NCBI RefSeq assembly: GCF_001306415.1
Contig: NZ_LDJX01000007.1
Location: forward strand, 62,001 to 126,000
Length of the DNA: 64,000 bases
Reading direction: 5' to 3'
Origin: Croceitalea dokdonensis DOKDO 023
GTDB lineage: Bacteria > Bacteroidota > Bacteroidia > Flavobacteriales > Flavobacteriaceae
Shown in pieces: positions 1 through 64,000 of the stretch. The notes under the pieces are model-generated. The model was not told the DNA's origin. It searched no databases and worked only from the letters and a program-made list of their open reading frames with translations. Both the position numbers and the translations under genes were made by a program. Numbering within the stretch: the stretch's first letter is position 1; each line of letters starts with the position of its first letter.

Positions 1-1
1 T

Positions 2-1051
2 TTTATCATTAGCGGCCTTATTAAACTTAACGACCCCGTAGGCTTTTCCTTTAAATTGGAAGAGTATTTTAGTCCTGGAGTGCTGGATTTGCCCTTTTTT
101 ATGCCCTATGCCTTGGCCTTGTCCGTTATAGTGGTCATTGTGGAGGTATTACTCGGTATTTTTTTATTAATCGGATTTAAACCCAAATTTACGGTGTGGA
201 GCCTCTTGGGCATGATTGTGTTCTTTACATTTTTAACGTTCTATTCCGCTTACTTTAACAAGGTAACGGACTGCGGTTGTTTTGGGGATGCCGTAAAACT
301 GACGCCATGGGAGTCTTTCACCAAGGACATTGTTCTACTCGTGTTTATCTTGATTTTGCTTATAGGGATAAAACACATTAAACCCTTATTTTCTGCAAAG
401 TTAAATTGGACTCTTTTGGGGATATCCTTGGCAGGCTGCATCCTGTTCTGTAATCATGTGCTGAACCACTTGCCCGTAAAAGACTTCCGGCCCTACAAAA
501 TTGGGGCGAATATTGCTGATGGGATGACGGTCCCGGAAGACGCGCCCAAGGCCATTTATGAATATGCATGGAGATTTAAGGTAAATGGAGCGGATAAAAT
601 TGTGGTGACCAACGGCGATTATCCTACCGTAGATGGTGAGTTTATAGATGTGGAAACCACTCAGATTCAAAAAGGCTATGAGCCTCCCGTGCATGATTTT
701 ACCATTGAACAAGATGGAACCGATTATACGGATGCCATGCTTTCCGAAGAAAAGTTGGTAATGGTCATTGCCTATGATTTGGCAAAAAGCAACTATGAGG
801 TGTTCGCTGCCTTAAAGACCATAACTGATGAGGCGATTGCCAAAGGTTACAAGGTTATTGGGATGTCCGCTTCAAGTACGGAAATTGGCAAGGCCCTTGG
901 CAAGGAACATAAGCTAAATTTTGATTTTTATTTTACGGATGAGACCACGTTAAAAACTATTGTGCGAAGTAACCCGGCAATTTTGGTTTTGGAGAGAGGA
1001 ACCATTTTGCAAAAAGCACATTATAATGATTTTGAGGAGTTGAAGTTTTAG
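2..1051 (+). CDS. BT_3928-like DoxX/MauE family membrane protein, 5' end outside window
   Basis: The frame is open to the left edge (reading FIISGLIKLNDPVGFSFKLEE before the first TTG at 56), so the true start lies upstream and the TTG at 56 is probably internal. The N-terminal half has about four hydrophobic helices and a DCGCFGD motif typical of DoxX/MauE-like proteins. The C-terminal half (after about residue 170) is soluble and looks thioredoxin-like in its pattern. Known BT_3928-family proteins of Bacteroidota have this architecture and their role is not established; MauE relatives act in thiol or redox maturation. It is followed by tpiA on the same strand, with a repeat-rich 209-bp gap. 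Confidence 0.75.
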   Translation, partial: FIISGLIKLNDPVGFSFKLEEYFSPGVLDLPFFMPYALALSVIVVIVEVLLGIFLLIGFKPKFTVWSLLGMIVFFTFLTFYSAYFNKVTDCGCFGDAVKLTPWESFTKDIVLLVFILILLIGIKHIKPLFSAKLNWTLLGISLAGCILFCNHVLNHLPVKDFRPYKIGANIADGMTVPEDAPKAIYEYAWRFKVNGADKIVVTNGDYPTVDGEFIDVETTQIQKGYEPPVHDFTIEQDGTDYTDAMLSEEKLVMVIAYDLAKSNYEVFAALKTITDEAIAKGYKVIGMSASSTEIGKALGKEHKLNFDFYFTDETTLKTIVRSNPAILVLERGTILQKAHYNDFEELKF

Positions 1052-1057
1052 ATTTTA

Positions 1058-1107
1058 GTAGGCAGTATGAGGTAGGCAGTAGGCAGTGAACAGTGACGAC
1101 CAAGTTG
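1058..1107. repeat. Imperfect AGGCAGT short repeats
   Basis: Directly after the first gene the sequence holds several copies of AGGCAGT or close variants (AGGCAGTATGAGGT, AGGCAGT, AGGCAGTGAACAGT). Such short intergenic repeats are common in flavobacterial genomes. No function is visible. Confidence 0.6.
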
Positions 1108-1170
1108 TTTGGGGTAAACACGAAACATTAGGAATTATTATAGGGATTGATATGCAGGGTTTCTAAATTA

Positions 1171-1251
1171 AACCATAAACCATAAACCATAAACCATAAA
1201 CCATAAACCATAAACCATAAACCATAAACCATAAACCACAAACCATAAACT
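1171..1251. repeat. 7-bp tandem repeat, about 11.5 copies of AACCATA
   Basis: A nearly perfect heptamer array (one AACCACA variant) ends ten bases before the tpiA ATG. It therefore occupies the tpiA promoter/leader region. Its length could vary by slippage and change promoter spacing; this is inference. Read on the minus strand it gives a meaningless MVYGLWF peptide repeat. Confidence 0.95.
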
Positions 1252-1260
1252 ATTAAGAAC

Positions 1261-2010
1261 ATGAGAAAAAAAATAGTAGCAGGAAACTGGAAGATGAATA
1301 AAAATTTGGATGAGACCGAGGCGTTACTGGCAGAGCTTTCTGCTAAACTGCCGGATACCCATGCAGACGTCATTGTGGCGCCAACTTTTGTGAATCTTGC
1401 CACAGCGGTAAACCATTTAAACAGCAGTGTTATCCAAGTGGCGGCACAGAATATGCACTTTGAGGATACTGGCGCATATACTGGCGAGATTTCTGCCGAT
1501 ATGCTTTTAAATATTGGTGTGGGCACCGTGATATTGGGGCATTCGGAAAGACGCTCTCTCTTTGGCGAGGATGATGCTATGCTAGCCCGGAAAGTAAAAA
1601 AGGCCTTGGAAAAGAATATGCAGATTATTTTCTGCTTTGGTGAAGAATTGTCCGATAGAAAGTCTAGTAACCACTTTAAGGTTGTTGAGGGGCAACTCAA
1701 AAACGGACTATTTAACCTCCCAGCTGAGGCATGGAGCAGCATTATCCTTGCCTATGAACCTGTTTGGGCCATAGGAACCGGTGAAACCGCAAGCCCCGAG
1801 CAGGCCCAGGAAATGCATGAATTTATTAGAAAAACCATTGCGGGGGCCTATGATTCCAATATTGCTGATGAGGTGACCATTCTTTACGGCGGTAGTGTAA
1901 AGCCTGCCAATGCAGCGGAAATATTTTCCAAGCCAGATGTTGATGGGGGACTTATTGGTGGGGCAGCCCTTAAATGTGATGATTTTATCGCCATTATAAA
2001 CGCTATATAA
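1261..2010 (+). CDS. tpiA: Triosephosphate isomerase
   Basis: This enzyme interconverts dihydroxyacetone phosphate and glyceraldehyde 3-phosphate in glycolysis and gluconeogenesis, in the cytoplasm. The 249-residue length is normal. Visible hallmarks are the N-terminal GNWKMNK with the substrate-binding Lys11, the GHSERR motif with the electrophilic His94, the YEPVWAIGTG motif with the catalytic base Glu166, and the C-terminal phosphate-binding YGGSVKP and GGLIGGAAL stretches. The ATG at 1261 gives the conserved MRKKIVAGNWK start. The heptamer repeat immediately upstream is the only odd feature. Confidence 0.97.
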   Translation: MRKKIVAGNWKMNKNLDETEALLAELSAKLPDTHADVIVAPTFVNLATAVNHLNSSVIQVAAQNMHFEDTGAYTGEISADMLLNIGVGTVILGHSERRSLFGEDDAMLARKVKKALEKNMQIIFCFGEELSDRKSSNHFKVVEGQLKNGLFNLPAEAWSSIILAYEPVWAIGTGETASPEQAQEMHEFIRKTIAGAYDSNIADEVTILYGGSVKPANAAEIFSKPDVDGGLIGGAALKCDDFIAIINAI

Positions 2011-2097
2011 ACCAGCTAGGAGTCCTTTTCTTTGTCCAAAGAAGTTAGCCGGGCTTTTTTAATGAAGCCTAGTTTACCCAACCAAAAAATTCATGCC

Positions 2098-2931
2098 ATG
2101 GGCCAAACCTTTTTAGAGTTCACTTTTACGCCCAATCCTTTGCAACCAGCTGTGGATATCTTAATTGCAGAACTCAGCGAAATAGGATTTGAAAGTTTCG
2201 TGGAAAAAGAAACTTCGCTAGTGGGCTATATAAATGAGAAGGATTTTAATGAAGAACAGTTTTTGGAACTCTATGTATTACAAACAGGTGACTTCCAAAT
2301 AACCTACACCACCAAATCCGTAGCGCAACAGAATTGGAACGCTGAGTGGGAAAAGAGTTTTGATCCCATTTACATTGGGGAAGATTGTGCGGTACGTGCG
2401 CCCTTTCATAAGGTAAGGCCGGTAACCTATGATATTGTCATTGAGCCAAAAATGAGTTTTGGTACGGGTCACCATGAAACTACCCATATGATGCTGCAAC
2501 ACCTTTTAGAAACGGATATTTCTGGTAAGTCCGTCTTGGATATGGGATGCGGTACAGGTGTCTTGGCTATTTTGGCCGCAAAAAAAGGCGCTGCCCAGAT
2601 AGATGCCGTTGATATTGACAACTGGTGTTTTAAGAATTCTGTTGAAAATGCAGCGCGTAACGATTGTCCACAGATTCAAGTTTTTGAGGGGGATGCGTCC
2701 TATTTAAAAAATAAGATGTATGATATCATCATAGCCAATATCAATAGAAATATCTTGTTAGAAGATATTCCAACATATGCCAGTTGTTTAAAGAAAGGGG
2801 GGCAACTATTTCTTAGTGGCTTCTATTTGAGCGATTTAAAAATGATATCTGCAAAATGTGAAGCGTCTGGACTGCAATTCCTAAAAAAAATAGAAAAGAA
2901 TAATTGGGTAGCGGTAAAATACGTACATTAG
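2098..2931 (+). CDS. prmA: Ribosomal protein L11 methyltransferase
   Basis: PrmA trimethylates lysines and the N-terminus of ribosomal protein L11 using S-adenosylmethionine. I place the start at ATG 2098 (MGQTFLEFTF), giving 277 residues, because homologues begin this way; the frame is open further upstream to a TTG at 2032 with no conserved look. The N-terminal alpha/beta substrate domain is followed by MSFGTGHHETT and the SAM-binding VLDMGCGTGVLAILAAKKGA, then a DIIIANINRNIL motif IV. It sits 88 bp after tpiA and 19 bp before clpS and is probably co-transcribed with clpS. Confidence 0.95.
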   Translation: MGQTFLEFTFTPNPLQPAVDILIAELSEIGFESFVEKETSLVGYINEKDFNEEQFLELYVLQTGDFQITYTTKSVAQQNWNAEWEKSFDPIYIGEDCAVRAPFHKVRPVTYDIVIEPKMSFGTGHHETTHMMLQHLLETDISGKSVLDMGCGTGVLAILAAKKGAAQIDAVDIDNWCFKNSVENAARNDCPQIQVFEGDASYLKNKMYDIIIANINRNILLEDIPTYASCLKKGGQLFLSGFYLSDLKMISAKCEASGLQFLKKIEKNNWVAVKYVH

Positions 2932-2950
2932 TGATATAAAGTCTTTAGCT

Positions 2951-3226
2951 ATGAGACCAGAAGAAAAAAATTCCGAAGAGTTACTTCTAGAAGAAGAGGT
3001 CGTAAAGCAAAATGAAATCATTCTTTTTAATGATAACGTTAATACTTTTGACCACGTCATCAACACCCTAATGGATGTATGCGAACACTCCCCCGAGCAA
3101 GCAGAACAGTGTTCGTTGATTGTGCATTATAAAGGAAAATGCACGGTAAAGACCGGTGAATATGATGATTTAAAACCCCGTTGTTCGCAGTTGCTGAAAG
3201 CGGGCTTAAGTGCCGAACTGGTATAG
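2951..3226 (+). CDS. clpS: ATP-dependent Clp protease adaptor ClpS
   Basis: ClpS delivers N-degron substrates to ClpAP/ClpCP. The 91-residue protein has a disordered acidic N-terminal tail (to about residue 22) and then the ClpS core, with the LFNDNVNTFDHVI segment that forms the N-end-rule binding pocket, the HSPEQAEQCSLIVHYKGKC helix/strand and the YDDLKPRCSQLLKAGLSAEL C-terminus. Start ATG 2951 lies 19 bp after prmA, an arrangement common in Bacteroidota. Confidence 0.93.
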   Translation: MRPEEKNSEELLLEEEVVKQNEIILFNDNVNTFDHVINTLMDVCEHSPEQAEQCSLIVHYKGKCTVKTGEYDDLKPRCSQLLKAGLSAELV

Positions 3227-3279
3227 ACCTTTTTTGCGGATACTTTTCATATATTTAGCAATATCCTAAGAAAGTAATA

Positions 3280-6084
3280 GTGATATTGCAGACCCGTACG
3301 TTTTTATTTAGTCTCTTTTTTGTTTCTTGGCTTTTCTCCCAAGAACTGCCCCCCATCCAAAATTTTACCCCTATAGACTATGAGGGCGAAAATCAGAATT
3401 GGGCATTGACACAGGCCAATGATGGCAATATTTTTATCGCCAATAACCACAACCTCTTGGAATTTAATGGGGTAAGATGGTATACGTACGATTCCCCCAA
3501 CGCTTCAATTTTCCGTTCTGTAAGTGCCAACGATTCTTTGGTTTTTACGGGCCAGTATATGGAGTTCGGGTACTGGAAAAGAGGAGCTTATGGTGACATG
3601 GGGTACAACTCCATATCCCAAAAGTTGGAGCGTCCCATGATAGAGGATGAAGAATTTTGGAACATCATTGTTTTGGGGGAATGGGTGTTGTTCCAGTCAT
3701 TAGATCGCATATACAGTTACCATATCACCAGCGGGTCTTTTAAGATATTGGATGTGAAAACCACTAAGGCGCATATGTTTAAGGTGGCCGGTACCGTGTA
3801 TTTCCAAAACGAAAATCAAGGGATTTCAAAAATTATTTCGGGACGGCCAGCCGTGGTGGCAGAAGCCAAAGAATTTAAACGTGGCAACGTGGTTGGTATG
3901 TATAGTGATGATGATGGCATTATCGTTATTTTGGATGATGCCAGTTTTTATAGGTTAGCAACGGATGGCAGCGTAGACCCTTTGCCAAATGAGATAGATC
4001 AATTGGGTCTCAATGTGTATTCAACGGCTCAGTTAACTGATGGTCGCTTGGTGTTGGGTACGGTTTCAAAAGGATTGTTTGAGGTATCTCCACAGGGCAA
4101 ATTGGTACGTATCGTAAACCAACGGAATGGGCTTAACAACAATACCGTGCTATCCTTGTTCCAAGATAGGAACGCAAATTTGTGGCTGGGCCTAGACAAT
4201 GGTATAAGTCTTATCAACCTAAACTCACCCTTTAACGAATACATAGATAATTCGGGTAAATTAGGGTTGGTATATGCGTCCAAGTTGGTGGGAGAAAGGC
4301 TGTATTTGGGAACCAACCAAGGATTATTTGTCAAGGATAGAAATGATACGGGCGATTTTAAGCTTGTGGCTGGTACACAAGGCCAGGTGTGGACCCTATT
4401 TGAATACAATAATACCCTCTTTTGTGGTCACAACCGCGGAACATTTACCATAGATGGGGACGGGGCAGAATTAATTTCAACATTTCCTGGTACTTGGACC
4501 ATAAAACCCATGCCCAACCAACCAAATTTGTTAGTGCAGGGAAATTACAACGGGCTTTCCATGCTGACCAAGGTATCCGGAAAATGGCGGTTTAGAAATC
4601 AACTAACCGGTTTTACGATTTCCAGTAGGTTTATTGAATTTATAACGGATAGTACGCTTTTGGTAAACCACGAATACAAAGGTCTTTTTAAACTTAAATT
4701 ACAGCCAGATTACGCTTCCGTAAGCGTTGAACAAACACATCCCATGCTGGGCTACGGTTCCAGTATTACTTTATTTGACAATAAGTTGGTTTATGCTACC
4801 TTGGAGGATGTCTATGCGATGGATAAGGATACCCTGGCATTTAAAAGGGATACGGTGCTTTACGACTTATGGTTTGACAAGGCCAAGGGCATAAACGGTA
4901 TCATGTTGCCAGATAGAGCAGACAGTTCCTTATGGGCTTTTACCAAGATTGGTCTTTCCAAGCTGTTTCTAGATAGTTTTAACGGAGCAATGGATATGCG
5001 TGTCATTCCAATTCCGGATTTTTTTAAAAGAAGTCTCGGGGTTACCGGTTTTGAGAATATGGAACCAATAGGGAAGCAACAATATTTGATAGGCATTTCC
5101 AATGGCTATGTGACCTTGGATGCAGGAAACAACGATTCCAAAACGTTTAAAGTGGTTATTGATAGGGTAAGCGTTCAAGAAGGCTTTAAACAACCTAAGG
5201 CTTTGGCTTTAAGTGGGGATGGCCAGTTGGAGCCTGAGCAAAATACCGTGCGTATTTTGTACGGGGTCTCCCAGTACACCAAATATGATCAAGTCCGTTA
5301 TCAATATAGATTAAAAGGACTTTTTAACGAATGGAGTGATTTTACCGAGAAGACGGAGGTAACATTCAGTAGTCTGCCATACGGTGACTATGAATTTATG
5401 GTCAGGGGCAAGGTAGGCAATACCATGGTCAAGGATACGGCTACGTACCGTTTTTCCATCAGCAGGCCTTGGTACTGGTCTACCATGGCCATGGTGGCAT
5501 ATGGTTTGCTACTTCTTGGCATCTTCTTTTTGGTACACAAGCTCTATAAGGGGTATTACACCAAAAAACAACAGGCGCTTTTAGACTTGGAGAAGAAAAA
5601 ACAGAAACGCAAAAAATTAAAAACAGAAAAGGAACTTGTTCAATTAAAAAACGATAAGCTTAAGTCAGAAATAGAGTCTAAGAACCGTGAACTGGCGGTG
5701 GCTACCATGAGCCTTATCAAGAAAAATGAATTTCTTGCCACCATAAAGAACCAGTTGGCCAAAGCTTCAAACGGTCATGAGATCCAAAAAGTAGTAGCCA
5801 CGATTGATACCAATATCAACAGTAAGGATGATTGGCAGTTTTTTGAAAAAGCTTTTAATAATGCCGATAAGGATTTTCTCAAAAAAGTTAAAATCCAACA
5901 TCCAGAGCTAACTCCCAATGATCTTAAACTTTGTGCATACTTAAGACTTAATCTTTCTTCTAAGGATATAGCCCCATTACTCAATATTTCCAATAAAAGT
6001 GTTGAGGTAAAACGCTACCGATTACGAAAAAAAATGAACTTACCGCACGAAAAAAGCCTTGTGGAGTACATTCTAAGTTTGTAA
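3280..6084 (+). CDS. Membrane-bound propeller/Y_Y_Y sensor with C-terminal HTH, likely PUL regulator
   Basis: A 934-residue one-component type sensor. It starts at GTG 3280 with a signal peptide (cleavage near SQELPP). Residues about 25-620 carry beta-propeller repeats of the two-component-regulator-propeller kind (WLGLDNGISLINL is a clear blade). About 640-715 is a Y_Y_Y-type beta-sandwich (YQYRLKGLFNEWSDF). A single transmembrane helix follows (about 728-750), then a Lys-rich coiled coil and a LuxR-like helix-turn-helix (LTPNDLKLCAYLRLNLSSKDIAPLLNIS, about 880-925). It has no histidine kinase or receiver domain. It lies directly upstream of SusC, as expected for the regulator that senses an oligosaccharide of this locus in the periplasm. 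Confidence 0.85.
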   Translation: MILQTRTFLFSLFFVSWLFSQELPPIQNFTPIDYEGENQNWALTQANDGNIFIANNHNLLEFNGVRWYTYDSPNASIFRSVSANDSLVFTGQYMEFGYWKRGAYGDMGYNSISQKLERPMIEDEEFWNIIVLGEWVLFQSLDRIYSYHITSGSFKILDVKTTKAHMFKVAGTVYFQNENQGISKIISGRPAVVAEAKEFKRGNVVGMYSDDDGIIVILDDASFYRLATDGSVDPLPNEIDQLGLNVYSTAQLTDGRLVLGTVSKGLFEVSPQGKLVRIVNQRNGLNNNTVLSLFQDRNANLWLGLDNGISLINLNSPFNEYIDNSGKLGLVYASKLVGERLYLGTNQGLFVKDRNDTGDFKLVAGTQGQVWTLFEYNNTLFCGHNRGTFTIDGDGAELISTFPGTWTIKPMPNQPNLLVQGNYNGLSMLTKVSGKWRFRNQLTGFTISSRFIEFITDSTLLVNHEYKGLFKLKLQPDYASVSVEQTHPMLGYGSSITLFDNKLVYATLEDVYAMDKDTLAFKRDTVLYDLWFDKAKGINGIMLPDRADSSLWAFTKIGLSKLFLDSFNGAMDMRVIPIPDFFKRSLGVTGFENMEPIGKQQYLIGISNGYVTLDAGNNDSKTFKVVIDRVSVQEGFKQPKALALSGDGQLEPEQNTVRILYGVSQYTKYDQVRYQYRLKGLFNEWSDFTEKTEVTFSSLPYGDYEFMVRGKVGNTMVKDTATYRFSISRPWYWSTMAMVAYGLLLLGIFFLVHKLYKGYYTKKQQALLDLEKKKQKRKKLKTEKELVQLKNDKLKSEIESKNRELAVATMSLIKKNEFLATIKNQLAKASNGHEIQKVVATIDTNINSKDDWQFFEKAFNNADKDFLKKVKIQHPELTPNDLKLCAYLRLNLSSKDIAPLLNISNKSVEVKRYRLRKKMNLPHEKSLVEYILSL

Positions 6085-6108
6085 CCCCCTATACAAGGAG
6101 GTAAAAGA

Positions 6109-6133
6109 CCACTACATTACCTATACAATGTAG
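6109..6133. promoter_or_regulatory. Inverted repeat CTACATT-N8-AATGTAG upstream of susC
   Basis: The 234-bp gap before susC contains CTACATT at 6112-6118 and its reverse complement AATGTAG at 6127-6133. The decamer CCACTACATT (6109-6118) recurs at 6290-6299, 20 bp before the susC ATG. These are plausible binding sites for the adjacent HTH sensor or a structured leader. The sequence match is direct; the role is inference. Confidence 0.4.
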
Positions 6134-6318
6134 CACAATTGCGTTTGTCCATAGGCAACAAAGCAGCAGTTTCCCCAACGTTATCCCCGTAAATACACGG
6201 TTAGATTGTGATATTCTTAAATAAAGCACCATTTTTTTATCAATGTATGTTTTTTGTTGTGGTCAATTTTTGGGTTTCATAAAACACAGCCACTACATTG
6301 CAAAAAAAATAAATTCAA

Positions 6319-9300
6319 ATGAAGAGTACACTTTACTTTTTATCCTTTTTATTATTTCCTGTGCTGGTGCATTCCCAGAGCTTGACGATTTCTGGAACCG
6401 TCATTGATGGTAGTATGAATGAACCCCTACCTGGTGTAAACGTTTTTGTGAAGAACACAACAAACGGAACTTCCACGGATTTTGATGGGAACTTCAGTAT
6501 CAGTGGTGTTAATCCGGGAGATGTTCTGGTTTTCTCTTACATTAGTTTTGTGACCCAAGAAGTCCAGGTGAATGATAATGGTCCACTGCGGGTAACTTTA
6601 ATGGAAGATGTAGCGGCATTGGATGAGGTGGTGGTCATTGGGTACGGAACGCAACGAAAAAAAGAAGTCACCGGGGCTGTTGCGGTTGTAGGTGCAGAGA
6701 CCATTGAGGATTTAAACCCCACTCAGGTAGAGCAAGCTTTGCAAGGGCAGGTTGCTGGGGTACAGGTTACGGCTTCCTCTGGTTCTCCAGGAAGTGGCTC
6801 CAACATAAGGATACGTGGTATTAGTACCAATGGGGACAACAGGCCACTAATATTGGTAGATGGTAACGTCATAGAGGATTTAAGTGTTTTAAATCCTGGA
6901 GATATTGAAAGCATCAATGTCTTAAAAGATGCAACCGCAGGTATTTATGGGGTGCGTGCTGCCAATGGTGTTGTTCTGGTAACCACCAAAACTGGAAGGA
7001 AAAACCAAGAATTACAGTTCAGCTATGATGCGTTTGGTGGCATACAACAAACCTCCAGAAGAATACCCGTGTTAAATGCTACGGAATATGCCTTGCTGAC
7101 CAATGAGGCTTTCGCGGCGGGTGGACAGTCCAATCCATTTCCCAATTTACAGCGCCTTGGGGTTGGCACAGATTGGCAAGATGAAGTTTTCCAAACGGCA
7201 CCAATCATAAATCATAACCTTACCATTTCTGGTGGTACAAAAAAATCCACTTTTTCCTTTGGTGCTGGTTTTCTAACACAAGATGGTATCGTAGGAGGAA
7301 ACAAATCCAACTTTAACCGCTCAACGGTACGTATTAATTTTAACAGTGATTTGCTGGATAACCTAAAGTTAACGGCAAACCTATTGTACACTGGGACCAA
7401 CCGCAGAACATTGCCGGAAAATGGTATAGGGTCCGTACTTTTTAATGCGCTCAACAATGCGCCAACTTTTGATGTCCGCGACGCGGATGGCAATTTTACG
7501 ATTTCTGAGGGACTAGGTAATGAGGTAATCAATCCTTTGGCACAGGTAGAAAATACGTTTAACAGCACAAAGGTGGATAGAATTAGCGGAAAGTTTGGTT
7601 TAAACTATTCGTTTTTGGAGAATTTCTCCGTGGAGTCCAGTGTGCAGTTCAATTACGCAGAGGTTCAGGGGCGTACCTTGGTTCCAACGCTCTTTTTTGG
7701 TTCGGGCAAGGTTTTCAACAACACGGGCAGGCCATTCTTAAGTGTCAATAAGGACCTTTTTAAAGATTATACTTGGGATACCTTTGCCAACTACAATAAA
7801 ACTTTTAAGGAAGACCACAATTTTCAGGCAACCTTAGGAATGTCAATTTTTCAAACTCAGGGATTATTTTCCGGCACCAATACTGGATTTTTTGAAAATG
7901 AGGTCAGATTTGCGGATGCGGACATCAATGATACCGTAGACCAACTTAACGGGCTTCAGGAAGCAGGACTGAGCGGACGTTTTGATGAACGTTTGCTATC
8001 TTATTTTACCAGAATTCAGTATAGCTATAAAGGTCGCTACTTATTCTCTGGGGTATTAAGGCGTGACGGTTCCACAAAATTTGGACCGGAAAATAAATTT
8101 GGTTTCTTTCCCTCTGCCTCCGCAGGTTGGATTGTTTCAGAAGAAAATTTCCTTAACCAAAGTAATACGGTGAACTTTTTTAAATTAAGGGGGAGCTACG
8201 GTATTTTGGGTAATGATCGGATTCGTGCCAATTCTTTTAGGGGTGTTTTGGACGGAGAAGGCACCTATGTGTTCAATGATCAGTTGGTCTTTGGGCAGGC
8301 CGTTGGTATTCTGCCAAATCCTGCCATTCAATGGGAACAGCAAAAAACGTTGGATATCGGACTTGATTTAAGACTGTTCAACAACGCCGTTGACGTTACG
8401 GCAGATTATTTTGTAAGGACTACGGATGGTTTACTGCTGCAGCCGCAGGTTTCCGGTATTCTTGGAGGCAATGCTCCTGGAACGCAAGTTCCCTTTGTCA
8501 ATGGTGGTGAGGTAAGAAACTCCGGGTTTGAATTCGCCATTGGGTATAATTATGCCCCGTCGGACGACTTTTCCTTTGGTATCAATTATAACGCCACCTT
8601 TCTGGACAATGAGGTTTTGGCGGTCAATAATGAGGCGGGCTTTCTACAAGCAGGCTCTTTTGGAGTGGGTCAAGAGCCACCTTCACGGATGGAGGCCGGT
8701 AGGCCAATTGGTTACTTCTTTGGCCTGGAGACAGATGGTATCTTTCAGAATTCCGCGCAAGTGGATGCCCACGCCTCACAACTAAATGCCGCTCCGGGAG
8801 ATTTACGGTTTGTAGACCAAAATGGGGACGGAGTCATAGATTCCAATGACAGGGTGGCAATTGGCAATCCAATACCCGCGACAACTATGGGCTTAAACTT
8901 GTCTATAAATTACAAGAATTTGGATTTTCAGGCCTACACCTTTGCCTCAATTGGCAATGACATTGTCAGGAATTATGAGCGTAACCAGCCTTTGGTGAAT
9001 CGTTCCGTGTATACCATTGATCGATGGACGGGTGCTGGTACCTCCACAACAGAACCAAGGTTAACCACGGGAGCTACTTCAAATGCGCTGTTTTCAGACT
9101 ATTTTGTGGAGGATGGCTCCTTTGCAAGAATCCAAAACGCACAAATTGGCTACACTTTTAGCGATGAGGTCATGGATAAATTTGGTGCGGATAAAGTACG
9201 GGTATACGTTAGTGGACAAAACCTCTACACGTTTACAAAATATAGGGGTTATGACCCAAGTGCTTCATCCGGTGATCCCATTGGAGCCGGTATAGACCCA

Positions 9301-9354
9301 GGGTTTTATCCTGTGCCAAGAACATTTTTGTTGGGTATTAATTTGAAATTTTAA
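6319..9354 (+). CDS. susC: SusC/RagA-type TonB-dependent outer membrane transporter
   Basis: A 1011-residue TonB-linked importer of oligosaccharides across the outer membrane. After a signal peptide (MKSTLYFLSFLLFPVLVHSQ) comes a carboxypeptidase-regulatory-like beta domain (ISGTVIDGSMNEPLPGVNVF), the TonB-box region (DEVVVIGYGTQRKKEVTGAV) and the plug domain (IRIRGIST through YGVRAANGVVLVTTKTG). The 22-strand barrel fills the rest and ends in the expected aromatic-rich strand ending LGINLKF. It forms the classical pair with the SusD gene that starts 31 bp downstream. It is the first gene of the glycan operon. Confidence 0.96.
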   Translation: MKSTLYFLSFLLFPVLVHSQSLTISGTVIDGSMNEPLPGVNVFVKNTTNGTSTDFDGNFSISGVNPGDVLVFSYISFVTQEVQVNDNGPLRVTLMEDVAALDEVVVIGYGTQRKKEVTGAVAVVGAETIEDLNPTQVEQALQGQVAGVQVTASSGSPGSGSNIRIRGISTNGDNRPLILVDGNVIEDLSVLNPGDIESINVLKDATAGIYGVRAANGVVLVTTKTGRKNQELQFSYDAFGGIQQTSRRIPVLNATEYALLTNEAFAAGGQSNPFPNLQRLGVGTDWQDEVFQTAPIINHNLTISGGTKKSTFSFGAGFLTQDGIVGGNKSNFNRSTVRINFNSDLLDNLKLTANLLYTGTNRRTLPENGIGSVLFNALNNAPTFDVRDADGNFTISEGLGNEVINPLAQVENTFNSTKVDRISGKFGLNYSFLENFSVESSVQFNYAEVQGRTLVPTLFFGSGKVFNNTGRPFLSVNKDLFKDYTWDTFANYNKTFKEDHNFQATLGMSIFQTQGLFSGTNTGFFENEVRFADADINDTVDQLNGLQEAGLSGRFDERLLSYFTRIQYSYKGRYLFSGVLRRDGSTKFGPENKFGFFPSASAGWIVSEENFLNQSNTVNFFKLRGSYGILGNDRIRANSFRGVLDGEGTYVFNDQLVFGQAVGILPNPAIQWEQQKTLDIGLDLRLFNNAVDVTADYFVRTTDGLLLQPQVSGILGGNAPGTQVPFVNGGEVRNSGFEFAIGYNYAPSDDFSFGINYNATFLDNEVLAVNNEAGFLQAGSFGVGQEPPSRMEAGRPIGYFFGLETDGIFQNSAQVDAHASQLNAAPGDLRFVDQNGDGVIDSNDRVAIGNPIPATTMGLNLSINYKNLDFQAYTFASIGNDIVRNYERNQPLVNRSVYTIDRWTGAGTSTTEPRLTTGATSNALFSDYFVEDGSFARIQNAQIGYTFSDEVMDKFGADKVRVYVSGQNLYTFTKYRGYDPSASSGDPIGAGIDPGFYPVPRTFLLGINLKF

Positions 9355-9385
9355 AATGAAGATAATTCTGAATAGTAAAAAACAT

Positions 9386-10837
9386 ATGAAAAAAATAGTA
9401 TTCTTTCTAGCTTCATTTACATTCATGATTGGATGTACGGATGATTTCGTTGAGGTAGATTCCTTTGACGAAACCACGGAAAACTTCTTTAATTCAGAGG
9501 AGGATTATCAAAGTGCCCTAACGGCTGCCTATGATTTGTTACAATCTACCTATATCAATGTCATGTTGGGTGAAATAGCATCCGACAATACCTTGGCAGG
9601 CGGAGAGAGCGCCGTAGACGTACCTGGAATCCAAGAAGTGGATGATATGGTGCACACTCCGGTGAACCAGCAGTTACGGGATTTGTGGACCTGGATGTTT
9701 GCTGGTGTCAATAGGGCAAACTATGTGCTGGAGTTCAAAGACAACATAGATTTTGTCGGCAAGGAGGGCATTATTGCGGAAGCTACTTTTTTACGGGCGT
9801 ATTATTATTTTGAATTGGTGAAATGGTTTGGTGATGTGCCACTTGCTGTAGACCAAAGGTTGCTTTTTGGTGATCAAGATGTGATAGACCGCACCCCAAG
9901 GGCTGAGGTCTACGCCCAAATTGAGCAAGACCTGATTTTCGCAGCGGCTAATTTACCCCTGAACCAAGCAGATACAGGTAGAATCACCAAAGGCGCTGCC
10001 CAAGCTTTATTGGGTAAGGTGTATTTGTTTCAAAATAAGTTCCAGGAAGCTGCTCCAGTATTGGAAGAAGTAATCAATTCTGGGGTATATGAACTGCTCA
10101 CGGATTACAGTTCCATGTTTGAGAATGACAATGAGAATAATATAGAATCTGTCTTTGAGGTACAATATTCGGATATTGAAGGTGCCGGTTTTGGGTGTTT
10201 GCAGTGCAGTGAGGGTAACGTAGCCGTAGGTTTTAACGGTATTAGGAATTACTCTGGCCCAGTTTTCGAATCTGGCTTTAGCTTTAATATCCCTACACAA
10301 GAGGTTTTTGATGCTTTTGAGCCCGGAGACATAAGAAGGGACGTGGCCATTTTGGACATTAATGCATGGGCCGCTGCCAATCCTGAGGTATCTTTCGTAG
10401 AAGGTTTTGAGCATACAGGATTTTACAATAGAAAATATATTGCCCGCCAGGGAGATTTAAATACTGGGGACGCCAACCTTACCAATCCAAATAACTACCG
10501 GGCCATCCGTTTTGCGGACGTTTTGTTAATGGCAGCGGAGGCTTTAAATAGGGGCGGAATAGATGATACTCGTGCACAGACCTATCTAAATAGGGTTAGA
10601 AATCGTGCCAACTTGGGAAATGTAACCGCCACCGGTACCGCACTAACAGAAGCAATTTACCAAGAAAGAAGAGTGGAATTGGTTGGTGAGGGGCATCGGT
10701 TTTTTGATTTGGTAAGAACCGATAGGGCAGCGCAGGAAATAGATGGTTTTCAATCGGGAAAGCATGAATTATTCCCCATTCCTTTAATAGAAATTGAATT
10801 GACGGGCAACCGTTGGGAACAGAATCCAGGATACTAA
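9386..10837 (+). CDS. susD: SusD/RagB-type surface glycan-binding lipoprotein
   Basis: It forms the lid of the SusC pore and captures oligosaccharides at the cell surface. I prefer ATG 9386, which gives a lipoprotein signal peptide ending FMIGC followed by TDDF, over the ATG at 9356. The 483-residue length is typical. Visible family features are the N-terminal EDYQSALTAAYDLLQ, the TPR-like helices (EATFLRAYYYFELVKWFGDVP) and the C-terminal FADVLLMAAEALN, LNRVRNRA, ERRVELVGEGHRFFDLVR motifs. It follows susC and precedes the modular binding protein by 15 bp. Confidence 0.95.
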   Translation: MKKIVFFLASFTFMIGCTDDFVEVDSFDETTENFFNSEEDYQSALTAAYDLLQSTYINVMLGEIASDNTLAGGESAVDVPGIQEVDDMVHTPVNQQLRDLWTWMFAGVNRANYVLEFKDNIDFVGKEGIIAEATFLRAYYYFELVKWFGDVPLAVDQRLLFGDQDVIDRTPRAEVYAQIEQDLIFAAANLPLNQADTGRITKGAAQALLGKVYLFQNKFQEAAPVLEEVINSGVYELLTDYSSMFENDNENNIESVFEVQYSDIEGAGFGCLQCSEGNVAVGFNGIRNYSGPVFESGFSFNIPTQEVFDAFEPGDIRRDVAILDINAWAAANPEVSFVEGFEHTGFYNRKYIARQGDLNTGDANLTNPNNYRAIRFADVLLMAAEALNRGGIDDTRAQTYLNRVRNRANLGNVTATGTALTEAIYQERRVELVGEGHRFFDLVRTDRAAQEIDGFQSGKHELFPIPLIEIELTGNRWEQNPGY

Positions 10838-10852
10838 AAATTAAAATTGATA

Positions 10853-13063
10853 ATGATGAGACTAATAAAAAATCTTTTGGTGGGCGTTTTGGTCGCAACT
10901 GCTTTAGTGGCATGTAAGGACGATGATAACACCTCTTTTGTATTGCAGGAAATATCTGCGCCAACCAACGTTAATGCTATTTTTGATATTGCCCAGGACG
11001 ATTCTGGTGAGGTGAGCGTTACACCTACCGCAGTTGGAGCATCTGTTTTTGAGGTGTTCTTTGGCGATGTGGAGAACGAAACCCCCACAGAAGTTGCCCC
11101 CGGAGAAACCATAACCAAGGTCTATGGGGAAGGGGAGTTTATATTAAAAGTGGTTGCTATAGGGGCCACAGGTCTTACCAGTGAATTAAGCAGGGTAGTG
11201 ACCATTTCCTTTACACCGCCAACAGACCTACAGTTTGCTCTAGAAATTTCTGATGAGAATCCGTTTGAGGTCATCGTTTCCGCATCGGCACAGAATGCCA
11301 CGGTATATGATGTATTCTTTGGCGCAACGGAGGATGAAGTTCCTGTGACCATCATGAATGGCGAAACGGCCCAGTTTACCTACGCAGAGATTGGTGACTA
11401 TGTAGTTCGTGTTGTGGCACGGGGAGCAGGTGCGGCCACCATAGAGGCTAGTGAGACCGTTACCATTTTGGGTAATGCGGACCCTATTGTCTTGCCAATA
11501 ACCTTTGATAGTGCTTCCGTGAACTATGCGTTTGGCACATTCAACGGGGCTTCTTATGAAATTGTGGAAAATCCTGATGCATCTGGTGCCAATCCTACCG
11601 TCTCCAACGTAGGTGCCATCACCAATTCTGGTGCACAGTTTGAAGGTGGAGCCTTCAATTTGGGCACACCAGTGGACTTTAGTGGGAACATGAAAACCAT
11701 TACCATGAAAATGTGGTCACAGGTTGCAGTGCCTGTATTGTTAAAGTTTGAAGGTGGTGTGAATGATGAAAGACAGACCGAGGTTGTTGCCAACCATTCA
11801 GGTACTGGCTGGGAAGACCTCTCCTTCAATTTTGCAACGGATGCCATAAAAAGTTTTATTGATGGCAACCAAGGGGTTGGAGAGCCTTTTGTTCCCGAGG
11901 GCCAATATGCAACCATGGTTATTTTTATTGATGGTCCAGGAACAACTGCGGGAACCTTTTTTATAGATGATATTGCACAAACCGCCAGTGAAGATACCAA
12001 TGGGGGTAATGATGAAACCTCACCCAATGTAGATGATTCCTCGGCTACCCAAGTAGCCCTTCCCGTTGGATTTGAATCTACGACCTTAACCTATTCTTTT
12101 GTAGGTTTTGAAGGGGCGGATTCTGCCATTGAAGCCAACCCGGTTACGGATGGTATCAACCCAACAAGCACCGCAATGAGAAGTACCAAAACGGTAGGTG
12201 CCCAATTTTTCGCAGGTACCTTTTTGGATTTGGAATCGCCCATAGATTTTGCTTCTACGCAAACCATCAGTATAAAAACCTTATCCCCTAAAGTTGGTAT
12301 TCCCATAAGAATGGCGCTAGAAAATTCTGCCGGTGGGGTAGATCAAATCGTGGTGGATGTTAACACCACCGTTGCCAATGCCTGGGAAGAACTTCGTTTT
12401 GACTTTAGTGGGGTGTTCAATAGTGGGGCGCAATACAATAGAATGGTGATTTTCTTTGAGTTTGTTCCGGATTTGGCGGGTGATGGGTCTACCTATTACT
12501 ATGATGACATCCAAATATTGGGATCATCTGGGGATAATGGAGGTACTAGCGGTGCTTCTGGCAATGTAGACGATTCTGCCGCAACACAGGTGGCACTCCC
12601 TGTCGGGTTTGAATCCACAAGTTTAACCTATTCTTTTGTAGGTTTTGAAGGTGCAGATTCTGCCATTGAGGCCAATCCGGATGCCTCCGGAATCAACCCA
12701 ACGGCTACCATTATGAGAACCACCAAAACAGCTGGGGCACAGTTCTTTGCCGGAACCTTTTTGGATTTGGAAGCACCCATTGATTTTTCCAGCACGCAAA
12801 AAGTAAGTATGAAAACATGGTCGCCAAAAGCCAATATACCCGTACGTGTTGCCTTGGAAAATGCCGCCGGCGGTGTTGATCAAATTGTGGTTGATGTCAA
12901 CACAACAACGGCCAATGGCTGGGAAGAGTTGGTGTTTGATTTTAGTGGGGTATTCAATGCTGGCGCTGAGTACAACCGTATCGTAGTATTCTTTGAATTT
13001 GTTCCAGATTTGGCAGGAGATGGATCTACCTACTATTACGATGATATTCAGTTGATAAATTAA
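10853..13063 (+). CDS. SusE/F-position surface lipoprotein with three carbohydrate-binding-like modules
   Basis: Lipoprotein signal with lipobox Cys followed by KDDDN (ATG 10853 preferred over a TTG at 10847). Two short PKD/Ig-like domains (about residues 30-205) are followed by three beta-sandwich modules, each about 160-180 residues. The modules begin like LPVGFESTSLTYSFVGFEG and end in a YYYDDI-type strand. Modules 2 and 3 are very similar, spaced exactly 537 bp (179 codons), a recent tandem duplication; module 1 is more divergent. It probably binds beta-1,3-glucan at the surface next to SusCD. The module is related to the insert in the GH16 gene downstream. No enzyme signature is seen. 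Confidence 0.75.
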   Translation: MMRLIKNLLVGVLVATALVACKDDDNTSFVLQEISAPTNVNAIFDIAQDDSGEVSVTPTAVGASVFEVFFGDVENETPTEVAPGETITKVYGEGEFILKVVAIGATGLTSELSRVVTISFTPPTDLQFALEISDENPFEVIVSASAQNATVYDVFFGATEDEVPVTIMNGETAQFTYAEIGDYVVRVVARGAGAATIEASETVTILGNADPIVLPITFDSASVNYAFGTFNGASYEIVENPDASGANPTVSNVGAITNSGAQFEGGAFNLGTPVDFSGNMKTITMKMWSQVAVPVLLKFEGGVNDERQTEVVANHSGTGWEDLSFNFATDAIKSFIDGNQGVGEPFVPEGQYATMVIFIDGPGTTAGTFFIDDIAQTASEDTNGGNDETSPNVDDSSATQVALPVGFESTTLTYSFVGFEGADSAIEANPVTDGINPTSTAMRSTKTVGAQFFAGTFLDLESPIDFASTQTISIKTLSPKVGIPIRMALENSAGGVDQIVVDVNTTVANAWEELRFDFSGVFNSGAQYNRMVIFFEFVPDLAGDGSTYYYDDIQILGSSGDNGGTSGASGNVDDSAATQVALPVGFESTSLTYSFVGFEGADSAIEANPDASGINPTATIMRTTKTAGAQFFAGTFLDLEAPIDFSSTQKVSMKTWSPKANIPVRVALENAAGGVDQIVVDVNTTTANGWEELVFDFSGVFNAGAEYNRIVVFFEFVPDLAGDGSTYYYDDIQLIN
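12026..13060. repeat. In-gene tandem duplication, 537-bp unit
   Basis: The segments starting AATGTAGATGATTCC (12026) and AATGTAGACGATTCT (12563) run in parallel to the end of the gene and encode the second and third binding modules. The unit keeps the reading frame, and both copies share long blocks such as the YYYDDIQ strand and the NRMVIFFEFVPDLAGD region. Confidence 0.85.
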
Positions 13064-13075
13064 AATTTGATGCTC

Positions 13076-15169
13076 ATGAAGAAGTTAACATATGTGCTTG
13101 CCCTCTTTTTGGTCTCTCTGGCCATTAACGGATGCCAAGAAGAGGAACCAACGTTAGATACCATATTCACTCCTACAAACATTGCGCTGAACGCGGTGGT
13201 GGCGGACGATCAATCTGGGAACGTTACCGTGACGCCTTCCGGTGACAATGCCATTACCTTTCATGTGGTATTTAACCAAGGTGCAGATGCGGTGGTTGTT
13301 GGCAATGGCGAAAGTGCAACCTTTAGATATACCCGATCTGGACAATATGAACAGCCCATTACCTTGGTCGCATTTGGTAGTGGTGGGGTTAGCTCAAGCA
13401 AGACGGAGTTCATTAATTTGGACGTACGTCTGTTCATAGATGAGGCAACTTTAAGGCTTATTGCAGGGGATGGAACAAAGCGCTGGGTATGGGATAGGAC
13501 TGTGGGCGGTCACTTTGGTGTAGGGCCCTTGACCAATGATTTCCCAGAATTTTTTAGTGCCTCGCCAAATGCTTTAAACGACTGTCTTTATGACGATGTT
13601 TTGGAATTTAGCTATGATGGCCAAGACAATTATAGCTATACCCTGGACCCTGGCGCAGATAATTTAAGTTTCTTGAATTGGACAGAAGTCAATCGGTTTT
13701 TTCCAGATGCCACTCCACAACAGTTTGCCGATGAATGTCGCGATATCACGGATCAAGCTGTTTTTGATACAGGTTTTGTGATTATCGACAATGAAGATGG
13801 TTCTCGCACCTTGGATGTTGGCAGTAGTTTTTTAAGCTATTGGGCGGTTATCCCCGGGCAATACCAAATTTTGGAACTCACGGAAAATAGGTTGGCCCTT
13901 CGTGGCATCAGTCAACCCTTTAATGGTGACGGACCGTTGGCATGGTACAGTGTTTTTGTTCCGGAAGGACAGGTAGATACTGGTGGTGGGGACCCGTTGG
14001 ATTCTGTTTTTACCAATTTGGTCTGGTCCGATGAATTTGACGTTGCCGGTGCCCCTAATCCTGCCAACTGGACCTATGATTTGGGTACAGGGGACAATGG
14101 TTGGGGCAACCAAGAAGTCCAGACCTATACGGATACCGCAGAAAATGTCATTGTTGAGGATGATGTGCTTAAAATCACCCTAAAAAAAGAGGTTGGCGGA
14201 GAAGGAATTTATTATTACGATGATTTTGCCTTGGTAGATGGTGCTGGAACGGTACAGCAACTTGTTCAGGATTTTGAAGGCACTGTGCCAACGTTCGAGA
14301 GTTTTGGGGGCGGTGGTTCAACGGTCATATCCAATCCTGATGCATCGGGCATCAATACATCGGCCAATGTTGGGGAATTTACAAAATCTGGAACGGCAGA
14401 AACTTTTGCAGGTTCCTTCTTTGATTTGCCCGCCCCGTTGGATTTAAGTGTAAACAAGACCATGACCATAAAAACCTGGTCCCCAAAAGTGGGTGCCGTG
14501 GTACGTTTAAAGATTGAGGATTCCAATGATAGTACCCGTTTTTTTGAGGTAGATGCCACAACCACCGTAGCCAATACTTGGGAGAATTTAAGTTTTGACT
14601 TAACCAATGCACCCAACTTTAGCTACAACAGGTTGGTCACTTTTTTTGATTTTGGTGTTCCCGGTGGTGCAAGTTTTACCTCTGCGAGAATCAAGACCCA
14701 AGGGTTACAACAATTTACCTATGGTAGGGTGGAGGCAAGGGCAAAGTTGCCAACTGGTGGCGGCACTTGGCCCGCTATCTGGATGTTGGGAGCGGACTTA
14801 GAGACCAATCCTTGGCCAGGCGCTGGAGAGTTGGACATCATGGAGCACGTGGGAAACCAGCAAGACATCATTTTTGGCTCAACTCACGATCCCAATAATT
14901 TCGGAGGGAATGCAAGGACAGGTTCTACTTCCGTTTCAGGCGTGTCGGATGAATTTAAGATTTATGAGATGGAATGGACCCCGGAAGAGATAAGCTTTGC
15001 CGTGGATGGCCAGGTGTACTTTACCGTACCCAATGACCCCTCCCTTCCGTTTAACAAAGATTTCTTCTTCATCATGAATGTGGCCATGGGAGGCACTTTT
15101 GGCGGAGACGTAGACCCCAATTTTGAGCAGTCTACAATGGAAGTGGATTATATTAGAATGTATCAATAA
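13076..15169 (+). CDS. GH16 endo-beta-1,3-glucanase (laminarinase) with inserted binding module
   Basis: Secreted lipoprotein (lipobox ING-C-QEEE; ATG 13076 chosen over TTG 13067). An Ig-like domain (about 30-120) and an unassigned domain (about 125-300) precede the GH16 fold. The GH16 fold begins at LVWSDEFD (about residue 325), is interrupted after the strand LKITLKKE by roughly 159 extra residues (373-531), and resumes with FTSARIKTQGLQQFTYGRVEARAKLP. The catalytic signature is GELDIMEHVG with Glu585 as nucleophile, Asp587 and Glu590 as acid/base, the beta-bulge form seen in laminarinases. It would cut beta-1,3-glucan at the cell surface for the SusCD importer. The inserted module resembles those of the preceding protein. 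Confidence 0.88.
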   Translation: MKKLTYVLALFLVSLAINGCQEEEPTLDTIFTPTNIALNAVVADDQSGNVTVTPSGDNAITFHVVFNQGADAVVVGNGESATFRYTRSGQYEQPITLVAFGSGGVSSSKTEFINLDVRLFIDEATLRLIAGDGTKRWVWDRTVGGHFGVGPLTNDFPEFFSASPNALNDCLYDDVLEFSYDGQDNYSYTLDPGADNLSFLNWTEVNRFFPDATPQQFADECRDITDQAVFDTGFVIIDNEDGSRTLDVGSSFLSYWAVIPGQYQILELTENRLALRGISQPFNGDGPLAWYSVFVPEGQVDTGGGDPLDSVFTNLVWSDEFDVAGAPNPANWTYDLGTGDNGWGNQEVQTYTDTAENVIVEDDVLKITLKKEVGGEGIYYYDDFALVDGAGTVQQLVQDFEGTVPTFESFGGGGSTVISNPDASGINTSANVGEFTKSGTAETFAGSFFDLPAPLDLSVNKTMTIKTWSPKVGAVVRLKIEDSNDSTRFFEVDATTTVANTWENLSFDLTNAPNFSYNRLVTFFDFGVPGGASFTSARIKTQGLQQFTYGRVEARAKLPTGGGTWPAIWMLGADLETNPWPGAGELDIMEHVGNQQDIIFGSTHDPNNFGGNARTGSTSVSGVSDEFKIYEMEWTPEEISFAVDGQVYFTVPNDPSLPFNKDFFFIMNVAMGGTFGGDVDPNFEQSTMEVDYIRMYQ

Positions 15170-15198
15170 GTACTAATTTGGATTGGAATAGTTGTCTT

Positions 15199-15228
15199 AA
15201 AAGACCAGTGGTAGTGCTGGTCTTTTTT
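15199..15228 (+). terminator. Hairpin terminator after the GH16 gene
   Basis: The stem AAAAGACCAG (15199-15208) pairs with CTGGTCTTTT (15217-15226) and continues into a T run. It lies inside the glycan locus, so susC-to-GH16 may be one transcription unit and the enzymes downstream another, or it may attenuate expression. Confidence 0.8.
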
Positions 15229-15274
15229 GTCTGATTTTGCAGCCAATTCAATTCTTCAACAGAGCAAACGCCAT

Positions 15275-16633
15275 ATGGGGGTTCAAGATTATAATAGCAA
15301 TAAAAAGAGGCGAGCTTTTGGGCTAGACCCCGTTCTTACCGTTTTGGTGGGGATGTTACTCTTTGTAAGCATGGTAAAGGGCCAATCTAATCTGGTGCAG
15401 TTGGTGTCTGATGAAAAAGGAAATAAACTTTTGGTAGATGGACGGGAGTTTATGGTAAATGGGATGAACTGGGATTATATTCCAAGAGGCACTAATGCGG
15501 TAAATGCTAATTTTTGGCAAAAACCCGATGACATCATCCAAAAGGCATTGGATTATGAAATGTCTTTACTGCACAATATGAATGTGAACGCCGTAAGGTT
15601 GTACACCGGTGTTCCCGCTAAATGGATTAGGTATATTTATGAAAACCATGGAATGTATACCATGTTAAACCATTCCTTTGGACGTTATGGATTAACGATA
15701 AAGGGCAATTGGGTGCCCGTAACCGATTATGCAGATCAAGAGACCCAAGATTTGCTATTGACAGAGGTGACTGCTCTGGTCAAGGAATACCAACATACCC
15801 CGGGCTTGTTGTTGTACCTTTTAGGGAATGAAAATAACTACGGCCTATTTTGGGCCGGCGCGGAAAGCGAGGACTTTCCGGAGGACGAAAAGGAAAAGGC
15901 ACTTATTGGGGAAACCCGGGGCAGACCCATGTACCGTTTAATGAATACCGCGTCGAGGATGATGAAAGAACTGGATAAGTCACACCCCGTGGCCATTTGT
16001 AACGGGGATGTGCAGTTCATAGATATCATTGCAGCGGAATGTACAGATGTGGATGTTTTTGGCACCAATACCTACCGGGGAGTTTCTTTTGGTGATCTCT
16101 TTAACGTGGTCAAGCAAAAATTGGGCAAGCCACTTCTCCTTACCGAATTTGGGGCAGATGCATATAATGCGGTCGAAGGACAAGAAGACCAGGTTTCGCA
16201 GGCGTATTATGTATTGGGAAATTGGAAGGAAGTGTATCAGAACGCATATGGGCTGGGCGGTGCCAACAACGTTATTGGTGGTTTTACCTTTCAGTTCAGT
16301 GACGGCTGGTGGAAGTATGGATTTAATGATCGTGTTAATGAGGAAATCCATGACGTCCACGCCTCTTGGTCCAATGGGGGATATGACCGGGACATGGTGC
16401 CCGGAGGCGGGAATAACATGAACGAGGAGTGGTTTGGGATTTGTGGAAAAGGACCAACGGACGCCATGGGGCTCTATGAATTGTATCCAAGGGCTGCTTA
16501 TTACTCGCTCTTACAGGCACATCAATTAAATCCATATGGAGATGGTGTCACCGCAGATTCCATTACCACTTTTTTTAAGTCTATAAATATTCAACAGGCA
16601 CTAGAAAAGGCAAAAGAAAATAAAACCAAATAG
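15275..16633 (+). CDS. Secreted clan GH-A glycoside hydrolase, family uncertain
   Basis: A 452-residue TIM-barrel hydrolase with an N-terminal hydrophobic signal segment (LTVLVGMLLFVSMVKGQ, after a basic stretch). The start is ATG 15275; the frame opens earlier at a TTG inside the terminator T run, which is unlikely. Clan GH-A marks are LLYLLGNENNYGLFW with the probable acid/base Glu186, and LLLTEFGAD with the probable nucleophile Glu291. VNGMNWDYIPRGTN and VNAVRLYTG resemble GH2/GH5-like barrels. In this context an exo- or endo-acting beta-1,3-glucan or side-chain (beta-1,6) activity is likely; I cannot fix the GH family by eye. Confidence 0.7.
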   Translation: MGVQDYNSNKKRRAFGLDPVLTVLVGMLLFVSMVKGQSNLVQLVSDEKGNKLLVDGREFMVNGMNWDYIPRGTNAVNANFWQKPDDIIQKALDYEMSLLHNMNVNAVRLYTGVPAKWIRYIYENHGMYTMLNHSFGRYGLTIKGNWVPVTDYADQETQDLLLTEVTALVKEYQHTPGLLLYLLGNENNYGLFWAGAESEDFPEDEKEKALIGETRGRPMYRLMNTASRMMKELDKSHPVAICNGDVQFIDIIAAECTDVDVFGTNTYRGVSFGDLFNVVKQKLGKPLLLTEFGADAYNAVEGQEDQVSQAYYVLGNWKEVYQNAYGLGGANNVIGGFTFQFSDGWWKYGFNDRVNEEIHDVHASWSNGGYDRDMVPGGGNNMNEEWFGICGKGPTDAMGLYELYPRAAYYSLLQAHQLNPYGDGVTADSITTFFKSINIQQALEKAKENKTK

Positions 16634-16715
16634 TGAGACATGGTAAAGGGAATCTGCCAAGCTGTTCAACCAAAAAAGAAGTTGTTCTAAAAGTGGCCCA
16701 ATGGCCTATCCTATG

Positions 16716-16737
16716 AAAAAGCAACGCTGCTTTTTTT
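16716..16737 (+). terminator. Hairpin terminator between GH-A and phosphorylase genes
   Basis: The stem AAAAAGCA (16716-16723) with loop ACGC pairs with TGCTTTTT and runs into seven T. It separates the secreted hydrolase from the phosphorylase gene and is the second terminator-like hairpin within the locus. Confidence 0.7.
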
Positions 16738-16815
16738 ATGGAAACTTTAGAGCCAAAAGCCCAAATGTCAATAACGCACTGCAGAAGGCAAAAAAATGTA
16801 TAAAAATAGAAGTTG

Positions 16816-19800
16816 ATGAAGTATATCCAGATAGAGAATGAAGGTTACTATAAGATAGAAAATAGTGATGCACTGCGCCCCTTCTTTATGAGTGTGGTGA
16901 GTGATTCTAACCATTGGATGTTTATTGCTAGCAATGGCGGCCTAACGGCTGGCCGAAAAAATAGCGCTTATGCACTATTTCCCTATTACACGGATGATAA
17001 AATTACGGAGTCTTTTGATATCACCGGAAGTAAGACCATAGTTAAAATAGAGCGGGCAGATGGAACGCATCTCATATGGGAGCCTTTTTCAAATAGGTAT
17101 ACCGGCCTTTTTAACATCACTAGAAACCTTTTTAAAAGTGAACTTGGCAACAAAATCATCTTTGAGGAAAATAACAAGGACTTAGGACTTACTTATCGGT
17201 ATCAATGGAGTTCTAGCCATACCTACGGTTTTGTAAGAAAAAGTACGCTTTTGAATACCTCTGGGAGTGCTGTGGAGCTCACCGTTCTTGATGGAATACA
17301 GAATATTATGCCCTATGGGGTAGATGCGGCAACACAACAAGGGAGCAGTAATTTGGTAGATGCCTATAAGCGTAGCGAGTTGGTTGCGGACTCTGGCCTA
17401 GGTATTTTTGCCCTAAGTGCGATTATTGTGGATAAGGCAGAACCCAGTGAGGCGCTCAAGGCCAATGTGGTCTGGTCCATGGGCTGTGGTCCATCAACGA
17501 AGTTATTATCCTCACTACAACTAGATGCGTTCAGGAACGGACATAACGTGGCGCCAGAGGAGGATGTTAAAGCGGAAAGAGGGGCTTATTTTGATGTTTT
17601 TAAAGTGAAGCTTAGCGCGGGGCAATCCAAGGAATGGGCGCTGGTGGCAGATGTGAACAAAAGCACCGCTAGGGTCATCAGCCTTTCCGAAGAGCTCAAA
17701 GTCGCTTCCGGTTTATGGGAAAGCGTATTCAAAGATGTTTCCAAAGGGTCTGCAAATTTGGTGCGATTGACCAGCGCTGCCGATGCCAAACAACTAACGG
17801 CCGACCAAAAAACCAATACCCGCCATTATTCCAATGTGCTCTTCAATATGATGCGTGGAGGAATTTTTGATGATAACTACACCATTGAGAAAGTAGATTT
17901 TAGCACCTATATCCAAAAAGCAAATAGCAAGGTATTTACCTCTAATAGGGACCCTATAAACAACCTACCAAGGACCTTCCCCCTTCAAAAATTAAAAGAA
18001 TTGGCCAACCAAACTGCGGACAAGGATTTAGCCAGGTTATGTTTGGAATACCTCCCGTTACAATTTAGTAGAAGGCACGGTGACCCTAGTAGGCCATGGA
18101 ATAAGTTTTCCATAAATACCGTCACAGAGAATGGTGATAAAATATTGGACTACGAGGGCAACTGGCGTGATATTTTTCAAAATTGGGAAGCCTTGGCCCA
18201 TTCCTACCCAGAGTTCATAGATAGCATGATTCATAAGTTCCTGAATGCGACCACTTTTGACGGGTATAACCCGTATAGGGTCACCAAAAGTGGCTTTGAC
18301 TGGGAAACTATTGAACCGGACGACCCTTGGTCTTACATAGGGTATTGGGGAGACCATCAAATCATTTACCTTCTTAAATTTTTGGAATTTAGTGAAAAGC
18401 ATTATCCGGGTAGTTTACAACGATATTTTCAAGAACGGATTTTTGTATATGCCAACGTTCCCTATAAGATTAAAGACTATGGTTCCATCCTAGAGAACCC
18501 AAAGGATACCATTCTTTTTGATGAAGACTTGGATAGTTCCATTCGTGAAAAACGAGCTAAAATTGGCGCGGACGGCGCCCTTATCTGGCTAGAAAATGGG
18601 TCTATATACAGGGTGAACATGATGGAAAAACTTTTGGCAACCGTCCTTGCCAAAGTATCCAACTTTATCCCAGAAGGTGGTATTTGGATGAATACCCAAC
18701 GGCCAGAATGGAACGATGCCAATAATGCATTGGTAGGCAATGGGGTTTCTATGGTAACCCTTTATTATTTAAGACGTTTCTTAGCGTTTTTTAAGGGCTT
18801 GTTGGGTAATTCCACTGCCAAGCAGTTTGAGGTTTCTATGGAATTGTCCGATTTCTTTAAACAAATTTCCAAAACCCTGATTGATTATCAGCACCTTTTA
18901 GGAAACAACATAACGGATAGGGACAGAAAAACAATTACGGATGGCTTAGGTAAGGCAGGAAGTAGATATAGAAGTTCTGTTTACCAAAACGGTTTTTCTT
19001 CCGCTACCAAGAAAATTACGGCTGCAGATGTACAAGCTTTTGTGGGGGTTGCCCTAAAATACCTAGAACAAAGTATTGCCGTAAATAAACGGAAAGATGG
19101 GCTGTACCACGCCTATAATTTAATGACGGTAAAATCAGATACCGAAATTGAAGTATCTTATCTGGCCGAAATGTTGGAAGGGCAGGTAGCTGTTCTTAGT
19201 TCTGGCCATATTGGTAATGAGGAGGCGGTGGTCTTGTTGGATGGTTTAAAAAATAGTGCCTTGTTCCGCGCTGATCAGTATAGCTACATCCTATACCCCA
19301 ACAAGGATTTACCCAAATTTGTGGTCAAAAACAACATTCCCGAGCCAGCCATAAAAACATCGGTACTCCTCCAAAAATTATTGGAGGCCGGAGATAACTC
19401 CATCATAGAAAAAAGCGCCGATGGTGGGTATCATTTTAATGGGGATTTTAATAATGCGGATAGTCTAAAGACCGCATTGGCAAGTTTGCCAACTGCTACA
19501 TATGGTGATTTGGTGAACAAAGAACAGCAGCTATTACTGGATGTTTTTGAGGCAGTTTTTGATCATAAATCCTTTACAGGCCGTTCAGGAACCTTTTTTG
19601 GGTATGAAGGGCTTGGGTCCATCTATTGGCATATGGTGTCCAAACTGCTTTTGGCCGTGCAGGAAATCTGTTTACGTGCCATCCATGAAAGGGCTTCAGA
19701 TGAAACCATAGGCAGACTTTTGGAGCATTATTATGAAATCAATGAGGGCATAGGCGTACACAAATCCCCCGAACTGTACGGTGCGTTTCCCACCGATCCC

Positions 19801-20214
19801 TATTCCCATACACCCGCAGGTAAAGGCGCGCAACAACCGGGGATGACAGGACAGGTAAAGGAGGATATTTTAAGTAGGTTTGGGGAGCTGGGTGTAGTTG
19901 TTGAGGAAGGGATAGTGTCTTTTATCTCCCACTTGTTAAGAAAGGAGGAGTTCCTTAAGAAAGCTGTCATCTTCCAATATCTTGATGTCCATAATTCTCT
20001 CCAGGAAATAGCCTTGGAGCCCAATAGCCTTGCCTTTACCTATTGTCAGGTACCTGTGGTGTATAGACTGGGAAGTTTGGATACCACTACTGTTTTTATG
20101 AATGACAATTCAAGGGTGGTTTTTGATGCCACTTCCTTGGATGCCATAACCTCTAAAAGCCTATTTCTTAGGGATGGCACCGTAACGCGAATAGAAGTAT
20201 GTTTACATAAGTAG
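16816..20214 (+). CDS. Beta-1,3-oligoglucan phosphorylase, GH149/GH161 type
   Basis: A 1132-residue cytoplasmic enzyme (no signal peptide; ATG 16816 follows a TTG at 16813). The beta-sandwich N-terminal region (NSDALRPFFMSVVSDSNHWMFIASNGGLTAGRKN, quoted in part: SNGGLTAGRKNSAYALFPYY) and long (alpha/alpha)6-barrel body with RPWNKFSINTV, GFDWETIEPDDPWSYIGYWG and PEWNDANNALVGNGVSMVTL are typical of large clan GH-Q phosphorylases. Enzymes of GH149 and GH161 use phosphate to release glucose-1-phosphate from beta-1,3-oligoglucans. Its place between a GH-A and a GH17 gene fits that substrate. Choosing between the two families needs an alignment. Confidence 0.8.
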   Translation: MKYIQIENEGYYKIENSDALRPFFMSVVSDSNHWMFIASNGGLTAGRKNSAYALFPYYTDDKITESFDITGSKTIVKIERADGTHLIWEPFSNRYTGLFNITRNLFKSELGNKIIFEENNKDLGLTYRYQWSSSHTYGFVRKSTLLNTSGSAVELTVLDGIQNIMPYGVDAATQQGSSNLVDAYKRSELVADSGLGIFALSAIIVDKAEPSEALKANVVWSMGCGPSTKLLSSLQLDAFRNGHNVAPEEDVKAERGAYFDVFKVKLSAGQSKEWALVADVNKSTARVISLSEELKVASGLWESVFKDVSKGSANLVRLTSAADAKQLTADQKTNTRHYSNVLFNMMRGGIFDDNYTIEKVDFSTYIQKANSKVFTSNRDPINNLPRTFPLQKLKELANQTADKDLARLCLEYLPLQFSRRHGDPSRPWNKFSINTVTENGDKILDYEGNWRDIFQNWEALAHSYPEFIDSMIHKFLNATTFDGYNPYRVTKSGFDWETIEPDDPWSYIGYWGDHQIIYLLKFLEFSEKHYPGSLQRYFQERIFVYANVPYKIKDYGSILENPKDTILFDEDLDSSIREKRAKIGADGALIWLENGSIYRVNMMEKLLATVLAKVSNFIPEGGIWMNTQRPEWNDANNALVGNGVSMVTLYYLRRFLAFFKGLLGNSTAKQFEVSMELSDFFKQISKTLIDYQHLLGNNITDRDRKTITDGLGKAGSRYRSSVYQNGFSSATKKITAADVQAFVGVALKYLEQSIAVNKRKDGLYHAYNLMTVKSDTEIEVSYLAEMLEGQVAVLSSGHIGNEEAVVLLDGLKNSALFRADQYSYILYPNKDLPKFVVKNNIPEPAIKTSVLLQKLLEAGDNSIIEKSADGGYHFNGDFNNADSLKTALASLPTATYGDLVNKEQQLLLDVFEAVFDHKSFTGRSGTFFGYEGLGSIYWHMVSKLLLAVQEICLRAIHERASDETIGRLLEHYYEINEGIGVHKSPELYGAFPTDPYSHTPAGKGAQQPGMTGQVKEDILSRFGELGVVVEEGIVSFISHLLRKEEFLKKAVIFQYLDVHNSLQEIALEPNSLAFTYCQVPVVYRLGSLDTTTVFMNDNSRVVFDATSLDAITSKSLFLRDGTVTRIEVCLHK

Positions 20215-20241
20215 TGTAAGAATTCACAGAACTATGAACAC

Positions 20242-21519
20242 ATGAAAAAAAATCTTGTAATCCTATCCTGTATTGTTTTGGGGCTTGTTGCCCTGTCTTG
20301 CAAGCAAGACGCAAAATTGGAGCATAAGACCAATGACCTGATAAACAGCAAAGAGTTGACAGCCAAGGATATTTTAGGAAACCCGGACTTTTTGGCCATG
20401 TCTTATGGTGGTTATAGAGATCATGACCATGGCGTTGAACCTACCCTTTCCGAAATTAAAGAGGATATGAAAATCCTACATGCCATGGGCGTTAGGATGC
20501 TGCGTACGTATAAGGTGCACCTTCCGCATGCCGCAAATGTATTACAGGCCATAAGCGAGTTAAAAGCCTCCGACGCTAATTTTGAAATGTATGTGATGCT
20601 TGGGGCATGGATAGATTGCAAGAATGCGTGGACGGAGCTGGAGCCAGACCATAACCAGGAAAGTAAACGTAACGCCGTTGAAATTAAAGAGACCGTAAGG
20701 TTGGCCAAAAAATATCCAGACATTGTAAAGGCAATTGCCGTAGGTAACGAGGCTATGGTGAAATGGGCAACTAGTTATTATGTGCAGCCGGGAATTATCC
20801 TAAAGTGGGTAAACCATCTGCAAGCGTTAAAGAGGGATGGGCAGTTGCCCAAACACCTATGGATCACCAGTTCGGATAATTTTGCGTCTTGGGGCGGCGG
20901 TGGTACGGAATACCATGTACAGGATTTAAATAACTTGATCAAAGCCGTAGATTTTTTATCCATACATACCTACCCCATGCATGACACACATTACAATCCT
21001 AGTTTTTGGGGCACAATGCCCAATGAGCAGGGTTTGGCGGATACCGATAAAATTAAGGCAGCCATGCTAAGGGCCAAAGAATACGCCATATTCCAGTATA
21101 AAGGGGTCCAAGCGTATGTGGCAAGTTTGGGTTTAAACAAACCAATTCATATCGGAGAAACAGGATGGGCCAGTTTTTCAACTGGGTTTTATGGTGCCAA
21201 TGGTTCTAAGGCCACAGATGAGTATAAAGAAGCCTTGTACTATGGACATATGCGGGATTGGACCAGATTAGAAGGTATCTCTTGTTTTTATTTTGAGGCC
21301 TTTGACGAGCCTTGGAAAGGTGGTGAAAATCCAGGGGATTCCGAAAAACATTTTGGTCTTTTTACCGTGGATGGGAAGGCTAAATACGCCCTTTGGGAAG
21401 AAGTGGACAAGGGTACATTTAAGGGTCTTACCAGAGGTGGTCTGCCCATAGAAAAGACATTTAAAGGGGATACCGATGCAATGATGCAACATGCGCTGGT
21501 GCCGTCCACTAAGCAGTAA
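20242..21519 (+). CDS. GH17 beta-1,3-glucanase/transglycosidase lipoprotein
   Basis: A 425-residue GH17 enzyme anchored as a lipoprotein (signal ending LVALSC-KQD). GH17 hallmarks are MSYGGYRDHDHG, VRMLRTYKVH, the acid/base region IAVGNEAMVKW with Glu170, VDFLSIHTYPM, the nucleophile region IGETGWASFS with Glu306, and YFEAFDEPWK. GH17 enzymes hydrolyse or transfer beta-1,3-glucan chains. Together with the GH16 endo-enzyme it would shorten laminarin before or after outer-membrane uptake. It starts 27 bp after the phosphorylase and is probably co-transcribed with it. Confidence 0.9.
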   Translation: MKKNLVILSCIVLGLVALSCKQDAKLEHKTNDLINSKELTAKDILGNPDFLAMSYGGYRDHDHGVEPTLSEIKEDMKILHAMGVRMLRTYKVHLPHAANVLQAISELKASDANFEMYVMLGAWIDCKNAWTELEPDHNQESKRNAVEIKETVRLAKKYPDIVKAIAVGNEAMVKWATSYYVQPGIILKWVNHLQALKRDGQLPKHLWITSSDNFASWGGGGTEYHVQDLNNLIKAVDFLSIHTYPMHDTHYNPSFWGTMPNEQGLADTDKIKAAMLRAKEYAIFQYKGVQAYVASLGLNKPIHIGETGWASFSTGFYGANGSKATDEYKEALYYGHMRDWTRLEGISCFYFEAFDEPWKGGENPGDSEKHFGLFTVDGKAKYALWEEVDKGTFKGLTRGGLPIEKTFKGDTDAMMQHALVPSTKQ

Positions 21520-21534
21520 TATTTAAGTCGCAAT

Positions 21535-21713
21535 ATGGAGAACAATAAAAATAAAGCACATATGGCCGCAAGGGTTTTGCTTTATGGCTTTGTGTGTTTA
21601 TTGGCTAATGTAATCCTTGTGATAACAGCAAGGACATCTCCCTTTCGCTTGGAGACATAACCGCTGAAACGCAGCTAAAGGAACCGGCCCTCCAAACCGT
21701 TGTGCTGAGGTAG
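21535..21713 (+). pseudogene. Possible remnant of a truncated, frameshifted gene
   Basis: From ATG 21535 a 41-codon frame reads MENNKNKAHMAARVLLYGFVCLL, a plausible signal or membrane segment, and stops at 21660. An overlapping second frame (21624-21713) reads NSKDISLSLGDITAETQLKE and also looks coding. A single frameshift would join them, suggesting the stub of a lost gene between GH17 and the transporter. It could also be a genuine small protein. Confidence 0.3.
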
Positions 21714-21753
21714 ATTATATACAGATAGTAACGAATTGACAAAAAAGAAGACA

Positions 21754-23184
21754 ATGACAGACCATGCTATTCAGATTCATACGAAAGTCCCACTGGGACA
21801 AAAGATTGCTTTTGGTGTTGGGATGTTCGCCAACCAAATGTTTCCAGCTATTTTGGGCATTTTTATGGTGGTTTTGGTTCAAGATTTAGGGTTTCCTAAT
21901 TGGATGTACTCCCTTATATACCTTTTTCCAAGGATTTTTGATTCCATTACGGACCCCATTATGGGGTTCATTTCTGACAATACCAAATCCAAATGGGGCC
22001 GCCGCAGACAGTATGTGCTGCTTGGTGGGCTTATTATGGGGGTGGCCTATGTTTTTATGTGGCAACTTTTTAAGGAAGATTCCCTCCAGTACAACTTTTG
22101 GTATTTTTTCATTTGGTCCATCATCTTTTATTTAGGTCTAACCTTTTTTAGTGTACCCTATGTAGCCATGGGGTATGAAATGAGTGACGACTTTCATGAA
22201 CGCACCAATATTATGGCCATTGCCCAGTGGATCGGTCAATGGGCATGGGTCATTGCCCCTTGGTTTTGGGTCATAATGTATGATCCAGAATGGTTTCCAT
22301 CCGCAGATGTTGCTGTCCGTGAACTTGCTATCTGGGTAGCGATACCTTGCAGTATTTGTGCCATTGTACCGGCATTGTTCATCAAAAGTAAATCTACCCT
22401 CAATGAGGATTATGAACCGCTTAATGCCGCCAATATTGGCGGTAGCCTGGTTAAGATTGCCCAAAATTTTAAAGAGGCTTTCAAAATTCCCGAATTCAGA
22501 AAAATTTGTTTTTCCACCTTCTTTATCTACAATGCGTTCTTTGCAGTGTCCTCATTGACATTTTTTGTAATCGTCTATAAATTGTTCAATGGTGATGCAG
22601 AGGCCTCTGGGATATGGGTGTCCTTATTTGGGTGTCTAGGAGCTTTGGGAACCACATTTATTGTGATTCCCATAGTGGCATGGATGTCCAAAACCATGGG
22701 TAAGCGAAAAGCATTTATGATTTCCCAAGCAATTTCCATAATAGGGTATATTATGATGTATTTTCTTTTTATCCCCGGAAAACCATGGTTGTATATCATT
22801 TGCTTGCCGTTCTTTTCATTTGGTATTGGAAGCTTGTTCACCATTATGATGTCCATGACAGCGGACATAATAGATATTGATGAGCTAAATAGTGGTAAAA
22901 GAAGGGAAGGTGTTTTTGGGGCTATTTATTGGTGGATGGTAAAAGTCGGTTTTGCCATTGCCGGGGGCTTAGGTGCGGCTTTTTTGGGTGTCGTGGGGTT
23001 TGATCCCGATCTCACCACATTGCAGCAACCCGATGCCATTCAGGGCTTGCATGCCATTTTCTGCTTTTTCCCCGTTGTTGGTACCTTGGTGGCAATGTAT
23101 ATCATGAATTCTTATGACATTACTGAAGAAAAGGCCAATGCAATAAGAGCTAAGATAGAAGAAAGAAAAGTGAACAATCTTTAA
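21754..23184 (+). CDS. GPH-family (MFS) sugar:cation symporter
   Basis: A 476-residue inner-membrane carrier with about twelve transmembrane helices. ATG 21754 is preferred over a TTG at 21736. The segment PRIFDSITDPIMGFISDNTKSKWGRRRQYVL is the glycoside-pentoside-hexuronide family signature (D-x-x-D-P-x-x-G followed by the basic loop; here ITDPIMGFISDNTKSKWG). The second half repeats a related loop near MSKTMGKRKAFM and ends in SMTADIIDIDELNSGKRREG. In this locus it should bring beta-1,3-oligoglucans into the cytoplasm for the phosphorylase. It closes the glycan locus. Confidence 0.88.
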   Translation: MTDHAIQIHTKVPLGQKIAFGVGMFANQMFPAILGIFMVVLVQDLGFPNWMYSLIYLFPRIFDSITDPIMGFISDNTKSKWGRRRQYVLLGGLIMGVAYVFMWQLFKEDSLQYNFWYFFIWSIIFYLGLTFFSVPYVAMGYEMSDDFHERTNIMAIAQWIGQWAWVIAPWFWVIMYDPEWFPSADVAVRELAIWVAIPCSICAIVPALFIKSKSTLNEDYEPLNAANIGGSLVKIAQNFKEAFKIPEFRKICFSTFFIYNAFFAVSSLTFFVIVYKLFNGDAEASGIWVSLFGCLGALGTTFIVIPIVAWMSKTMGKRKAFMISQAISIIGYIMMYFLFIPGKPWLYIICLPFFSFGIGSLFTIMMSMTADIIDIDELNSGKRREGVFGAIYWWMVKVGFAIAGGLGAAFLGVVGFDPDLTTLQQPDAIQGLHAIFCFFPVVGTLVAMYIMNSYDITEEKANAIRAKIEERKVNNL

Positions 23185-23480
23185 GAATTAATCTATATCA
23201 TACAGGTAAGGACATCATTTTTCACTTGCCCAACATCATTTTAAGTAAAATGCAGTATAGGTTGCGCTTACTGGGATCAAAATACACTTAAATGTCTCCT
23301 TTAATGATTTTCAGAAACGAAAGAAAATAGATAGAGAGGTTTGTCCATCTAAATCTTGAATTCTTAAATCCCTTAAATCCAATCGAATTGACAAAAGTTA
23401 TCATTTGGTAAAACAGGGTAACTGGTTGTTTTTCTAACTTAAATTAAGATAATTTTGAAGAAAAAATTAATCTATTCGCT

Positions 23481-24092
23481 ATGGGCAAGTTCTTTGAAGC
23501 AGAACTAAAGGATAAGTTTTTAAAGTTTGCTGCCTCCAAGGACAATTACTTTGAACTACGGTTGTTGTATAACGAATTTCTATATCCCCATTATAGCTTG
23601 GAGTTTGCATCACGGCTGGTCAGCGAAATTCTTGAATATGATCCGGAATTGCTAGACGTCATGAGTGGCAACGGATTTAAGGTTTTTATGATTTCTTCAA
23701 CAGCGGCCACCAAAGCTTTTGTAGCGGAATCAAGTTTTTGTCAACTTGTGGTTCAGGAAGAAGAAAAATGGGATAATTTTTTGAAACAGGTCTCTACATT
23801 AAGGCAACTGTCCAAAAAAGAAAAATCGTTGTTGGATACCAAACAAAGACAAAGCCTTAGAAATGAAAAAAAATGGCTTGTACCAATAAGTTCCGTATTA
23901 GGTCTTTCCATAGTTCTCAATATCTGTTTGCTGGGCTACATTATATTCGGTGATAATGGGTTGACAACTGGTCAGAATTCTTTTGAAAAGGTATCGGATG
24001 TACAGTCTTTGAAACTAACGTCACCTATAAAAAAGGAAAAGGCAACCATAGAATTTAAACAAGACTCCCTGTTGGTACGAAAAAAAGAATGA
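23481..24092 (+). CDS. Hypothetical protein with one transmembrane helix
   Basis: A 203-residue protein of unknown function. Residues 1-130 are helical and charged with a FELRLLYNEFLYPHYSLEFASRLVSEIL segment (quoted in part: YNEFLYPHYSLEFASRLV). One membrane helix follows at about 134-156 (LVPISSVLGLSIVLNICLLG), then a short polar tail. No family is recognised. It stands alone after a 296-bp gap downstream of the sugar symporter, in which I see no gene. Confidence 0.65.
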   Translation: MGKFFEAELKDKFLKFAASKDNYFELRLLYNEFLYPHYSLEFASRLVSEILEYDPELLDVMSGNGFKVFMISSTAATKAFVAESSFCQLVVQEEEKWDNFLKQVSTLRQLSKKEKSLLDTKQRQSLRNEKKWLVPISSVLGLSIVLNICLLGYIIFGDNGLTTGQNSFEKVSDVQSLKLTSPIKKEKATIEFKQDSLLVRKKE

Positions 24093-24316
24093 TTCCCGGA
24101 CCATTTTAAGGCAATTAGCGTTATAAACCCTTAGTTTTTGACCATATTAAATCCTTTGGAATGGATGCCGACCAACCCTTGATTGGGACGGCAATGACGC
24201 TCTTTTCTATTGGTAAAACCAGCTGGATTCGCCATCGGAAGTCTTTTAATACTGATGTAAGCAACCATTAGGCGTAGCCCACGGTAGTAACGATATAGAA
24301 TGGATAAGAGGTTAAT

Positions 24317-24787
24317 TTACTGTCGCTGGTACACTTTGGTCCTGATGCCAGGAAGGTCATCCCCAACATTCTGTATCAATTGATCTCCGGACAAGGTAAA
24401 TTGGGTTAAGGCACCTCCATTTAACTGTAACGTACCACTGGCGGCCTCCCAATTTCCGGAAAGGGCAAAAGGCTCAGAGCATGTAACATTATATAAATTT
24501 CCGGTTATGGAGGAAATTAGGGCAGGTGCTACCCCGCCAAGGTTCCAAGAACCGTTTGCGGTTATGGTAAGAACTTCGTTTAAACAATCCACCTCTTCCA
24601 GCAGATTAGTGGCAGTTATCCCATCATTATTGGCATCAATTGCGGAACTTACCGTAAGCTGTGTTAACTGCCAAGTACCCAATACATCGGTAGTTGTGGT
24701 ATCAACGGGACCATCTTCCTCGGTGCTGCAAGAAAGCATAAAGAGATATGCAATAATCAAACAAAAAAAGTAAGAAAAAGATTTCAT
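24317..24787 (-). CDS. Lipocalin-like lipoprotein
   Basis: A 156-residue lipoprotein (signal ending LFMLSC-STEED). The mature part reads as a small beta-barrel: LGTWQLTQLTV at the start, four Cys (VDCLNEVLTI and YNVTCSEPF among them), LSGNWEAASGTLQLNG and a final TKVYQRQ strand. This matches lipocalin-like (Lipocalin_4/5) proteins common in Flavobacteriia, whose ligands are unknown. It is transcribed alone, opposite to the preceding gene. Confidence 0.7.
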   Translation of the reverse strand: MKSFSYFFCLIIAYLFMLSCSTEEDGPVDTTTTDVLGTWQLTQLTVSSAIDANNDGITATNLLEEVDCLNEVLTITANGSWNLGGVAPALISSITGNLYNVTCSEPFALSGNWEAASGTLQLNGGALTQFTLSGDQLIQNVGDDLPGIRTKVYQRQ

Positions 24788-24999
24788 ACAGAGTATTTTA
24801 AGTAATTTACGATTTTAACGAGATTTTGAGAAATCTATTCAATCTTTATTCTTTATATTGGCGCAGAAATTTGTTTACCTTCCCAAACGAATTTTTTTGG
24901 CCTAGTAGTTGTTCACGGCTTATGGTCATGGACCAATCAAGGTCATATGTAGCTAAATAAGGCTCAAATGGGATAAATCGTTTTAATTATAAGATAAAC

Positions 25000-25227
25000 A
25001 TGATAGAAAAATTGTTGGAACATGCCGAAGAGTTTGAGAATAGAACTTTAAGCCATATGTCTACGAGTGATAGGGTTGCGGCTTCTAGAGAGGTGAAAAA
25101 ACTAATTCTCGATATCAATGAAGTGTATAAGGAATCTAAAGACCCAAACCTCATGGATACGATGAAGCGGCTTACAGAAAAGAAAAAGAAAATTGAGAAA
25201 CGTATCAAAGGTACGCCTTTGGTATAA
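25000..25227 (+). CDS. Small conserved-looking helical protein
   Basis: A 75-residue, highly charged, all-helical protein (MIEKLLEHAEEFENRTLSHM..., ending KKKKIEKRIKGTPLV). The ATG is followed by a normal frame and a strong terminator 18 bp after the stop, which supports a real gene. No function is recognised. Confidence 0.65.
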   Translation: MIEKLLEHAEEFENRTLSHMSTSDRVAASREVKKLILDINEVYKESKDPNLMDTMKRLTEKKKKIEKRIKGTPLV

Positions 25228-25245
25228 AGTGGATATGGTTAACAC

Positions 25246-25283
25246 AAAAGCCCATGGTTCTTGATATCATGGGCTTTTTTTAT
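25246..25283 (+). terminator. Strong hairpin terminator
   Basis: AAAAGCCCATG (25246-25256) pairs with CATGGGCTTTT (25268-25278) and is followed by T residues. It terminates the 75-residue protein gene. Confidence 0.85.
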
Positions 25284-25558
25284 TTGTTTTTTCCATTATA
25301 AAATGCCCAGATTTGGTACCCCCTTGGTTGGTCTTTTCTGATTCCGTGTCTTTATGATATACAAATAGGTGCTATTGTGGTTTTACTTCTTCCAAATAGA
25401 GGGATAAATAGGGTTCGTATTGTCATTTGTTCCCCTTTTCATGGCAGAACATAGTGTCCCGCCCAATAGGATATTACACCTTAGGTCAACAAATTCCTGC
25501 ATTTATCAGGGCTGTTAATAAGCATAGTCCATTTAGATTTGGCTTGGCAATTTAGTCC
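25284..25558. other. Gap with no gene seen
   Basis: Between the terminator and the convergent DUF4266 gene I see no credible frame, repeat or RNA. In related genomes a DUF3570 beta-barrel gene usually follows DUF4266 here; nothing resembling it is visible. Confidence 0.5.
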
Positions 25559-25768
25559 TTAATTGCACCCACAGCCACCTCCGGTTTTTCCACCATTGGC
25601 GCCCGCAGCACCTTCTCTGTAGATTTGGAAATTGGTTTCAAAACGCTCGCAACCGCGCAATCCAAGTTGCATTTCGGTATCATTGATGTAGGCTTTGTCA
25701 TATTCCTTTACCACTACGCAGGAGCTGGTGGTAAGAAGTAAGGTTAAGGCCAAAAGAACACTTTTCAT
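25559..25768 (-). CDS. DUF4266 lipoprotein
   Basis: A 69-residue lipoprotein. ATG 25768 (MKSVLLALTLLLTTSSC) is chosen because it yields the lipobox; the longer frame to 25828 overlaps apbE. The family core CVVVKEYDKAYINDTEMQLG and the Gly/Cys-rich C-terminus GGKTGGGCGCN are clear. DUF4266 genes accompany thioredoxin, ApbE and usually DUF3570 genes, pointing to extracytoplasmic redox or flavinylation. Its start lies 4 bp after the apbE stop. Confidence 0.85.
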   Translation of the reverse strand: MKSVLLALTLLLTTSSCVVVKEYDKAYINDTEMQLGLRGCERFETNFQIYREGAAGANGGKTGGGCGCN

Positions 25769-25772
25769 CTTA

Positions 25773-26765
25773 TTATTTTTCAAAGGTATCCAAGAGGATG
25801 CCGGAACTAGTGAGGATTTTATTGTCATCGTCTATCAAAACAACCTCAACACCATCCAATTGATTGATCAGGTGTACGCCTGCGTCTTTTCCCATCACAA
25901 AAACCGCAGTTGCCAAAGCATCACAAAGTTCGGCATTTTTTGCAAATACCGTTGCGCTTTGTATACCTTGGGTGGGATATCCAGTTCTTGGGTCTATAAT
26001 ATGGGAATATTTCTGACCTTTAAAGAGAAGAAATTTTTCATAATTGCCCGATGTGGCCACGGCAGATTCTATAACGGGCAACCATGAAAACACTTTGGTC
26101 TTATCCAATGGATTGGTGATGCCCACCATCCATTTTTCGCCAGAATATTTGGTACCCCATGTGGTTAGGTCCCCGGATGCATTGATTATGCCACCAATAA
26201 CTTCTTTGGACACCAATAATGCTTTGGCCCTGTCTGCTGCATAGCCCTTGCCTAGCGCACCAAAGGCTATTTTCATTCCCTTTTCGGGGAGAAATACGGT
26301 ACTTTTTGTTTGGTCCAACACAATTTTCCCATAGCCCACTTTTTGGACAGATTCCCGTATTGCTTCTGGACTGGGCATTTTTGTCATCTCCCCATTGAAC
26401 TTCCAAACGGAATCTATGGAGGCATAGGAAATATCAAATGCACCATCCGTAATTTTAGAAATCCCTATTGCTCGCTGTATAAGCCCAAAAAGCTCCCTGC
26501 TTACCACAACTGGGCGTATGCCAGCATTCCTATTTATTTTGGAGGTTTCAGAACCTTCATCCCACGAGGAAATCAATTTTTCTATTCGCTTAATTTCTGA
26601 AATGGCCTCATTGATGTTGATATACCCAATTTCTTCGTTTTGCGCAACCACCGTAATCTCAAAGCGGGTGCCCATCAGTTTGAGTACTTGCGAAACGTTA
26701 ACCAAATCTTCCTGTGCCTTGGCGTGGAAGAAGACCATTAGCAGTGCGCTTAGCAGGATTTTCAT
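25773..26765 (-). CDS. apbE: FAD:protein FMN transferase (ApbE)
   Basis: ApbE moves FMN from FAD onto a Thr/Ser of a target flavoprotein in the periplasm. The 330-residue precursor has a signal peptide ending FHAKAQ, then MGTRFEITV, the ISSWDEGSETSKINRNAG and DGAFDIS segments, FGALGKGYAADRAK (nucleotide binding), GGIINASGDLTTWG and HIIDPRTGYPT, all family marks. It is the middle gene of an operon: its ATG overlaps the thioredoxin stop by 4 bp and DUF4266 follows. No obvious flavinylation target lies in this window. Confidence 0.94.
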   Translation of the reverse strand: MKILLSALLMVFFHAKAQEDLVNVSQVLKLMGTRFEITVVAQNEEIGYININEAISEIKRIEKLISSWDEGSETSKINRNAGIRPVVVSRELFGLIQRAIGISKITDGAFDISYASIDSVWKFNGEMTKMPSPEAIRESVQKVGYGKIVLDQTKSTVFLPEKGMKIAFGALGKGYAADRAKALLVSKEVIGGIINASGDLTTWGTKYSGEKWMVGITNPLDKTKVFSWLPVIESAVATSGNYEKFLLFKGQKYSHIIDPRTGYPTQGIQSATVFAKNAELCDALATAVFVMGKDAGVHLINQLDGVEVVLIDDDNKILTSSGILLDTFEK

Positions 26766-27205
26766 TTTATTAGAAATGAGTTCAAGTGATCGATATAGGC
26801 GTTGGGGTCCAACTTTTTATAACCCGTTTGGCCCAGTACGGTCTCGTCCGCCCTCATCAAAATCACTAATGGAAAAAGCCCATTGGTGTTAAAGCGTTCT
26901 GCAAGCGCCTTGTTCTGGTTTAAGATAGGGTTGGGTAACCGATTGGCTTTTTTTCTTGGGAAATCTGCTCGATAGAGCACATAATTGGCGTTGGCATGGT
27001 TTTGAAACTCTTCTGATTGCCAAATGGTGCGTTCCAATTTAATGCAGGGGGCACACCAGTCCGACCCCGAAAAAACCAAAAGAATGAGTTTGTTTTCCTG
27101 GGAGGCCCGCTGTACTACCTTTTGATAATCCTGCTCCCAATCCTGAGCCATTAGCCCCAATGGTAAAAAGAACAATAACATCAAAAATTTGGGTTTCATG
27201 CACAT
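26762..27205 (-). CDS. Secreted thioredoxin-family protein
   Basis: A 147-residue thioredoxin-fold protein with a signal peptide ending PLGLMAQ. The active site is DWCAPC (WCxxC) in LLVFSGSDWCAPCIKLERTI, and the cis-Pro region is GLFPLVILM. It begins the thioredoxin-apbE-DUF4266 operon and probably handles periplasmic disulfides for that system. Confidence 0.9.
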   Translation of the reverse strand: MCMKPKFLMLLFFLPLGLMAQDWEQDYQKVVQRASQENKLILLVFSGSDWCAPCIKLERTIWQSEEFQNHANANYVLYRADFPRKKANRLPNPILNQNKALAERFNTNGLFPLVILMRADETVLGQTGYKKLDPNAYIDHLNSFLIK

Positions 27206-27247
27206 TTCTCAAGGGTTTGGGAAATAAGGGTTTAGCAACTTAATGCT

Positions 27248-27748
27248 TCATTCCATGGAACTACGCTCGTAGGCAAAACCACCAGCTTCTTGCTGGGACC
27301 AGCTGGTAAAGGTAATATCCAAAGCAATATTATCTTCCACTAATAACAATACCAAATTCACTCCTACATTATCCTTGGGTTTGGCCAAGGTTCCCCTAAA
27401 CGTGGAAAATTCCAAATTTTGAAGGTTGTCGGTGGTTCCCCTTGCCCACAACGTGCCAGCAGGACTGGTGTTTTTATTGGCACTGTTCTCGCTAGCAGCA
27501 TTGTAGATTTGGCCACCAGAGTTGCCCCTTGTAATGATAACATTTGGCGTAATGACGTCCCGGTTTTCAGCTGCGGATGGGTCGCCTCCCGAAGATTTTT
27601 GAAAAACAATCGTAGGTCCCGTCCATATTGTTGTTTCGGATAAGTCTAAATCCTGTGTTGGTGGAATAACTGGTGCAGGGTCATCGCTGCCGCAAGAAAT
27701 AAGTAGCAGGGTAAGCACTAAGGCGGTGTAGAATTTCATTTTTTTCAT
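27248..27748 (-). CDS. Hypothetical lipoprotein
   Basis: A 166-residue lipoprotein (signal ending LLLISC-GSDDP). The mature chain is beta-rich with IWTGPTIVFQKSSGGDP, VIITRGNSGGQIYNAA and a C-terminal FTSWSQQEAGGFAYERSS, a motif repeatedly seen in flavobacterial secreted proteins of unknown function. It lies 42 bp upstream of the thioredoxin gene on the same strand and may be transcribed with it. Confidence 0.7.
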   Translation of the reverse strand: MKKMKFYTALVLTLLLISCGSDDPAPVIPPTQDLDLSETTIWTGPTIVFQKSSGGDPSAAENRDVITPNVIITRGNSGGQIYNAASENSANKNTSPAGTLWARGTTDNLQNLEFSTFRGTLAKPKDNVGVNLVLLLVEDNIALDITFTSWSQQEAGGFAYERSSME

Positions 27749-27791
27749 AAGGTGTTTTTATTTAAGAACGGTAAAAGATTCCATTTTCGTA

Positions 27792-28973
27792 TCAATGATA
27801 TTCAAAGGTTCCATATTCGCTTTTAATGGTCAATCTTTTTTCTGCTGATGGCGCTACCTTTCCGATTATTTTAGCCTCAACATTAAAGCTTTTGGCAATC
27901 CCAATGATGTCCTCAGCTACTTTCCCATCCACATAAAATTCCAAACGATGCCCACAGTTAAAAACTTTATACATCTCTTTCCAATCCGTGCCGGATTGTT
28001 CCTGTATCAATTGAAACAGTGGTGGTACGTTAAAAAGGTTGTCTTTTATAATATGGAACTCATCCAAAAAATGTAGTATTTTAGTCTGTGCCCCGCCGCT
28101 ACAATGTACCATCCCGTGTATGGCGTTACTGTCGTATTTTTCTAAAATTTTTTTAACGATGGGGGCATAGGTCCTTGTGGGGGACAGTACCAATTTACCG
28201 GCCTTTAAGGGTGAGCCTTTAACCGTGTCCGTAAGTTGTACCCCTCCGGAATACACCAGGTCTTCTGGTACGGCAGCATCATAACTTTCTGGGTACTTTT
28301 TTGCCAAGTCCTTGGAAAAAACGTCATGTCTAGCGGAGGTAAGGCCATTACTGCCCATGCCGCCGTTGTATTCTTTTTCGTAGGATGCCTGCCCAAAGGA
28401 TGCGAGCCCTACAATAACATCTCCCGTTCTAATATTGGCGTTATCAATGACGTCACAGCGCTTAATGCGCGCGGTTACGGTGGAGTCTACGATAATGGTG
28501 CGCACCAAATCACCCACGTCAGCGGTCTCCCCTCCAGTGGCGTGAATGGTGATGCCATGCTCGTTTAAATCAGAAATCAGTTCTTCCGTACCATTGATGA
28601 TGGCGGAAATCACTTCTCCAGGAATCAGATTTTTATTGCGGCCAATGGTAGAGGAGAGCATAATGTTATTTACGGCACCCACACAGATGAGGTCATCAAT
28701 GTTCATGATCAAGGCGTCTTGCGCAATCCCTTTCCAAACGGATAGGTCGCCAGTTTCCCTCCAATACATGTAGGCCAAGGAAGACTTGGTACCGGCCCCA
28801 TCTGCATGCATGACCAAGCAGTGGTCTTCACTTCCAGTAAGGTAATCCGGGACTATTTTACAGAACGCTTTTGGAAAGAGTCCTTTATCTATGTTTTTGA
28901 TGGCATTGTGCACATCCTCTTTGGATGCAGAAACCCCTCTTTGGGCATAACGTTCGCTACTGCGTTGCGACAT
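27792..28973 (-). CDS. purM: Phosphoribosylformylglycinamidine cyclo-ligase (AIR synthase), Bacteroidota type
   Basis: The fifth step of purine synthesis: ATP-dependent ring closure of FGAM to AIR. I take ATG 28973 (MSQRSSERYAQRGVSA), giving 393 residues, over the upstream frame to 29021. Family features are HADGAGTKSSLAY, DALIMNIDDLICVGA, the GGETADVGDLV loop, GLASFGQ and IHGMVHCSGGAQTKIL. Bacteroidota PurM proteins are about 390 residues, longer than the E. coli enzyme of about 345. Confidence 0.88.
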   Translation of the reverse strand: MSQRSSERYAQRGVSASKEDVHNAIKNIDKGLFPKAFCKIVPDYLTGSEDHCLVMHADGAGTKSSLAYMYWRETGDLSVWKGIAQDALIMNIDDLICVGAVNNIMLSSTIGRNKNLIPGEVISAIINGTEELISDLNEHGITIHATGGETADVGDLVRTIIVDSTVTARIKRCDVIDNANIRTGDVIVGLASFGQASYEKEYNGGMGSNGLTSARHDVFSKDLAKKYPESYDAAVPEDLVYSGGVQLTDTVKGSPLKAGKLVLSPTRTYAPIVKKILEKYDSNAIHGMVHCSGGAQTKILHFLDEFHIIKDNLFNVPPLFQLIQEQSGTDWKEMYKVFNCGHRLEFYVDGKVAEDIIGIAKSFNVEAKIIGKVAPSAEKRLTIKSEYGTFEYH

Positions 28974-29128
28974 GATTCTGAAGTTTGCGTAAAAATAGGC
29001 AAAACGGCCCCCATCCGCCAATAGCCTCCATGATTTTCCTGCTTACCATTGGCAATGTTTTTAGAATGCACGTACATTTGAAAAAAGAAAGCGCTAAAGT
29101 TTTCCTAAGTATATCCAAGCCTGCGAAG

Positions 29129-29896
29129 ATGAAGTCCAATTTTTTTATTATCCTCTTTGTTTTATGTTATTTTGGTTGCGCACCAAAAAAGGAGAAAAGC
29201 CCTGATATTTGGAACACAAAACAGGCCGTACTAAAGAATAAAGTACATAATCAGTTATTGGAATATGAAAAAGAGGCCGGCTGGCGCTTATTGTTTGATG
29301 GAAAATCCTTGAATGGATGGCATTTATACAACAAAAGGGATGCTACCAAACAATCTGCATGGGAGGTAAGGGATGGTCTTTTGTATTGTAACCCCAAAGA
29401 TGAAAACAAGCTTGCCGGTGATTTGGTAACAGATGAGGCCTTTGAGGATTATGAGCTTAGCTTTGAATGGAAAATAGCCAGCCGCGGGAACAGTGGTATC
29501 TTCATTAATGTACAAGAGCGTCCAGAAATTTTACAGACCTATCACTCAGGCCCGGAATACCAGCTTTTGGATAGTGACCATATGGATTATGACATAGCTA
29601 CCAAACGTCCTGGATGCCTTTACGGTTTCCTGCCACAGGAAAATAGGGTGGAGGTACATTCAACGGGTCAATGGAACAACTCAACCATCAAGCAAAAAAA
29701 CGGGACGGTGCAGTTTTATTTAAACGGTGTGTTGACGGCTACGGAAGATTTTAATTCGGACCGATGGAAAACTAGGGTGTCTACCTCCAATTTTGCCAAC
29801 CACCCCCACTTTGGTACGCATACCAAAGGGCAGATAGCACTCCAAAATTGGTATTTTGAGGTATGGTTTCGCAATATGAAAATTCGGGAGCTTTGA
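29129..29896 (+). CDS. DUF1080 (3-keto-disaccharide hydrolase-like) lipoprotein
   Basis: A 255-residue protein starting at ATG 29129, which gives a lipoprotein signal (LFVLCYFGC-APKK); the frame extends upstream into the purM promoter region without support. The DUF1080 jelly-roll follows: GWRLLFDGKSLNGWHLYN, DYELSFEWKIASRGNSGIF, QLLDSDHMDYD, and a C-terminal NWYFEVWFRNMKIREL. Some members hydrolyse 3-keto-disaccharides. No oxidoreductase partner is adjacent, so the substrate is open. Confidence 0.85.
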   Translation: MKSNFFIILFVLCYFGCAPKKEKSPDIWNTKQAVLKNKVHNQLLEYEKEAGWRLLFDGKSLNGWHLYNKRDATKQSAWEVRDGLLYCNPKDENKLAGDLVTDEAFEDYELSFEWKIASRGNSGIFINVQERPEILQTYHSGPEYQLLDSDHMDYDIATKRPGCLYGFLPQENRVEVHSTGQWNNSTIKQKNGTVQFYLNGVLTATEDFNSDRWKTRVSTSNFANHPHFGTHTKGQIALQNWYFEVWFRNMKIREL

Positions 29897-29949
29897 TGCA
29901 GGGATTACGACCCAAGTCCTGATAAATGCCGGCACATAACCTAAACTTC

Positions 29950-30948
29950 CTATTCACTATCCGACAGGGTAGGTTGCTTTGCCAAGCAATCATATTCCCA
30001 AATTTTCTTGGAGGTGGCTTGGTCCATATTACCGCCTGAGATGATCAAAAGCACCCTTTTTTTGGTCTTCTGTGTTCGCAACCAACGCCTGATGGCTTCC
30101 ATGGGCATGGCACAGGTAGGCTCTATCCGGCATTTTAATACATGGGTGAGCCATTGTGTCCAATACACCAAGTATTCCTCCTCAATTTCATAAAAACCAT
30201 CCAATTGTTTTAAATATTCAAAGGTGATATTGCCTACTGCCATGGTCATGGCACCATCGGCCAAGGTATCCGGGACCGATTTTAAGCGTTGGATACTTCC
30301 TTTGCGCAGGGATTCCGCTGCATCGTTGGCATTTAAGGGCTCTACCCCAAAAACTTTGGTATTGGGAGATAGGCCTCGGGTCGCCACCAAGGTGCCAGAG
30401 GTAAGTCCGCCACCTCCACAGGGGGTAAAAACGGCATCTATGTTTTGGAGCTCAGAAAAGGCTTCAAGGGCTGTCGTTCCCTGTCCGCAAATGACCTGGT
30501 CATGGTTAAACGGTGGAATCCAGAAAGTGCCATCTTTCTTAGCCGCTTGGGCCACTTTAGCGTCGGTTATGTCCCTGGTTTGGCTCAGCACCACCTTGGC
30601 CCCATAAGCTTGTGTAGCCTGTACCTTTACTTTGGAGGAATATGCGGCCATGAATATGGTGGCTGGAATGCCAAAGCGCTGAGCCGCATATGCCACCGCC
30701 TGCGCATGGTTGCCAGAACTGTTGGCCACAATATGCTTGGGTCTTTCCCCATTTTCCAGTATCCAGGCCAACGTATTTACACCGCCCCTGGCCTTAAAGG
30801 CCCCAATCTTTTGAAAGTTTTCGCACTTAAAGAAAATCTCATGGCCAAGCCATGTATTTAAAACGGACGAACTAAGAATTGGTGTGTTGTTAATGTAGGG
30901 GTCTATCCGTTGTTTCGCAGCAACAATATCCTTTAATCCCAAACCCAT
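29950..30948 (-). CDS. Threonine/serine dehydratase, PLP fold type II (serine racemase-like)
   Basis: A 332-residue PLP enzyme that deaminates threonine or serine to 2-oxo acids, or racemises serine. Residues FKCENFQKIGAFKARGG place the PLP lysine at Lys52; SSGNHAQAVAYAA binds the carboxylate; CGGGGLTSG is the phosphate-binding glycine loop. It lacks the C-terminal ACT regulatory domain of biosynthetic IlvA, so a catabolic or racemase role is more likely. It converges with the DUF1080 gene. Confidence 0.85.
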   Translation of the reverse strand: MGLGLKDIVAAKQRIDPYINNTPILSSSVLNTWLGHEIFFKCENFQKIGAFKARGGVNTLAWILENGERPKHIVANSSGNHAQAVAYAAQRFGIPATIFMAAYSSKVKVQATQAYGAKVVLSQTRDITDAKVAQAAKKDGTFWIPPFNHDQVICGQGTTALEAFSELQNIDAVFTPCGGGGLTSGTLVATRGLSPNTKVFGVEPLNANDAAESLRKGSIQRLKSVPDTLADGAMTMAVGNITFEYLKQLDGFYEIEEEYLVYWTQWLTHVLKCRIEPTCAMPMEAIRRWLRTQKTKKRVLLIISGGNMDQATSKKIWEYDCLAKQPTLSDSE

Positions 30949-31510
30949 ATTCCAGTTTTTGATAAAAATAATGGAATCTGACCCAACTTACGGCATAATT
31001 TATTTGGGTTATGGGTAAAGAGTCATTACCTGCCCATCATTTTGTGATAGGTTTGGCGGGGCGTGCTCATTAGCGCTTGACGCTTTATGGCTTCAGGACT
31101 TCTAGTTTTGGGAATACGATGTAGGGTGATTTTTTTGGCGTATCCCAGTTGAACAACTATAGAGGACATGAGAATGCTTAGCCGTAGGTCTGTGCGCTTT
31201 GGTAAAGGAAAAGGGTATTTAGGGTTTTAGGTAAAGGATGTTGTTTTACAGGCTAAATGGGCTAAGGCGGAATTCCTGTGGAAAAATCTTAGTGCAACAT
31301 CCGCTTTGATATCGTGGGGTTGGTGTATTAATGCTGATGTTGGGTTTGTATGAATCTATGCGCTGATTGTGATGCTTTGGTTTCTATTCAACTTTAAATT
31401 CAACATCATCATCGGCATTCCCTGTGTCCAACGCCCAAGGATTCTCTTTGCATCAATCTGTTCTTGAGACTGTTCTGAATAGGGGAGGTTAATCATGGCA
31501 ACAAAAAGCA
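30949..31510. other. 562-bp gap with only short uncertain frames
   Basis: No credible gene is seen. A 47-codon minus-strand frame (31026-31169, MSSIVVQLGYAKKITLHRIP...) is clean but unrecognised. Near 31395-31500 on the minus strand two short frames (MINLPYSEQSQEQIDAKR and ENPWALDTGNADDDVEFKVE) would join through a frameshift and resemble a small gene in decay. Confidence 0.35.
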
Positions 31511-31804
31511 TCAGGAAATCGCATCCATAAGTTTATCAAACTTTTTTGAAAGGTTCAAATATTCTGTTTCCCAATGATTTGCCATGGAACATTCCTGCAG
31601 GCATCCAGTGGGAGCGAATAATAGCTTCAAATGGTTTTTATCCACCTTCTGCTTGGAGGTTAATTGTGCAATTGCATTTTGTATGGATGCACTTGCTTTT
31701 TTGGGATTTGATGCATCCCAAGGAATTTTATCGCACTTATTCAACAAATCATGTACTTCTTGGAGAACATTAATTAAATCCGTGATGGGCTTGTTCAGCA
31801 TCAT
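31511..31804 (-). CDS. Hypothetical helical protein
   Basis: A 97-residue protein, predominantly helical, with TDLINVLQEVHDLLNKCDKIP and a Cys-containing loop (LLFAPTGCLQECSMANHW). No family is recognised. It sits 65 bp upstream of the GSIII stop on the same strand, so it would be transcribed after glnN. Codon pattern looks like its neighbours. Confidence 0.5.
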   Translation of the reverse strand: MMLNKPITDLINVLQEVHDLLNKCDKIPWDASNPKKASASIQNAIAQLTSKQKVDKNHLKLLFAPTGCLQECSMANHWETEYLNLSKKFDKLMDAIS

Positions 31805-31869
31805 TCTAGCTTTTTAATACATACTAATCCCCAGTACCATACGCCTAGTTGCCACAGTGAAACCCAAAT

Positions 31870-34050
31870 CTATTTTATAAACAATAGCTCTCGATACTTG
31901 GCCAGGGGCCAGATGTCATCCGCAATCAGTTCCTCCAAGGCATCAGCATGCGTTCTTATGGTGTCAAAAAATGGTAAAATTACTTCGCAGTACGCTTCTG
32001 CTTTTTGCATGATATCCGCTTTGGCATCTACCTTTTGTTTTGCTTCCAACATTCTATCCGTGGTTTTTTTTAGGCCTACCATATGTTCAGAAATCAGCTC
32101 TAAAACATTTAATTGCGGCTCTGTCAGCTTTTTATGTGCCGCACCGTAGACCTCCTTTAGGCCGGCGATGTTTTCCAACAGCAGGTTTTGGTGCCTAAGG
32201 GCTGCCGGTATAATATGGTTATAGGCCAGTTCCCTTAGAATGCTTCCCTCAATCTGTAGGTGGGAAATATAGTTGTGCAACTCTACCTCTTGATGTGCGA
32301 TGAGCTCTTTTTCATTCATCACCCCAGTAGCGCCAAATAATGAGATGCTTTCTATGGAAGTCAGTATTTTTAAGGCATCGGGCGTGTTCTTGTTGTGGCT
32401 CAATTTACGTTTACGAGCCTCATCCTGCCATTTCTTGCTGTACCCATCCCCATCAAAACGGATACGCTTGGAGGTTTTAATGTATTCCCGCAACACATTA
32501 AAAACCGCTTCGTCTTTTTTAAGTCCTTTTTTATCGATGAGCACATCCACCTCTTTCTTAAAATCCATGAGCTGCTGCGCCACAATGGTGTTGAGCACGG
32601 TCATGGGCTTGGAACAGCTTGTCTTGGCCCCTACGCCGCGCATTTCAAACTTATTTCCCGTAAAGGCAAAGGGAGATGTTCTGTTCCTGTCCGTATTGTC
32701 CAACAATATTTCCGGTATTTTACCTACCACGTTGAGCTTGAGTTCCGTTTTCTCCTGCGGGGACAGTTTTCCTTTGGAAACGCCCTCCAACTCATCCAGG
32801 ACCTCCCCTAGCTGTGTGCCCACAAAGATGGAAAAAATAGCAGGTGGGGCTTCGTGGCCGCCCAGTCTATGGTCATTGCTGGCAGAGGCAATGGAGGAGC
32901 GCAATAACTCCTCGTAGGTATCTACGGCCTTTATGGTATTGATGAAAAACGTCAAAAATTGAAGGTTTTTCATGGGCGTGGAGCCGGGACTCAATAAATT
33001 AACGCCAGTATCTGTGGCCAAGGACCAATTATTATGTTTTCCAGACCCATTTATTCCCGCAAACGGCTTCTCATGGAAGAGCACCTTAAAGCCATGGTCA
33101 TCTGCAATTTCCTTCATCACATCCATCAATAATAAATTGTGGTCTACGGATAGATTGGCCTCTTCAAAAACAGGGGCCAGTTCAAACTGATTGGGCGCCA
33201 CCTCATTATGCCTGGTCTTAACGGGGATTCCCAAAAGCATACATTGTCTTTCCAAAGCGCTCATAAAGGCAAGGACTTTGTTGGGAATAACACCAAAGTA
33301 ATGGTCGTCCAGTTGTTGTTGCTTTGCAGCGGCGTTACCTACCAAGGTCCTGCCCGTCATTAAAATATCCGGGCGTGATTGGGCCAGTGCCTTATCCACT
33401 AAAAAGTACTCCTGCTCCCAACCTAGGGTAGCATTGACTTTACGCACATTCTTGTCAAAGTATTGTGCCACGGCCGTTGCAGCATGGTCAACGGCGTGTA
33501 GGGCCCGCAATAAAGGAGCTTTATTGTCCAATGCCTCGCCGGTGTAGGACACAAATATGGTGGGAATACAAAGTGTGGTTTTGTAGACAAAGGCAGGTGA
33601 GGTAGGGTCCCAAGCGGTATATCCACGGGCTTCAAAGGTGTTGCGGATACCACCACTGGGAAAACTAGAGGCATCAGGTTCTTGCTGCACCAATTGGCTA
33701 CCGCCAAAACGTTCCAGACCTTGCCCGTTGTCCATAACATCAAAAAAGGCATCGTGTTTTTCTGCAGTTGCGCCCGTAAGCGGTTGAAACCAATGGGTAT
33801 AATGCGTTGCTCCCATGGAAATGGCCCAGGCCTTCATCCCTTCGGCCACTTGATCCGCTATTTTACGGTCTATCTTACCCCCGGAAAAAATAGCGGCCTG
33901 TACCTTATTGTAAGATTCCTCAGTTAAAAACTGAAGCATTTTAGCATCGTTAAAAACATTCCTAGCGTAGAGTTCGGAACGCTTTTCCAACTCTTTGACC
34001 ACTAAGGGCTTTTGAACTTTTAGCGCACTGAGTGCCTCAAATCTCATCAT
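31870..34050 (-). CDS. glnN: Glutamine synthetase type III
   Basis: GSIII makes glutamine from glutamate, ammonia and ATP and is the main form in many Bacteroidota. The 726-residue length is typical and about twice that of GSI monomer cores. Visible marks are THWFQPLTGATAEKHDAFF, the catalytic EQEYFLVD and NQFELAPVFEE, GINGSGKHNNWSL, NDHRLGGHEAPPA, and NRTSPFAFTGNKFEMRGVGA. It is divergent from the GSII gene, sharing a 206-bp promoter region. A second ATG at 34047 cannot be excluded as the start. Confidence 0.96.
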   Translation of the reverse strand: MMRFEALSALKVQKPLVVKELEKRSELYARNVFNDAKMLQFLTEESYNKVQAAIFSGGKIDRKIADQVAEGMKAWAISMGATHYTHWFQPLTGATAEKHDAFFDVMDNGQGLERFGGSQLVQQEPDASSFPSGGIRNTFEARGYTAWDPTSPAFVYKTTLCIPTIFVSYTGEALDNKAPLLRALHAVDHAATAVAQYFDKNVRKVNATLGWEQEYFLVDKALAQSRPDILMTGRTLVGNAAAKQQQLDDHYFGVIPNKVLAFMSALERQCMLLGIPVKTRHNEVAPNQFELAPVFEEANLSVDHNLLLMDVMKEIADDHGFKVLFHEKPFAGINGSGKHNNWSLATDTGVNLLSPGSTPMKNLQFLTFFINTIKAVDTYEELLRSSIASASNDHRLGGHEAPPAIFSIFVGTQLGEVLDELEGVSKGKLSPQEKTELKLNVVGKIPEILLDNTDRNRTSPFAFTGNKFEMRGVGAKTSCSKPMTVLNTIVAQQLMDFKKEVDVLIDKKGLKKDEAVFNVLREYIKTSKRIRFDGDGYSKKWQDEARKRKLSHNKNTPDALKILTSIESISLFGATGVMNEKELIAHQEVELHNYISHLQIEGSILRELAYNHIIPAALRHQNLLLENIAGLKEVYGAAHKKLTEPQLNVLELISEHMVGLKKTTDRMLEAKQKVDAKADIMQKAEAYCEVILPFFDTIRTHADALEELIADDIWPLAKYRELLFIK

Positions 34051-34075
34051 GATATCCGTGTATTCGTGTGACCCG

Positions 34076-34083
34076 CAAAATTA
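34076..34083 (-). promoter_or_regulatory. Candidate -7 element of the GSIII gene
   Basis: On the minus strand the sequence TAATTTTG matches the Bacteroidota -7 consensus TAnnTTTG and lies 26 bp before the ATG. A matching -33 TTTG is not evident. Confidence 0.4.
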
Positions 34084-34215
34084 ACAATTTCGTAATAGTA
34101 CCCTAAATAAAATCATTTTTCCCTAAGAAACCCCTTTTAAAATAGGGGTTGTCCAATTTTTAATAACTTTTGACTAATTAGACCCCGTAAAATATAGGAT
34201 ATTCATAAAAAAAAT

Positions 34216-34223
34216 TATTTTTG
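34216..34223 (+). promoter_or_regulatory. Candidate -7 element of the GSII gene
   Basis: TATTTTTG fits TAnnTTTG and lies 34 bp before the GSII ATG. The -33 element is not clear. Confidence 0.4.
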
Positions 34224-34256
34224 GAAATTAGTAAAATGTAAAAAATTACCGCGATT

Positions 34257-35273
34257 ATGAGCAAATCAAAATTAGAGTACATCTGGCTAGATGGCTATTT
34301 TCCAACACAAAACATGCGAAGCAAAACTAAGGTCGTCAATGATTTTAGTGGAAAATTGGAAGACTGCCCCATGTGGTCTTTTGACGGGAGTTCCACACGC
34401 CAAGCAGAAGGTGGCTCTTCTGACTGCTTGCTTAAACCAGTTGCCATTTATCCCGATCCAGCAAGGAAAAACGGTTGGTTGGTGATGACAGAAGTATTAA
34501 ATGCGGATGGTACGCCGCACGTTTCTAACGGGAGGGCTACCATTGATGATGATGATAACGATTTTTGGTTTGGCTTTGAGCAAGAATACTTTATCATGGA
34601 TACCGCTACCCAATTGCCCCTAGGTTTCCCTATCGGTGGCTATCCTGCACCCCAAGGGATGTACTACTGCTCTGTTGGTGGTAAAAACACCCACGGAAGG
34701 GATTTGGTGGAGGAACACGCGGACCTCTGTATTGAGGCAGGTTTAAACTTTGAGGGCATTAACCAAGAGGTTGCCTCTGGGCAGTGGGAATTTCAGTTGT
34801 TCGCCAAAGGAGCAAAAAAAGCAGGTGATGAAATTTGGATAGCACGGTACTTATTGGACCGTTTAACCGAACAATATGGGTACTACATTGAGTACCATCC
34901 TAAGCCGTTAGGGAAGGATATGGACTGGAACGGTTCTGGTATGCACGCCAATTTCTCTAATACCACCTTAAGAACTTGCGGTGACCAAGCCACATATGAA
35001 AAAATCTGTGAAGCCTTTAGACCTGTGGTTAAGGAACATATTGCCGTGTATGGTGAATTTAACGACCAGCGTTTAACAGGACTTCATGAAACGGCTGCAA
35101 TCACAGATTTTAGCTTTGGTATTTCTGATAGGGGAGCCTCTATCCGTATCCCTATCGCTACGGTAGAAAGTGGTTGGAAAGGTTGGTTAGAAGATAGAAG
35201 GCCGGCTTCCAATGGGGATCCATACAAAATTGCAGGAAGGATTATAGAAACCGTTAAGTCTGCGGATATCTAG
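34257..35273 (+). CDS. glnA: Glutamine synthetase type II (eukaryotic-like)
   Basis: A 338-residue GSII, the short form otherwise known from eukaryotes and some bacteria. It starts MSKSKLEYIWLDGYFPTQ (beta-grasp), then MWSFDGSSTRQAEGGSSDCLL, the metal-binding FWFGFEQEYFIMD, GINQEVASGQWEFQ, WNGSGMHANFSNTTL, and the ATP-binding SFGISDRGASIRIP. It lacks the adenylylation loop of GSI-beta. A strong terminator follows 25 bp after the stop. Confidence 0.96.
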   Translation: MSKSKLEYIWLDGYFPTQNMRSKTKVVNDFSGKLEDCPMWSFDGSSTRQAEGGSSDCLLKPVAIYPDPARKNGWLVMTEVLNADGTPHVSNGRATIDDDDNDFWFGFEQEYFIMDTATQLPLGFPIGGYPAPQGMYYCSVGGKNTHGRDLVEEHADLCIEAGLNFEGINQEVASGQWEFQLFAKGAKKAGDEIWIARYLLDRLTEQYGYYIEYHPKPLGKDMDWNGSGMHANFSNTTLRTCGDQATYEKICEAFRPVVKEHIAVYGEFNDQRLTGLHETAAITDFSFGISDRGASIRIPIATVESGWKGWLEDRRPASNGDPYKIAGRIIETVKSADI

Positions 35274-35298
35274 GATAGCATTAATTGTTGTAAACTTA

Positions 35299-35347
35299 AA
35301 AACCACCTACTTGGTCGCACTAAGCGACCAACGGGTGGTTTTTTTAT
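35299..35347 (+). terminator. Terminator of the GSII gene
   Basis: The outer stem AAAACCACC pairs with GGTGGTTTT and the inner stem TTGGTCGC (35311-35318) pairs with GCGACCAA. A T-rich tail follows. It could also serve the convergent gene at 35428. Confidence 0.9.
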
Positions 35348-35427
35348 TATCTTATTTTTTGATAAGGCTAAAACGTGTACCTAATTATCCCTTCCTTCCT
35401 ATATTTTCTAGGCCATAACAGGGCCTT

Positions 35428-37047
35428 TTAAAAATTAGGGGCAACGTCTATACTTTGCAAGGGCGTGTTCATCCAATAGGTTTTGCTCTCAGGTAACTGA
35501 AGAACAGGTTGACTGGCAGAAAACAAAGGAAGTTCCTTTTGCATAAAATAGGTGTTGTGCCCTTTAAAGTTGTTGGGTTCCATTGGGGATTGCACAAAAA
35601 ATTCCCTAAACTGATATAATTCTTCCAAGCGCGGCTCCTGTAATAAATTCCCCTCTTTATCTTTTATTTTTTTGACCACCACCTTAAGTTTTTGCTTATT
35701 TGGGTCTATAAAGGTGGAAAACAACTTTTTTTGTTGTGGGATATCCTTTTTTTGCTTCGAATTCGGTGTAACGGTAAATGAGTCTGGCCCTACCAAGGTA
35801 AGACCCTTAAGCGGCACCTCTTGCCCATCATAGCGTACCTCAATGTTGCGGAGTTTTAGGTTTTTTACTTCAGATAGTGGTTTATTTAGGGTAAACCGTA
35901 GGTTTTTATTTTTGGAATCCACTTCTAAAGACGTTATGCTGAACAAGGGCGGGCGTGCCACTCGAAACTTGTTTTTAAAAGAGATATAGTTTAGGAATAG
36001 CTTGTCTCCCAGTTCCTTATATTCAATTAAAATCCGAAATAACACCCCTTTGTCTTCTACAATGTTTTTGGTACGTGTGCTGGTGTAAGACGTTTTTTTC
36101 CCTAAAACGGTTTCTATTTCATAAACTTCGTTGACTTCATAAAAGAATTTTCTGATGGCAAAGTCCTCCTTAGCAATATAGATGATACCATTTGCCAAAT
36201 AGGGTTCAAAATCTGCCCGGAACTTTATCTTATATACCTTTTTATTATCGTAGTATGTGGTACCAGATAAAGTGAACGTATGATTTTTTATAAAATCCTC
36301 CCTGAGATTATACACGTAGGAAAAAGTTTTGATCCTGTTATTTCTAATGGGGTCATGAACCCTTAGCAACATCAATTCATTACCACCCCTGCTCTGTAAG
36401 AGCGCGCCTGGCACTATTTTGGTAAAATCTGTATAGTCATAGGGCTGTCTAGCGAGGGAATCTATTTTAAATTGCTTGTTTTCCTTGTATTCATGGATAA
36501 GGAAATTGGTCATGACGGTGTCTATGCTCTTAAATCCATGGTCAAGAACGGAAATTATAGCCTCGTTCAAATTTATATAGGTATCATTCTTGCGTTGATA
36601 ATCCCGGTAATAGCCCAAGTAAGCATAGGTCTCATCTGGGTAATTGTTATACAAATTATTTATGGCGTATTGGACAATTTCCTCGGCGGATAATGTTTTG
36701 AGTTTTGCCGTCACCACCGCCTCTTCCAATTCAAAAAGAGCAGGGGCCAATAAGACCACATTGGTTTGTCCAAGTTTGAAGGTTGATAGTGCCGTTTGCT
36801 GTTTTTCATACCCCATGGATGAAATTTCAATGTTATCCCCAGACGCTTTGAACCAAGTTGGTATTCTAAAACTTCCATCCTCATTGGAGATGACCCCAAC
36901 AGCCTTACCCTGAATACGGATGGTGGCAAACGCTACCGGGGTTCTGCTCTTGGCATCCAGTACAATGCCCTTAAAAAAATCTTCCTGTGCACAAACCCCA
37001 AGACTTGCAAAGAAAAGAAGGACCAGAAAAATAAACGGAATTTTCAT
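35428..37047 (-). CDS. Carboxypeptidase-regulatory-like domain protein, copy A
   Basis: A 539-residue secreted protein. ATG 37047 (MKIPFIFLVLLFFASLGVCAQ) gives a clean signal peptide; the frame continues upstream to 37230 without conserved look. Residues about 25-110 form the CarboxypepD_reg-like beta-sandwich (FKGIVLDAKSRTPVAFATIR, ISSMGYEKQ). The remaining 400 residues have LYNNYPDETYAYLGYYRDYQ, IRNNRIKTFSYVYNLREDF and a beta-rich body. The family is frequent in Bacteroidota and its role is unknown, probably outer-membrane associated. Copy B lies at 38297-39928. Confidence 0.8.
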   Translation of the reverse strand: MKIPFIFLVLLFFASLGVCAQEDFFKGIVLDAKSRTPVAFATIRIQGKAVGVISNEDGSFRIPTWFKASGDNIEISSMGYEKQQTALSTFKLGQTNVVLLAPALFELEEAVVTAKLKTLSAEEIVQYAINNLYNNYPDETYAYLGYYRDYQRKNDTYINLNEAIISVLDHGFKSIDTVMTNFLIHEYKENKQFKIDSLARQPYDYTDFTKIVPGALLQSRGGNELMLLRVHDPIRNNRIKTFSYVYNLREDFIKNHTFTLSGTTYYDNKKVYKIKFRADFEPYLANGIIYIAKEDFAIRKFFYEVNEVYEIETVLGKKTSYTSTRTKNIVEDKGVLFRILIEYKELGDKLFLNYISFKNKFRVARPPLFSITSLEVDSKNKNLRFTLNKPLSEVKNLKLRNIEVRYDGQEVPLKGLTLVGPDSFTVTPNSKQKKDIPQQKKLFSTFIDPNKQKLKVVVKKIKDKEGNLLQEPRLEELYQFREFFVQSPMEPNNFKGHNTYFMQKELPLFSASQPVLQLPESKTYWMNTPLQSIDVAPNF

Positions 37048-37299
37048 AACAAGGTTTACGTTACTTTCACGGATATGGCAAGTAGGGCGGGAAAGCATAC
37101 TTTTGGTTTTTGTTTGGTCTGCAAGCCAGAGCTTTTTTGTCGTAAAATATTTGTTCTGGTTCTCTTTCAAAAGTGTCTGGATTAAGACACGTTCTTTTTG
37201 TGATAATCGTTTGTGCTTTTTTGGCTTCATACAACAAATCTAAAAATTGGATTTGTTGCGTTAGGTTATTGAATTTGCCAAGAAAATCTTTTTTGGTTG

Positions 37300-37444
37300 C
37301 TTAACGGTCTCGGCTCGTATGAGTAGTTGCGTGGTTTAGCACTAAACTTTACAAGTACACACCAAACTGGAAATCCGCGAGTCCCGAAGCTTTGGGATTC
37401 AGAGGTAGGCGAGAACAAGCAATTACTTATAGCCATTGTTGTGC
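37300..37444. repeat. Structured intergenic element downstream of the DUF6090 gene
   Basis: This 145-bp stretch contains the perfect inverted repeats GTTTAG-CA-CTAAAC (37334-37347) and GAnTCCC...GGGAnTC (37379-37400, around AAGCTT), and ends with GTTGTGC (37438-37444). Similar intergenic sequences with these palindromes recur in marine Flavobacteriia as I remember them, but copy number is unchecked. It may be the recombination or repeat part of a mobile cassette. Confidence 0.5.
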
Positions 37445-37457
37445 TATCGTTATTTTA

Positions 37458-38204
37458 TTATTCAGATTCTAATAATTGCAAAAGGTTTTCGGCTTTCTCT
37501 TTGATTCCTTGATATCTTTCATTTTGACTTTCTGTCATTTGGTTTTTCATCAATAAGGTACCTATGTAATCGTAATCCTGGCGCAAAGTTTCTAAATCTA
37601 ACTTCGGACGGTTTAAGGAAGAGCCTATCTTCGTTTCTAAAAAATCTCCTGTTGTCAAGTGTTTTATTAGATTTTTAGTCACATAGTTATGTTGATATAG
37701 TTGTGTGCTTATCTCCCCATTTTTTTCATTTCTTTCGTTTAATAAATAATATTCATATAGCTTATCTGCCAACTTCTTGTTTTCGATTAAAACGCCTGCA
37801 TTATTGGACTCAAATTGTCTAAAAGTACTTAACTCTGGAATAAAGTAGGATTCAAAACCAAGGGAATAATTTTGTTCAAAAAATGATGTTAATTCACTTT
37901 CTGACAGATTTTTTTGAGTTGAAAGAGTATTTATAATTGACGCAATATTTTGAATTTGTTTTTCATTTATTTTGATTCTATCACTCAAAAAAACAATATC
38001 AGATTCTACCGATTTAATAAAATTTTCAACATATAGTTTTGATAACTCTCTATTCTTTTGGTTTTGGTTCCAATCGTTTACTTGTAATGCAATTAAAATT
38101 CCAATAACAACAAGTATAATTTCCCCAATCGCATATTTAAAATACTTTCCAGTTTTACCTTCTGAAAGTAGGTTTTGTCTAATTTTTCTAAAGAATTTTA
38201 TCAT
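37458..38204 (-). CDS. DUF6090 family protein
   Basis: A 248-residue protein with the highly conserved flavobacterial N-terminus MIKFFRKIRQNLLSEGKTGK, one transmembrane helix (about 28-46, EIILVVIGILIALQVNDWN) and an external helical domain with coiled-coil character. Function is unknown. It interrupts two paralogous genes and looks more AT-rich than them. Inverted copies of GTTGTGC flank it (37438-37444 and, as GCACAAC, 38229-38235). These features suggest arrival as a single-gene cassette. Confidence 0.85.
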   Translation of the reverse strand: MIKFFRKIRQNLLSEGKTGKYFKYAIGEIILVVIGILIALQVNDWNQNQKNRELSKLYVENFIKSVESDIVFLSDRIKINEKQIQNIASIINTLSTQKNLSESELTSFFEQNYSLGFESYFIPELSTFRQFESNNAGVLIENKKLADKLYEYYLLNERNEKNGEISTQLYQHNYVTKNLIKHLTTGDFLETKIGSSLNRPKLDLETLRQDYDYIGTLLMKNQMTESQNERYQGIKEKAENLLQLLESE

Positions 38205-38296
38205 TGGTCATTGGTTGGTTATAATGAAGCACAACACCAATATAAGCAAAATAAAGCCAAACAACAGTACCATCAAAAAACGGTAATCCGTCCTTG

Positions 38297-39928
38297 TTAT
38301 TCCTGTGGTAGGCTTTTTAAGGGGGTGTTCATCCAAAAATCATCTTCCAGATTCATTATCAGTTTTGGTTGGTCTTTGCTGCCCAATGAAATGGTCTTAT
38401 TTACCTGTAAGTTAGCGTTAATCCCACTGGGTTGTGTAGGGATTACTTTTTGGGTAAAAAATTCGCGGAACTGATCCAGTAGTTCAGATTTTCTTTCTTC
38501 CAAAAAATTACCTTGGGCATCCATCATTTTGTTGACGCTAACTTTAAATGAAGCTTTTTGTGGGTCCTTTATTTCAGATTCAAGAATCCTGAGCAATTTG
38601 CGTGGTGGCCGTTCCTTCCTTATAAAACTAAGGGCGTAGGTGTCGCCTACAGTTCCTATTCGCTCTACCTTCGTTACCCATAGCCTGGTATTTTGATAAA
38701 AAACTTTAAAATCACTGGGCTTTAAGGTCAACCAATTTGCCGCAGGCCTGTTTAAGGTGACCAGCAGTCGTTTGGACAAACGGTTCAACTCCGCATCTTT
38801 GATGTAAAACTCCGGGGGCCTTACCAATTTAAAGTTGTTATGGAAAGAAATATAATTAAGGTACATCTGGTCTTTGTAATCTTGATATTCCACTAAGATT
38901 TCATAGATCAGCTCTTTTTTAGCTTTGCGATTAGCTAACGTTTGCCCTGCTTTAAGCGGTTGTTTGTACACGGAATACACCAACTTTCTTATGGCGAAAG
39001 TGATTTTGTCCACATAAATGGTACCCATTACTTGAAAAGGAGCTACTTTTTTGCGAATAGCGATGCTGTACACGCCTTTGTCCCCATAGGAGGTATTTTT
39101 AGTCCTGGTTAAGGTATGCTCTTTAACAAAATCCGTCACAAATTTGTGGACGTAAGAATAAGAATTGATGTTGTGGTTTCTAATGGCATCATGGATAAAA
39201 AGAAGGACCAGTTCATTTGGCGCATAAACTTCCCCGACCGTGGCATCTGGGATATACTTGTCTTTTTTGGAGTAATCATAGGGCTTGTCGGCAAAGGAGT
39301 CTATGTTAAAATCCCTATTGGTCCGGTAATCAAACAGACCAAATTGTATGCTCTTATAATCATCCACCGCAAAGCCCCTATCCCTTACGCTGACCAAGGC
39401 CTCGTTAAGGTTGCTGTATGTGTTTTCCTTAAATTGATAATCGCGGTAGTACCCAATGAGCCCAAAAGGTTTCTGGGGGTAGTTTAGGGGAATATTGGCA
39501 ATGGCCTTGTCTATAATTTCCAGGGCAGAAAGTTCCTTGCCCACCTTGTTGTTGGGTCTACGCTTTCTGTTGGCGGTCACTATGGTTTCTGACAGTTCAA
39601 AAACCGATGGTTTTACCAATAATTCTTTGACAAGATTCTTTTTTAAGCTTGCAAAGTCAATTTTAAGTGTTTCATAGCCCATACTGGATATGATCAACGT
39701 ATCACCCTTTTGCTGAAATTCCGTGGGCAGCTGAAAGCTACCATCATTGTTTGAAATTACGCCAAGTGCCAAGCCCTGCACCCGTATGGTAGCAAAAACT
39801 ACAGCCTCTTTGGTGTTGGCATCCAGCAATATCCCTTGTATAAAATCAAGGTCTTCTTGAGCACTTAGGGTTAATGGTAGGGCTAACCATAGCAACATTA
39901 ATACCGTACGCAAGAAATAGGCCATCAT
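38297..39928 (-). CDS. Carboxypeptidase-regulatory-like domain protein, copy B
   Basis: A 543-residue secreted protein with signal peptide ending LPLTLSAQ. Domain order and many motifs match copy A: IQGILLDANTKEAVVFATIR, DTLIISSMGYE, NYPQKPFGLIGYYRDYQ, FDYRTNRDFNIDSFADKPYDYS, HDAIRNHNINSYSYVHKF, YLNYISFHNNFKLVRPPEF, and a C-terminal DDFWMNTPLKSLPQE that parallels KTYWMNTPLQSIDV in copy A. The two are tandem paralogues. Molecular role is unknown. Confidence 0.8.
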   Translation of the reverse strand: MMAYFLRTVLMLLWLALPLTLSAQEDLDFIQGILLDANTKEAVVFATIRVQGLALGVISNNDGSFQLPTEFQQKGDTLIISSMGYETLKIDFASLKKNLVKELLVKPSVFELSETIVTANRKRRPNNKVGKELSALEIIDKAIANIPLNYPQKPFGLIGYYRDYQFKENTYSNLNEALVSVRDRGFAVDDYKSIQFGLFDYRTNRDFNIDSFADKPYDYSKKDKYIPDATVGEVYAPNELVLLFIHDAIRNHNINSYSYVHKFVTDFVKEHTLTRTKNTSYGDKGVYSIAIRKKVAPFQVMGTIYVDKITFAIRKLVYSVYKQPLKAGQTLANRKAKKELIYEILVEYQDYKDQMYLNYISFHNNFKLVRPPEFYIKDAELNRLSKRLLVTLNRPAANWLTLKPSDFKVFYQNTRLWVTKVERIGTVGDTYALSFIRKERPPRKLLRILESEIKDPQKASFKVSVNKMMDAQGNFLEERKSELLDQFREFFTQKVIPTQPSGINANLQVNKTISLGSKDQPKLIMNLEDDFWMNTPLKSLPQE

Positions 39929-39936
39929 CTAAGTCG

Positions 39937-40875
39937 TTAGCTAACTGTAAAGTACACAAAAGCTAGGTAAGTCCCTAGTAATACTAGGCCATCCCGCCAG
40001 CCCAACCGAAGTCCCTTGGGAATGAATACCAGCGGTAAGATTAATACGGAGATGCCAAGCATCCACCAAATATCATTGGTCAGTAAACCTTGGTCCACAA
40101 CGTTGATTGGGGTAATGATCGCGGTAATTCCGAGGACGGCCAATAGATTAAAGATGTTTGAACCAATGAGGTTGCCCAATGAAATGGCCTTTTCCTTTTT
40201 AATGATGGCAATGATGGAGGCAGCCAATTCCGGGATACTGGTGCCAATGGAAACTACGGTAACCCCAATGACCCTATCGCTAACGCCAAAGGCCGATGCC
40301 AAACCAACCGCTCCGTCTATGAGCAGCTCCGATCCACCCCATAGGCCCAAACCGCCCAAACCTAGGAAAAGCACCGTCTTGTACAAGGGCAGGGGAACAT
40401 CATCATCTGGCATGTCATCCACTACGGCAGTTTTTTGGAATCGTAACAGATACACCAAGAATGCGAACAAGAGCACTACCATAATGATACCTTCGTACTG
40501 TTGCAATTGCCCATCAAAATACACAAACCCAACAAACAAAAGAGATGCCGCCATCATAACGGGCCAGTCCGTGGTGTAAAAGCTTTTTCTCACATCAATA
40601 CTCCCCAAGAGGACGGTTACGGCCAACACCAACCCCAAATTTGCAATATTGGAGCCCACCACGTTACCCAGGGCCAAATCTGGAAATCCGTCCAAGGCGG
40701 CCTTTATGCTCACGATCAATTCTGGTGCGGAGGTCGCAAAGGATACCACCGTCATACCGATCACAATTTTGGGAATATCCAATTTTAAGGATAGTGCCAC
40801 GGCAGCCTTTAAAAGCCAATTCCCCCCTAAAATCAACAATCCCAAGCCCAAAACAATAAAAATAATATCTTGCAC
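39937..40875 (-). CDS. Calcium/sodium antiporter, CaCA family (YrbG-like)
   Basis: An inner-membrane exchanger of about 312 residues with ten hydrophobic helices. I choose GTG 40875 (VQDIIFIVLGLGLLIL) because the longer frame to a TTG at 40926 adds a polar, non-conserved leader. The two inverted alpha repeats are clear: SFATSAPELIVSIKAAL with GNVVGSNIANLGLVL, and SIGTSIPELAASIIAI with GNLIGSNIFNLLAVL. It ends 8 bp from the start of copy B and may be co-transcribed with it. Confidence 0.92.
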   Translation of the reverse strand: MQDIIFIVLGLGLLILGGNWLLKAAVALSLKLDIPKIVIGMTVVSFATSAPELIVSIKAALDGFPDLALGNVVGSNIANLGLVLAVTVLLGSIDVRKSFYTTDWPVMMAASLLFVGFVYFDGQLQQYEGIIMVVLLFAFLVYLLRFQKTAVVDDMPDDDVPLPLYKTVLFLGLGGLGLWGGSELLIDGAVGLASAFGVSDRVIGVTVVSIGTSIPELAASIIAIIKKEKAISLGNLIGSNIFNLLAVLGITAIITPINVVDQGLLTNDIWWMLGISVLILPLVFIPKGLRLGWRDGLVLLGTYLAFVYFTVS

Positions 40876-40943
40876 AGTCCCTTGTTTTTGCACAAATATA
40901 GCGCAAGAATAACTCTTAAATCCCAATTGCCCCGACCTTTAAA

Positions 40944-41008
40944 AACTATATTTTACGTTAATAAACTATTTTTTTAGTTGTTTAACTATAAAAATAATAT
41001 TATGTTTG
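40944..41008 (+). promoter_or_regulatory. Promoter and probable operator of the blaI-blaR1-like pair
   Basis: TATGTTTG at 41001-41008 matches the -7 consensus TAnnTTTG and TTG at 40978-40980 lies 20 bp upstream as a -33 element. The -33 overlaps an inverted repeat TAGTT-N4-AACTA (40975-40988). The hexamer AACTAT occurs at 40944, 40964 and 40984, exactly 20 bp apart. The arrangement suggests a repressor site, most simply for the downstream BlaI-type protein. Confidence 0.55.
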
Positions 41009-41025
41009 TTCTCAAAATGGCAATC

Positions 41026-41385
41026 ATGCAGAAATTAACGAACAAGGAAGAGGAGGTAATGAAAATCCTATGGAAGCTGGAAAAAGCTTTTGTCAAGGAA
41101 GTGTTGGCGGAGATGGAAGGCAAAAAACCACATTACAACACCCTGTCCACTATCATCCGGCATTTAGAGGAAAAAGGGTACGTATCCTATGAAGCTTTTG
41201 GAAACACGCATCGGTATTATCCCATTATTAGCAAAGAGGCATACCGCAAATTGTTTATTAATGCCACCATAACGGACTATTATGATAATTCCTATAAGAG
41301 TTTGGTCTCCTTCTTTGCCAAGGAAGAGAAGATATCCGTTGAAGAATTAAAGGAAATAATTGAACTCATAGAAAAGAAAAAGTAA
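41026..41385 (+). CDS. BlaI/MecI/CopY-type winged-helix repressor
   Basis: A 119-residue regulator from ATG 41026 (MQKLTNKEEEVMKILWKLE). Upstream in-frame starts (TTG 40978, ATG 41002 and 41017) overlap or abut the promoter, and a -7 element ending at 41008 favours 41026. The winged helix is evident in KPHYNTLSTIIRHLEEKGYVSYE with a wing at FGNTHRYYPI, and the C-terminal helix is the dimer domain. BlaI-type repressors are released by proteolysis through a BlaR1-like partner, here the next gene, whose ATG overlaps this stop by one base. Confidence 0.92.
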   Translation: MQKLTNKEEEVMKILWKLEKAFVKEVLAEMEGKKPHYNTLSTIIRHLEEKGYVSYEAFGNTHRYYPIISKEAYRKLFINATITDYYDNSYKSLVSFFAKEEKISVEELKEIIELIEKKK

Positions 41386-43352
41386 TGGACGTATTCTTTA
41401 TCCACCTCTCAAAATCTTCCGGAATTTTATTGCTGTTCCTTGGTACTTACACCCTGTTCTTAAGGCAAGAGACTTTTTTTAAAAGCAACCGTATATTTTT
41501 GGGACTAGGGATTATTACGGCCGTTTTTATGCCCTTTGTAAACATCACCAAGACCGTATATGTGGAGGCCACTGCCTTTAGTCTGGACCAGGGAACTGTC
41601 TTACTGCCCATGGCAGAGGTTGCCGCAGAAGAACCATTTCCTTGGTTACCGGTATTATTTGTGGTGTATTTGGTTGGGGTTATTTTTTTGGGCATTAGGC
41701 TTGTTTTGCAGCTAATTGCCATTTACCAAATAAAAAAAGGAGGCACTGTCTTTAAAGAGGGGACATTTTACCACGTGCGGACCCATTCCAATATTTCCCC
41801 ATTTTCATTTTTTAAGCATATTTTTTACTATCCGTTCCAGTTTACCGCCAAGGAACTGCAAACCATTATCAACCATGAAAAAGCGCACGCCAAAGGATGG
41901 CATTCCTTGGACACCTTGATCACGGAGATAGGGTGTATGCTACTATGGTTCAATCCTGCCGTTTGGTGGTACAAAACCATGGTTGCACAAAACTTGGAAT
42001 ACCTCGCGGATGCCAAGACCTGTACAAAAGATGAAGACAAAAAAGAATACCAATACTTGATGTTAAAGCAACTTATTGGGCATCAAAAAATAGGCATCGT
42101 CACCCCATTTTTTAATTCATTAATCAAAAAACGAATCGTCATGTTAAATCAAAATCAATCAAAACGGGTAAAGTTTGTAAAGGTATTGACCATTTTGCCC
42201 CTTCTCACCCTTTTTCTATTCAGTTTTAATACCAAAGAACTGCTTGTTGCCAAGCAGCCCATCAAACGCCAGCAACTAGACCAATTCCCAAAACTTGCCA
42301 TAGAGCAAGAAAGCACAAAAGGCTTGGTGGCAGTTCCCATGGCCCAAACGGATGACGGGAGCACTGTACCAAACAGTTTTGGCAAAAAACCTGCTGTGAT
42401 CGCCCAACCCCCCATTGCAGCGGACACCCAAATTACCAAAGTCACTTTGGAGATTGACAAAACATCCTCAGTAGAGACCCTGAAGGATAATAGTGATTTT
42501 CTTGCCAAACGCGGCGTTAGTGTAAAGTTTAAGAACATCAAACAAAATGCCAAGGGAGAAATTACTGCCATCAAGGTGAGTTATGACAATGGGGCAGCTG
42601 ATACCGGAAATTACCAACAAAGAAGAACTGACGGTATTGAGCCTTTTGTGGTCATGGTGCAATTTAACCCTGATAGCCCGGCACAGATTACCGTGGGTGC
42701 CTGGCAGAAAAAAAGCACCTTAAACCATGCGGTATGGAGCGGATTGGACCAAATTGGTGAACATGATGATATTCGTATCAAGCGGGGAGCATCTTATAAA
42801 ACGCTGGACATTTCCAAGAATGGTGACACGGATATCATCTTCATTGATGGCAACGAGGTTTCTTTAGATTCCCTTGCCAATTTAGGGGAATTGGAGCAGG
42901 CTTTTGTAAAGGTTGTGAAAATTAGTGATAAGGATAACAATACTATTGTTACCCAGGTAAAAGTTGCGGATAGTACAGGTTCTTCCAGAGCACTTAGATT
43001 ATTGGAAAACGATACCGTTAACGCAACAAAAAAATACATCCTTACCAGAACCGATGTTTTGAAAATGGAAGAAAGTGGGGATGAAACCATCGTACATCTG
43101 GTTATTGACGATGACGACGATGATGAAAGTGATGAGGATGATGAGGGTTCTATCGTCATTCTCCAAAAAGACTACGGCAAGGAACCGCTTTATATCATAG
43201 ATGGTGTAGAGGCGACCAAAAAGCAGATGAAAAACCTATCACCCAATTCCATAAAGAGTGTCTATGTCCTTAAGGGAAAGAAGGCCGTAAAAAAATATGG
43301 AATCAAGGGTGAAAATGGAGTAGTAGAAATTAGTACCAAAGAAGAGGATTAG
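41385..43352 (+). CDS. BlaR1-like M56 metallopeptidase with C-terminal TonB-plug-like segment
   Basis: A 655-residue membrane protease. Four membrane helices (two near residues 5-50, one near 85-110, one near 270) surround the zinc site INHEKAHAKGW (HExxH form HEKAH) and LEYLADAKT, as in BlaR1/MecR1. No penicillin-binding sensor follows. Instead the extracytoplasmic part has beta-rich sequence, a very acidic run (DDDDDDESDEDDEG, about 575-590) and a C-terminal segment PLYIIDGVEATKKQMKNL...SVYVLKGKKAVKKYG that resembles a TonB-receptor plug. It would sense an envelope signal and inactivate the BlaI-like repressor. Confidence 0.9.
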   Translation: MDVFFIHLSKSSGILLLFLGTYTLFLRQETFFKSNRIFLGLGIITAVFMPFVNITKTVYVEATAFSLDQGTVLLPMAEVAAEEPFPWLPVLFVVYLVGVIFLGIRLVLQLIAIYQIKKGGTVFKEGTFYHVRTHSNISPFSFFKHIFYYPFQFTAKELQTIINHEKAHAKGWHSLDTLITEIGCMLLWFNPAVWWYKTMVAQNLEYLADAKTCTKDEDKKEYQYLMLKQLIGHQKIGIVTPFFNSLIKKRIVMLNQNQSKRVKFVKVLTILPLLTLFLFSFNTKELLVAKQPIKRQQLDQFPKLAIEQESTKGLVAVPMAQTDDGSTVPNSFGKKPAVIAQPPIAADTQITKVTLEIDKTSSVETLKDNSDFLAKRGVSVKFKNIKQNAKGEITAIKVSYDNGAADTGNYQQRRTDGIEPFVVMVQFNPDSPAQITVGAWQKKSTLNHAVWSGLDQIGEHDDIRIKRGASYKTLDISKNGDTDIIFIDGNEVSLDSLANLGELEQAFVKVVKISDKDNNTIVTQVKVADSTGSSRALRLLENDTVNATKKYILTRTDVLKMEESGDETIVHLVIDDDDDDESDEDDEGSIVILQKDYGKEPLYIIDGVEATKKQMKNLSPNSIKSVYVLKGKKAVKKYGIKGENGVVEISTKEED

Positions 43353-43380
43353 TCAAAAATAAGTCTTTGGACTTGGAATT

Positions 43381-43410
43381 TCCGGCCGCAATTGCGGCCG
43401 GATTTTTTTT
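43381..43410 (+). terminator. Terminator of the blaI-blaR1-like operon
   Basis: A perfect 22-bp palindrome TCCGGCCGCAATTGCGGCCG-GA at 43381-43402 followed by eight T. GC-rich stem and T tail make it a strong intrinsic terminator. Confidence 0.92.
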
Positions 43411-43721
43411 GCAAAAAAAACGAAAGTCCATCAAATCAAATTTTAAAAAACAAAACCTACCTTGGATTTTAAAAACTGTCTTAAAATACCTCTTCATTTC
43501 TATCATTTTTTTGTGTTAAAAACTATTAACTACTTCATATTGTTACTTTTATTAAGAAAGTCACATCAAAATTAAAGGCAAATCTGTTTATTTGATTACA
43601 ATACTGTATTCAATTGTGTATATATCTACCCAAATATTTGTAAACCGGATGGTTATCATTTTATATTGAAAAAGAACCAGGTGGAAAACCATATGTATCA
43701 ACCTTTAAATTCAACGTAATA

Positions 43722-44469
43722 TGATTGCTTTAGCAAAGTTTATGGTCACGCTTCTTTTAAGTGTCCTAACAGTCCTTATGTCATCACTTTAAAACCATAC
43801 TACTATGATAACACGTTTAGGACTACGGACTATTATTACCGGAATAACCGCCCTGGTGATAGAAACACTCTTTAAGCGTGCCAACCATATCTAAGAGTCA
43901 ATACAAGAAAAAGAAGTCAGATTATTGCCGTGGGCATCATCTCAAGTATTCTTCCCGGCATGTTTTTTTCGCAAAGCCATGTACCGCCTATGTGCTGCAA
44001 TATCCTTGGGGAGGTCAAAAGGCCATTTTCCAGCAGGGCATCCCTACCAAAATGTAAGGACGTCTGATACCGATTCCGTTTGAACTTCCGATAACATACG
44101 TGTTTCCGGATAAGGAGGCAGAAATGCTACTAAGCGCGCTCGTTTGGAAAAAGAACAAATACAAAAGACCATAGCCACGGAAACCGAGGCAAAAGTGGTG
44201 GAATTTAGTTTTATCAAGGAAAAGAGGCAGTTTAAGGTGCAGCAGTTTAATGCCCGGAGTAAAAAAGGAGCAGCAGATGTGGAGGCCAATCAAAAATGCC
44301 AAATTTGTAATTGCAGAGCTTATCCTATTAAGAAAGGGCGGAATGGGAATATAAAACCGCTGTGGGGGTTGCCGGTGACTTAAAAAGTGTAAAATTGCTG
44401 GCAATTTACAAGGAAGGTGTTGGAAATGTTATCGGCAACGATAACCTTTTACAGTCTTTGATTGGCTAA
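43722..44469 (+). pseudogene. Decayed coding region, identity unknown
   Basis: The 1.2-kb stretch between the BlaR1-like gene and the 50-codon gene has no intact gene. Short plausible segments in different forward frames follow one another: MIALAKFMVTLLLSVLTVLM (43722), MITRLGLRTIITGITALVIE (43805), IIAVGIISSILPGMFFSQS (about 43921), TYVFPDKEAEMLLSA (about 44094), KEQIQKTIATETEAKVVEF (from 44144) and VAGDLKSVKLLAIYKEGVGN (to 44469). Frameshifts would join several of these. I read it as remnants of one or two genes; no family could be assigned. 43411-43720 shows nothing. Confidence 0.35.
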
Positions 44470-44514
44470 GAATTGGCTAAAAAAAATGACAGAAAACAAA
44501 GAAAAATAATACCC

Positions 44515-44548
44515 TTAAAGCTGGGTCTATGACCCAGCTTTAATTTTT
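44515..44548 (+). terminator. Perfect hairpin, terminator-like
   Basis: TTAAAGCTGGGTC (44515-44527), loop TAT, GACCCAGCTTTAA (44531-44543), followed by TTTTTG. It sits between the decayed region and the small gene at 44571. Confidence 0.8.
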
Positions 44549-44570
44549 GTATTTTGCCAAAAAATCCACC

Positions 44571-44723
44571 ATGCAGCATGTCTTCAAAGTCTTGGCGAAA
44601 ATCAACAAGTTGGTGCTTCCCTCATTTACACGGAAAAGGCTGGATTTAGCCAAAGCCTCAAAGTTTCAATTGGCACTTATCGGATGGCGTTATTTTGTGA
44701 CCACCCGGGCCTTGGGTCAATAA
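44571..44723 (+). CDS. Short SsrA-binding-annotated conserved protein
   Basis: A 50-residue frame from ATG 44571: MQHVFKVLAKINKLVLPSFT, then RKRLDLAKASKFQLALIGWR and YFVTTRALGQ. Short proteins with this KRLDL-KASKFQL-IGWR pattern occur widely in Bacteroidota and are often labelled SsrA-binding protein, although they are far shorter than SmpB; I recall this from annotation, not a search. It overlaps the convergent apt stop by 7 bp. Confidence 0.75.
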   Translation: MQHVFKVLAKINKLVLPSFTRKRLDLAKASKFQLALIGWRYFVTTRALGQ

Positions 44724-45229
44724 GACAATAAGGAAGTGATGGTATAGTTGGGCAATTGGGCAGCGCCTTTAAGGAAAGTGAGGTTCACCAAAAAATTACA
44801 TTGTACCACCTCGCCCCCTAATTGTTCCACAAGTTTACAGACAGCTTTACAGGTGCCACCTGTGGCCAGCACATCATCATGAACCAAAACTTTTTCCCCT
44901 TTTAAAATGGCATCCGTATGTATTTCCAGAATATCTTGCCCGTACTCTAACTGATAGGGTTCAGCAACTGTACGGAAGGGGAGTTTGCCCGCCTTACGAA
45001 CCGGGACAAAGCCCGCATTTAATTTCATTGCCAGTATCGGTGCAAAAATAAACCCACGACTATCTACCCCAACCACTTTGTCTATAGGCCGTTCATTGAC
45101 CAAAACATACAGCGCCTCTGCCGCCTGCTGTAGGGCTTTAGGGTCTTGCAGCAAAGGCGTAATATCTTTGAAGGTGATGCCTGGTTTTGGAAAATCTACG
45201 ATATCACGGACAAATTCATTGAAATGCAT
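44717..45229 (-). CDS. apt: Adenine phosphoribosyltransferase
   Basis: Salvages adenine to AMP with PRPP. The 170-residue form starts at ATG 45229 (MHFNEFVRDIVDFPKPGITF); the frame to 45307 would run into the tRNA-Arg gene and is rejected. The family start VDFPKPGITFKDITPLL, the GVDSRGFIFAP motif and the PRPP-binding VLVHDDVLATGGTCKA are all present. It is divergent from tRNA-Arg, 63 bp away. Confidence 0.96.
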   Translation of the reverse strand: MHFNEFVRDIVDFPKPGITFKDITPLLQDPKALQQAAEALYVLVNERPIDKVVGVDSRGFIFAPILAMKLNAGFVPVRKAGKLPFRTVAEPYQLEYGQDILEIHTDAILKGEKVLVHDDVLATGGTCKAVCKLVEQLGGEVVQCNFLVNLTFLKGAAQLPNYTITSLLSY

Positions 45230-45245
45230 TGAAATGGGATTAGAG

Positions 45246-45278
45246 GTTTTGCTGTAAATGTAAAAAGAAATATATTTG
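45246..45278 (+). promoter_or_regulatory. Promoter of tRNA-Arg
   Basis: TATATTTG at 45271-45278 matches TAnnTTTG exactly, and TTTTG (45246-45250) provides a -33 element with 20 bp spacing. It lies 14 bp before the tRNA 5' end. Confidence 0.7.
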
Positions 45279-45292
45279 CACCCCATGAAAAT

Positions 45293-45366
45293 GGCCTCGT
45301 GGCGCAACTGAATAGCGCATCTGATTACGGCTCAGAAGGTTACAGGTTTGAATCCTGTCGAGGTCA
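45293..45366 (+). tRNA. tRNA-Arg (ACG)
   Basis: A 74-base cloverleaf. The acceptor stem GGCCTCG pairs with CGAGGTC (one G-U), with discriminator A at 45366. The anticodon arm TCTGA-TTACGGC-TCAGA gives anticodon ACG, and the T arm ACAGG-TTTGAAT-CCTGT contains the usual TTtGAAT loop (TTCGAAT variant). CCA is not encoded. Its 3' end is the apparent integration site of the island that follows. Confidence 0.95.
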
Positions 45367-45385
45367 CGGATAAGTAGTTCAATAA

Positions 45386-45419
45386 GAAAAAACGCCAAGC
45401 CCGCTTGAGCGTTTTTTTG
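45386..45419 (+). terminator. tRNA-Arg terminator, copy 1
   Basis: AAAAAACGC pairs with GCGTTTTTT around an inner CAAGC/GCTTG stem, followed by T. It terminates the tRNA transcript. Confidence 0.85.
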
Positions 45420-45500
45420 TTTGAACTATTTTCAAAGCGGAGCTTTGTCAGGAAAACCGTAGGTAATCCTGTCGAGGTCACGGATAAGTAGTTCGATAAG

Positions 45501-45533
45501 AAAAAACGCCAAGCTCGCTTGAGCGTTTTTTTG
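45501..45533 (+). terminator. Duplicate of the tRNA-Arg terminator, copy 2
   Basis: The same hairpin as at 45386 with one base change in the loop (CAAGCTCGCTTG), carried by the second 114-bp unit. Confidence 0.85.
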
Positions 45534-45617
45534 TTTGAACTATTTTCAAAGCGGAGCTTTGTCAGGAAAACCGTAGGTAATCCTGTCGAGGTCACTAAAC
45601 AAAACTCGAAAGAGTAC

Positions 45618-45656
45618 TAAAACCTTGTAAATCTTATGATTTGCAAGGTTTTGTTG
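45618..45656. terminator. Hairpin after the att-like array
   Basis: AAAACCTTG(T)AAATC pairs with GATTT(G)CAAGGTTTT around TTAT and is followed by TGTTGTTTTT. It marks the end of the repeat array before the integrase leader. Confidence 0.75.
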
Positions 45657-45805
45657 TTTTTGGACGATAATACGATTTGGATTGATATGATTCCAAACGT
45701 CAACAAATCGGTCAACAGATTTTTTAATCGTCAACACTGTTGACGATTGGCCAAAAACGCAAACCGTAGTTGATTTGACTTTCATCTTAATGTTTAACCG
45801 TAAAG

Positions 45806-47041
45806 ATGACAACTATGAAATCTTCACACACATTCACAATCCTATTTTGGATAAACGCTTCAAGAGCATCCTATGGAAAAGCAGACTTGTTTGCTCGTAT
45901 TACAGTGAATTCTAAACGAGTGAACTTAAGCCTGAAGAGGAAGATCCCTATTGAACTTTGGGATGTAATAAGCAAAAGAGTCATCGGTAGATCTTCTTTC
46001 GCAAAACAAGTAAATCATCAAATCGACAGCGTACAAGCAAGACTGATACAGATTTATCATGATTTAAGATTCAAAGATGAACTGATAACTGCTCAATTAA
46101 TTAAATCGCTTTACTACGGAGAAGACGATAACTCAAAAACACTTTCAGAGATTTTAGCCTATCACAACAAAAAAATTGAACAAACACTTGCAGTTGGAAC
46201 GATTCGAAACTTTGGAATAACAGAAAAATATATCAACCGATTTTTGAATCAAAAACTGAAAACAACGGATATTTTTCTAAAACAACTGAACTATAAGTTC
46301 ATTACAGACTTTGAAATTTTTCTGATACAATACTACCCAAAAGGCCATCACAAAGCTATGAGCCATAACACCGTTATGAAACATCTTCAAAGACTTCGGA
46401 AAATCGTTACCCTTGCCTATCATATGGAATGGCTGGATAAAGATCCTTTCATTCGCTGGAAACCTAGTTTCGAGCAAAGGCAATGCGAATTTCTTTCTGA
46501 CCATGAACTCTCCAATTTGGAAACTTATAAATTTCCCATTGAACGATTGGACCGTGTCCGCGATTTATTCGTTTTTAGCTGTTACACGGGTATAAGTTAT
46601 GCGGATATCATAAAGTTGACGGCAAATAATATTTCAATAGAAATTGATGGGAGCAAATGGATAATCTCACAAAGACAAAAGACGAAAACTCCAATCAAGA
46701 TTCCACTTCTTGAAAATGCGGAAAATATTATTAAGAAGTATCACGACCATCCTATCACAATTGTTTCAGAATCATTGCTGCCGGTGATTACCAATGAAAA
46801 GTTGAATTTATACCTGAAAGAAATTGCTGATGCTGTGGGAATAAGAAAAAACCTGACATTTCATATGGCTCGACATACTTTTGCTACAACAGTTACCTTG
46901 TCCAACGGAGTTCCTATCGAAACCGTTTCAAAATTATTGGGGCATACCAAACTCGCAACTACACAAATTTATGCAAGGGTACTCGACCATAAAGTAAGCC
47001 ATGATATGCAATTGCTCCGAAACAGACTTTCAAATAGATAA
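45806..47041 (+). CDS. int: Tyrosine-type site-specific integrase, IntDOT-like
   Basis: A 411-residue recombinase with an Arm-type N-terminal domain (about 1-100), a SAM-like core-binding domain (about 110-220) and a catalytic domain. HMARHTFAT supplies His353 and Arg356, LLGHTKLATTQIYARV supplies His380 and the nucleophile Tyr389. The first catalytic Arg box reads CYTGISYADI with no Arg, as in Bacteroides integrases such as IntDOT, where this Arg is also missing. It points away from the tRNA and presumably integrates the island there. Confidence 0.92.
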   Translation: MTTMKSSHTFTILFWINASRASYGKADLFARITVNSKRVNLSLKRKIPIELWDVISKRVIGRSSFAKQVNHQIDSVQARLIQIYHDLRFKDELITAQLIKSLYYGEDDNSKTLSEILAYHNKKIEQTLAVGTIRNFGITEKYINRFLNQKLKTTDIFLKQLNYKFITDFEIFLIQYYPKGHHKAMSHNTVMKHLQRLRKIVTLAYHMEWLDKDPFIRWKPSFEQRQCEFLSDHELSNLETYKFPIERLDRVRDLFVFSCYTGISYADIIKLTANNISIEIDGSKWIISQRQKTKTPIKIPLLENAENIIKKYHDHPITIVSESLLPVITNEKLNLYLKEIADAVGIRKNLTFHMARHTFATTVTLSNGVPIETVSKLLGHTKLATTQIYARVLDHKVSHDMQLLRNRLSNR

Positions 47042-47508
47042 AAATCCCCAAATCTTACCCTTAACTTTTGCGAATGGTTCCTAAGGAGTTTCTTTAGCGT
47101 TCCGGTAGAAAAGCGTAAAGAAGAAAATCCAAAGTGCGCAACAACCTACTTTTTCAACAATAGCCTTTGTGCTATTTTGTTTTATTGCTTCGCAATAGGT
47201 CTGGAAGAGCAAGAGGATAACAGGCTGACGCCATGTTATGTTTTTAATCGTCTTTTAATCAACTGATTAAAAGATACCATTCCAGACTTAAATTCAATTT
47301 TTATCATAAAAACCTCGGGAAGCCCAGTAATCATTGAAATTTTTTATCATAAATCTTAAAATTTGATATGATTTGACATAAGATAGGAGTGCCCTATTTC
47401 GCGACATATTTCGTTCATCTTCCTGATTCACGATGCCATCGAAACAGGATCCTGCACTAAGTTATGTGTAAGGATTTGGGACAGGATAATTAAAATAAAA
47501 TCTAATTT
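47042..47508. other. 467-bp gap, no gene seen
   Basis: The gap between the convergent integrase and PorP/SprF genes holds a perfect inverted repeat TCTTTTAATC-AACT-GATTAAAAGA (47251-47274) and a short hairpin around CCTATTGCGAAGCAATA on the complementary reading near 47190. I see no frame worth calling. Confidence 0.5.
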
Positions 47509-48429
47509 TCAATCAATTGAATACCCCTTACCTGCTCTATAACTTAGGATAATACCATGGGTATTTCTTAATGGTGAGTCACCACTGCCTTGCGAGTAAC
47601 TGTAAATTAACCTGAAATTTTTAAAGACATAACAACCTAAGAATGCATTGATTGTATCACTTGTTCTAAATCCAGCTCCAAGCTCTATGATATTCTTAAA
47701 ACTTAATGCTAAATTAGTATCTATTTGAAAAGGTGCGCCATTTTCATATTTAAAAAGTAAACTTGGTTTTAATATGAATTTTGGGTCATATCGATCTAAG
47801 ACAAAATGATAGCCAGTATAACCATAAAAAGGTTGTGATAAAACCAAGTTGTCTTGATTAGCAAAAGTGTCGCCGAGTAAATTAGGTGCACTTATCCCAG
47901 CAAAAAAATTACGATAACCAAAAAGAACACCTGCTCCAACCGCCGGTAAAGTCGCATTCACATTCTCCATAAAATTGGGATCATCCTGAAGCCCCAGACT
48001 TAAGAGGTCTTGGCTATAAAGTAGCGCACCCGCATTTAAACCAAATGAAATAAAGGAACGATCAAAGACTTTCCAATATGGGTAAGCATTATCATTAAGA
48101 ATTATTTTATAGGAATATGCTCCAAATATTTGTGTTGAAGAAGTCACCCCGATTTCATCACTCACAATCCCGAAACCCATTCCCATTTTTTCATTCCTCA
48201 TTGGGCTGTTGAATGTAAAGGCAAAGCTCCGGGGTGAACCTTCAAAATCTTGATTTCCAAAACCAATATTACTCAACGTTGTCTCTGAATTTTTGAAAAT
48301 ACCTGCAAAGGCTGAATTGATCATAAACGGATTGTAATTATATTCTGTAAAAGAAGGCGTCTGCTGGGCAATCACCATCCCACAAAAACACAATTCCAAA
48401 ATCAGATATGAAATGTATTTCTTTTTCAT
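47509..48429 (-). CDS. PorP/SprF family type IX secretion outer membrane protein
   Basis: A 306-residue beta-barrel with signal peptide ending CGMVIAQ. The start QQTPSFTEYNYNPFMINSAFAGI and later MRNEKMGMGFGIVSDEIG, FGLNAGALLYSQD and FFAGISAPNLLGD are typical of PorP/SprF. Genes of this family often follow a gene for a protein with a type B sorting domain and are needed to attach or export that partner. Here the gap to the BspA-like gene is only 4 bp. Confidence 0.92.
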   Translation of the reverse strand: MKKKYISYLILELCFCGMVIAQQTPSFTEYNYNPFMINSAFAGIFKNSETTLSNIGFGNQDFEGSPRSFAFTFNSPMRNEKMGMGFGIVSDEIGVTSSTQIFGAYSYKIILNDNAYPYWKVFDRSFISFGLNAGALLYSQDLLSLGLQDDPNFMENVNATLPAVGAGVLFGYRNFFAGISAPNLLGDTFANQDNLVLSQPFYGYTGYHFVLDRYDPKFILKPSLLFKYENGAPFQIDTNLALSFKNIIELGAGFRTSDTINAFLGCYVFKNFRLIYSYSQGSGDSPLRNTHGIILSYRAGKGYSID

Positions 48430-48433
48430 GGAT

Positions 48434-51400
48434 TTATCTTTTTAATACCAAGTAGCCTTGGGTTGTTTTTAGACGATGTTCCGTAGGGATGTTTATCATA
48501 AAAAAGTAAGTTCCTTCGGGCAGTTGACCGGCACCCATTCCCAACAATCTATTCGCTTCTCCACGAAAAACATTAGAATTATTATCGTAACCACTTATTG
48601 TGAAGACCTTATCGCCCCAACGGTTAAAAATCATCACGGTGTTATCAGGGTATTCCTCAATACCATTTATAATCCAAACATCATTATTTCCGTCGTTGTC
48701 AGGTGAGAAACCAAAGAGGGATTCAATTTGCTCATTTTCAGCAACGGTTATAAAAGACTGTGATTCGCATGCTTCCGATGATGATGAATTTGTATAGGGA
48801 ACAATCATAACAAAAATTTCCTGTCCAAAAGGAAGGTCTTCTTGAAGATTAAATGAGGTGTTGGGTCCTACATCTATACTCAGAATCTCGCTACCTCCTT
48901 CCGTGGTTCCAAGGTGTAGCAAATAACCGGATACATCGGTTACGGTACTCCAACTTATACTAGTATCAACAGGTATATCAATGGCTCCCGCTTCGGGAGT
49001 CAAAATAGTGGTACAAAGTGAAAGTTGATCTAAAGGCAATTCGGTTATAAATTGTTCCTCCTCACATGAGAAAGCAACGCCCGCACTATTATAGGGTTGG
49101 ATAAAGACAAAAATCTCAGTATTTGGTGGAAGATCTTCGTTAAATCCAAAAAACGTGGCATTACCCACATCTCCTTCGAATAGATCACTACCATCAGATG
49201 AAGTACCCACTTTGAGAAAGTAACCCTGAGCACCTTCCGAAACATCCCATGAAAGATTGGTATTAACCGGTATATCAATAGCAAAGTTTAATGGTGAAAT
49301 CAAGCTGGTGCATTCGGGAACGGCACCCTCTATAGTGAACGATTCCGTAGGGCAGCCCACTGCATCGCCCAAAGCATTGTAGGGCACTATCGTTACCATG
49401 ACCACATCGCCAATGGTAAAATCTTCACCCGGACTGTACACGATGTTGTCTCCAAGGTCGAGGTCGGTCACGTCATTCGTGCCGCTCGTAGTCGTTATCG
49501 TGATGCGGTAGCCATCCGAACCGTCGATACGATTCCAGACGATATCGGTATTGGCCACAACATCAACGGCCCCATCAATGGGTCCCGTCAACTCGGTACA
49601 TTTGGGAACGGCACCCTCTATAGTGAACGATTCCGTAGGGCAGCCCACTGCATCGCCCAAAGCATTGTAGGGCACTATCGTTACCGTTACCACATCGCCG
49701 ATGGTAAAGTCTTCACCCGGACTGTACACGATGTTGTCACCGAGGTCGAGGTCGATCACCTCGTTCGTACCGCTCGTGGTCGTTATCGTGATACGGTAGC
49801 CATCGGCGCCGTCGAGACGATTCCAGACGATATCGGTATTGGCCACAACATCAACGGCCCCATCAATGGGTGCCGTCAACTCGGTACATTCGGGAACGGT
49901 ACCTTCTATGGTGAACGATTCCGTAGTGCAGCCCACTGCATCGCCCAAAGCGTTGTAGGGCACTATCGTTACCGTTACCACATCGCCGATGGTAAAGTCT
50001 TCACCCGGACTGTACAGGGTGTTATCGCCGAGGTCGAGGTCGGTCACCTCGTTCGTACCGCTCGTGGTCGTTATCGTAATTCGGTAGCCCGCGGCAAATT
50101 GTGCTGCTTCCCATGATAAGGTTGTATTCGTTACAACATCGGTATCACCATCCAACGGGTTTATCAGGGTTGTGCATAATGTTTGGGGGCATGCGAGTGT
50201 ATCACCAGTTATGACCCACCCAAAATTATCTACCATAGATTGCCGCTGTACTGTTGATAAGCAATAAGATAGGCCAAAGGCTCCTAGTTCAACATTTGAA
50301 CTTAGGTTTTGTGCTGACCAACCAATTAAAGTTGTATCGTAATTTTCAATGGTAATTGCCGTATTCGAAAGCATAAATGTCATGTCATTCACTAAGGTAA
50401 CATCCCAGTTATTCAAAGGTTGATTGAAACTTGTTGCCTGTGAAAAAGCACCCGACATATTGACCACCGAAGAAACGTTCCATGAATCAAGGGACTGATT
50501 AAAATTATTCGCACCGAAAAACAAGAACGAAATATTAGTTACAGAAGAAACATCCCAGTCATTTAATGGTTGGTCAAAGTTTTCAGCCCTGCTGAACATA
50601 CCGGAGATATCCATAACAGCAGAAACATCCCAATTATTCAAGGGTTGATTGAAACTTGTAGCCTGTGAGAAAGCGCTTGACATATTGATTACTGAAGAAA
50701 CTTTCCACGAGTTAAGCGGCTGATTAAAATTAGAGGCTCGAGAAAACAAAGAAGATATATTGGTAACAGAGGACACATCCCAGTCATTTAATGGTTGATT
50801 AAAGTTTTCAGCCCTGCTGAACATACTGGAGATATCAGTTACAGAAGAAACATCCCAACTATTCAATTGTTGGTTGAAATTTCTAGTGTTTGCGAACATA
50901 AAAGTCATATCGGTAACAGAGGAAACATCCCAAGCATTCAATACTTGATTAAAATTTCTGGCACCATTGAACATTTCTGCCATATTGGTTACAGCTGCGA
51001 CATTCCAAGTATTCAATGGTTGATCAAAACTATCCGCATCAGAAAACATAAAAGACATATCAGAAACAGAAGAAACATCCCAAGTATTTAAAGCGCCATT
51101 AAAATTTTCTGCAAACCTGAACATACTTGACATATCAACAACAGACGAAACATCCCAATTAATTAGTGGTTGGTTAAAACTGATTGCGTCAAAGAACATT
51201 CCAGACATATTCGTCACTGAAGTAACGTTCCAGTCATTAAGGGGTTGATCAAAAGCTTGAGCACCACCGAACATTCTTGACATGTTGTTTACTGAAGACA
51301 CGTTCCATGCATTTATAGGTTGGTTAAAGATTGTTGCACCAGCGAACATAAAGCTCATATCGGTAACAGCTGAAACGTCCCAATTATTCATGGGTTGATT

Positions 51401-52096
51401 GTATGCATTGGTAACACTAAACATTCTGAACATGTTGACCAGAGACGAAACATCCCAATCATTAATATCTTGATTGAAATTCGCCGAACCATGAAACATT
51501 TCAGACATATCAGTCACCGCGGAAACATCCCAATCATTTAGCGGTTGATTAAATCTGATCGTTCTCATGAACATCAAAGACATATCCGTAACTGTCGATG
51601 TATTCCATAAGTTCAAAGGTGCATTTAGCATGTTACATCTTTGAAACATTGATTTTAAGCTAGTAACTTGAGATAAGTTTGGGGAGTCTATTAAACCAAA
51701 ATTCAGGTTTACACAGGCCAGAAAGGCGCGCTCCATAGTACGCCATTCGATATCACCCCATTGTAAGATTTCTATAATCTTTAGCCTATCGCTTGCATTG
51801 GTACCATTAAAATAAATTGCAGGAAAGTTGCCGCTAATACTAACCGTATAAATGCCGGGAGTAGCATAGGTATGCGTAATATTGCCATTGACCCCATTAT
51901 CAGTTGTACCGTCGCCCCAATCAACATCATAGTTATAAGTTGTAAAAGCTGGGTTCGTAGGAATCGTAATTTGATTATCTGCAGATGAACCCGCTTCTAC
52001 ATTTTCGGTGTTCCAAACAGTAACAAAAGGTTGAGCGTAGGCACTACCCATACCGATGATTGCAATGACAATGCTTAGAAGTACTTTATTAAACAT
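48434..52096 (-). CDS. BspA-like repeat surface protein with type IX (type B) sorting domain
   Basis: A 1220-residue secreted protein. After a signal peptide (GMGSAYA|QP) and a PKD-like region (about 25-110) come 17 BspA/DUF285 repeats of about 24-25 residues with consensus FNQPLNDWDVSSVTDMSxMF (about 150-590). Five fibronectin-like modules follow (about 640-1125), each opening Cys-T-x-L; the first three are nearly identical and spaced 288 bp. The C-terminal 90 residues (LFGFSPDNDGNNDVWIING ... YLVLKR) are a CHU_C/type B sorting domain. It is probably a large adhesin or cell-surface filament exported with the adjacent PorP/SprF. Confidence 0.92.
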   Translation of the reverse strand: MFNKVLLSIVIAIIGMGSAYAQPFVTVWNTENVEAGSSADNQITIPTNPAFTTYNYDVDWGDGTTDNGVNGNITHTYATPGIYTVSISGNFPAIYFNGTNASDRLKIIEILQWGDIEWRTMERAFLACVNLNFGLIDSPNLSQVTSLKSMFQRCNMLNAPLNLWNTSTVTDMSLMFMRTIRFNQPLNDWDVSAVTDMSEMFHGSANFNQDINDWDVSSLVNMFRMFSVTNAYNQPMNNWDVSAVTDMSFMFAGATIFNQPINAWNVSSVNNMSRMFGGAQAFDQPLNDWNVTSVTNMSGMFFDAISFNQPLINWDVSSVVDMSSMFRFAENFNGALNTWDVSSVSDMSFMFSDADSFDQPLNTWNVAAVTNMAEMFNGARNFNQVLNAWDVSSVTDMTFMFANTRNFNQQLNSWDVSSVTDISSMFSRAENFNQPLNDWDVSSVTNISSLFSRASNFNQPLNSWKVSSVINMSSAFSQATSFNQPLNNWDVSAVMDISGMFSRAENFDQPLNDWDVSSVTNISFLFFGANNFNQSLDSWNVSSVVNMSGAFSQATSFNQPLNNWDVTLVNDMTFMLSNTAITIENYDTTLIGWSAQNLSSNVELGAFGLSYCLSTVQRQSMVDNFGWVITGDTLACPQTLCTTLINPLDGDTDVVTNTTLSWEAAQFAAGYRITITTTSGTNEVTDLDLGDNTLYSPGEDFTIGDVVTVTIVPYNALGDAVGCTTESFTIEGTVPECTELTAPIDGAVDVVANTDIVWNRLDGADGYRITITTTSGTNEVIDLDLGDNIVYSPGEDFTIGDVVTVTIVPYNALGDAVGCPTESFTIEGAVPKCTELTGPIDGAVDVVANTDIVWNRIDGSDGYRITITTTSGTNDVTDLDLGDNIVYSPGEDFTIGDVVMVTIVPYNALGDAVGCPTESFTIEGAVPECTSLISPLNFAIDIPVNTNLSWDVSEGAQGYFLKVGTSSDGSDLFEGDVGNATFFGFNEDLPPNTEIFVFIQPYNSAGVAFSCEEEQFITELPLDQLSLCTTILTPEAGAIDIPVDTSISWSTVTDVSGYLLHLGTTEGGSEILSIDVGPNTSFNLQEDLPFGQEIFVMIVPYTNSSSSEACESQSFITVAENEQIESLFGFSPDNDGNNDVWIINGIEEYPDNTVMIFNRWGDKVFTISGYDNNSNVFRGEANRLLGMGAGQLPEGTYFFMINIPTEHRLKTTQGYLVLKR
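49335..50199. repeat. Three in-gene 288-bp repeats
   Basis: GTGAACGATTCCGTAG occurs at 49335, 49623 and 49911, exactly 288 bp (96 codons) apart, with long near-identical blocks between. They encode the first three fibronectin-like modules. Such similarity suggests recent duplication or gene conversion and allows copy-number change. Confidence 0.9.
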
Positions 52097-52247
52097 ATTT
52101 TTTTGGTTTAGGTAAGCCTTGCTTTTAAAATTTTCGTTTATGGTATAGCTATCGTAAGTAAGATTGGTGTTTCATTATTAAGTAATACCTGTCGCAACCT
52201 CTGAAGTGTTGGTACGAATAAGAAGCAATAGCTTTGAGTCTAGAGAA

Positions 52248-54479
52248 TTAATTAAAACAATTGCCCCGAGTGGGGAAATGCTGCGGTTGCAGACCTGACC
52301 GTAAACCAAAACTGGCGCATTCCACGACATTATCCGTATTCCAGTTGGAAAGGTCTTGGTCAAAGAGGGTACTTTCAAAAAACATTCCTAACATATCGCG
52401 TACGCGTGAAACATCCCAACCGGAAATATCTTGATTAAACCTACTAGCCCGGTTGAACATCCCCCGCATATCGACCACTCTAGAAACATCCCAGTTGCCA
52501 ATGCTGGAATTAAAGAAAGGGGCTTGGGCAAACATACCGTTCATATTGAAGACCGATGAAACATTCCATTGGGAGAGGTCTCCACTAAACGAACTAGCAC
52601 CCGAAAACATGGAATCCATATTCGTCACGTTGGAAACATTCCACTGCGAGAGATCGCCAGAAAAAGAACTTGCAGATGCAAACATATTACCCATGTCAGT
52701 TACTGACGATACATTCCATCTTGAGACATCACTATTAAAGCTTGTAGCCGTATTGAACATGCCCGACATATTGCTCACATTGGAAACGTCCCAATTGGAA
52801 ATATCTTGGTTAAAGGAGTTGGCCGTAAAAAACATTTCGCTCATATTGGTTACAGAAGAAACATCCCAGTTGGAAATATCACCGTTAAAATCAACAGCCC
52901 GATAAAACATTTGGTTCATCTCGGTCACGCTTGAAACGTCCCAATTGGAAAGGTCGGCATTAAATGCTCTGGCATTTTCAAACATTACCTCCATTGAGGT
53001 CACGTTACTTACATCCCAATTGGAAATATCACCATTGAATGATTCAGCACCTCTAAACATTCGACCCATATTGGTTACACTAGTTGTGTTCCAATTAGAA
53101 AGATCTTGATTAAAGGATATTGCACGGCCAAACATTCCGAGCATCGTAGTTACCTTAGAAACATCCCAAGTTGTTATATCACCATTAAAAGAGGTTGCGT
53201 CGAAAAACATACCTTGCATAGTAGTGGTATTGGAGACATCCCAATTGCTTAAATCCTGATTAAAAGAAGTAGCTCCATTGAACATTCCAACCATATTCGT
53301 AACACTAAACACATTCCAATTAGAAATATCACCATTAAAAGAAGTGGCTTCCAAGAACATATCTTCCATTGAAGTTACCTGAGAGACATCCCAACCAGAA
53401 ATATCACCGTTAAAAGAGGTTGCCCCATCAAACATCTGCTCCATTGTCGTAACCTTAGAAACGTCCCAATCATGAAGGTCTTGGTTAAAAGCTTGGGCTA
53501 CAAAAAACATACCCGCCATGTTGGTAACCTTAGAAACATCCCATCCGGAGATATTACCATTAAAAGTATCAGCATCTTCAAACATATATGCCATATCAGT
53601 AACATCGGAAACATCCCAATCCGCTAGGTCTCCGTTAAATGAATTTGCACCAGAAAACATTTCTTTCATGTTAGTGACTTCTTTTAGAATAGGGGTGTCC
53701 TGGGCAGAGAAGCGTTCCAGATTTCTGCAGGCAGCAAAGTGTTCGCCCGCATTACCCAATTGTACATCACCCCATTGCACTACATCAATGAATTTATTAA
53801 TTGACGAACTTCTTTTTCCAAAGCTGAAACCTTTTAAAGTACCCGTTATGGTAACAGTCTTGATACCTTCAGAACCAAAAACATGTTCAGCATCTGGGTC
53901 GTCAAATGAGGTGACCAACGCTGGCTCTGTGTTATCGCCCCACTCCACAATAAAATTGTATTCCGTAGGGTCTTCTTCACTGCCTTGATATAATGGCAAC
54001 CTTATGATACGACTACCACCTTCAACATTCCACCGTGTGATAAAAGGCACAGCATCTTCTTGTACATCTAAAATATTCAAGGTAAAACTAGCATTTTGAA
54101 AGAGTTGGCCCGAGGTCACCCGCACCTCACCCGTGATGACTTCACGGCGTTCAAAATCAAAAGCCGAGACATCTTCAACCACTAGCTCACCTTGGTTATT
54201 GATGGTTAGCGCATCTTCACGGGAAACATTAAGCAATTCAAAAGATAAGGGCTGGTCAAGATTTTCTTGGGTAACCTCAAATTGAGTCAATATACTTTCA
54301 TCTTCAGGATTTTCTATGACCGACTCCGTTAGATTGGCAATACTAAGCACAGGTGTGGTGTCTAACGGAGTTTCAGGTTCTTCTTGCATGGGTTCGGGTA
54401 CTACACTATCGTCATTGGAACAGGAAATAAAAAAGAGTAGTGCAAAAACAATATTGAACTTGTTGAATTTAGAATACAT
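52248..54479 (-). CDS. BspA-like repeat lipoprotein, paralogue 1
   Basis: A 743-residue lipoprotein from ATG 54479 (lipobox LFFISC-SNDD); the frame extends upstream to 54608, overlapping the next gene, which is rejected. Residues about 45-165 contain a cadherin-like domain (LTESVIENPEDESILTQFEV, FDFERREVITGEVRV), then a PKD-like part (FIVEWGDNTEP, HVFGSEGIKTVTITGT). Eighteen 25-residue BspA/DUF285 repeats follow (FNGDISNWDVSNVTxMxxMF). It ends in GNCFN without a type IX sorting domain, so it is surface-anchored as a lipoprotein. It is a tandem paralogue of the next gene. Confidence 0.9.
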   Translation of the reverse strand: MYSKFNKFNIVFALLFFISCSNDDSVVPEPMQEEPETPLDTTPVLSIANLTESVIENPEDESILTQFEVTQENLDQPLSFELLNVSREDALTINNQGELVVEDVSAFDFERREVITGEVRVTSGQLFQNASFTLNILDVQEDAVPFITRWNVEGGSRIIRLPLYQGSEEDPTEYNFIVEWGDNTEPALVTSFDDPDAEHVFGSEGIKTVTITGTLKGFSFGKRSSSINKFIDVVQWGDVQLGNAGEHFAACRNLERFSAQDTPILKEVTNMKEMFSGANSFNGDLADWDVSDVTDMAYMFEDADTFNGNISGWDVSKVTNMAGMFFVAQAFNQDLHDWDVSKVTTMEQMFDGATSFNGDISGWDVSQVTSMEDMFLEATSFNGDISNWNVFSVTNMVGMFNGATSFNQDLSNWDVSNTTTMQGMFFDATSFNGDITTWDVSKVTTMLGMFGRAISFNQDLSNWNTTSVTNMGRMFRGAESFNGDISNWDVSNVTSMEVMFENARAFNADLSNWDVSSVTEMNQMFYRAVDFNGDISNWDVSSVTNMSEMFFTANSFNQDISNWDVSNVSNMSGMFNTATSFNSDVSRWNVSSVTDMGNMFASASSFSGDLSQWNVSNVTNMDSMFSGASSFSGDLSQWNVSSVFNMNGMFAQAPFFNSSIGNWDVSRVVDMRGMFNRASRFNQDISGWDVSRVRDMLGMFFESTLFDQDLSNWNTDNVVECASFGLRSGLQPQHFPTRGNCFN

Positions 54480-54537
54480 AGTGTAATGATTTGAAAATGA
54501 AATGGTAAATCGTTGAAACAACTTGATAGATTTGTAA

Positions 54538-56418
54538 TCAATCGTCACAGTCTTCAAAATCAGGGAAGTTTGAAAATTGTAACGCCGAGCCTGATGCAAA
54601 ATTTTCACAATTGGTTACACTGCCCAGATCCCAATTGGACAGGTCTTGATCGAATGCCGTAGCATCACGAAACATATTTTCAACATCGGTTACATTACCA
54701 ACATTCCAATTAGAAATATCTTGGTTGAATGTCTCTGCGTTTCTGAACATACCACGCATTGTAGTGACGTTTGAAACATTCCATTGAGCAATATTGCCGT
54801 TAAAGGCTCTTGCTCCAAAAAACATATTGCTCATCGAAGTTACACTAACCGTGTTCCATCTTGAAATATCAGTATTGAATGAATTTGCGAGAAGGAACAT
54901 ATCGCTCATATCGACGACATTGAAAACCCCCCACTCAGAGATGTCTTGATTGAATGAAGTTGAACGGCTGAACATTCCCGACATGTTAGTAACCTTTCGG
55001 ACATCCCATCTTGAAATATCGGCATTGAACATTGATGTTGAACTGAACATGCCACCCATATCAATGACATTAGAAACATCCCAAAGAAGGACATCAGGAT
55101 TAAATGACCTTGCAGCATAGAACATACTTGACATATCTGATACACCGGAGACCGCCCAATTGGAAATAGTGCCATTAAAAGCATCGGCTCCAGAGAACAT
55201 TTCATTCATATTGGTGACGTTCGAAACATCCCAGTTGGGTAAATCTTGATTGAACACTGAGGCTCTTTTGAACATCTTTTGCATGTCCGTTACATTCGAA
55301 ACATTCCAACCAGAAATATCGGCATTGAACGCTTTTGCATCGGAAAACATTTCGTGCATATCCGTGACATTGCCAACATTCCATCCGGAAATATCAGCAT
55401 TGAATAGTGGTGCGAATCTGAACATACCGCTCATATCTGTAACACTGAAAACGTTCCAATTAGAGATATCACTATTGAATTCTCTTGCACTAAGAAACAT
55501 ATTCGACATATTCGTAACGTTCGAGACATCCCAATTTGAAATACCCATCTTCTCAAAAATATTTGTAATGACCCCCTCAAACATGCTGGACATATTGGTA
55601 ACATCTTTTATGTTGGGCGGGTGGGGTGCTGAATACTCTTTTATTCCAGAATTCTTAAAGTAAGCTCCGGCATTTCCCAGTCTAAGGTCTCCCCACTGTA
55701 AAATATCCTGGAGCCGAGCACCGGTCTCAACTTTGTCAAAACTAAATCCTTTAATCGTGCCTGTAATGGTCACCGTTTTGAACCCTTCTGTCTGATAGGT
55801 ATGTTGCGCCTGCGAATCATCAAAAGAGGTTACGGTTTGTATTGGAGTACCATCGCCCCAATCGACAATAAAATCATACTCGGTAACATCTTCGGCTGTA
55901 CTTTCATAGAGGGGCAAACGTACCGTCATCCAGTCAAATGTGGTATCATTAAAGTCTTGGACATGCCATTGCGAAATAAAGGGAATAGCTGCTTCATCTA
56001 CATCTATGATATTAAAAACAAAACTAGCAGTACGGACGAGTCCACCAGAGCTTACCTGAACCAGACCTGAAATGGTTTCCCGCCTTTCAAAATCAAATAC
56101 CGATGCATCTGTTACCACAAGTTCGCCTTGCTGATTAAGAGACAAGGCGCCCGAAAAGGAAATCTCGACTAAATCAAAAACTAGTGCGTCGGTCAAGTTT
56201 TCTTGAGTGACATCAAACTGAGCAATGACGCTCTGGTTTTCAGGATTTTCAACGATGTCGGCGGTCAGGTCAACAATGGTAAGTATAGGGTTTTCCGGTG
56301 GTGTTTCTATTGATTCTTCCGGTACTGGTGACACCTCTGGCGCTACCTCATCTTTACTACACGAAATAGCTACAAGAAAGAGCAGTATAACAGTAAACTT
56401 GAAATGGTATTTCTTCAT
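54538..56418 (-). CDS. BspA-like repeat lipoprotein, paralogue 2
   Basis: A 626-residue lipoprotein from ATG 56418 (lipobox FLVAISC-SKDE). The domain order repeats that of the downstream paralogue: cadherin-like part (LTADIVENPENQSVIAQFDV, FDFERRETISGLVQV), PKD-like part (FIVDWGDGTP, HTYQTEGFKTVTITGTIKGF) and then 13 BspA/DUF285 repeats of 25 residues. It is the first gene of a pair (58 bp gap) and is preceded by copy 1 of the conserved regulatory element. Confidence 0.9.
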   Translation of the reverse strand: MKKYHFKFTVILLFLVAISCSKDEVAPEVSPVPEESIETPPENPILTIVDLTADIVENPENQSVIAQFDVTQENLTDALVFDLVEISFSGALSLNQQGELVVTDASVFDFERRETISGLVQVSSGGLVRTASFVFNIIDVDEAAIPFISQWHVQDFNDTTFDWMTVRLPLYESTAEDVTEYDFIVDWGDGTPIQTVTSFDDSQAQHTYQTEGFKTVTITGTIKGFSFDKVETGARLQDILQWGDLRLGNAGAYFKNSGIKEYSAPHPPNIKDVTNMSSMFEGVITNIFEKMGISNWDVSNVTNMSNMFLSAREFNSDISNWNVFSVTDMSGMFRFAPLFNADISGWNVGNVTDMHEMFSDAKAFNADISGWNVSNVTDMQKMFKRASVFNQDLPNWDVSNVTNMNEMFSGADAFNGTISNWAVSGVSDMSSMFYAARSFNPDVLLWDVSNVIDMGGMFSSTSMFNADISRWDVRKVTNMSGMFSRSTSFNQDISEWGVFNVVDMSDMFLLANSFNTDISRWNTVSVTSMSNMFFGARAFNGNIAQWNVSNVTTMRGMFRNAETFNQDISNWNVGNVTDVENMFRDATAFDQDLSNWDLGSVTNCENFASGSALQFSNFPDFEDCDD

Positions 56419-56462
56419 GCGATTCTTTATTTTGGCCATTTTCTTTAGTTTTAATTATCACA

Positions 56463-56539
56463 ACTAAAATATTGTGAACCAAAGGGTTGTTTGTGCATGA
56501 AAATCCCTGTATTTTTTTCTAGGTGTTTTCCCTGATATA
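56463..56539 (-). promoter_or_regulatory. Conserved regulon element, copy 1, ahead of the BspA pair
   Basis: Two blocks lie upstream of the minus-strand ATG at 56418. The proximal block is ATTGTGAACCAAAGGGTT (56471-56488, containing AACC-N4-GGTT). The distal block has core CTAGGTGTTTTCCCT (56519-56533) inside 56517-56539. Both recur, in order and with equal spacing, ahead of the collagen-like gene. Shared sequence over about 75 bp in otherwise unrelated intergenic DNA indicates a promoter with a regulator site. Confidence 0.75.
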
Positions 56540-56686
56540 AGACCCTTAAGGAAAATTTGAATGACTGTTTTAGCTACTTTTCAATTTAGTTTTACAGGGT
56601 TTTTCTGGAAGACAATCCAGACTCTGTAGGCCATATTTCTTGCCTTAGATTTTTGTGACTGAATTTTTTAGAAGGGATATCATAAA

Positions 56687-56712
56687 AAAACCGAAACACT
56701 TGTTTCGGTTTT
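56687..56712 (-). terminator. Terminator of the collagen-like gene
   Basis: AACCGAAACA (56689-56698) pairs with TGTTTCGGTT (56701-56710). On the minus strand the hairpin is followed by a T run. It separates the collagen-like gene from the BspA pair, supporting separate promoters. Confidence 0.85.
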
Positions 56713-56734
56713 CCTTAAAAACAGTTTTTTTGAT

Positions 56735-57358
56735 TTAATGATCAAGCCCCAAATAATCCATTACCTCAAAGTATGTCATTTTTGAAAAGTCAGGATAACT
56801 ATTTTTACCCGTTGTATTGCTAGTAGATTCAATGACAACCACCTTTAATAAATCAAGGGCGCCAGCCGGGATAGAAAAAGAACTACCGTCTGCAGGATCC
56901 ACAAAATTCATGATATAAAAACCTGGAGATATATCGGCAGCTATACTAAAAGGAAGAAAAAAACCGATCGCCGGTAGCGGGTACCAATTATTATTTCGTT
57001 TTACATAACCAAGAACCACGTCATTATCAATGACTGATTGGGTTAATTCTGGAATGTTTTGCCCATATAGTGTCCCCGAGACATTTGAAATATCAAATAT
57101 ATATGAATTTACATTTGCATTTCCATCAGCTCCATCTTGCCCATCTTGACCATCTTCTCCGTCTTGACCATCTGTACCATTGGCACCATCTTGTCCATCT
57201 TCACCGTCCGCTCCGTTCTGGCCAGGAGGTCCTTGTTCTCCTTGAGGTCCTGGTGCGCCATCCATGCCGTCCATACCATCTTCTGCACTACAGGATAAGG
57301 CAAGTATTACAATACTCCCGATTAAATAATACTTCAGTTTTAAAAGTGTTGTTTTCAT
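56735..57358 (-). CDS. Collagen-like lipoprotein
   Basis: A 207-residue lipoprotein (lipobox VILALSC-SAED). Directly after the anchor come 17 Gly-X-Y triplets (residues about 27-78) rich in GxD (GQDGEDGQDGQDGADG), able to form a collagen triple helix. A 130-residue C-terminal domain with FDISNVSGTLYGQNIPEL and WYPLPAIGFFLPFS follows; such globular domains typically trimerise the helix. It is a probable surface stalk. Copy 2 of the regulatory element lies upstream. Confidence 0.88.
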   Translation of the reverse strand: MKTTLLKLKYYLIGSIVILALSCSAEDGMDGMDGAPGPQGEQGPPGQNGADGEDGQDGANGTDGQDGEDGQDGQDGADGNANVNSYIFDISNVSGTLYGQNIPELTQSVIDNDVVLGYVKRNNNWYPLPAIGFFLPFSIAADISPGFYIMNFVDPADGSSFSIPAGALDLLKVVVIESTSNTTGKNSYPDFSKMTYFEVMDYLGLDH

Positions 57359-57394
57359 GATTCAAAATTTTAGTGATTTAACTTTTTTTACACT

Positions 57395-57471
57395 ACTAAA
57401 GTATTGTGAACCAAAGGGTTAATTATGAGTGAAAATCCCCGTATTTTTTTCTAGGTGTTTTCCCTAATATT
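57395..57471 (-). promoter_or_regulatory. Conserved regulon element, copy 2, ahead of the collagen-like gene
   Basis: ATTGTGAACCAAAGGGTT (57403-57420) and core CTAGGTGTTTTCCCT (57451-57465), with the intervening GAAAATCCCCGTATTTTTTT, match copy 1 base for base over most of 75 bp with no gap. The ATG is at 57358. Confidence 0.75.
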
Positions 57472-57560
57472 AAGTGAAAGCCTGCATTTTAACGATTTCA
57501 AAAGCGTTTTATCTGACTCAATCTTTTGAAAGACTAGATGAAAAGAAACTTTTAAAAAGC

Positions 57561-58193
57561 TTAACCCAATAAACCTTTTTCTAAAGCTACGCGAACCAGT
57601 CCGGCTGTATTTCGTACCCCAAGTTTCTGCGTAAGATTGTTGCGGTGGCTTTCCACTGTTTTTGGACTTATAAAGAGCTTCTCAGATATCTCTTGTGTAG
57701 TATGTTCTTTAACAATGAGTGACAAGACTTCTTTTTCTCGTCTCGTTAATTTAGGTATAAAGGAAGTAGTGGAATTACCGATGCTGTCGTTCAATAAAAT
57801 GTCCTTGATTTCTAGAGGTAAGTACTGTTTTCCGCCGCAAACCGTTTCAATCGCCCTTATCAATTCTGCTTTACCGGTATTTTTGAGTAAATAACCCTTG
57901 GCCCCATTTCTGAGCATATTTTTAATGAAACCGGTTTCGCTATAATTGGATAAAGCCAAAATCGCCAGATCAGGATATTTTTTTATTAGGGTTTTACATA
58001 TATCGATACCGTTGACATCTGGTAGATTAATATCCAGCAACAAAACATCAGGCACTTCAGCTTCGATTTCACCTAATAGTTGTTTTCCCAAGTTATAGGT
58101 CGCAGTGATACCAATATTTTCAACATCTTCCAACATGCTTTCTATACCCTTTAATACCATATTGTGATCATCGAGAACCGCTACCTTTATCAT
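57561..58193 (-). CDS. NarL/LuxR-type response regulator
   Basis: A 210-residue two-component regulator. The receiver domain has acidic Asp8/Asp9, phospho-acceptor Asp54 (VLLLDINLPDVNG), Ser in LALSNYSE and Lys in GYLLKNTGK. The DNA-binding domain (about 145-205) shows LTRREKEVLSLIVKEHTTQEI and SPKTVESHRNNLTQKLGV. Its ATG overlaps the kinase stop by 4 bp, so the two are coupled. The conserved elements at three nearby promoters are natural candidate targets. Confidence 0.95.
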   Translation of the reverse strand: MIKVAVLDDHNMVLKGIESMLEDVENIGITATYNLGKQLLGEIEAEVPDVLLLDINLPDVNGIDICKTLIKKYPDLAILALSNYSETGFIKNMLRNGAKGYLLKNTGKAELIRAIETVCGGKQYLPLEIKDILLNDSIGNSTTSFIPKLTRREKEVLSLIVKEHTTQEISEKLFISPKTVESHRNNLTQKLGVRNTAGLVRVALEKGLLG

Positions 58194-60094
58194 ATTTCAT
58201 TCATTTTATTCAGGTCTAGGGCTATTTGTGTGGTTGTACCATTTTCACTACTGTCAATATCCAATTCGGCCTTTAAAAAATCAACCCTTGATTTAATATT
58301 TTGCAAGCCTATTCCCGTTGAATTATTTGATGGATCAAAACCCATGCCATTATCTTCAACAGTAATGGTCAGTTTGTCTCCATGGTTATTTATTTGCACC
58401 ATAGCTTCTGAAGCTTTGGCATGTTTTAGGATATTATTGATAAGCTCTTGTACGATACGGTAAATTGCCGTTTCGTTTTCCTTCTTTAGATTGACCCTGT
58501 TCCCAAAATGTTGAAAGCTGATATTTACCTTTTTAAGCGTATTCTGCTTATTGCAAAATTGTTCTAAGGCTTCGGTCAAATCGAACCGGGTCAATGAGGG
58601 TGGTGCCAAATTATGAGAAATCCTTCGCACCTGTTCCACTGCATTATCCAACATGTTCAACGCTTCGCCATAATCTTCTTTTTCCTTAGGTGAAAAGCCT
58701 TTTTGGCCAATGCTACTGATTTTATATTTGATGACCGCCAAGTCACCATTGATACCATCATGTAAATCTTGGGCCAGACGATTGCGTTCATTCTCTTCAC
58801 CATCTATCAAGGCCTCAAGTTTTACAAGCTCTTGTTTTGTCCGTAATGCTAAAATCTCATTGGCTTTTGATTTTTGCCGTTGTTTAAAAAACAAAGCTGA
58901 AGAGATGAGGGCCAATAACAAAAATCCCCCTAAGGCGTAGGCCAACACCTTTTCATTTTCTTTTTTTAGAATGATATTCTCTTGCTGCTCTAGCTGTAAA
59001 CTTTGCTCACTAATTTCTGCCTCTTTTTGCTTGGTTTCAAATGATTTCTCGTAATAATTGATTTGATTCAAATAGGTTTCATTCAAAATGGAATCTCTGA
59101 AAATCAAATGTTTATTCAAATAATCGTGGGCTTTTTTGAAATTTCCCTTCACCACTTCAACTTTTGAAAGTGTATAATAGGCCTTTTCTTGAATTTCCTT
59201 TAGACCATTCAGCCTCGCCATTTCAACCGCACGATTTAAATAATCAATTGATTTTGAATAATCTTGCAACTCGGCATGTCCCTCTCCCAATTTAGTCAGA
59301 ATTTCTACCCGAAAATATTCGTCATTTAGTTGCTCATTTATAGAAAGTGCATTTTCTAAAAAATCAATGGCTTGGTCAAAGGATTTATTCAAAAGATAAT
59401 ATTCACCGAAATTTCGTTGTACAAAAAAATCAAGTCGTTTGTCATCTATCATTTTTGATAGGCTATCAGCATTTTTAAAATACTCAAAAGCCTCTTTTAG
59501 ACTTCCAACCCTAGTTTCTGAAAGACCTAAATCCCCATATAAAAAACCCAAAAGTTTGGTCTCTTTTTTAGGCAAAAAACGTAATGACTTATTCAAGTAA
59601 TTGGCTTCTTTATCATACTTTTTTAATGAACTGAATAGGGCGGCAAGATTTTGTGAAGTTACTGCAACACTAGAGCTATCTTTAATAATTTCAAATACTT
59701 CTATCCCCTTTAAATAATTATCAACAGCTTTGTCGAAATCTCCCAAATATTGATGTATGTTACCGACATTGATAAAAGTTGCAGCTTTACCCTTGGGATA
59801 GTTGGCCAAATCGGCATAGCCCATTGACTCTTTATAATAGTATAGGGCAGAGTCGTATTCTGCAAGGTTTGAGTGTACTATACCACTATAGTTCAATGAG
59901 CGAAAAGCACCAAGATCGTAGTTCTCATCAAGACTTAAAGCTAAAGCTTGCCTATACGTTTGAAGGGCTCTTTTAGGGTCTGTGTTTTCAAAACTGTAAG
60001 CCTCATCCAATATTTCTTGAATACGCAAACTGTCTTGACCACACAAAGAACAATACACGAAGCAAAACAAAAAGAACAAATAGGGGATTTTCAT
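58190..60094 (-). CDS. TPR-containing sensor histidine kinase (HisKA_3)
   Basis: A 634-residue kinase with signal peptide ending YCSLCGQ. Periplasmic residues about 30-370 contain TPR repeats (ALYYYKESMGYADLANYPKGKA is one; quoted in part: YYYKESMGYADLANYPKG). A coiled coil precedes one membrane helix (about 385-403). The cytoplasmic part has the HisKA_3 box ERNRLAQDLHDGINGD with His445 and a HATPase domain (ELINNILKHAKAS, VEDNGMGFD, GIGLQNIKSR). The signal is unknown. It is the cognate partner of the overlapping response regulator. Confidence 0.94.
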   Translation of the reverse strand: MKIPYLFFLFCFVYCSLCGQDSLRIQEILDEAYSFENTDPKRALQTYRQALALSLDENYDLGAFRSLNYSGIVHSNLAEYDSALYYYKESMGYADLANYPKGKAATFINVGNIHQYLGDFDKAVDNYLKGIEVFEIIKDSSSVAVTSQNLAALFSSLKKYDKEANYLNKSLRFLPKKETKLLGFLYGDLGLSETRVGSLKEAFEYFKNADSLSKMIDDKRLDFFVQRNFGEYYLLNKSFDQAIDFLENALSINEQLNDEYFRVEILTKLGEGHAELQDYSKSIDYLNRAVEMARLNGLKEIQEKAYYTLSKVEVVKGNFKKAHDYLNKHLIFRDSILNETYLNQINYYEKSFETKQKEAEISEQSLQLEQQENIILKKENEKVLAYALGGFLLLALISSALFFKQRQKSKANEILALRTKQELVKLEALIDGEENERNRLAQDLHDGINGDLAVIKYKISSIGQKGFSPKEKEDYGEALNMLDNAVEQVRRISHNLAPPSLTRFDLTEALEQFCNKQNTLKKVNISFQHFGNRVNLKKENETAIYRIVQELINNILKHAKASEAMVQINNHGDKLTITVEDNGMGFDPSNNSTGIGLQNIKSRVDFLKAELDIDSSENGTTTQIALDLNKMNEI

Positions 60095-60145
60095 TTTATG
60101 ATGTATTGGTTAAGGATTTCTCTTTGACAGTTACTTTTATAGGTG

Positions 60146-61063
60146 TTACCCACAATTGGGACCATATTTTCCACTGTACACCCTAAAATAACGTTTTCCG
60201 TTTAAAAAGGTCTTGTCATTATGGTCAATGGTGACTGTGTATTCATAAACCTCGCCGCTATTAAACGTTAATCGCAGTATAACATCACCGTTTTGTTCTA
60301 TCATAGTCCATGTGCCAGCACCGTTCGTATTACTACCATAACCCCCATTGTACCCCCCACCCGAAACACTCAAGCTATTGTATGCGGAGTGGTTAAAATA
60401 TCCTTGACCACATAGGTCAATTTTTACTTTTTTCCCATATCCACCAGTGCCATACGAAGTATGGGATTCCATATAGGTCAAGCGACAATTACTGAATTTT
60501 TTCACCCAATCTTTTGCTTCAGAATAGTTTATCGAATTCTCTGTTTCTAGATCAGGGTTTTCGAAGTAGGCAGATTTAGCAACTTCTAGACTTTTCTCAC
60601 GCAAGGAATTTGAAAATAAGCCTTCTGAAGCCGCGCTAATTATGGTAAGCCCGAGACCATAAACATTCAACACCCCGCAAATAAAAGCTTTGGCATTAGT
60701 ACCTGAAATGGTTCCAGTAAAGGTATTTCCAACTGTTTTAGAGTCAATGGTCTCGAAAGCACCAACGGGGAAAAATTTACTATTTGGCCCAATTTCAAAT
60801 TTTTGTGACAATTCTTTTTGAATGGCTGATATCGTAGTTAAATCATGGGTCGTTACCAAAATAAAACCGGGGGTGGTATCACTACCCATAAGATATCCGT
60901 TATCAATTTCTTGCCCTGACCAACCTTCGGGTATTTCAAATGAAAGCCCCAATTGTGGGTAAGTCACCAAATTATCTTGCTGAGCTTGACCATTTTTTAC
61001 TAAAACCAGCACCGTTAAAAGGGGGAAAAGTTGTGAGATAAAGTATTTACTAAGCTTAATCAT
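60146..61063 (-). CDS. Secreted protein of unknown function in the two-component operon
   Basis: A 305-residue exported protein (signal ending VLVKNGQAQ). Residues about 30-175 read YPQLGLSFEIPEGWSGQEID and FILVTTHDLTT, as in periplasmic proteins with a PsbP/DUF1795-like fold. A C-terminal domain (about 205-305) begins FSNCRLTYMESHTSYGTGGY and continues with KIDLCGQGYFNHSAYNSLSV and a Gly/Asn-rich loop, resembling a small lipocalin-like fold. It lies 51 bp upstream of the kinase gene on the same strand and could supply or bind its signal. Copy 3 of the regulatory element lies ahead of it. Confidence 0.7.
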   Translation of the reverse strand: MIKLSKYFISQLFPLLTVLVLVKNGQAQQDNLVTYPQLGLSFEIPEGWSGQEIDNGYLMGSDTTPGFILVTTHDLTTISAIQKELSQKFEIGPNSKFFPVGAFETIDSKTVGNTFTGTISGTNAKAFICGVLNVYGLGLTIISAASEGLFSNSLREKSLEVAKSAYFENPDLETENSINYSEAKDWVKKFSNCRLTYMESHTSYGTGGYGKKVKIDLCGQGYFNHSAYNSLSVSGGGYNGGYGSNTNGAGTWTMIEQNGDVILRLTFNSGEVYEYTVTIDHNDKTFLNGKRYFRVYSGKYGPNCG

Positions 61064-61428
61064 CCTATTTCATCTTATAGCGAAGTTCTAATGAAAAGAT
61101 GACGAATTTCTACATGAAATTACCTGAAAATAATTCTAGGGGTTTTCCCTGATATACTTGTTGAATTTAACCTATTTGCCATTATTAAATTGGTATAGTT
61201 AATTGGACTTTAGTCTTGATAAATGCGGACATGAAGAATTTTACTAAGGATAAAATCCTTAAGGAAATTTATGGTGGTGAATGGTTATTTACAAATCATG
61301 GAAAAACCAAATCATCCGTCAAAATAAGTCACTAAAATTACATTGGTAAAAAGGGATAAAAGTGCCCGTGTATTTATGTTATTAGGTGGTTGATAGCAAT
61401 GAATCATTATCAGATTTTTGGGCACTTG
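61064..61428. other. 365-bp gap holding regulatory element copy 3
   Basis: Apart from the conserved element at 61114-61156, it contains an 8-bp inverted repeat AAGTGCCC (61360-61367) and GGGCACTT (61420-61427), and a short hairpin CTAAGGAT/ATCCTTAA near 61244. No gene is seen. Confidence 0.5.
61114..61156 (-). promoter_or_regulatory. Conserved regulon element, copy 3, ahead of the kinase operon
   Basis: Core CTAGGGGTTTTCCCT (61136-61150) followed by GATATA, and ATGAAATTACCTGAAA on the gene side, align without gaps to the distal block of copies 1 and 2. The proximal AACC-N4-GGTT block is absent. The ATG is at 61063. Here the core is a clearer palindrome (AGGG...CCCT). Confidence 0.65.
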
Positions 61429-62907
61429 TTATCTGTTTTTAAGTATCGCTATGGTCTTATCAATCCATTTGTACGGTTTTATAGTCTTATCAAAATAGTA
61501 ATCAGGTTGTAGTCCTATATCATCAATTACATTGTCTGGTAAACGCTTACTTCTAGAAGTAGCAAATTTTATGTAGTATTGGCCACAAGGCGATTTAACA
61601 TAATTTAAATTTGACATATCTAGTGCCCCGTAGGTGGTTGTTCCAAATAATTTAACTTTTATACTGCGTCTTGCTGCAAGAACAAATTGTTCCGCAGTGC
61701 TTGCTACATAATTATTAATAATTACTCCAACATGCTTCGGATAGGTATAAATGGTATCAATTACAGTTTCTTTAATGGGAGAATTATCCAATGAAACAAA
61801 TTCCCCTTTAGGGGAGGAAAGTTTCTCATAAATACTTTGACACTCTTTTTGCATTTCAATAGGCTAATCTTTTCCTCCATATAGCTCTTTAATAAAACCT
61901 TCATTATTTGCAAAATCCAACCACATCTGAAGATTGGCCTCGGTTGCTAGGTACTCTACACCTATTTTTCTTATTGGATTGGTATATAAATAGGGCACCA
62001 GCTCTTCATAGCTTGCATCTCCGCCGCCGCCATTGTTTCTTATGTCGATTAGAAAATTAGGTGCATTTAGAATATCCAAATTATGGGCCTTAAGGAGACT
62101 GTCTATTTTCCGTTTTTCAGAAGGATTGAAACTTGGAATTCTAAGGTATACCGTACTAGTGTCTAGTTGTCTAAAATAGGGTTCTGTCGCCTCTATGGCC
62201 TCCAAATATCGGTCTACAATAGAGTTTGGTGATGATGGTGAAGACTTGCGTTTAAGGGAGATAAAATCCATGATTAAATAATCAGATTCCCATAGCTGAG
62301 CGTTTTCGATACTTTCTTCAGAATAATCGCCCTTGTAATACACTGCGGATGCATCTTCCTTTATCCTCAGTTTTATGTCTCCCTTCTGCCACTTGCTAGT
62401 ACCTGGATCAATAATAAAGCCGAAATACTCATCACCAATTTTCCTAATTCCAAATTTCGTACGGCTCGCTAACCCATATCCCTTCGAAATCAGCACTACT
62501 TTTTGTTGAAAGATATAAGTTGAATTCCTCTAAATTGAAGTCAATTTTTTTCCATTTTTTTTTGCTTTACGCTCTTGTTTAGGTGTACTATCCGCTTTAC
62601 TATCAGTTACTTTGGAAGGTAAAACGGCAAAGCCAAGATGGCCAGATCTAAAAAATTTCATCCATTCATCAATGGTTGCGGCACACTGTGTAATGTCAGA
62701 AATAGATGTTACTTTCTGTTCAAATAAAGCAGTATGTATCTTGTAAGCTTGAGGTTTGCCTGGCATATTCATGATTGTAGAAAAGCCGGCATCATTTTCC
62801 TCAAATACTTTCCTAGCCCACTCAAGTGTGGCCTTACAGTCACAAGTATGTGCAAAGCCATTGGAGGTTAGTTGAATTAAAACGACCAGGATAGTTATTT
62901 TTTTCAT
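61429..62907 (-). pseudogene. S41 family (C-terminal processing-like) peptidase gene, broken
   Basis: Three pieces form one flavobacterial S41 peptidase. Piece 1 (62907-62530) has a signal peptide, TCDCKATLEWARKVFEENDAG and FRSGHLGF. A shift near the A9 run around 62560-62568 opens WKKIDFNLEEFNLYLSTKSS and FEGIWVSEPYEI. A second shift near 62460 (an extra T in AAATTTGG) opens GIRKIGDEYFGFIID (62496-61864), with LIDIRNNGGGGDASYEEL. An in-frame TAG at 61864-61866 separates it from the last piece, which carries YVASTAEQFVLAARRSIKVK with the catalytic Ser region and ends at 61429. Its ATG overlaps the serine hydrolase stop by 4 bp. Confidence 0.85.
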
Positions 62908-63998
62908 TTTTTGCGCACATATGTTCTATCTAATCCTGTTTCTTTTTGCTGTAATCTATAGCCGTTAACAACATCTTCATTGTCAATATTAAACTTAAAT
63001 GTTACTTCTGGACGAAAGCCAATAATACTAAATTCAGTCTCTGTAATCGGTTTTAATTCAAATTGACCGCTATCCCACAGTCTCCCAAATTCAAAAGTAA
63101 TCTCCGATTCTCGTCCATCCCAAATATAGGTTCCCACATATTTTTTAAGTACTTCTTCGGGCAATTCAAAAGATTTCTCTATCGGTTGGTCATACAAAAT
63201 CTTACGAGCGTATTTAGCAGGACTAGTTGTGATTTTATTTTCAATATTTATAAGTTGAATAATCGTTTTATCAGTATCTAAATGTCTTTCAATAATCGTC
63301 AAATAACCAGCCCAACGACCTGTATGAAGAACTCTTTTACCATATAGACTATCGTTTCTAACGAACCAGCCAAATCCATAACCAGTTTCTTCCTTATTTT
63401 CTGTTGGATACGAGGAAAAAATTAATTTTTTGTTTTCGTTATTTACAAGTTCGTTACCGTAGAGTGCCCTATCCCACTTATATAGGTCTTTCAAATTAGA
63501 ATTAACCATTCCATCACCAACAATACCATCTAAATAAATGACTTTACTATCTTCAGGGGATTCATCAGGTACTATATTTCGCTTCAAGCTATCTGAATAA
63601 ATATAGCCTAGTGCATAATTATTTATTTTCTTTGGATTATATCTTCTCCGGTAAACAAAGCTATTGTCCATTTCAAGCGGTTCAAATATCTTTTCTTTCA
63701 AATAGTCCTCAAATGATTTTCCACTCACTCTTTCTATGATGGTACCAAGTATTAAATACCCTGTGTTGCTGTAGCTATATTTTTGATTCGGTTCAAATTC
63801 CTTTTTAGGCTTTAGTTTTGCAAAAATTTTAATCACATCCTCATTAGTTGCTATTTTAGATTTGTCCCAATTATCTTCCATAATATTCATATAATCAGGT
63901 AAACCACCGGTATGTATTAAAAGATTCTTTATAGTAACACCTGAGTAATGCTTTAATTCTGGTATGTACTTGCTAATCGGGTCATTATAAGAGAGCTT
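62904..63998 (-). CDS. Serine hydrolase of the beta-lactamase/PBP family, 5' end outside window
   Basis: The minus-strand frame is open to the right edge; before the ATG at 63890 it reads KNLLIHTGGLPDYMNIMEDN, typical of the family, so that ATG is internal. The Tyr-x-Asn motif appears as YSYSNTGYLILG and the third motif as HTGRWAGY. The N-terminal Ser-x-x-Lys motif must lie beyond the window. Such class C beta-lactamase-like enzymes act on peptides or esters and are rarely true beta-lactamases. Coupled to the broken S41 gene downstream. Confidence 0.88.
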   Translation of the reverse strand, partial: KLSYNDPISKYIPELKHYSGVTIKNLLIHTGGLPDYMNIMEDNWDKSKIATNEDVIKIFAKLKPKKEFEPNQKYSYSNTGYLILGTIIERVSGKSFEDYLKEKIFEPLEMDNSFVYRRRYNPKKINNYALGYIYSDSLKRNIVPDESPEDSKVIYLDGIVGDGMVNSNLKDLYKWDRALYGNELVNNENKKLIFSSYPTENKEETGYGFGWFVRNDSLYGKRVLHTGRWAGYLTIIERHLDTDKTIIQLINIENKITTSPAKYARKILYDQPIEKSFELPEEVLKKYVGTYIWDGRESEITFEFGRLWDSGQFELKPITETEFSIIGFRPEVTFKFNIDNEDVVNGYRLQQKETGLDRTYVRKK

Positions 63999-64000
63999 CC

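Follow-up and report, generated by a model that had tools for sequence, protein, structure and literature searches.

Interrupted GH16 laminarinases

Interruption of the catalytic domain of a GH16 enzyme has already been published, in 2024, for Maribacter: a Maribacter forsetii GH16_3 enzyme in which the GH16 domain breaks off after beta-sheet 5 was described, together with 57 homologues (Kalenborn et al., 2024; PMC11345257). The genera listed there as having homologues are Maribacter, Eudoraea, Zobellia, and Croceitalea, with some of the genes lying within PULs; Maribacter strains with this enzyme type showed endo-laminarinase activity, and the single strain without the gene showed none. The inserted segment of the Maribacter enzyme is called, in the same paper, a domain of unknown function, 29% related to BfSGBP-B.

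An enzyme of the same architecture—about 700 aa, with a lipoprotein signal, a PKD, an N-terminal SGBP-B-like region, and an interrupted GH16 domain—is encoded in the 64,000-nucleotide stretch of Croceitalea dokdonensis DOKDO 023 DNA analyzed here (hereafter, the window; Table 1).

The laminarinase gene and its locus

The assignment of the window enzyme to GH16 subfamily 3 is based on its fold, its match to characterized laminarinases, and its motifs. The protein matches Pfam PF00722 (E=2.9e-20) and laminarinases of known structure in the PDB (E to 3.5e-52), and contains both the ExDxxE catalytic motif, within GELDIMEH, and the WPA motif, as GTWPAIW (residues 566-572). Across the 12 aligned enzymes, the catalytic glutamates and aspartate do not vary.

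The gene order is SusC-SusD-SGBP-GH16, followed by genes for a GH2-like protein, a homologue of beta-1,3-oligosaccharide phosphorylase, a GH17 protein, and an MFS transporter. The phosphorylase homologue, for which a Pfam search gave no match, is closely related to the solved beta-1,3-oligosaccharide phosphorylase 6hq6 (1559 bits); the family is GH149. The locus is of laminarin type.

Table 1. Positions, in window coordinates, of the laminarinase gene, its parts, and associated genes
Feature	Positions	Strand	Remarks
SusC-type TonB-dependent receptor	6319-9354	+	Pfam
SusD	9356-10837	+	Pfam
SGBP-like lipoprotein, adjoining gene	10847-13063	+	three modules, canonical order
Modules 1, 2, 3 of the SGBP-like lipoprotein	about 11483-11980, 12053-12523, 12590-13060	+	
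GH16_3 laminarinase gene	13067-15169	+	ORF, 700 aa
Lipoprotein signal of the laminarinase			ends NGC-QEEE
N-terminal PKD-like / SGBP-B-like domain	13124-13990	+	PDB 7kv5 'PKD domain protein' match, E=6.6e-7
GH16 domain, part 1	14012-14191	+	up to strand LKITLKKE (residues 368-375)
Inserted module	14192-14674	+	residues 376-536, 161 aa
Strand IYYYDDFAL	14207-14233	+	residues 381-389; corresponds to the final strand of SGBP modules, but leads the insert
Inter-module linker	14234-14263	+	kept from the array
Module core, VQDFEG...FFDFG	14264-14656	+	without its own C-terminal strand; core profile finds inserts and SGBP modules
NPDASGIN			residues 423-430
FAGSFFDL			residues 447-454
KTWSPK			residues 469-474
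TTVANTWE			residues 499-506
YNRLVTFFDFG			residues 520-530
Exit turn, FFDFG to GH16 FTSARI	14657-14674	+	6 residues
GH16 domain, part 2	14675-15166	+	
FTSARIKTQG			residues 537-546
R541	14687-14689	+	equivalent of ZgLamA Arg-213, five residues past the insert
Catalytic GELDIMEH	14825-14848	+	residues 587-594, intact
Phosphorylase homologue	16813-20214		1133 aa

Interruption of the GH16 domain and identity of the insert

The break in the GH16 domain, claimed in a sequence-only reading of the window, is real. The PDB laminarinases match the protein in two stretches, at about residues 317-375 and 533-700, which are split at the insertion point, and in uninserted orthologues from other genera, which have the same N-terminal domain and GH16, LKIT... 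leads directly to YTSAR through a turn of about 4-7 residues. The survey of GH16 homologues proposed in that reading found an empty site in the uninserted orthologues. All of the motifs quoted there were located in the protein (LKITLKKE, NPDASGIN, FAGSFFDL, KTWSPK, TTVANTWE, YNRLVTFFDFG, FTSARIKTQG, and GELDIMEH); of the bounds given for the insert, 14192-14668, the start was correct, but the true end is 14674, two residues further. An AF2 model of the GH16 domain with the insert (pLDDT 94.0, pTM 0.76) has a GH16 fold that aligns across the insert with 5wut (TMt 0.92) and 2hyk (0.89), and the insert, as modeled, is compatible with an intact GH16 fold. The junctions in this model have a pLDDT of 64-77, and the inter-domain orientation is uncertain.

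Searches of Pfam and NCBIfam assigned no family to the insert. In sequence comparisons, modules 2 and 3 of the neighboring lipoprotein were among its matches (identities of 45% and 43%; E=4e-26 and 8e-25), as were numerous SGBP arrays of the family sample and a single solved protein, PDB 8qx6 (E=1.4e-8), of which module 1 of the neighbor is a close relative (E=8e-43). When modeled alone by AF2, the insert forms a complete domain of 11 strands with the 8qx6 fold (pLDDT 93.5, pTM 0.87), and 8qx6, listed by Foldseek under the entry title 'Novel laminarin-binding CBM X584', is the top-ranked structure (E=2.2e-4, prob 1.00, TM 0.61). The insert belongs by homology to the 8qx6/X584 laminarin-binding CBM family, but is permuted. 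The proposal of a binding-like module within GH16 is thereby upheld in both sequence and fold, and an unrelated fold, which had been named as the outcome that would speak against it, was not what the comparison with 8qx6 returned. CBM102 is reportedly the name given to the modules that bind laminarin in an SGBP of Christiangramia forsetii, and CBM103 that of the GH16-linked one.

Permuted strand order

8qx6 and the tandem SGBP modules, homologous to the insert in sequence and fold, have the YYYDD-type strand at the end, which is the canonical order (in SGBP modules, this final strand resembles YYFDE), and they lie outside any catalytic domain. The insert departs from this canonical order of the 8qx6/X584 family in that its YYYDD-type strand comes first: after IYYYDDFAL come the linker, the core (DFEG to FFDFG), and the GH16 strand FTSARI.

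This order was assessed with two profiles. In a rotation test, in which the leading 22-28 residues were moved to the end and the product scored with a canonical-module profile against 100 shuffled controls, a gain of 7-15 bits was obtained in 12 of 12 inserts, and exceeded all 100 shuffles in 11 of them. With an array-register profile—that is, the last strand of module n, the linker, and the core of module n+1—the leading segment adds 18-24 bits in each of the 12 inserts, a gain greater than every one of 50 shuffles each. The linker, 14-15 residues long in the inserts (15 from YYYDD to DFE in the window), is most often 14 and next most often 15 residues long in the arrays, and FFDFG is separated from the following strand by 6-8 residues in the inserts and mostly by 7 or 10 in SGBP modules. 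Taken together, the two profile tests and the linker lengths show the insert to be, in sequence, one period of a tandem SGBP array in shifted register, cut one strand early, much as the sequence-only reading had supposed. AF2 forms the leading strand in both models, at residues 66-75 with GH16 and at residues 6-15 for the insert alone; the SGBP rows of the two underlying alignments had been truncated so as to exclude their final strand, which leaves the seven inserted sequences as the only source of information on the leading strand.

Proposed explanation and alternative readings

Very probably, the insert is a shifted period of an 8qx6/X584-type SGBP array lodged in a GH16_3 turn, a circular permutant by which laminarin would be held near the cleft. 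One array period in shifted register would have been placed in the turn between strands LKITLKKE and FTSARI. Judging from the profile tests and the strand assignment, the leading strand would replace the missing last strand in the folded insert, so that the domain would be a circular permutant closing on itself. In this surface lipoprotein, the module may then hold laminarin beside the cleft, on the side of the negative subsites, whereby the chain would be kept near the active site and activity on the polymer would be raised; the putative binding would supplement that of the SGBP-B-like domain at the N-terminus and, in the window, that of the neighboring SGBP.

The position of the insert was related to the cleft by an alignment of ZgLamA (4bq1) with the window enzyme by way of a homologue that lacks the insert. 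Arg-213 of ZgLamA is a residue of the -2 subsite (PMC4606783), and its equivalence to R541 means that the insert springs from the turn leading into a strand with a negative-subsite residue; by this position, a reshaping of the cleft by the insert is plausible. The 17-residue offset of ZgLamA (4bq1) does not mark a loop where the insert sits: the alignment puts its special loop, with Glu-250, after WPAIWTLG.

That the insert serves as a rigid spacer or a fold-stabilizing domain, with glucan binding lost, is unlikely: its identity to 8qx6 is only 27% over aligned columns, but it retains positions that are invariant among SGBP modules, and the enzyme sits in a laminarin-type locus. Hardly credible is a reading without permutation, in which the YYYDD strand is part of GH16 or a chance match. 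The motif is indeed short, and the rotation score of the window insert alone, 182.0 bits against 182.8 for the best shuffle, is at the edge of its controls; yet the strand is conserved in 12 of 12 inserted enzymes, the array-register gain is found in all of them, and YYYDD is missing from the aligned uninserted orthologues, from which it follows that the strand is not part of GH16, an alternative that the sequence-only reading had itself raised. Direct copying of the module from the neighboring SGBP gene in this locus, which has a three-module array with two modules resembling the insert, is very improbable, since SGBP modules of other genera are closer and modules 2 and 3 of the neighbor fall in a separate, well-supported group (see below). 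Capture on two independent occasions, by two GH16_3 lineages, is possible though on the whole improbable, and the evidence on it comes from the trees.

Distribution and ancestry

Full-length inserted matches were found in three of eight genomes of the genus, in 11 of 400 in the family sample (seven genera), and in 3 of 398 and 1 of 396 in the order and phylum samples, respectively, all in Flavobacteriaceae. The enzymes occur in Eudoraea, Croceitalea, Maribacter, and other Flavobacteriaceae, and viral contigs contained distant GH16 relatives only. Among the records surveyed, a comparison of L084 and L090 shows near identity, both in GH16 and in the SGBP modules, between Flectobacillus and the record named Cellulophaga sp. 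BC115SP, which is possibly misnamed or reflects transfer; a MAG titled Sphingomonadales (L127) has a Bacteroidota-type SGBP-GH16 locus and is likely misassigned.

As for the donor, the insert is 55-58% and 50-55% identical to SGBP modules in genomes G291 and G122, respectively, and 43-45% identical to those of the neighboring gene. In the module tree, the inserts group with modules of loci L053 and L055 (99/91), and neighbor modules 2 and 3 stand apart, with modules of L066, L067, L069, and L096 (100/99). A smaller module tree drew the neighbor modules in on a long branch, and the larger tree was therefore used to place them in view of long-branch attraction. The likeness to the neighbor's modules noted from the sequence thus stands, but not the neighbor as closest relative: the nearest relatives of the insert are SGBP modules of other genera, in G291 and G122, and the adjacent SGBP is disfavored as donor by identities and tree alike.

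In a GH16 tree built with the insert left out, the inserted enzymes separate into two clades; the sister of each (L078 and L004) has no insert. A single clade of inserted GH16s is rejected (AU p=0.0009), as it is, more strongly still, by the N-terminal domain (p=1.8e-51), and the SGBP modules of L055 may nest among the inserts; these observations favor two captures. Against them, register, site, and linker length agree between the lineages, so that one SGBP subtype would have entered one site in one register twice, and a single clade is not rejected in the insert tree (p=0.50). One capture, followed by transfer between GH16 genes, is preferred as the simplest reading because, with recombination, fewer coincidences are needed. 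The N-terminal domain of the window enzyme is closest to that of an uninserted Maribacter protein (L137:5044-6672, 74% identity) and its GH16 part groups elsewhere, which suggests possible recombination within the gene.

In the second lineage, four loci with long flanks (L074-L077) showed no SGBP module array within those flanks, and a SusC/SusD pair was not evident next to the gene. In three of the four (L075-L077), a neighbor of the GH16 gene codes for a protein some 940 aa long whose ending is similar; in L075 and L076, a transporter-like protein also lies next to the GH16 gene. A fuller scenario, tentative and somewhat short of probable, is that a permuted CBM was excised as exactly one shifted array period into a GH16 loop and then recombined into this second GH16_3 lineage, which has a different N-terminal domain and no adjacent SusC/SusD/SGBP in the loci seen, and where it would bind near the active site.

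Comparison with known systems

Unlike the present analysis, the available part of the Maribacter study gives no 8qx6-type identity, permuted order, or two GH16 lineages (PMC11345257). Set against that part, the identity of the insert, its permutation, and its conflicting ancestry are new, and neither what the insert is nor the order of its strands seems to have been reported before. A likely function is thereby offered for a domain left unknown in a recognized class of marine laminarinases. Circular permutation has been proposed to arise by way of tandem repeats, and here the donor type (the arrays), the empty site (the uninserted orthologues), and the product (a permuted insert in one register in 12 of 12 enzymes) are all at hand, making that route testable. 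The window enzyme also resembles the Xyn10C-like GH10 xylanases (Pm25; PMC7848910), which are likewise SusC/SusD-linked and have a CBM4 inserted in the catalytic domain; these xylanases differ from it in that the interrupted fold is a TIM barrel and the inserted modules are two tandem CBMs of family CBM4.
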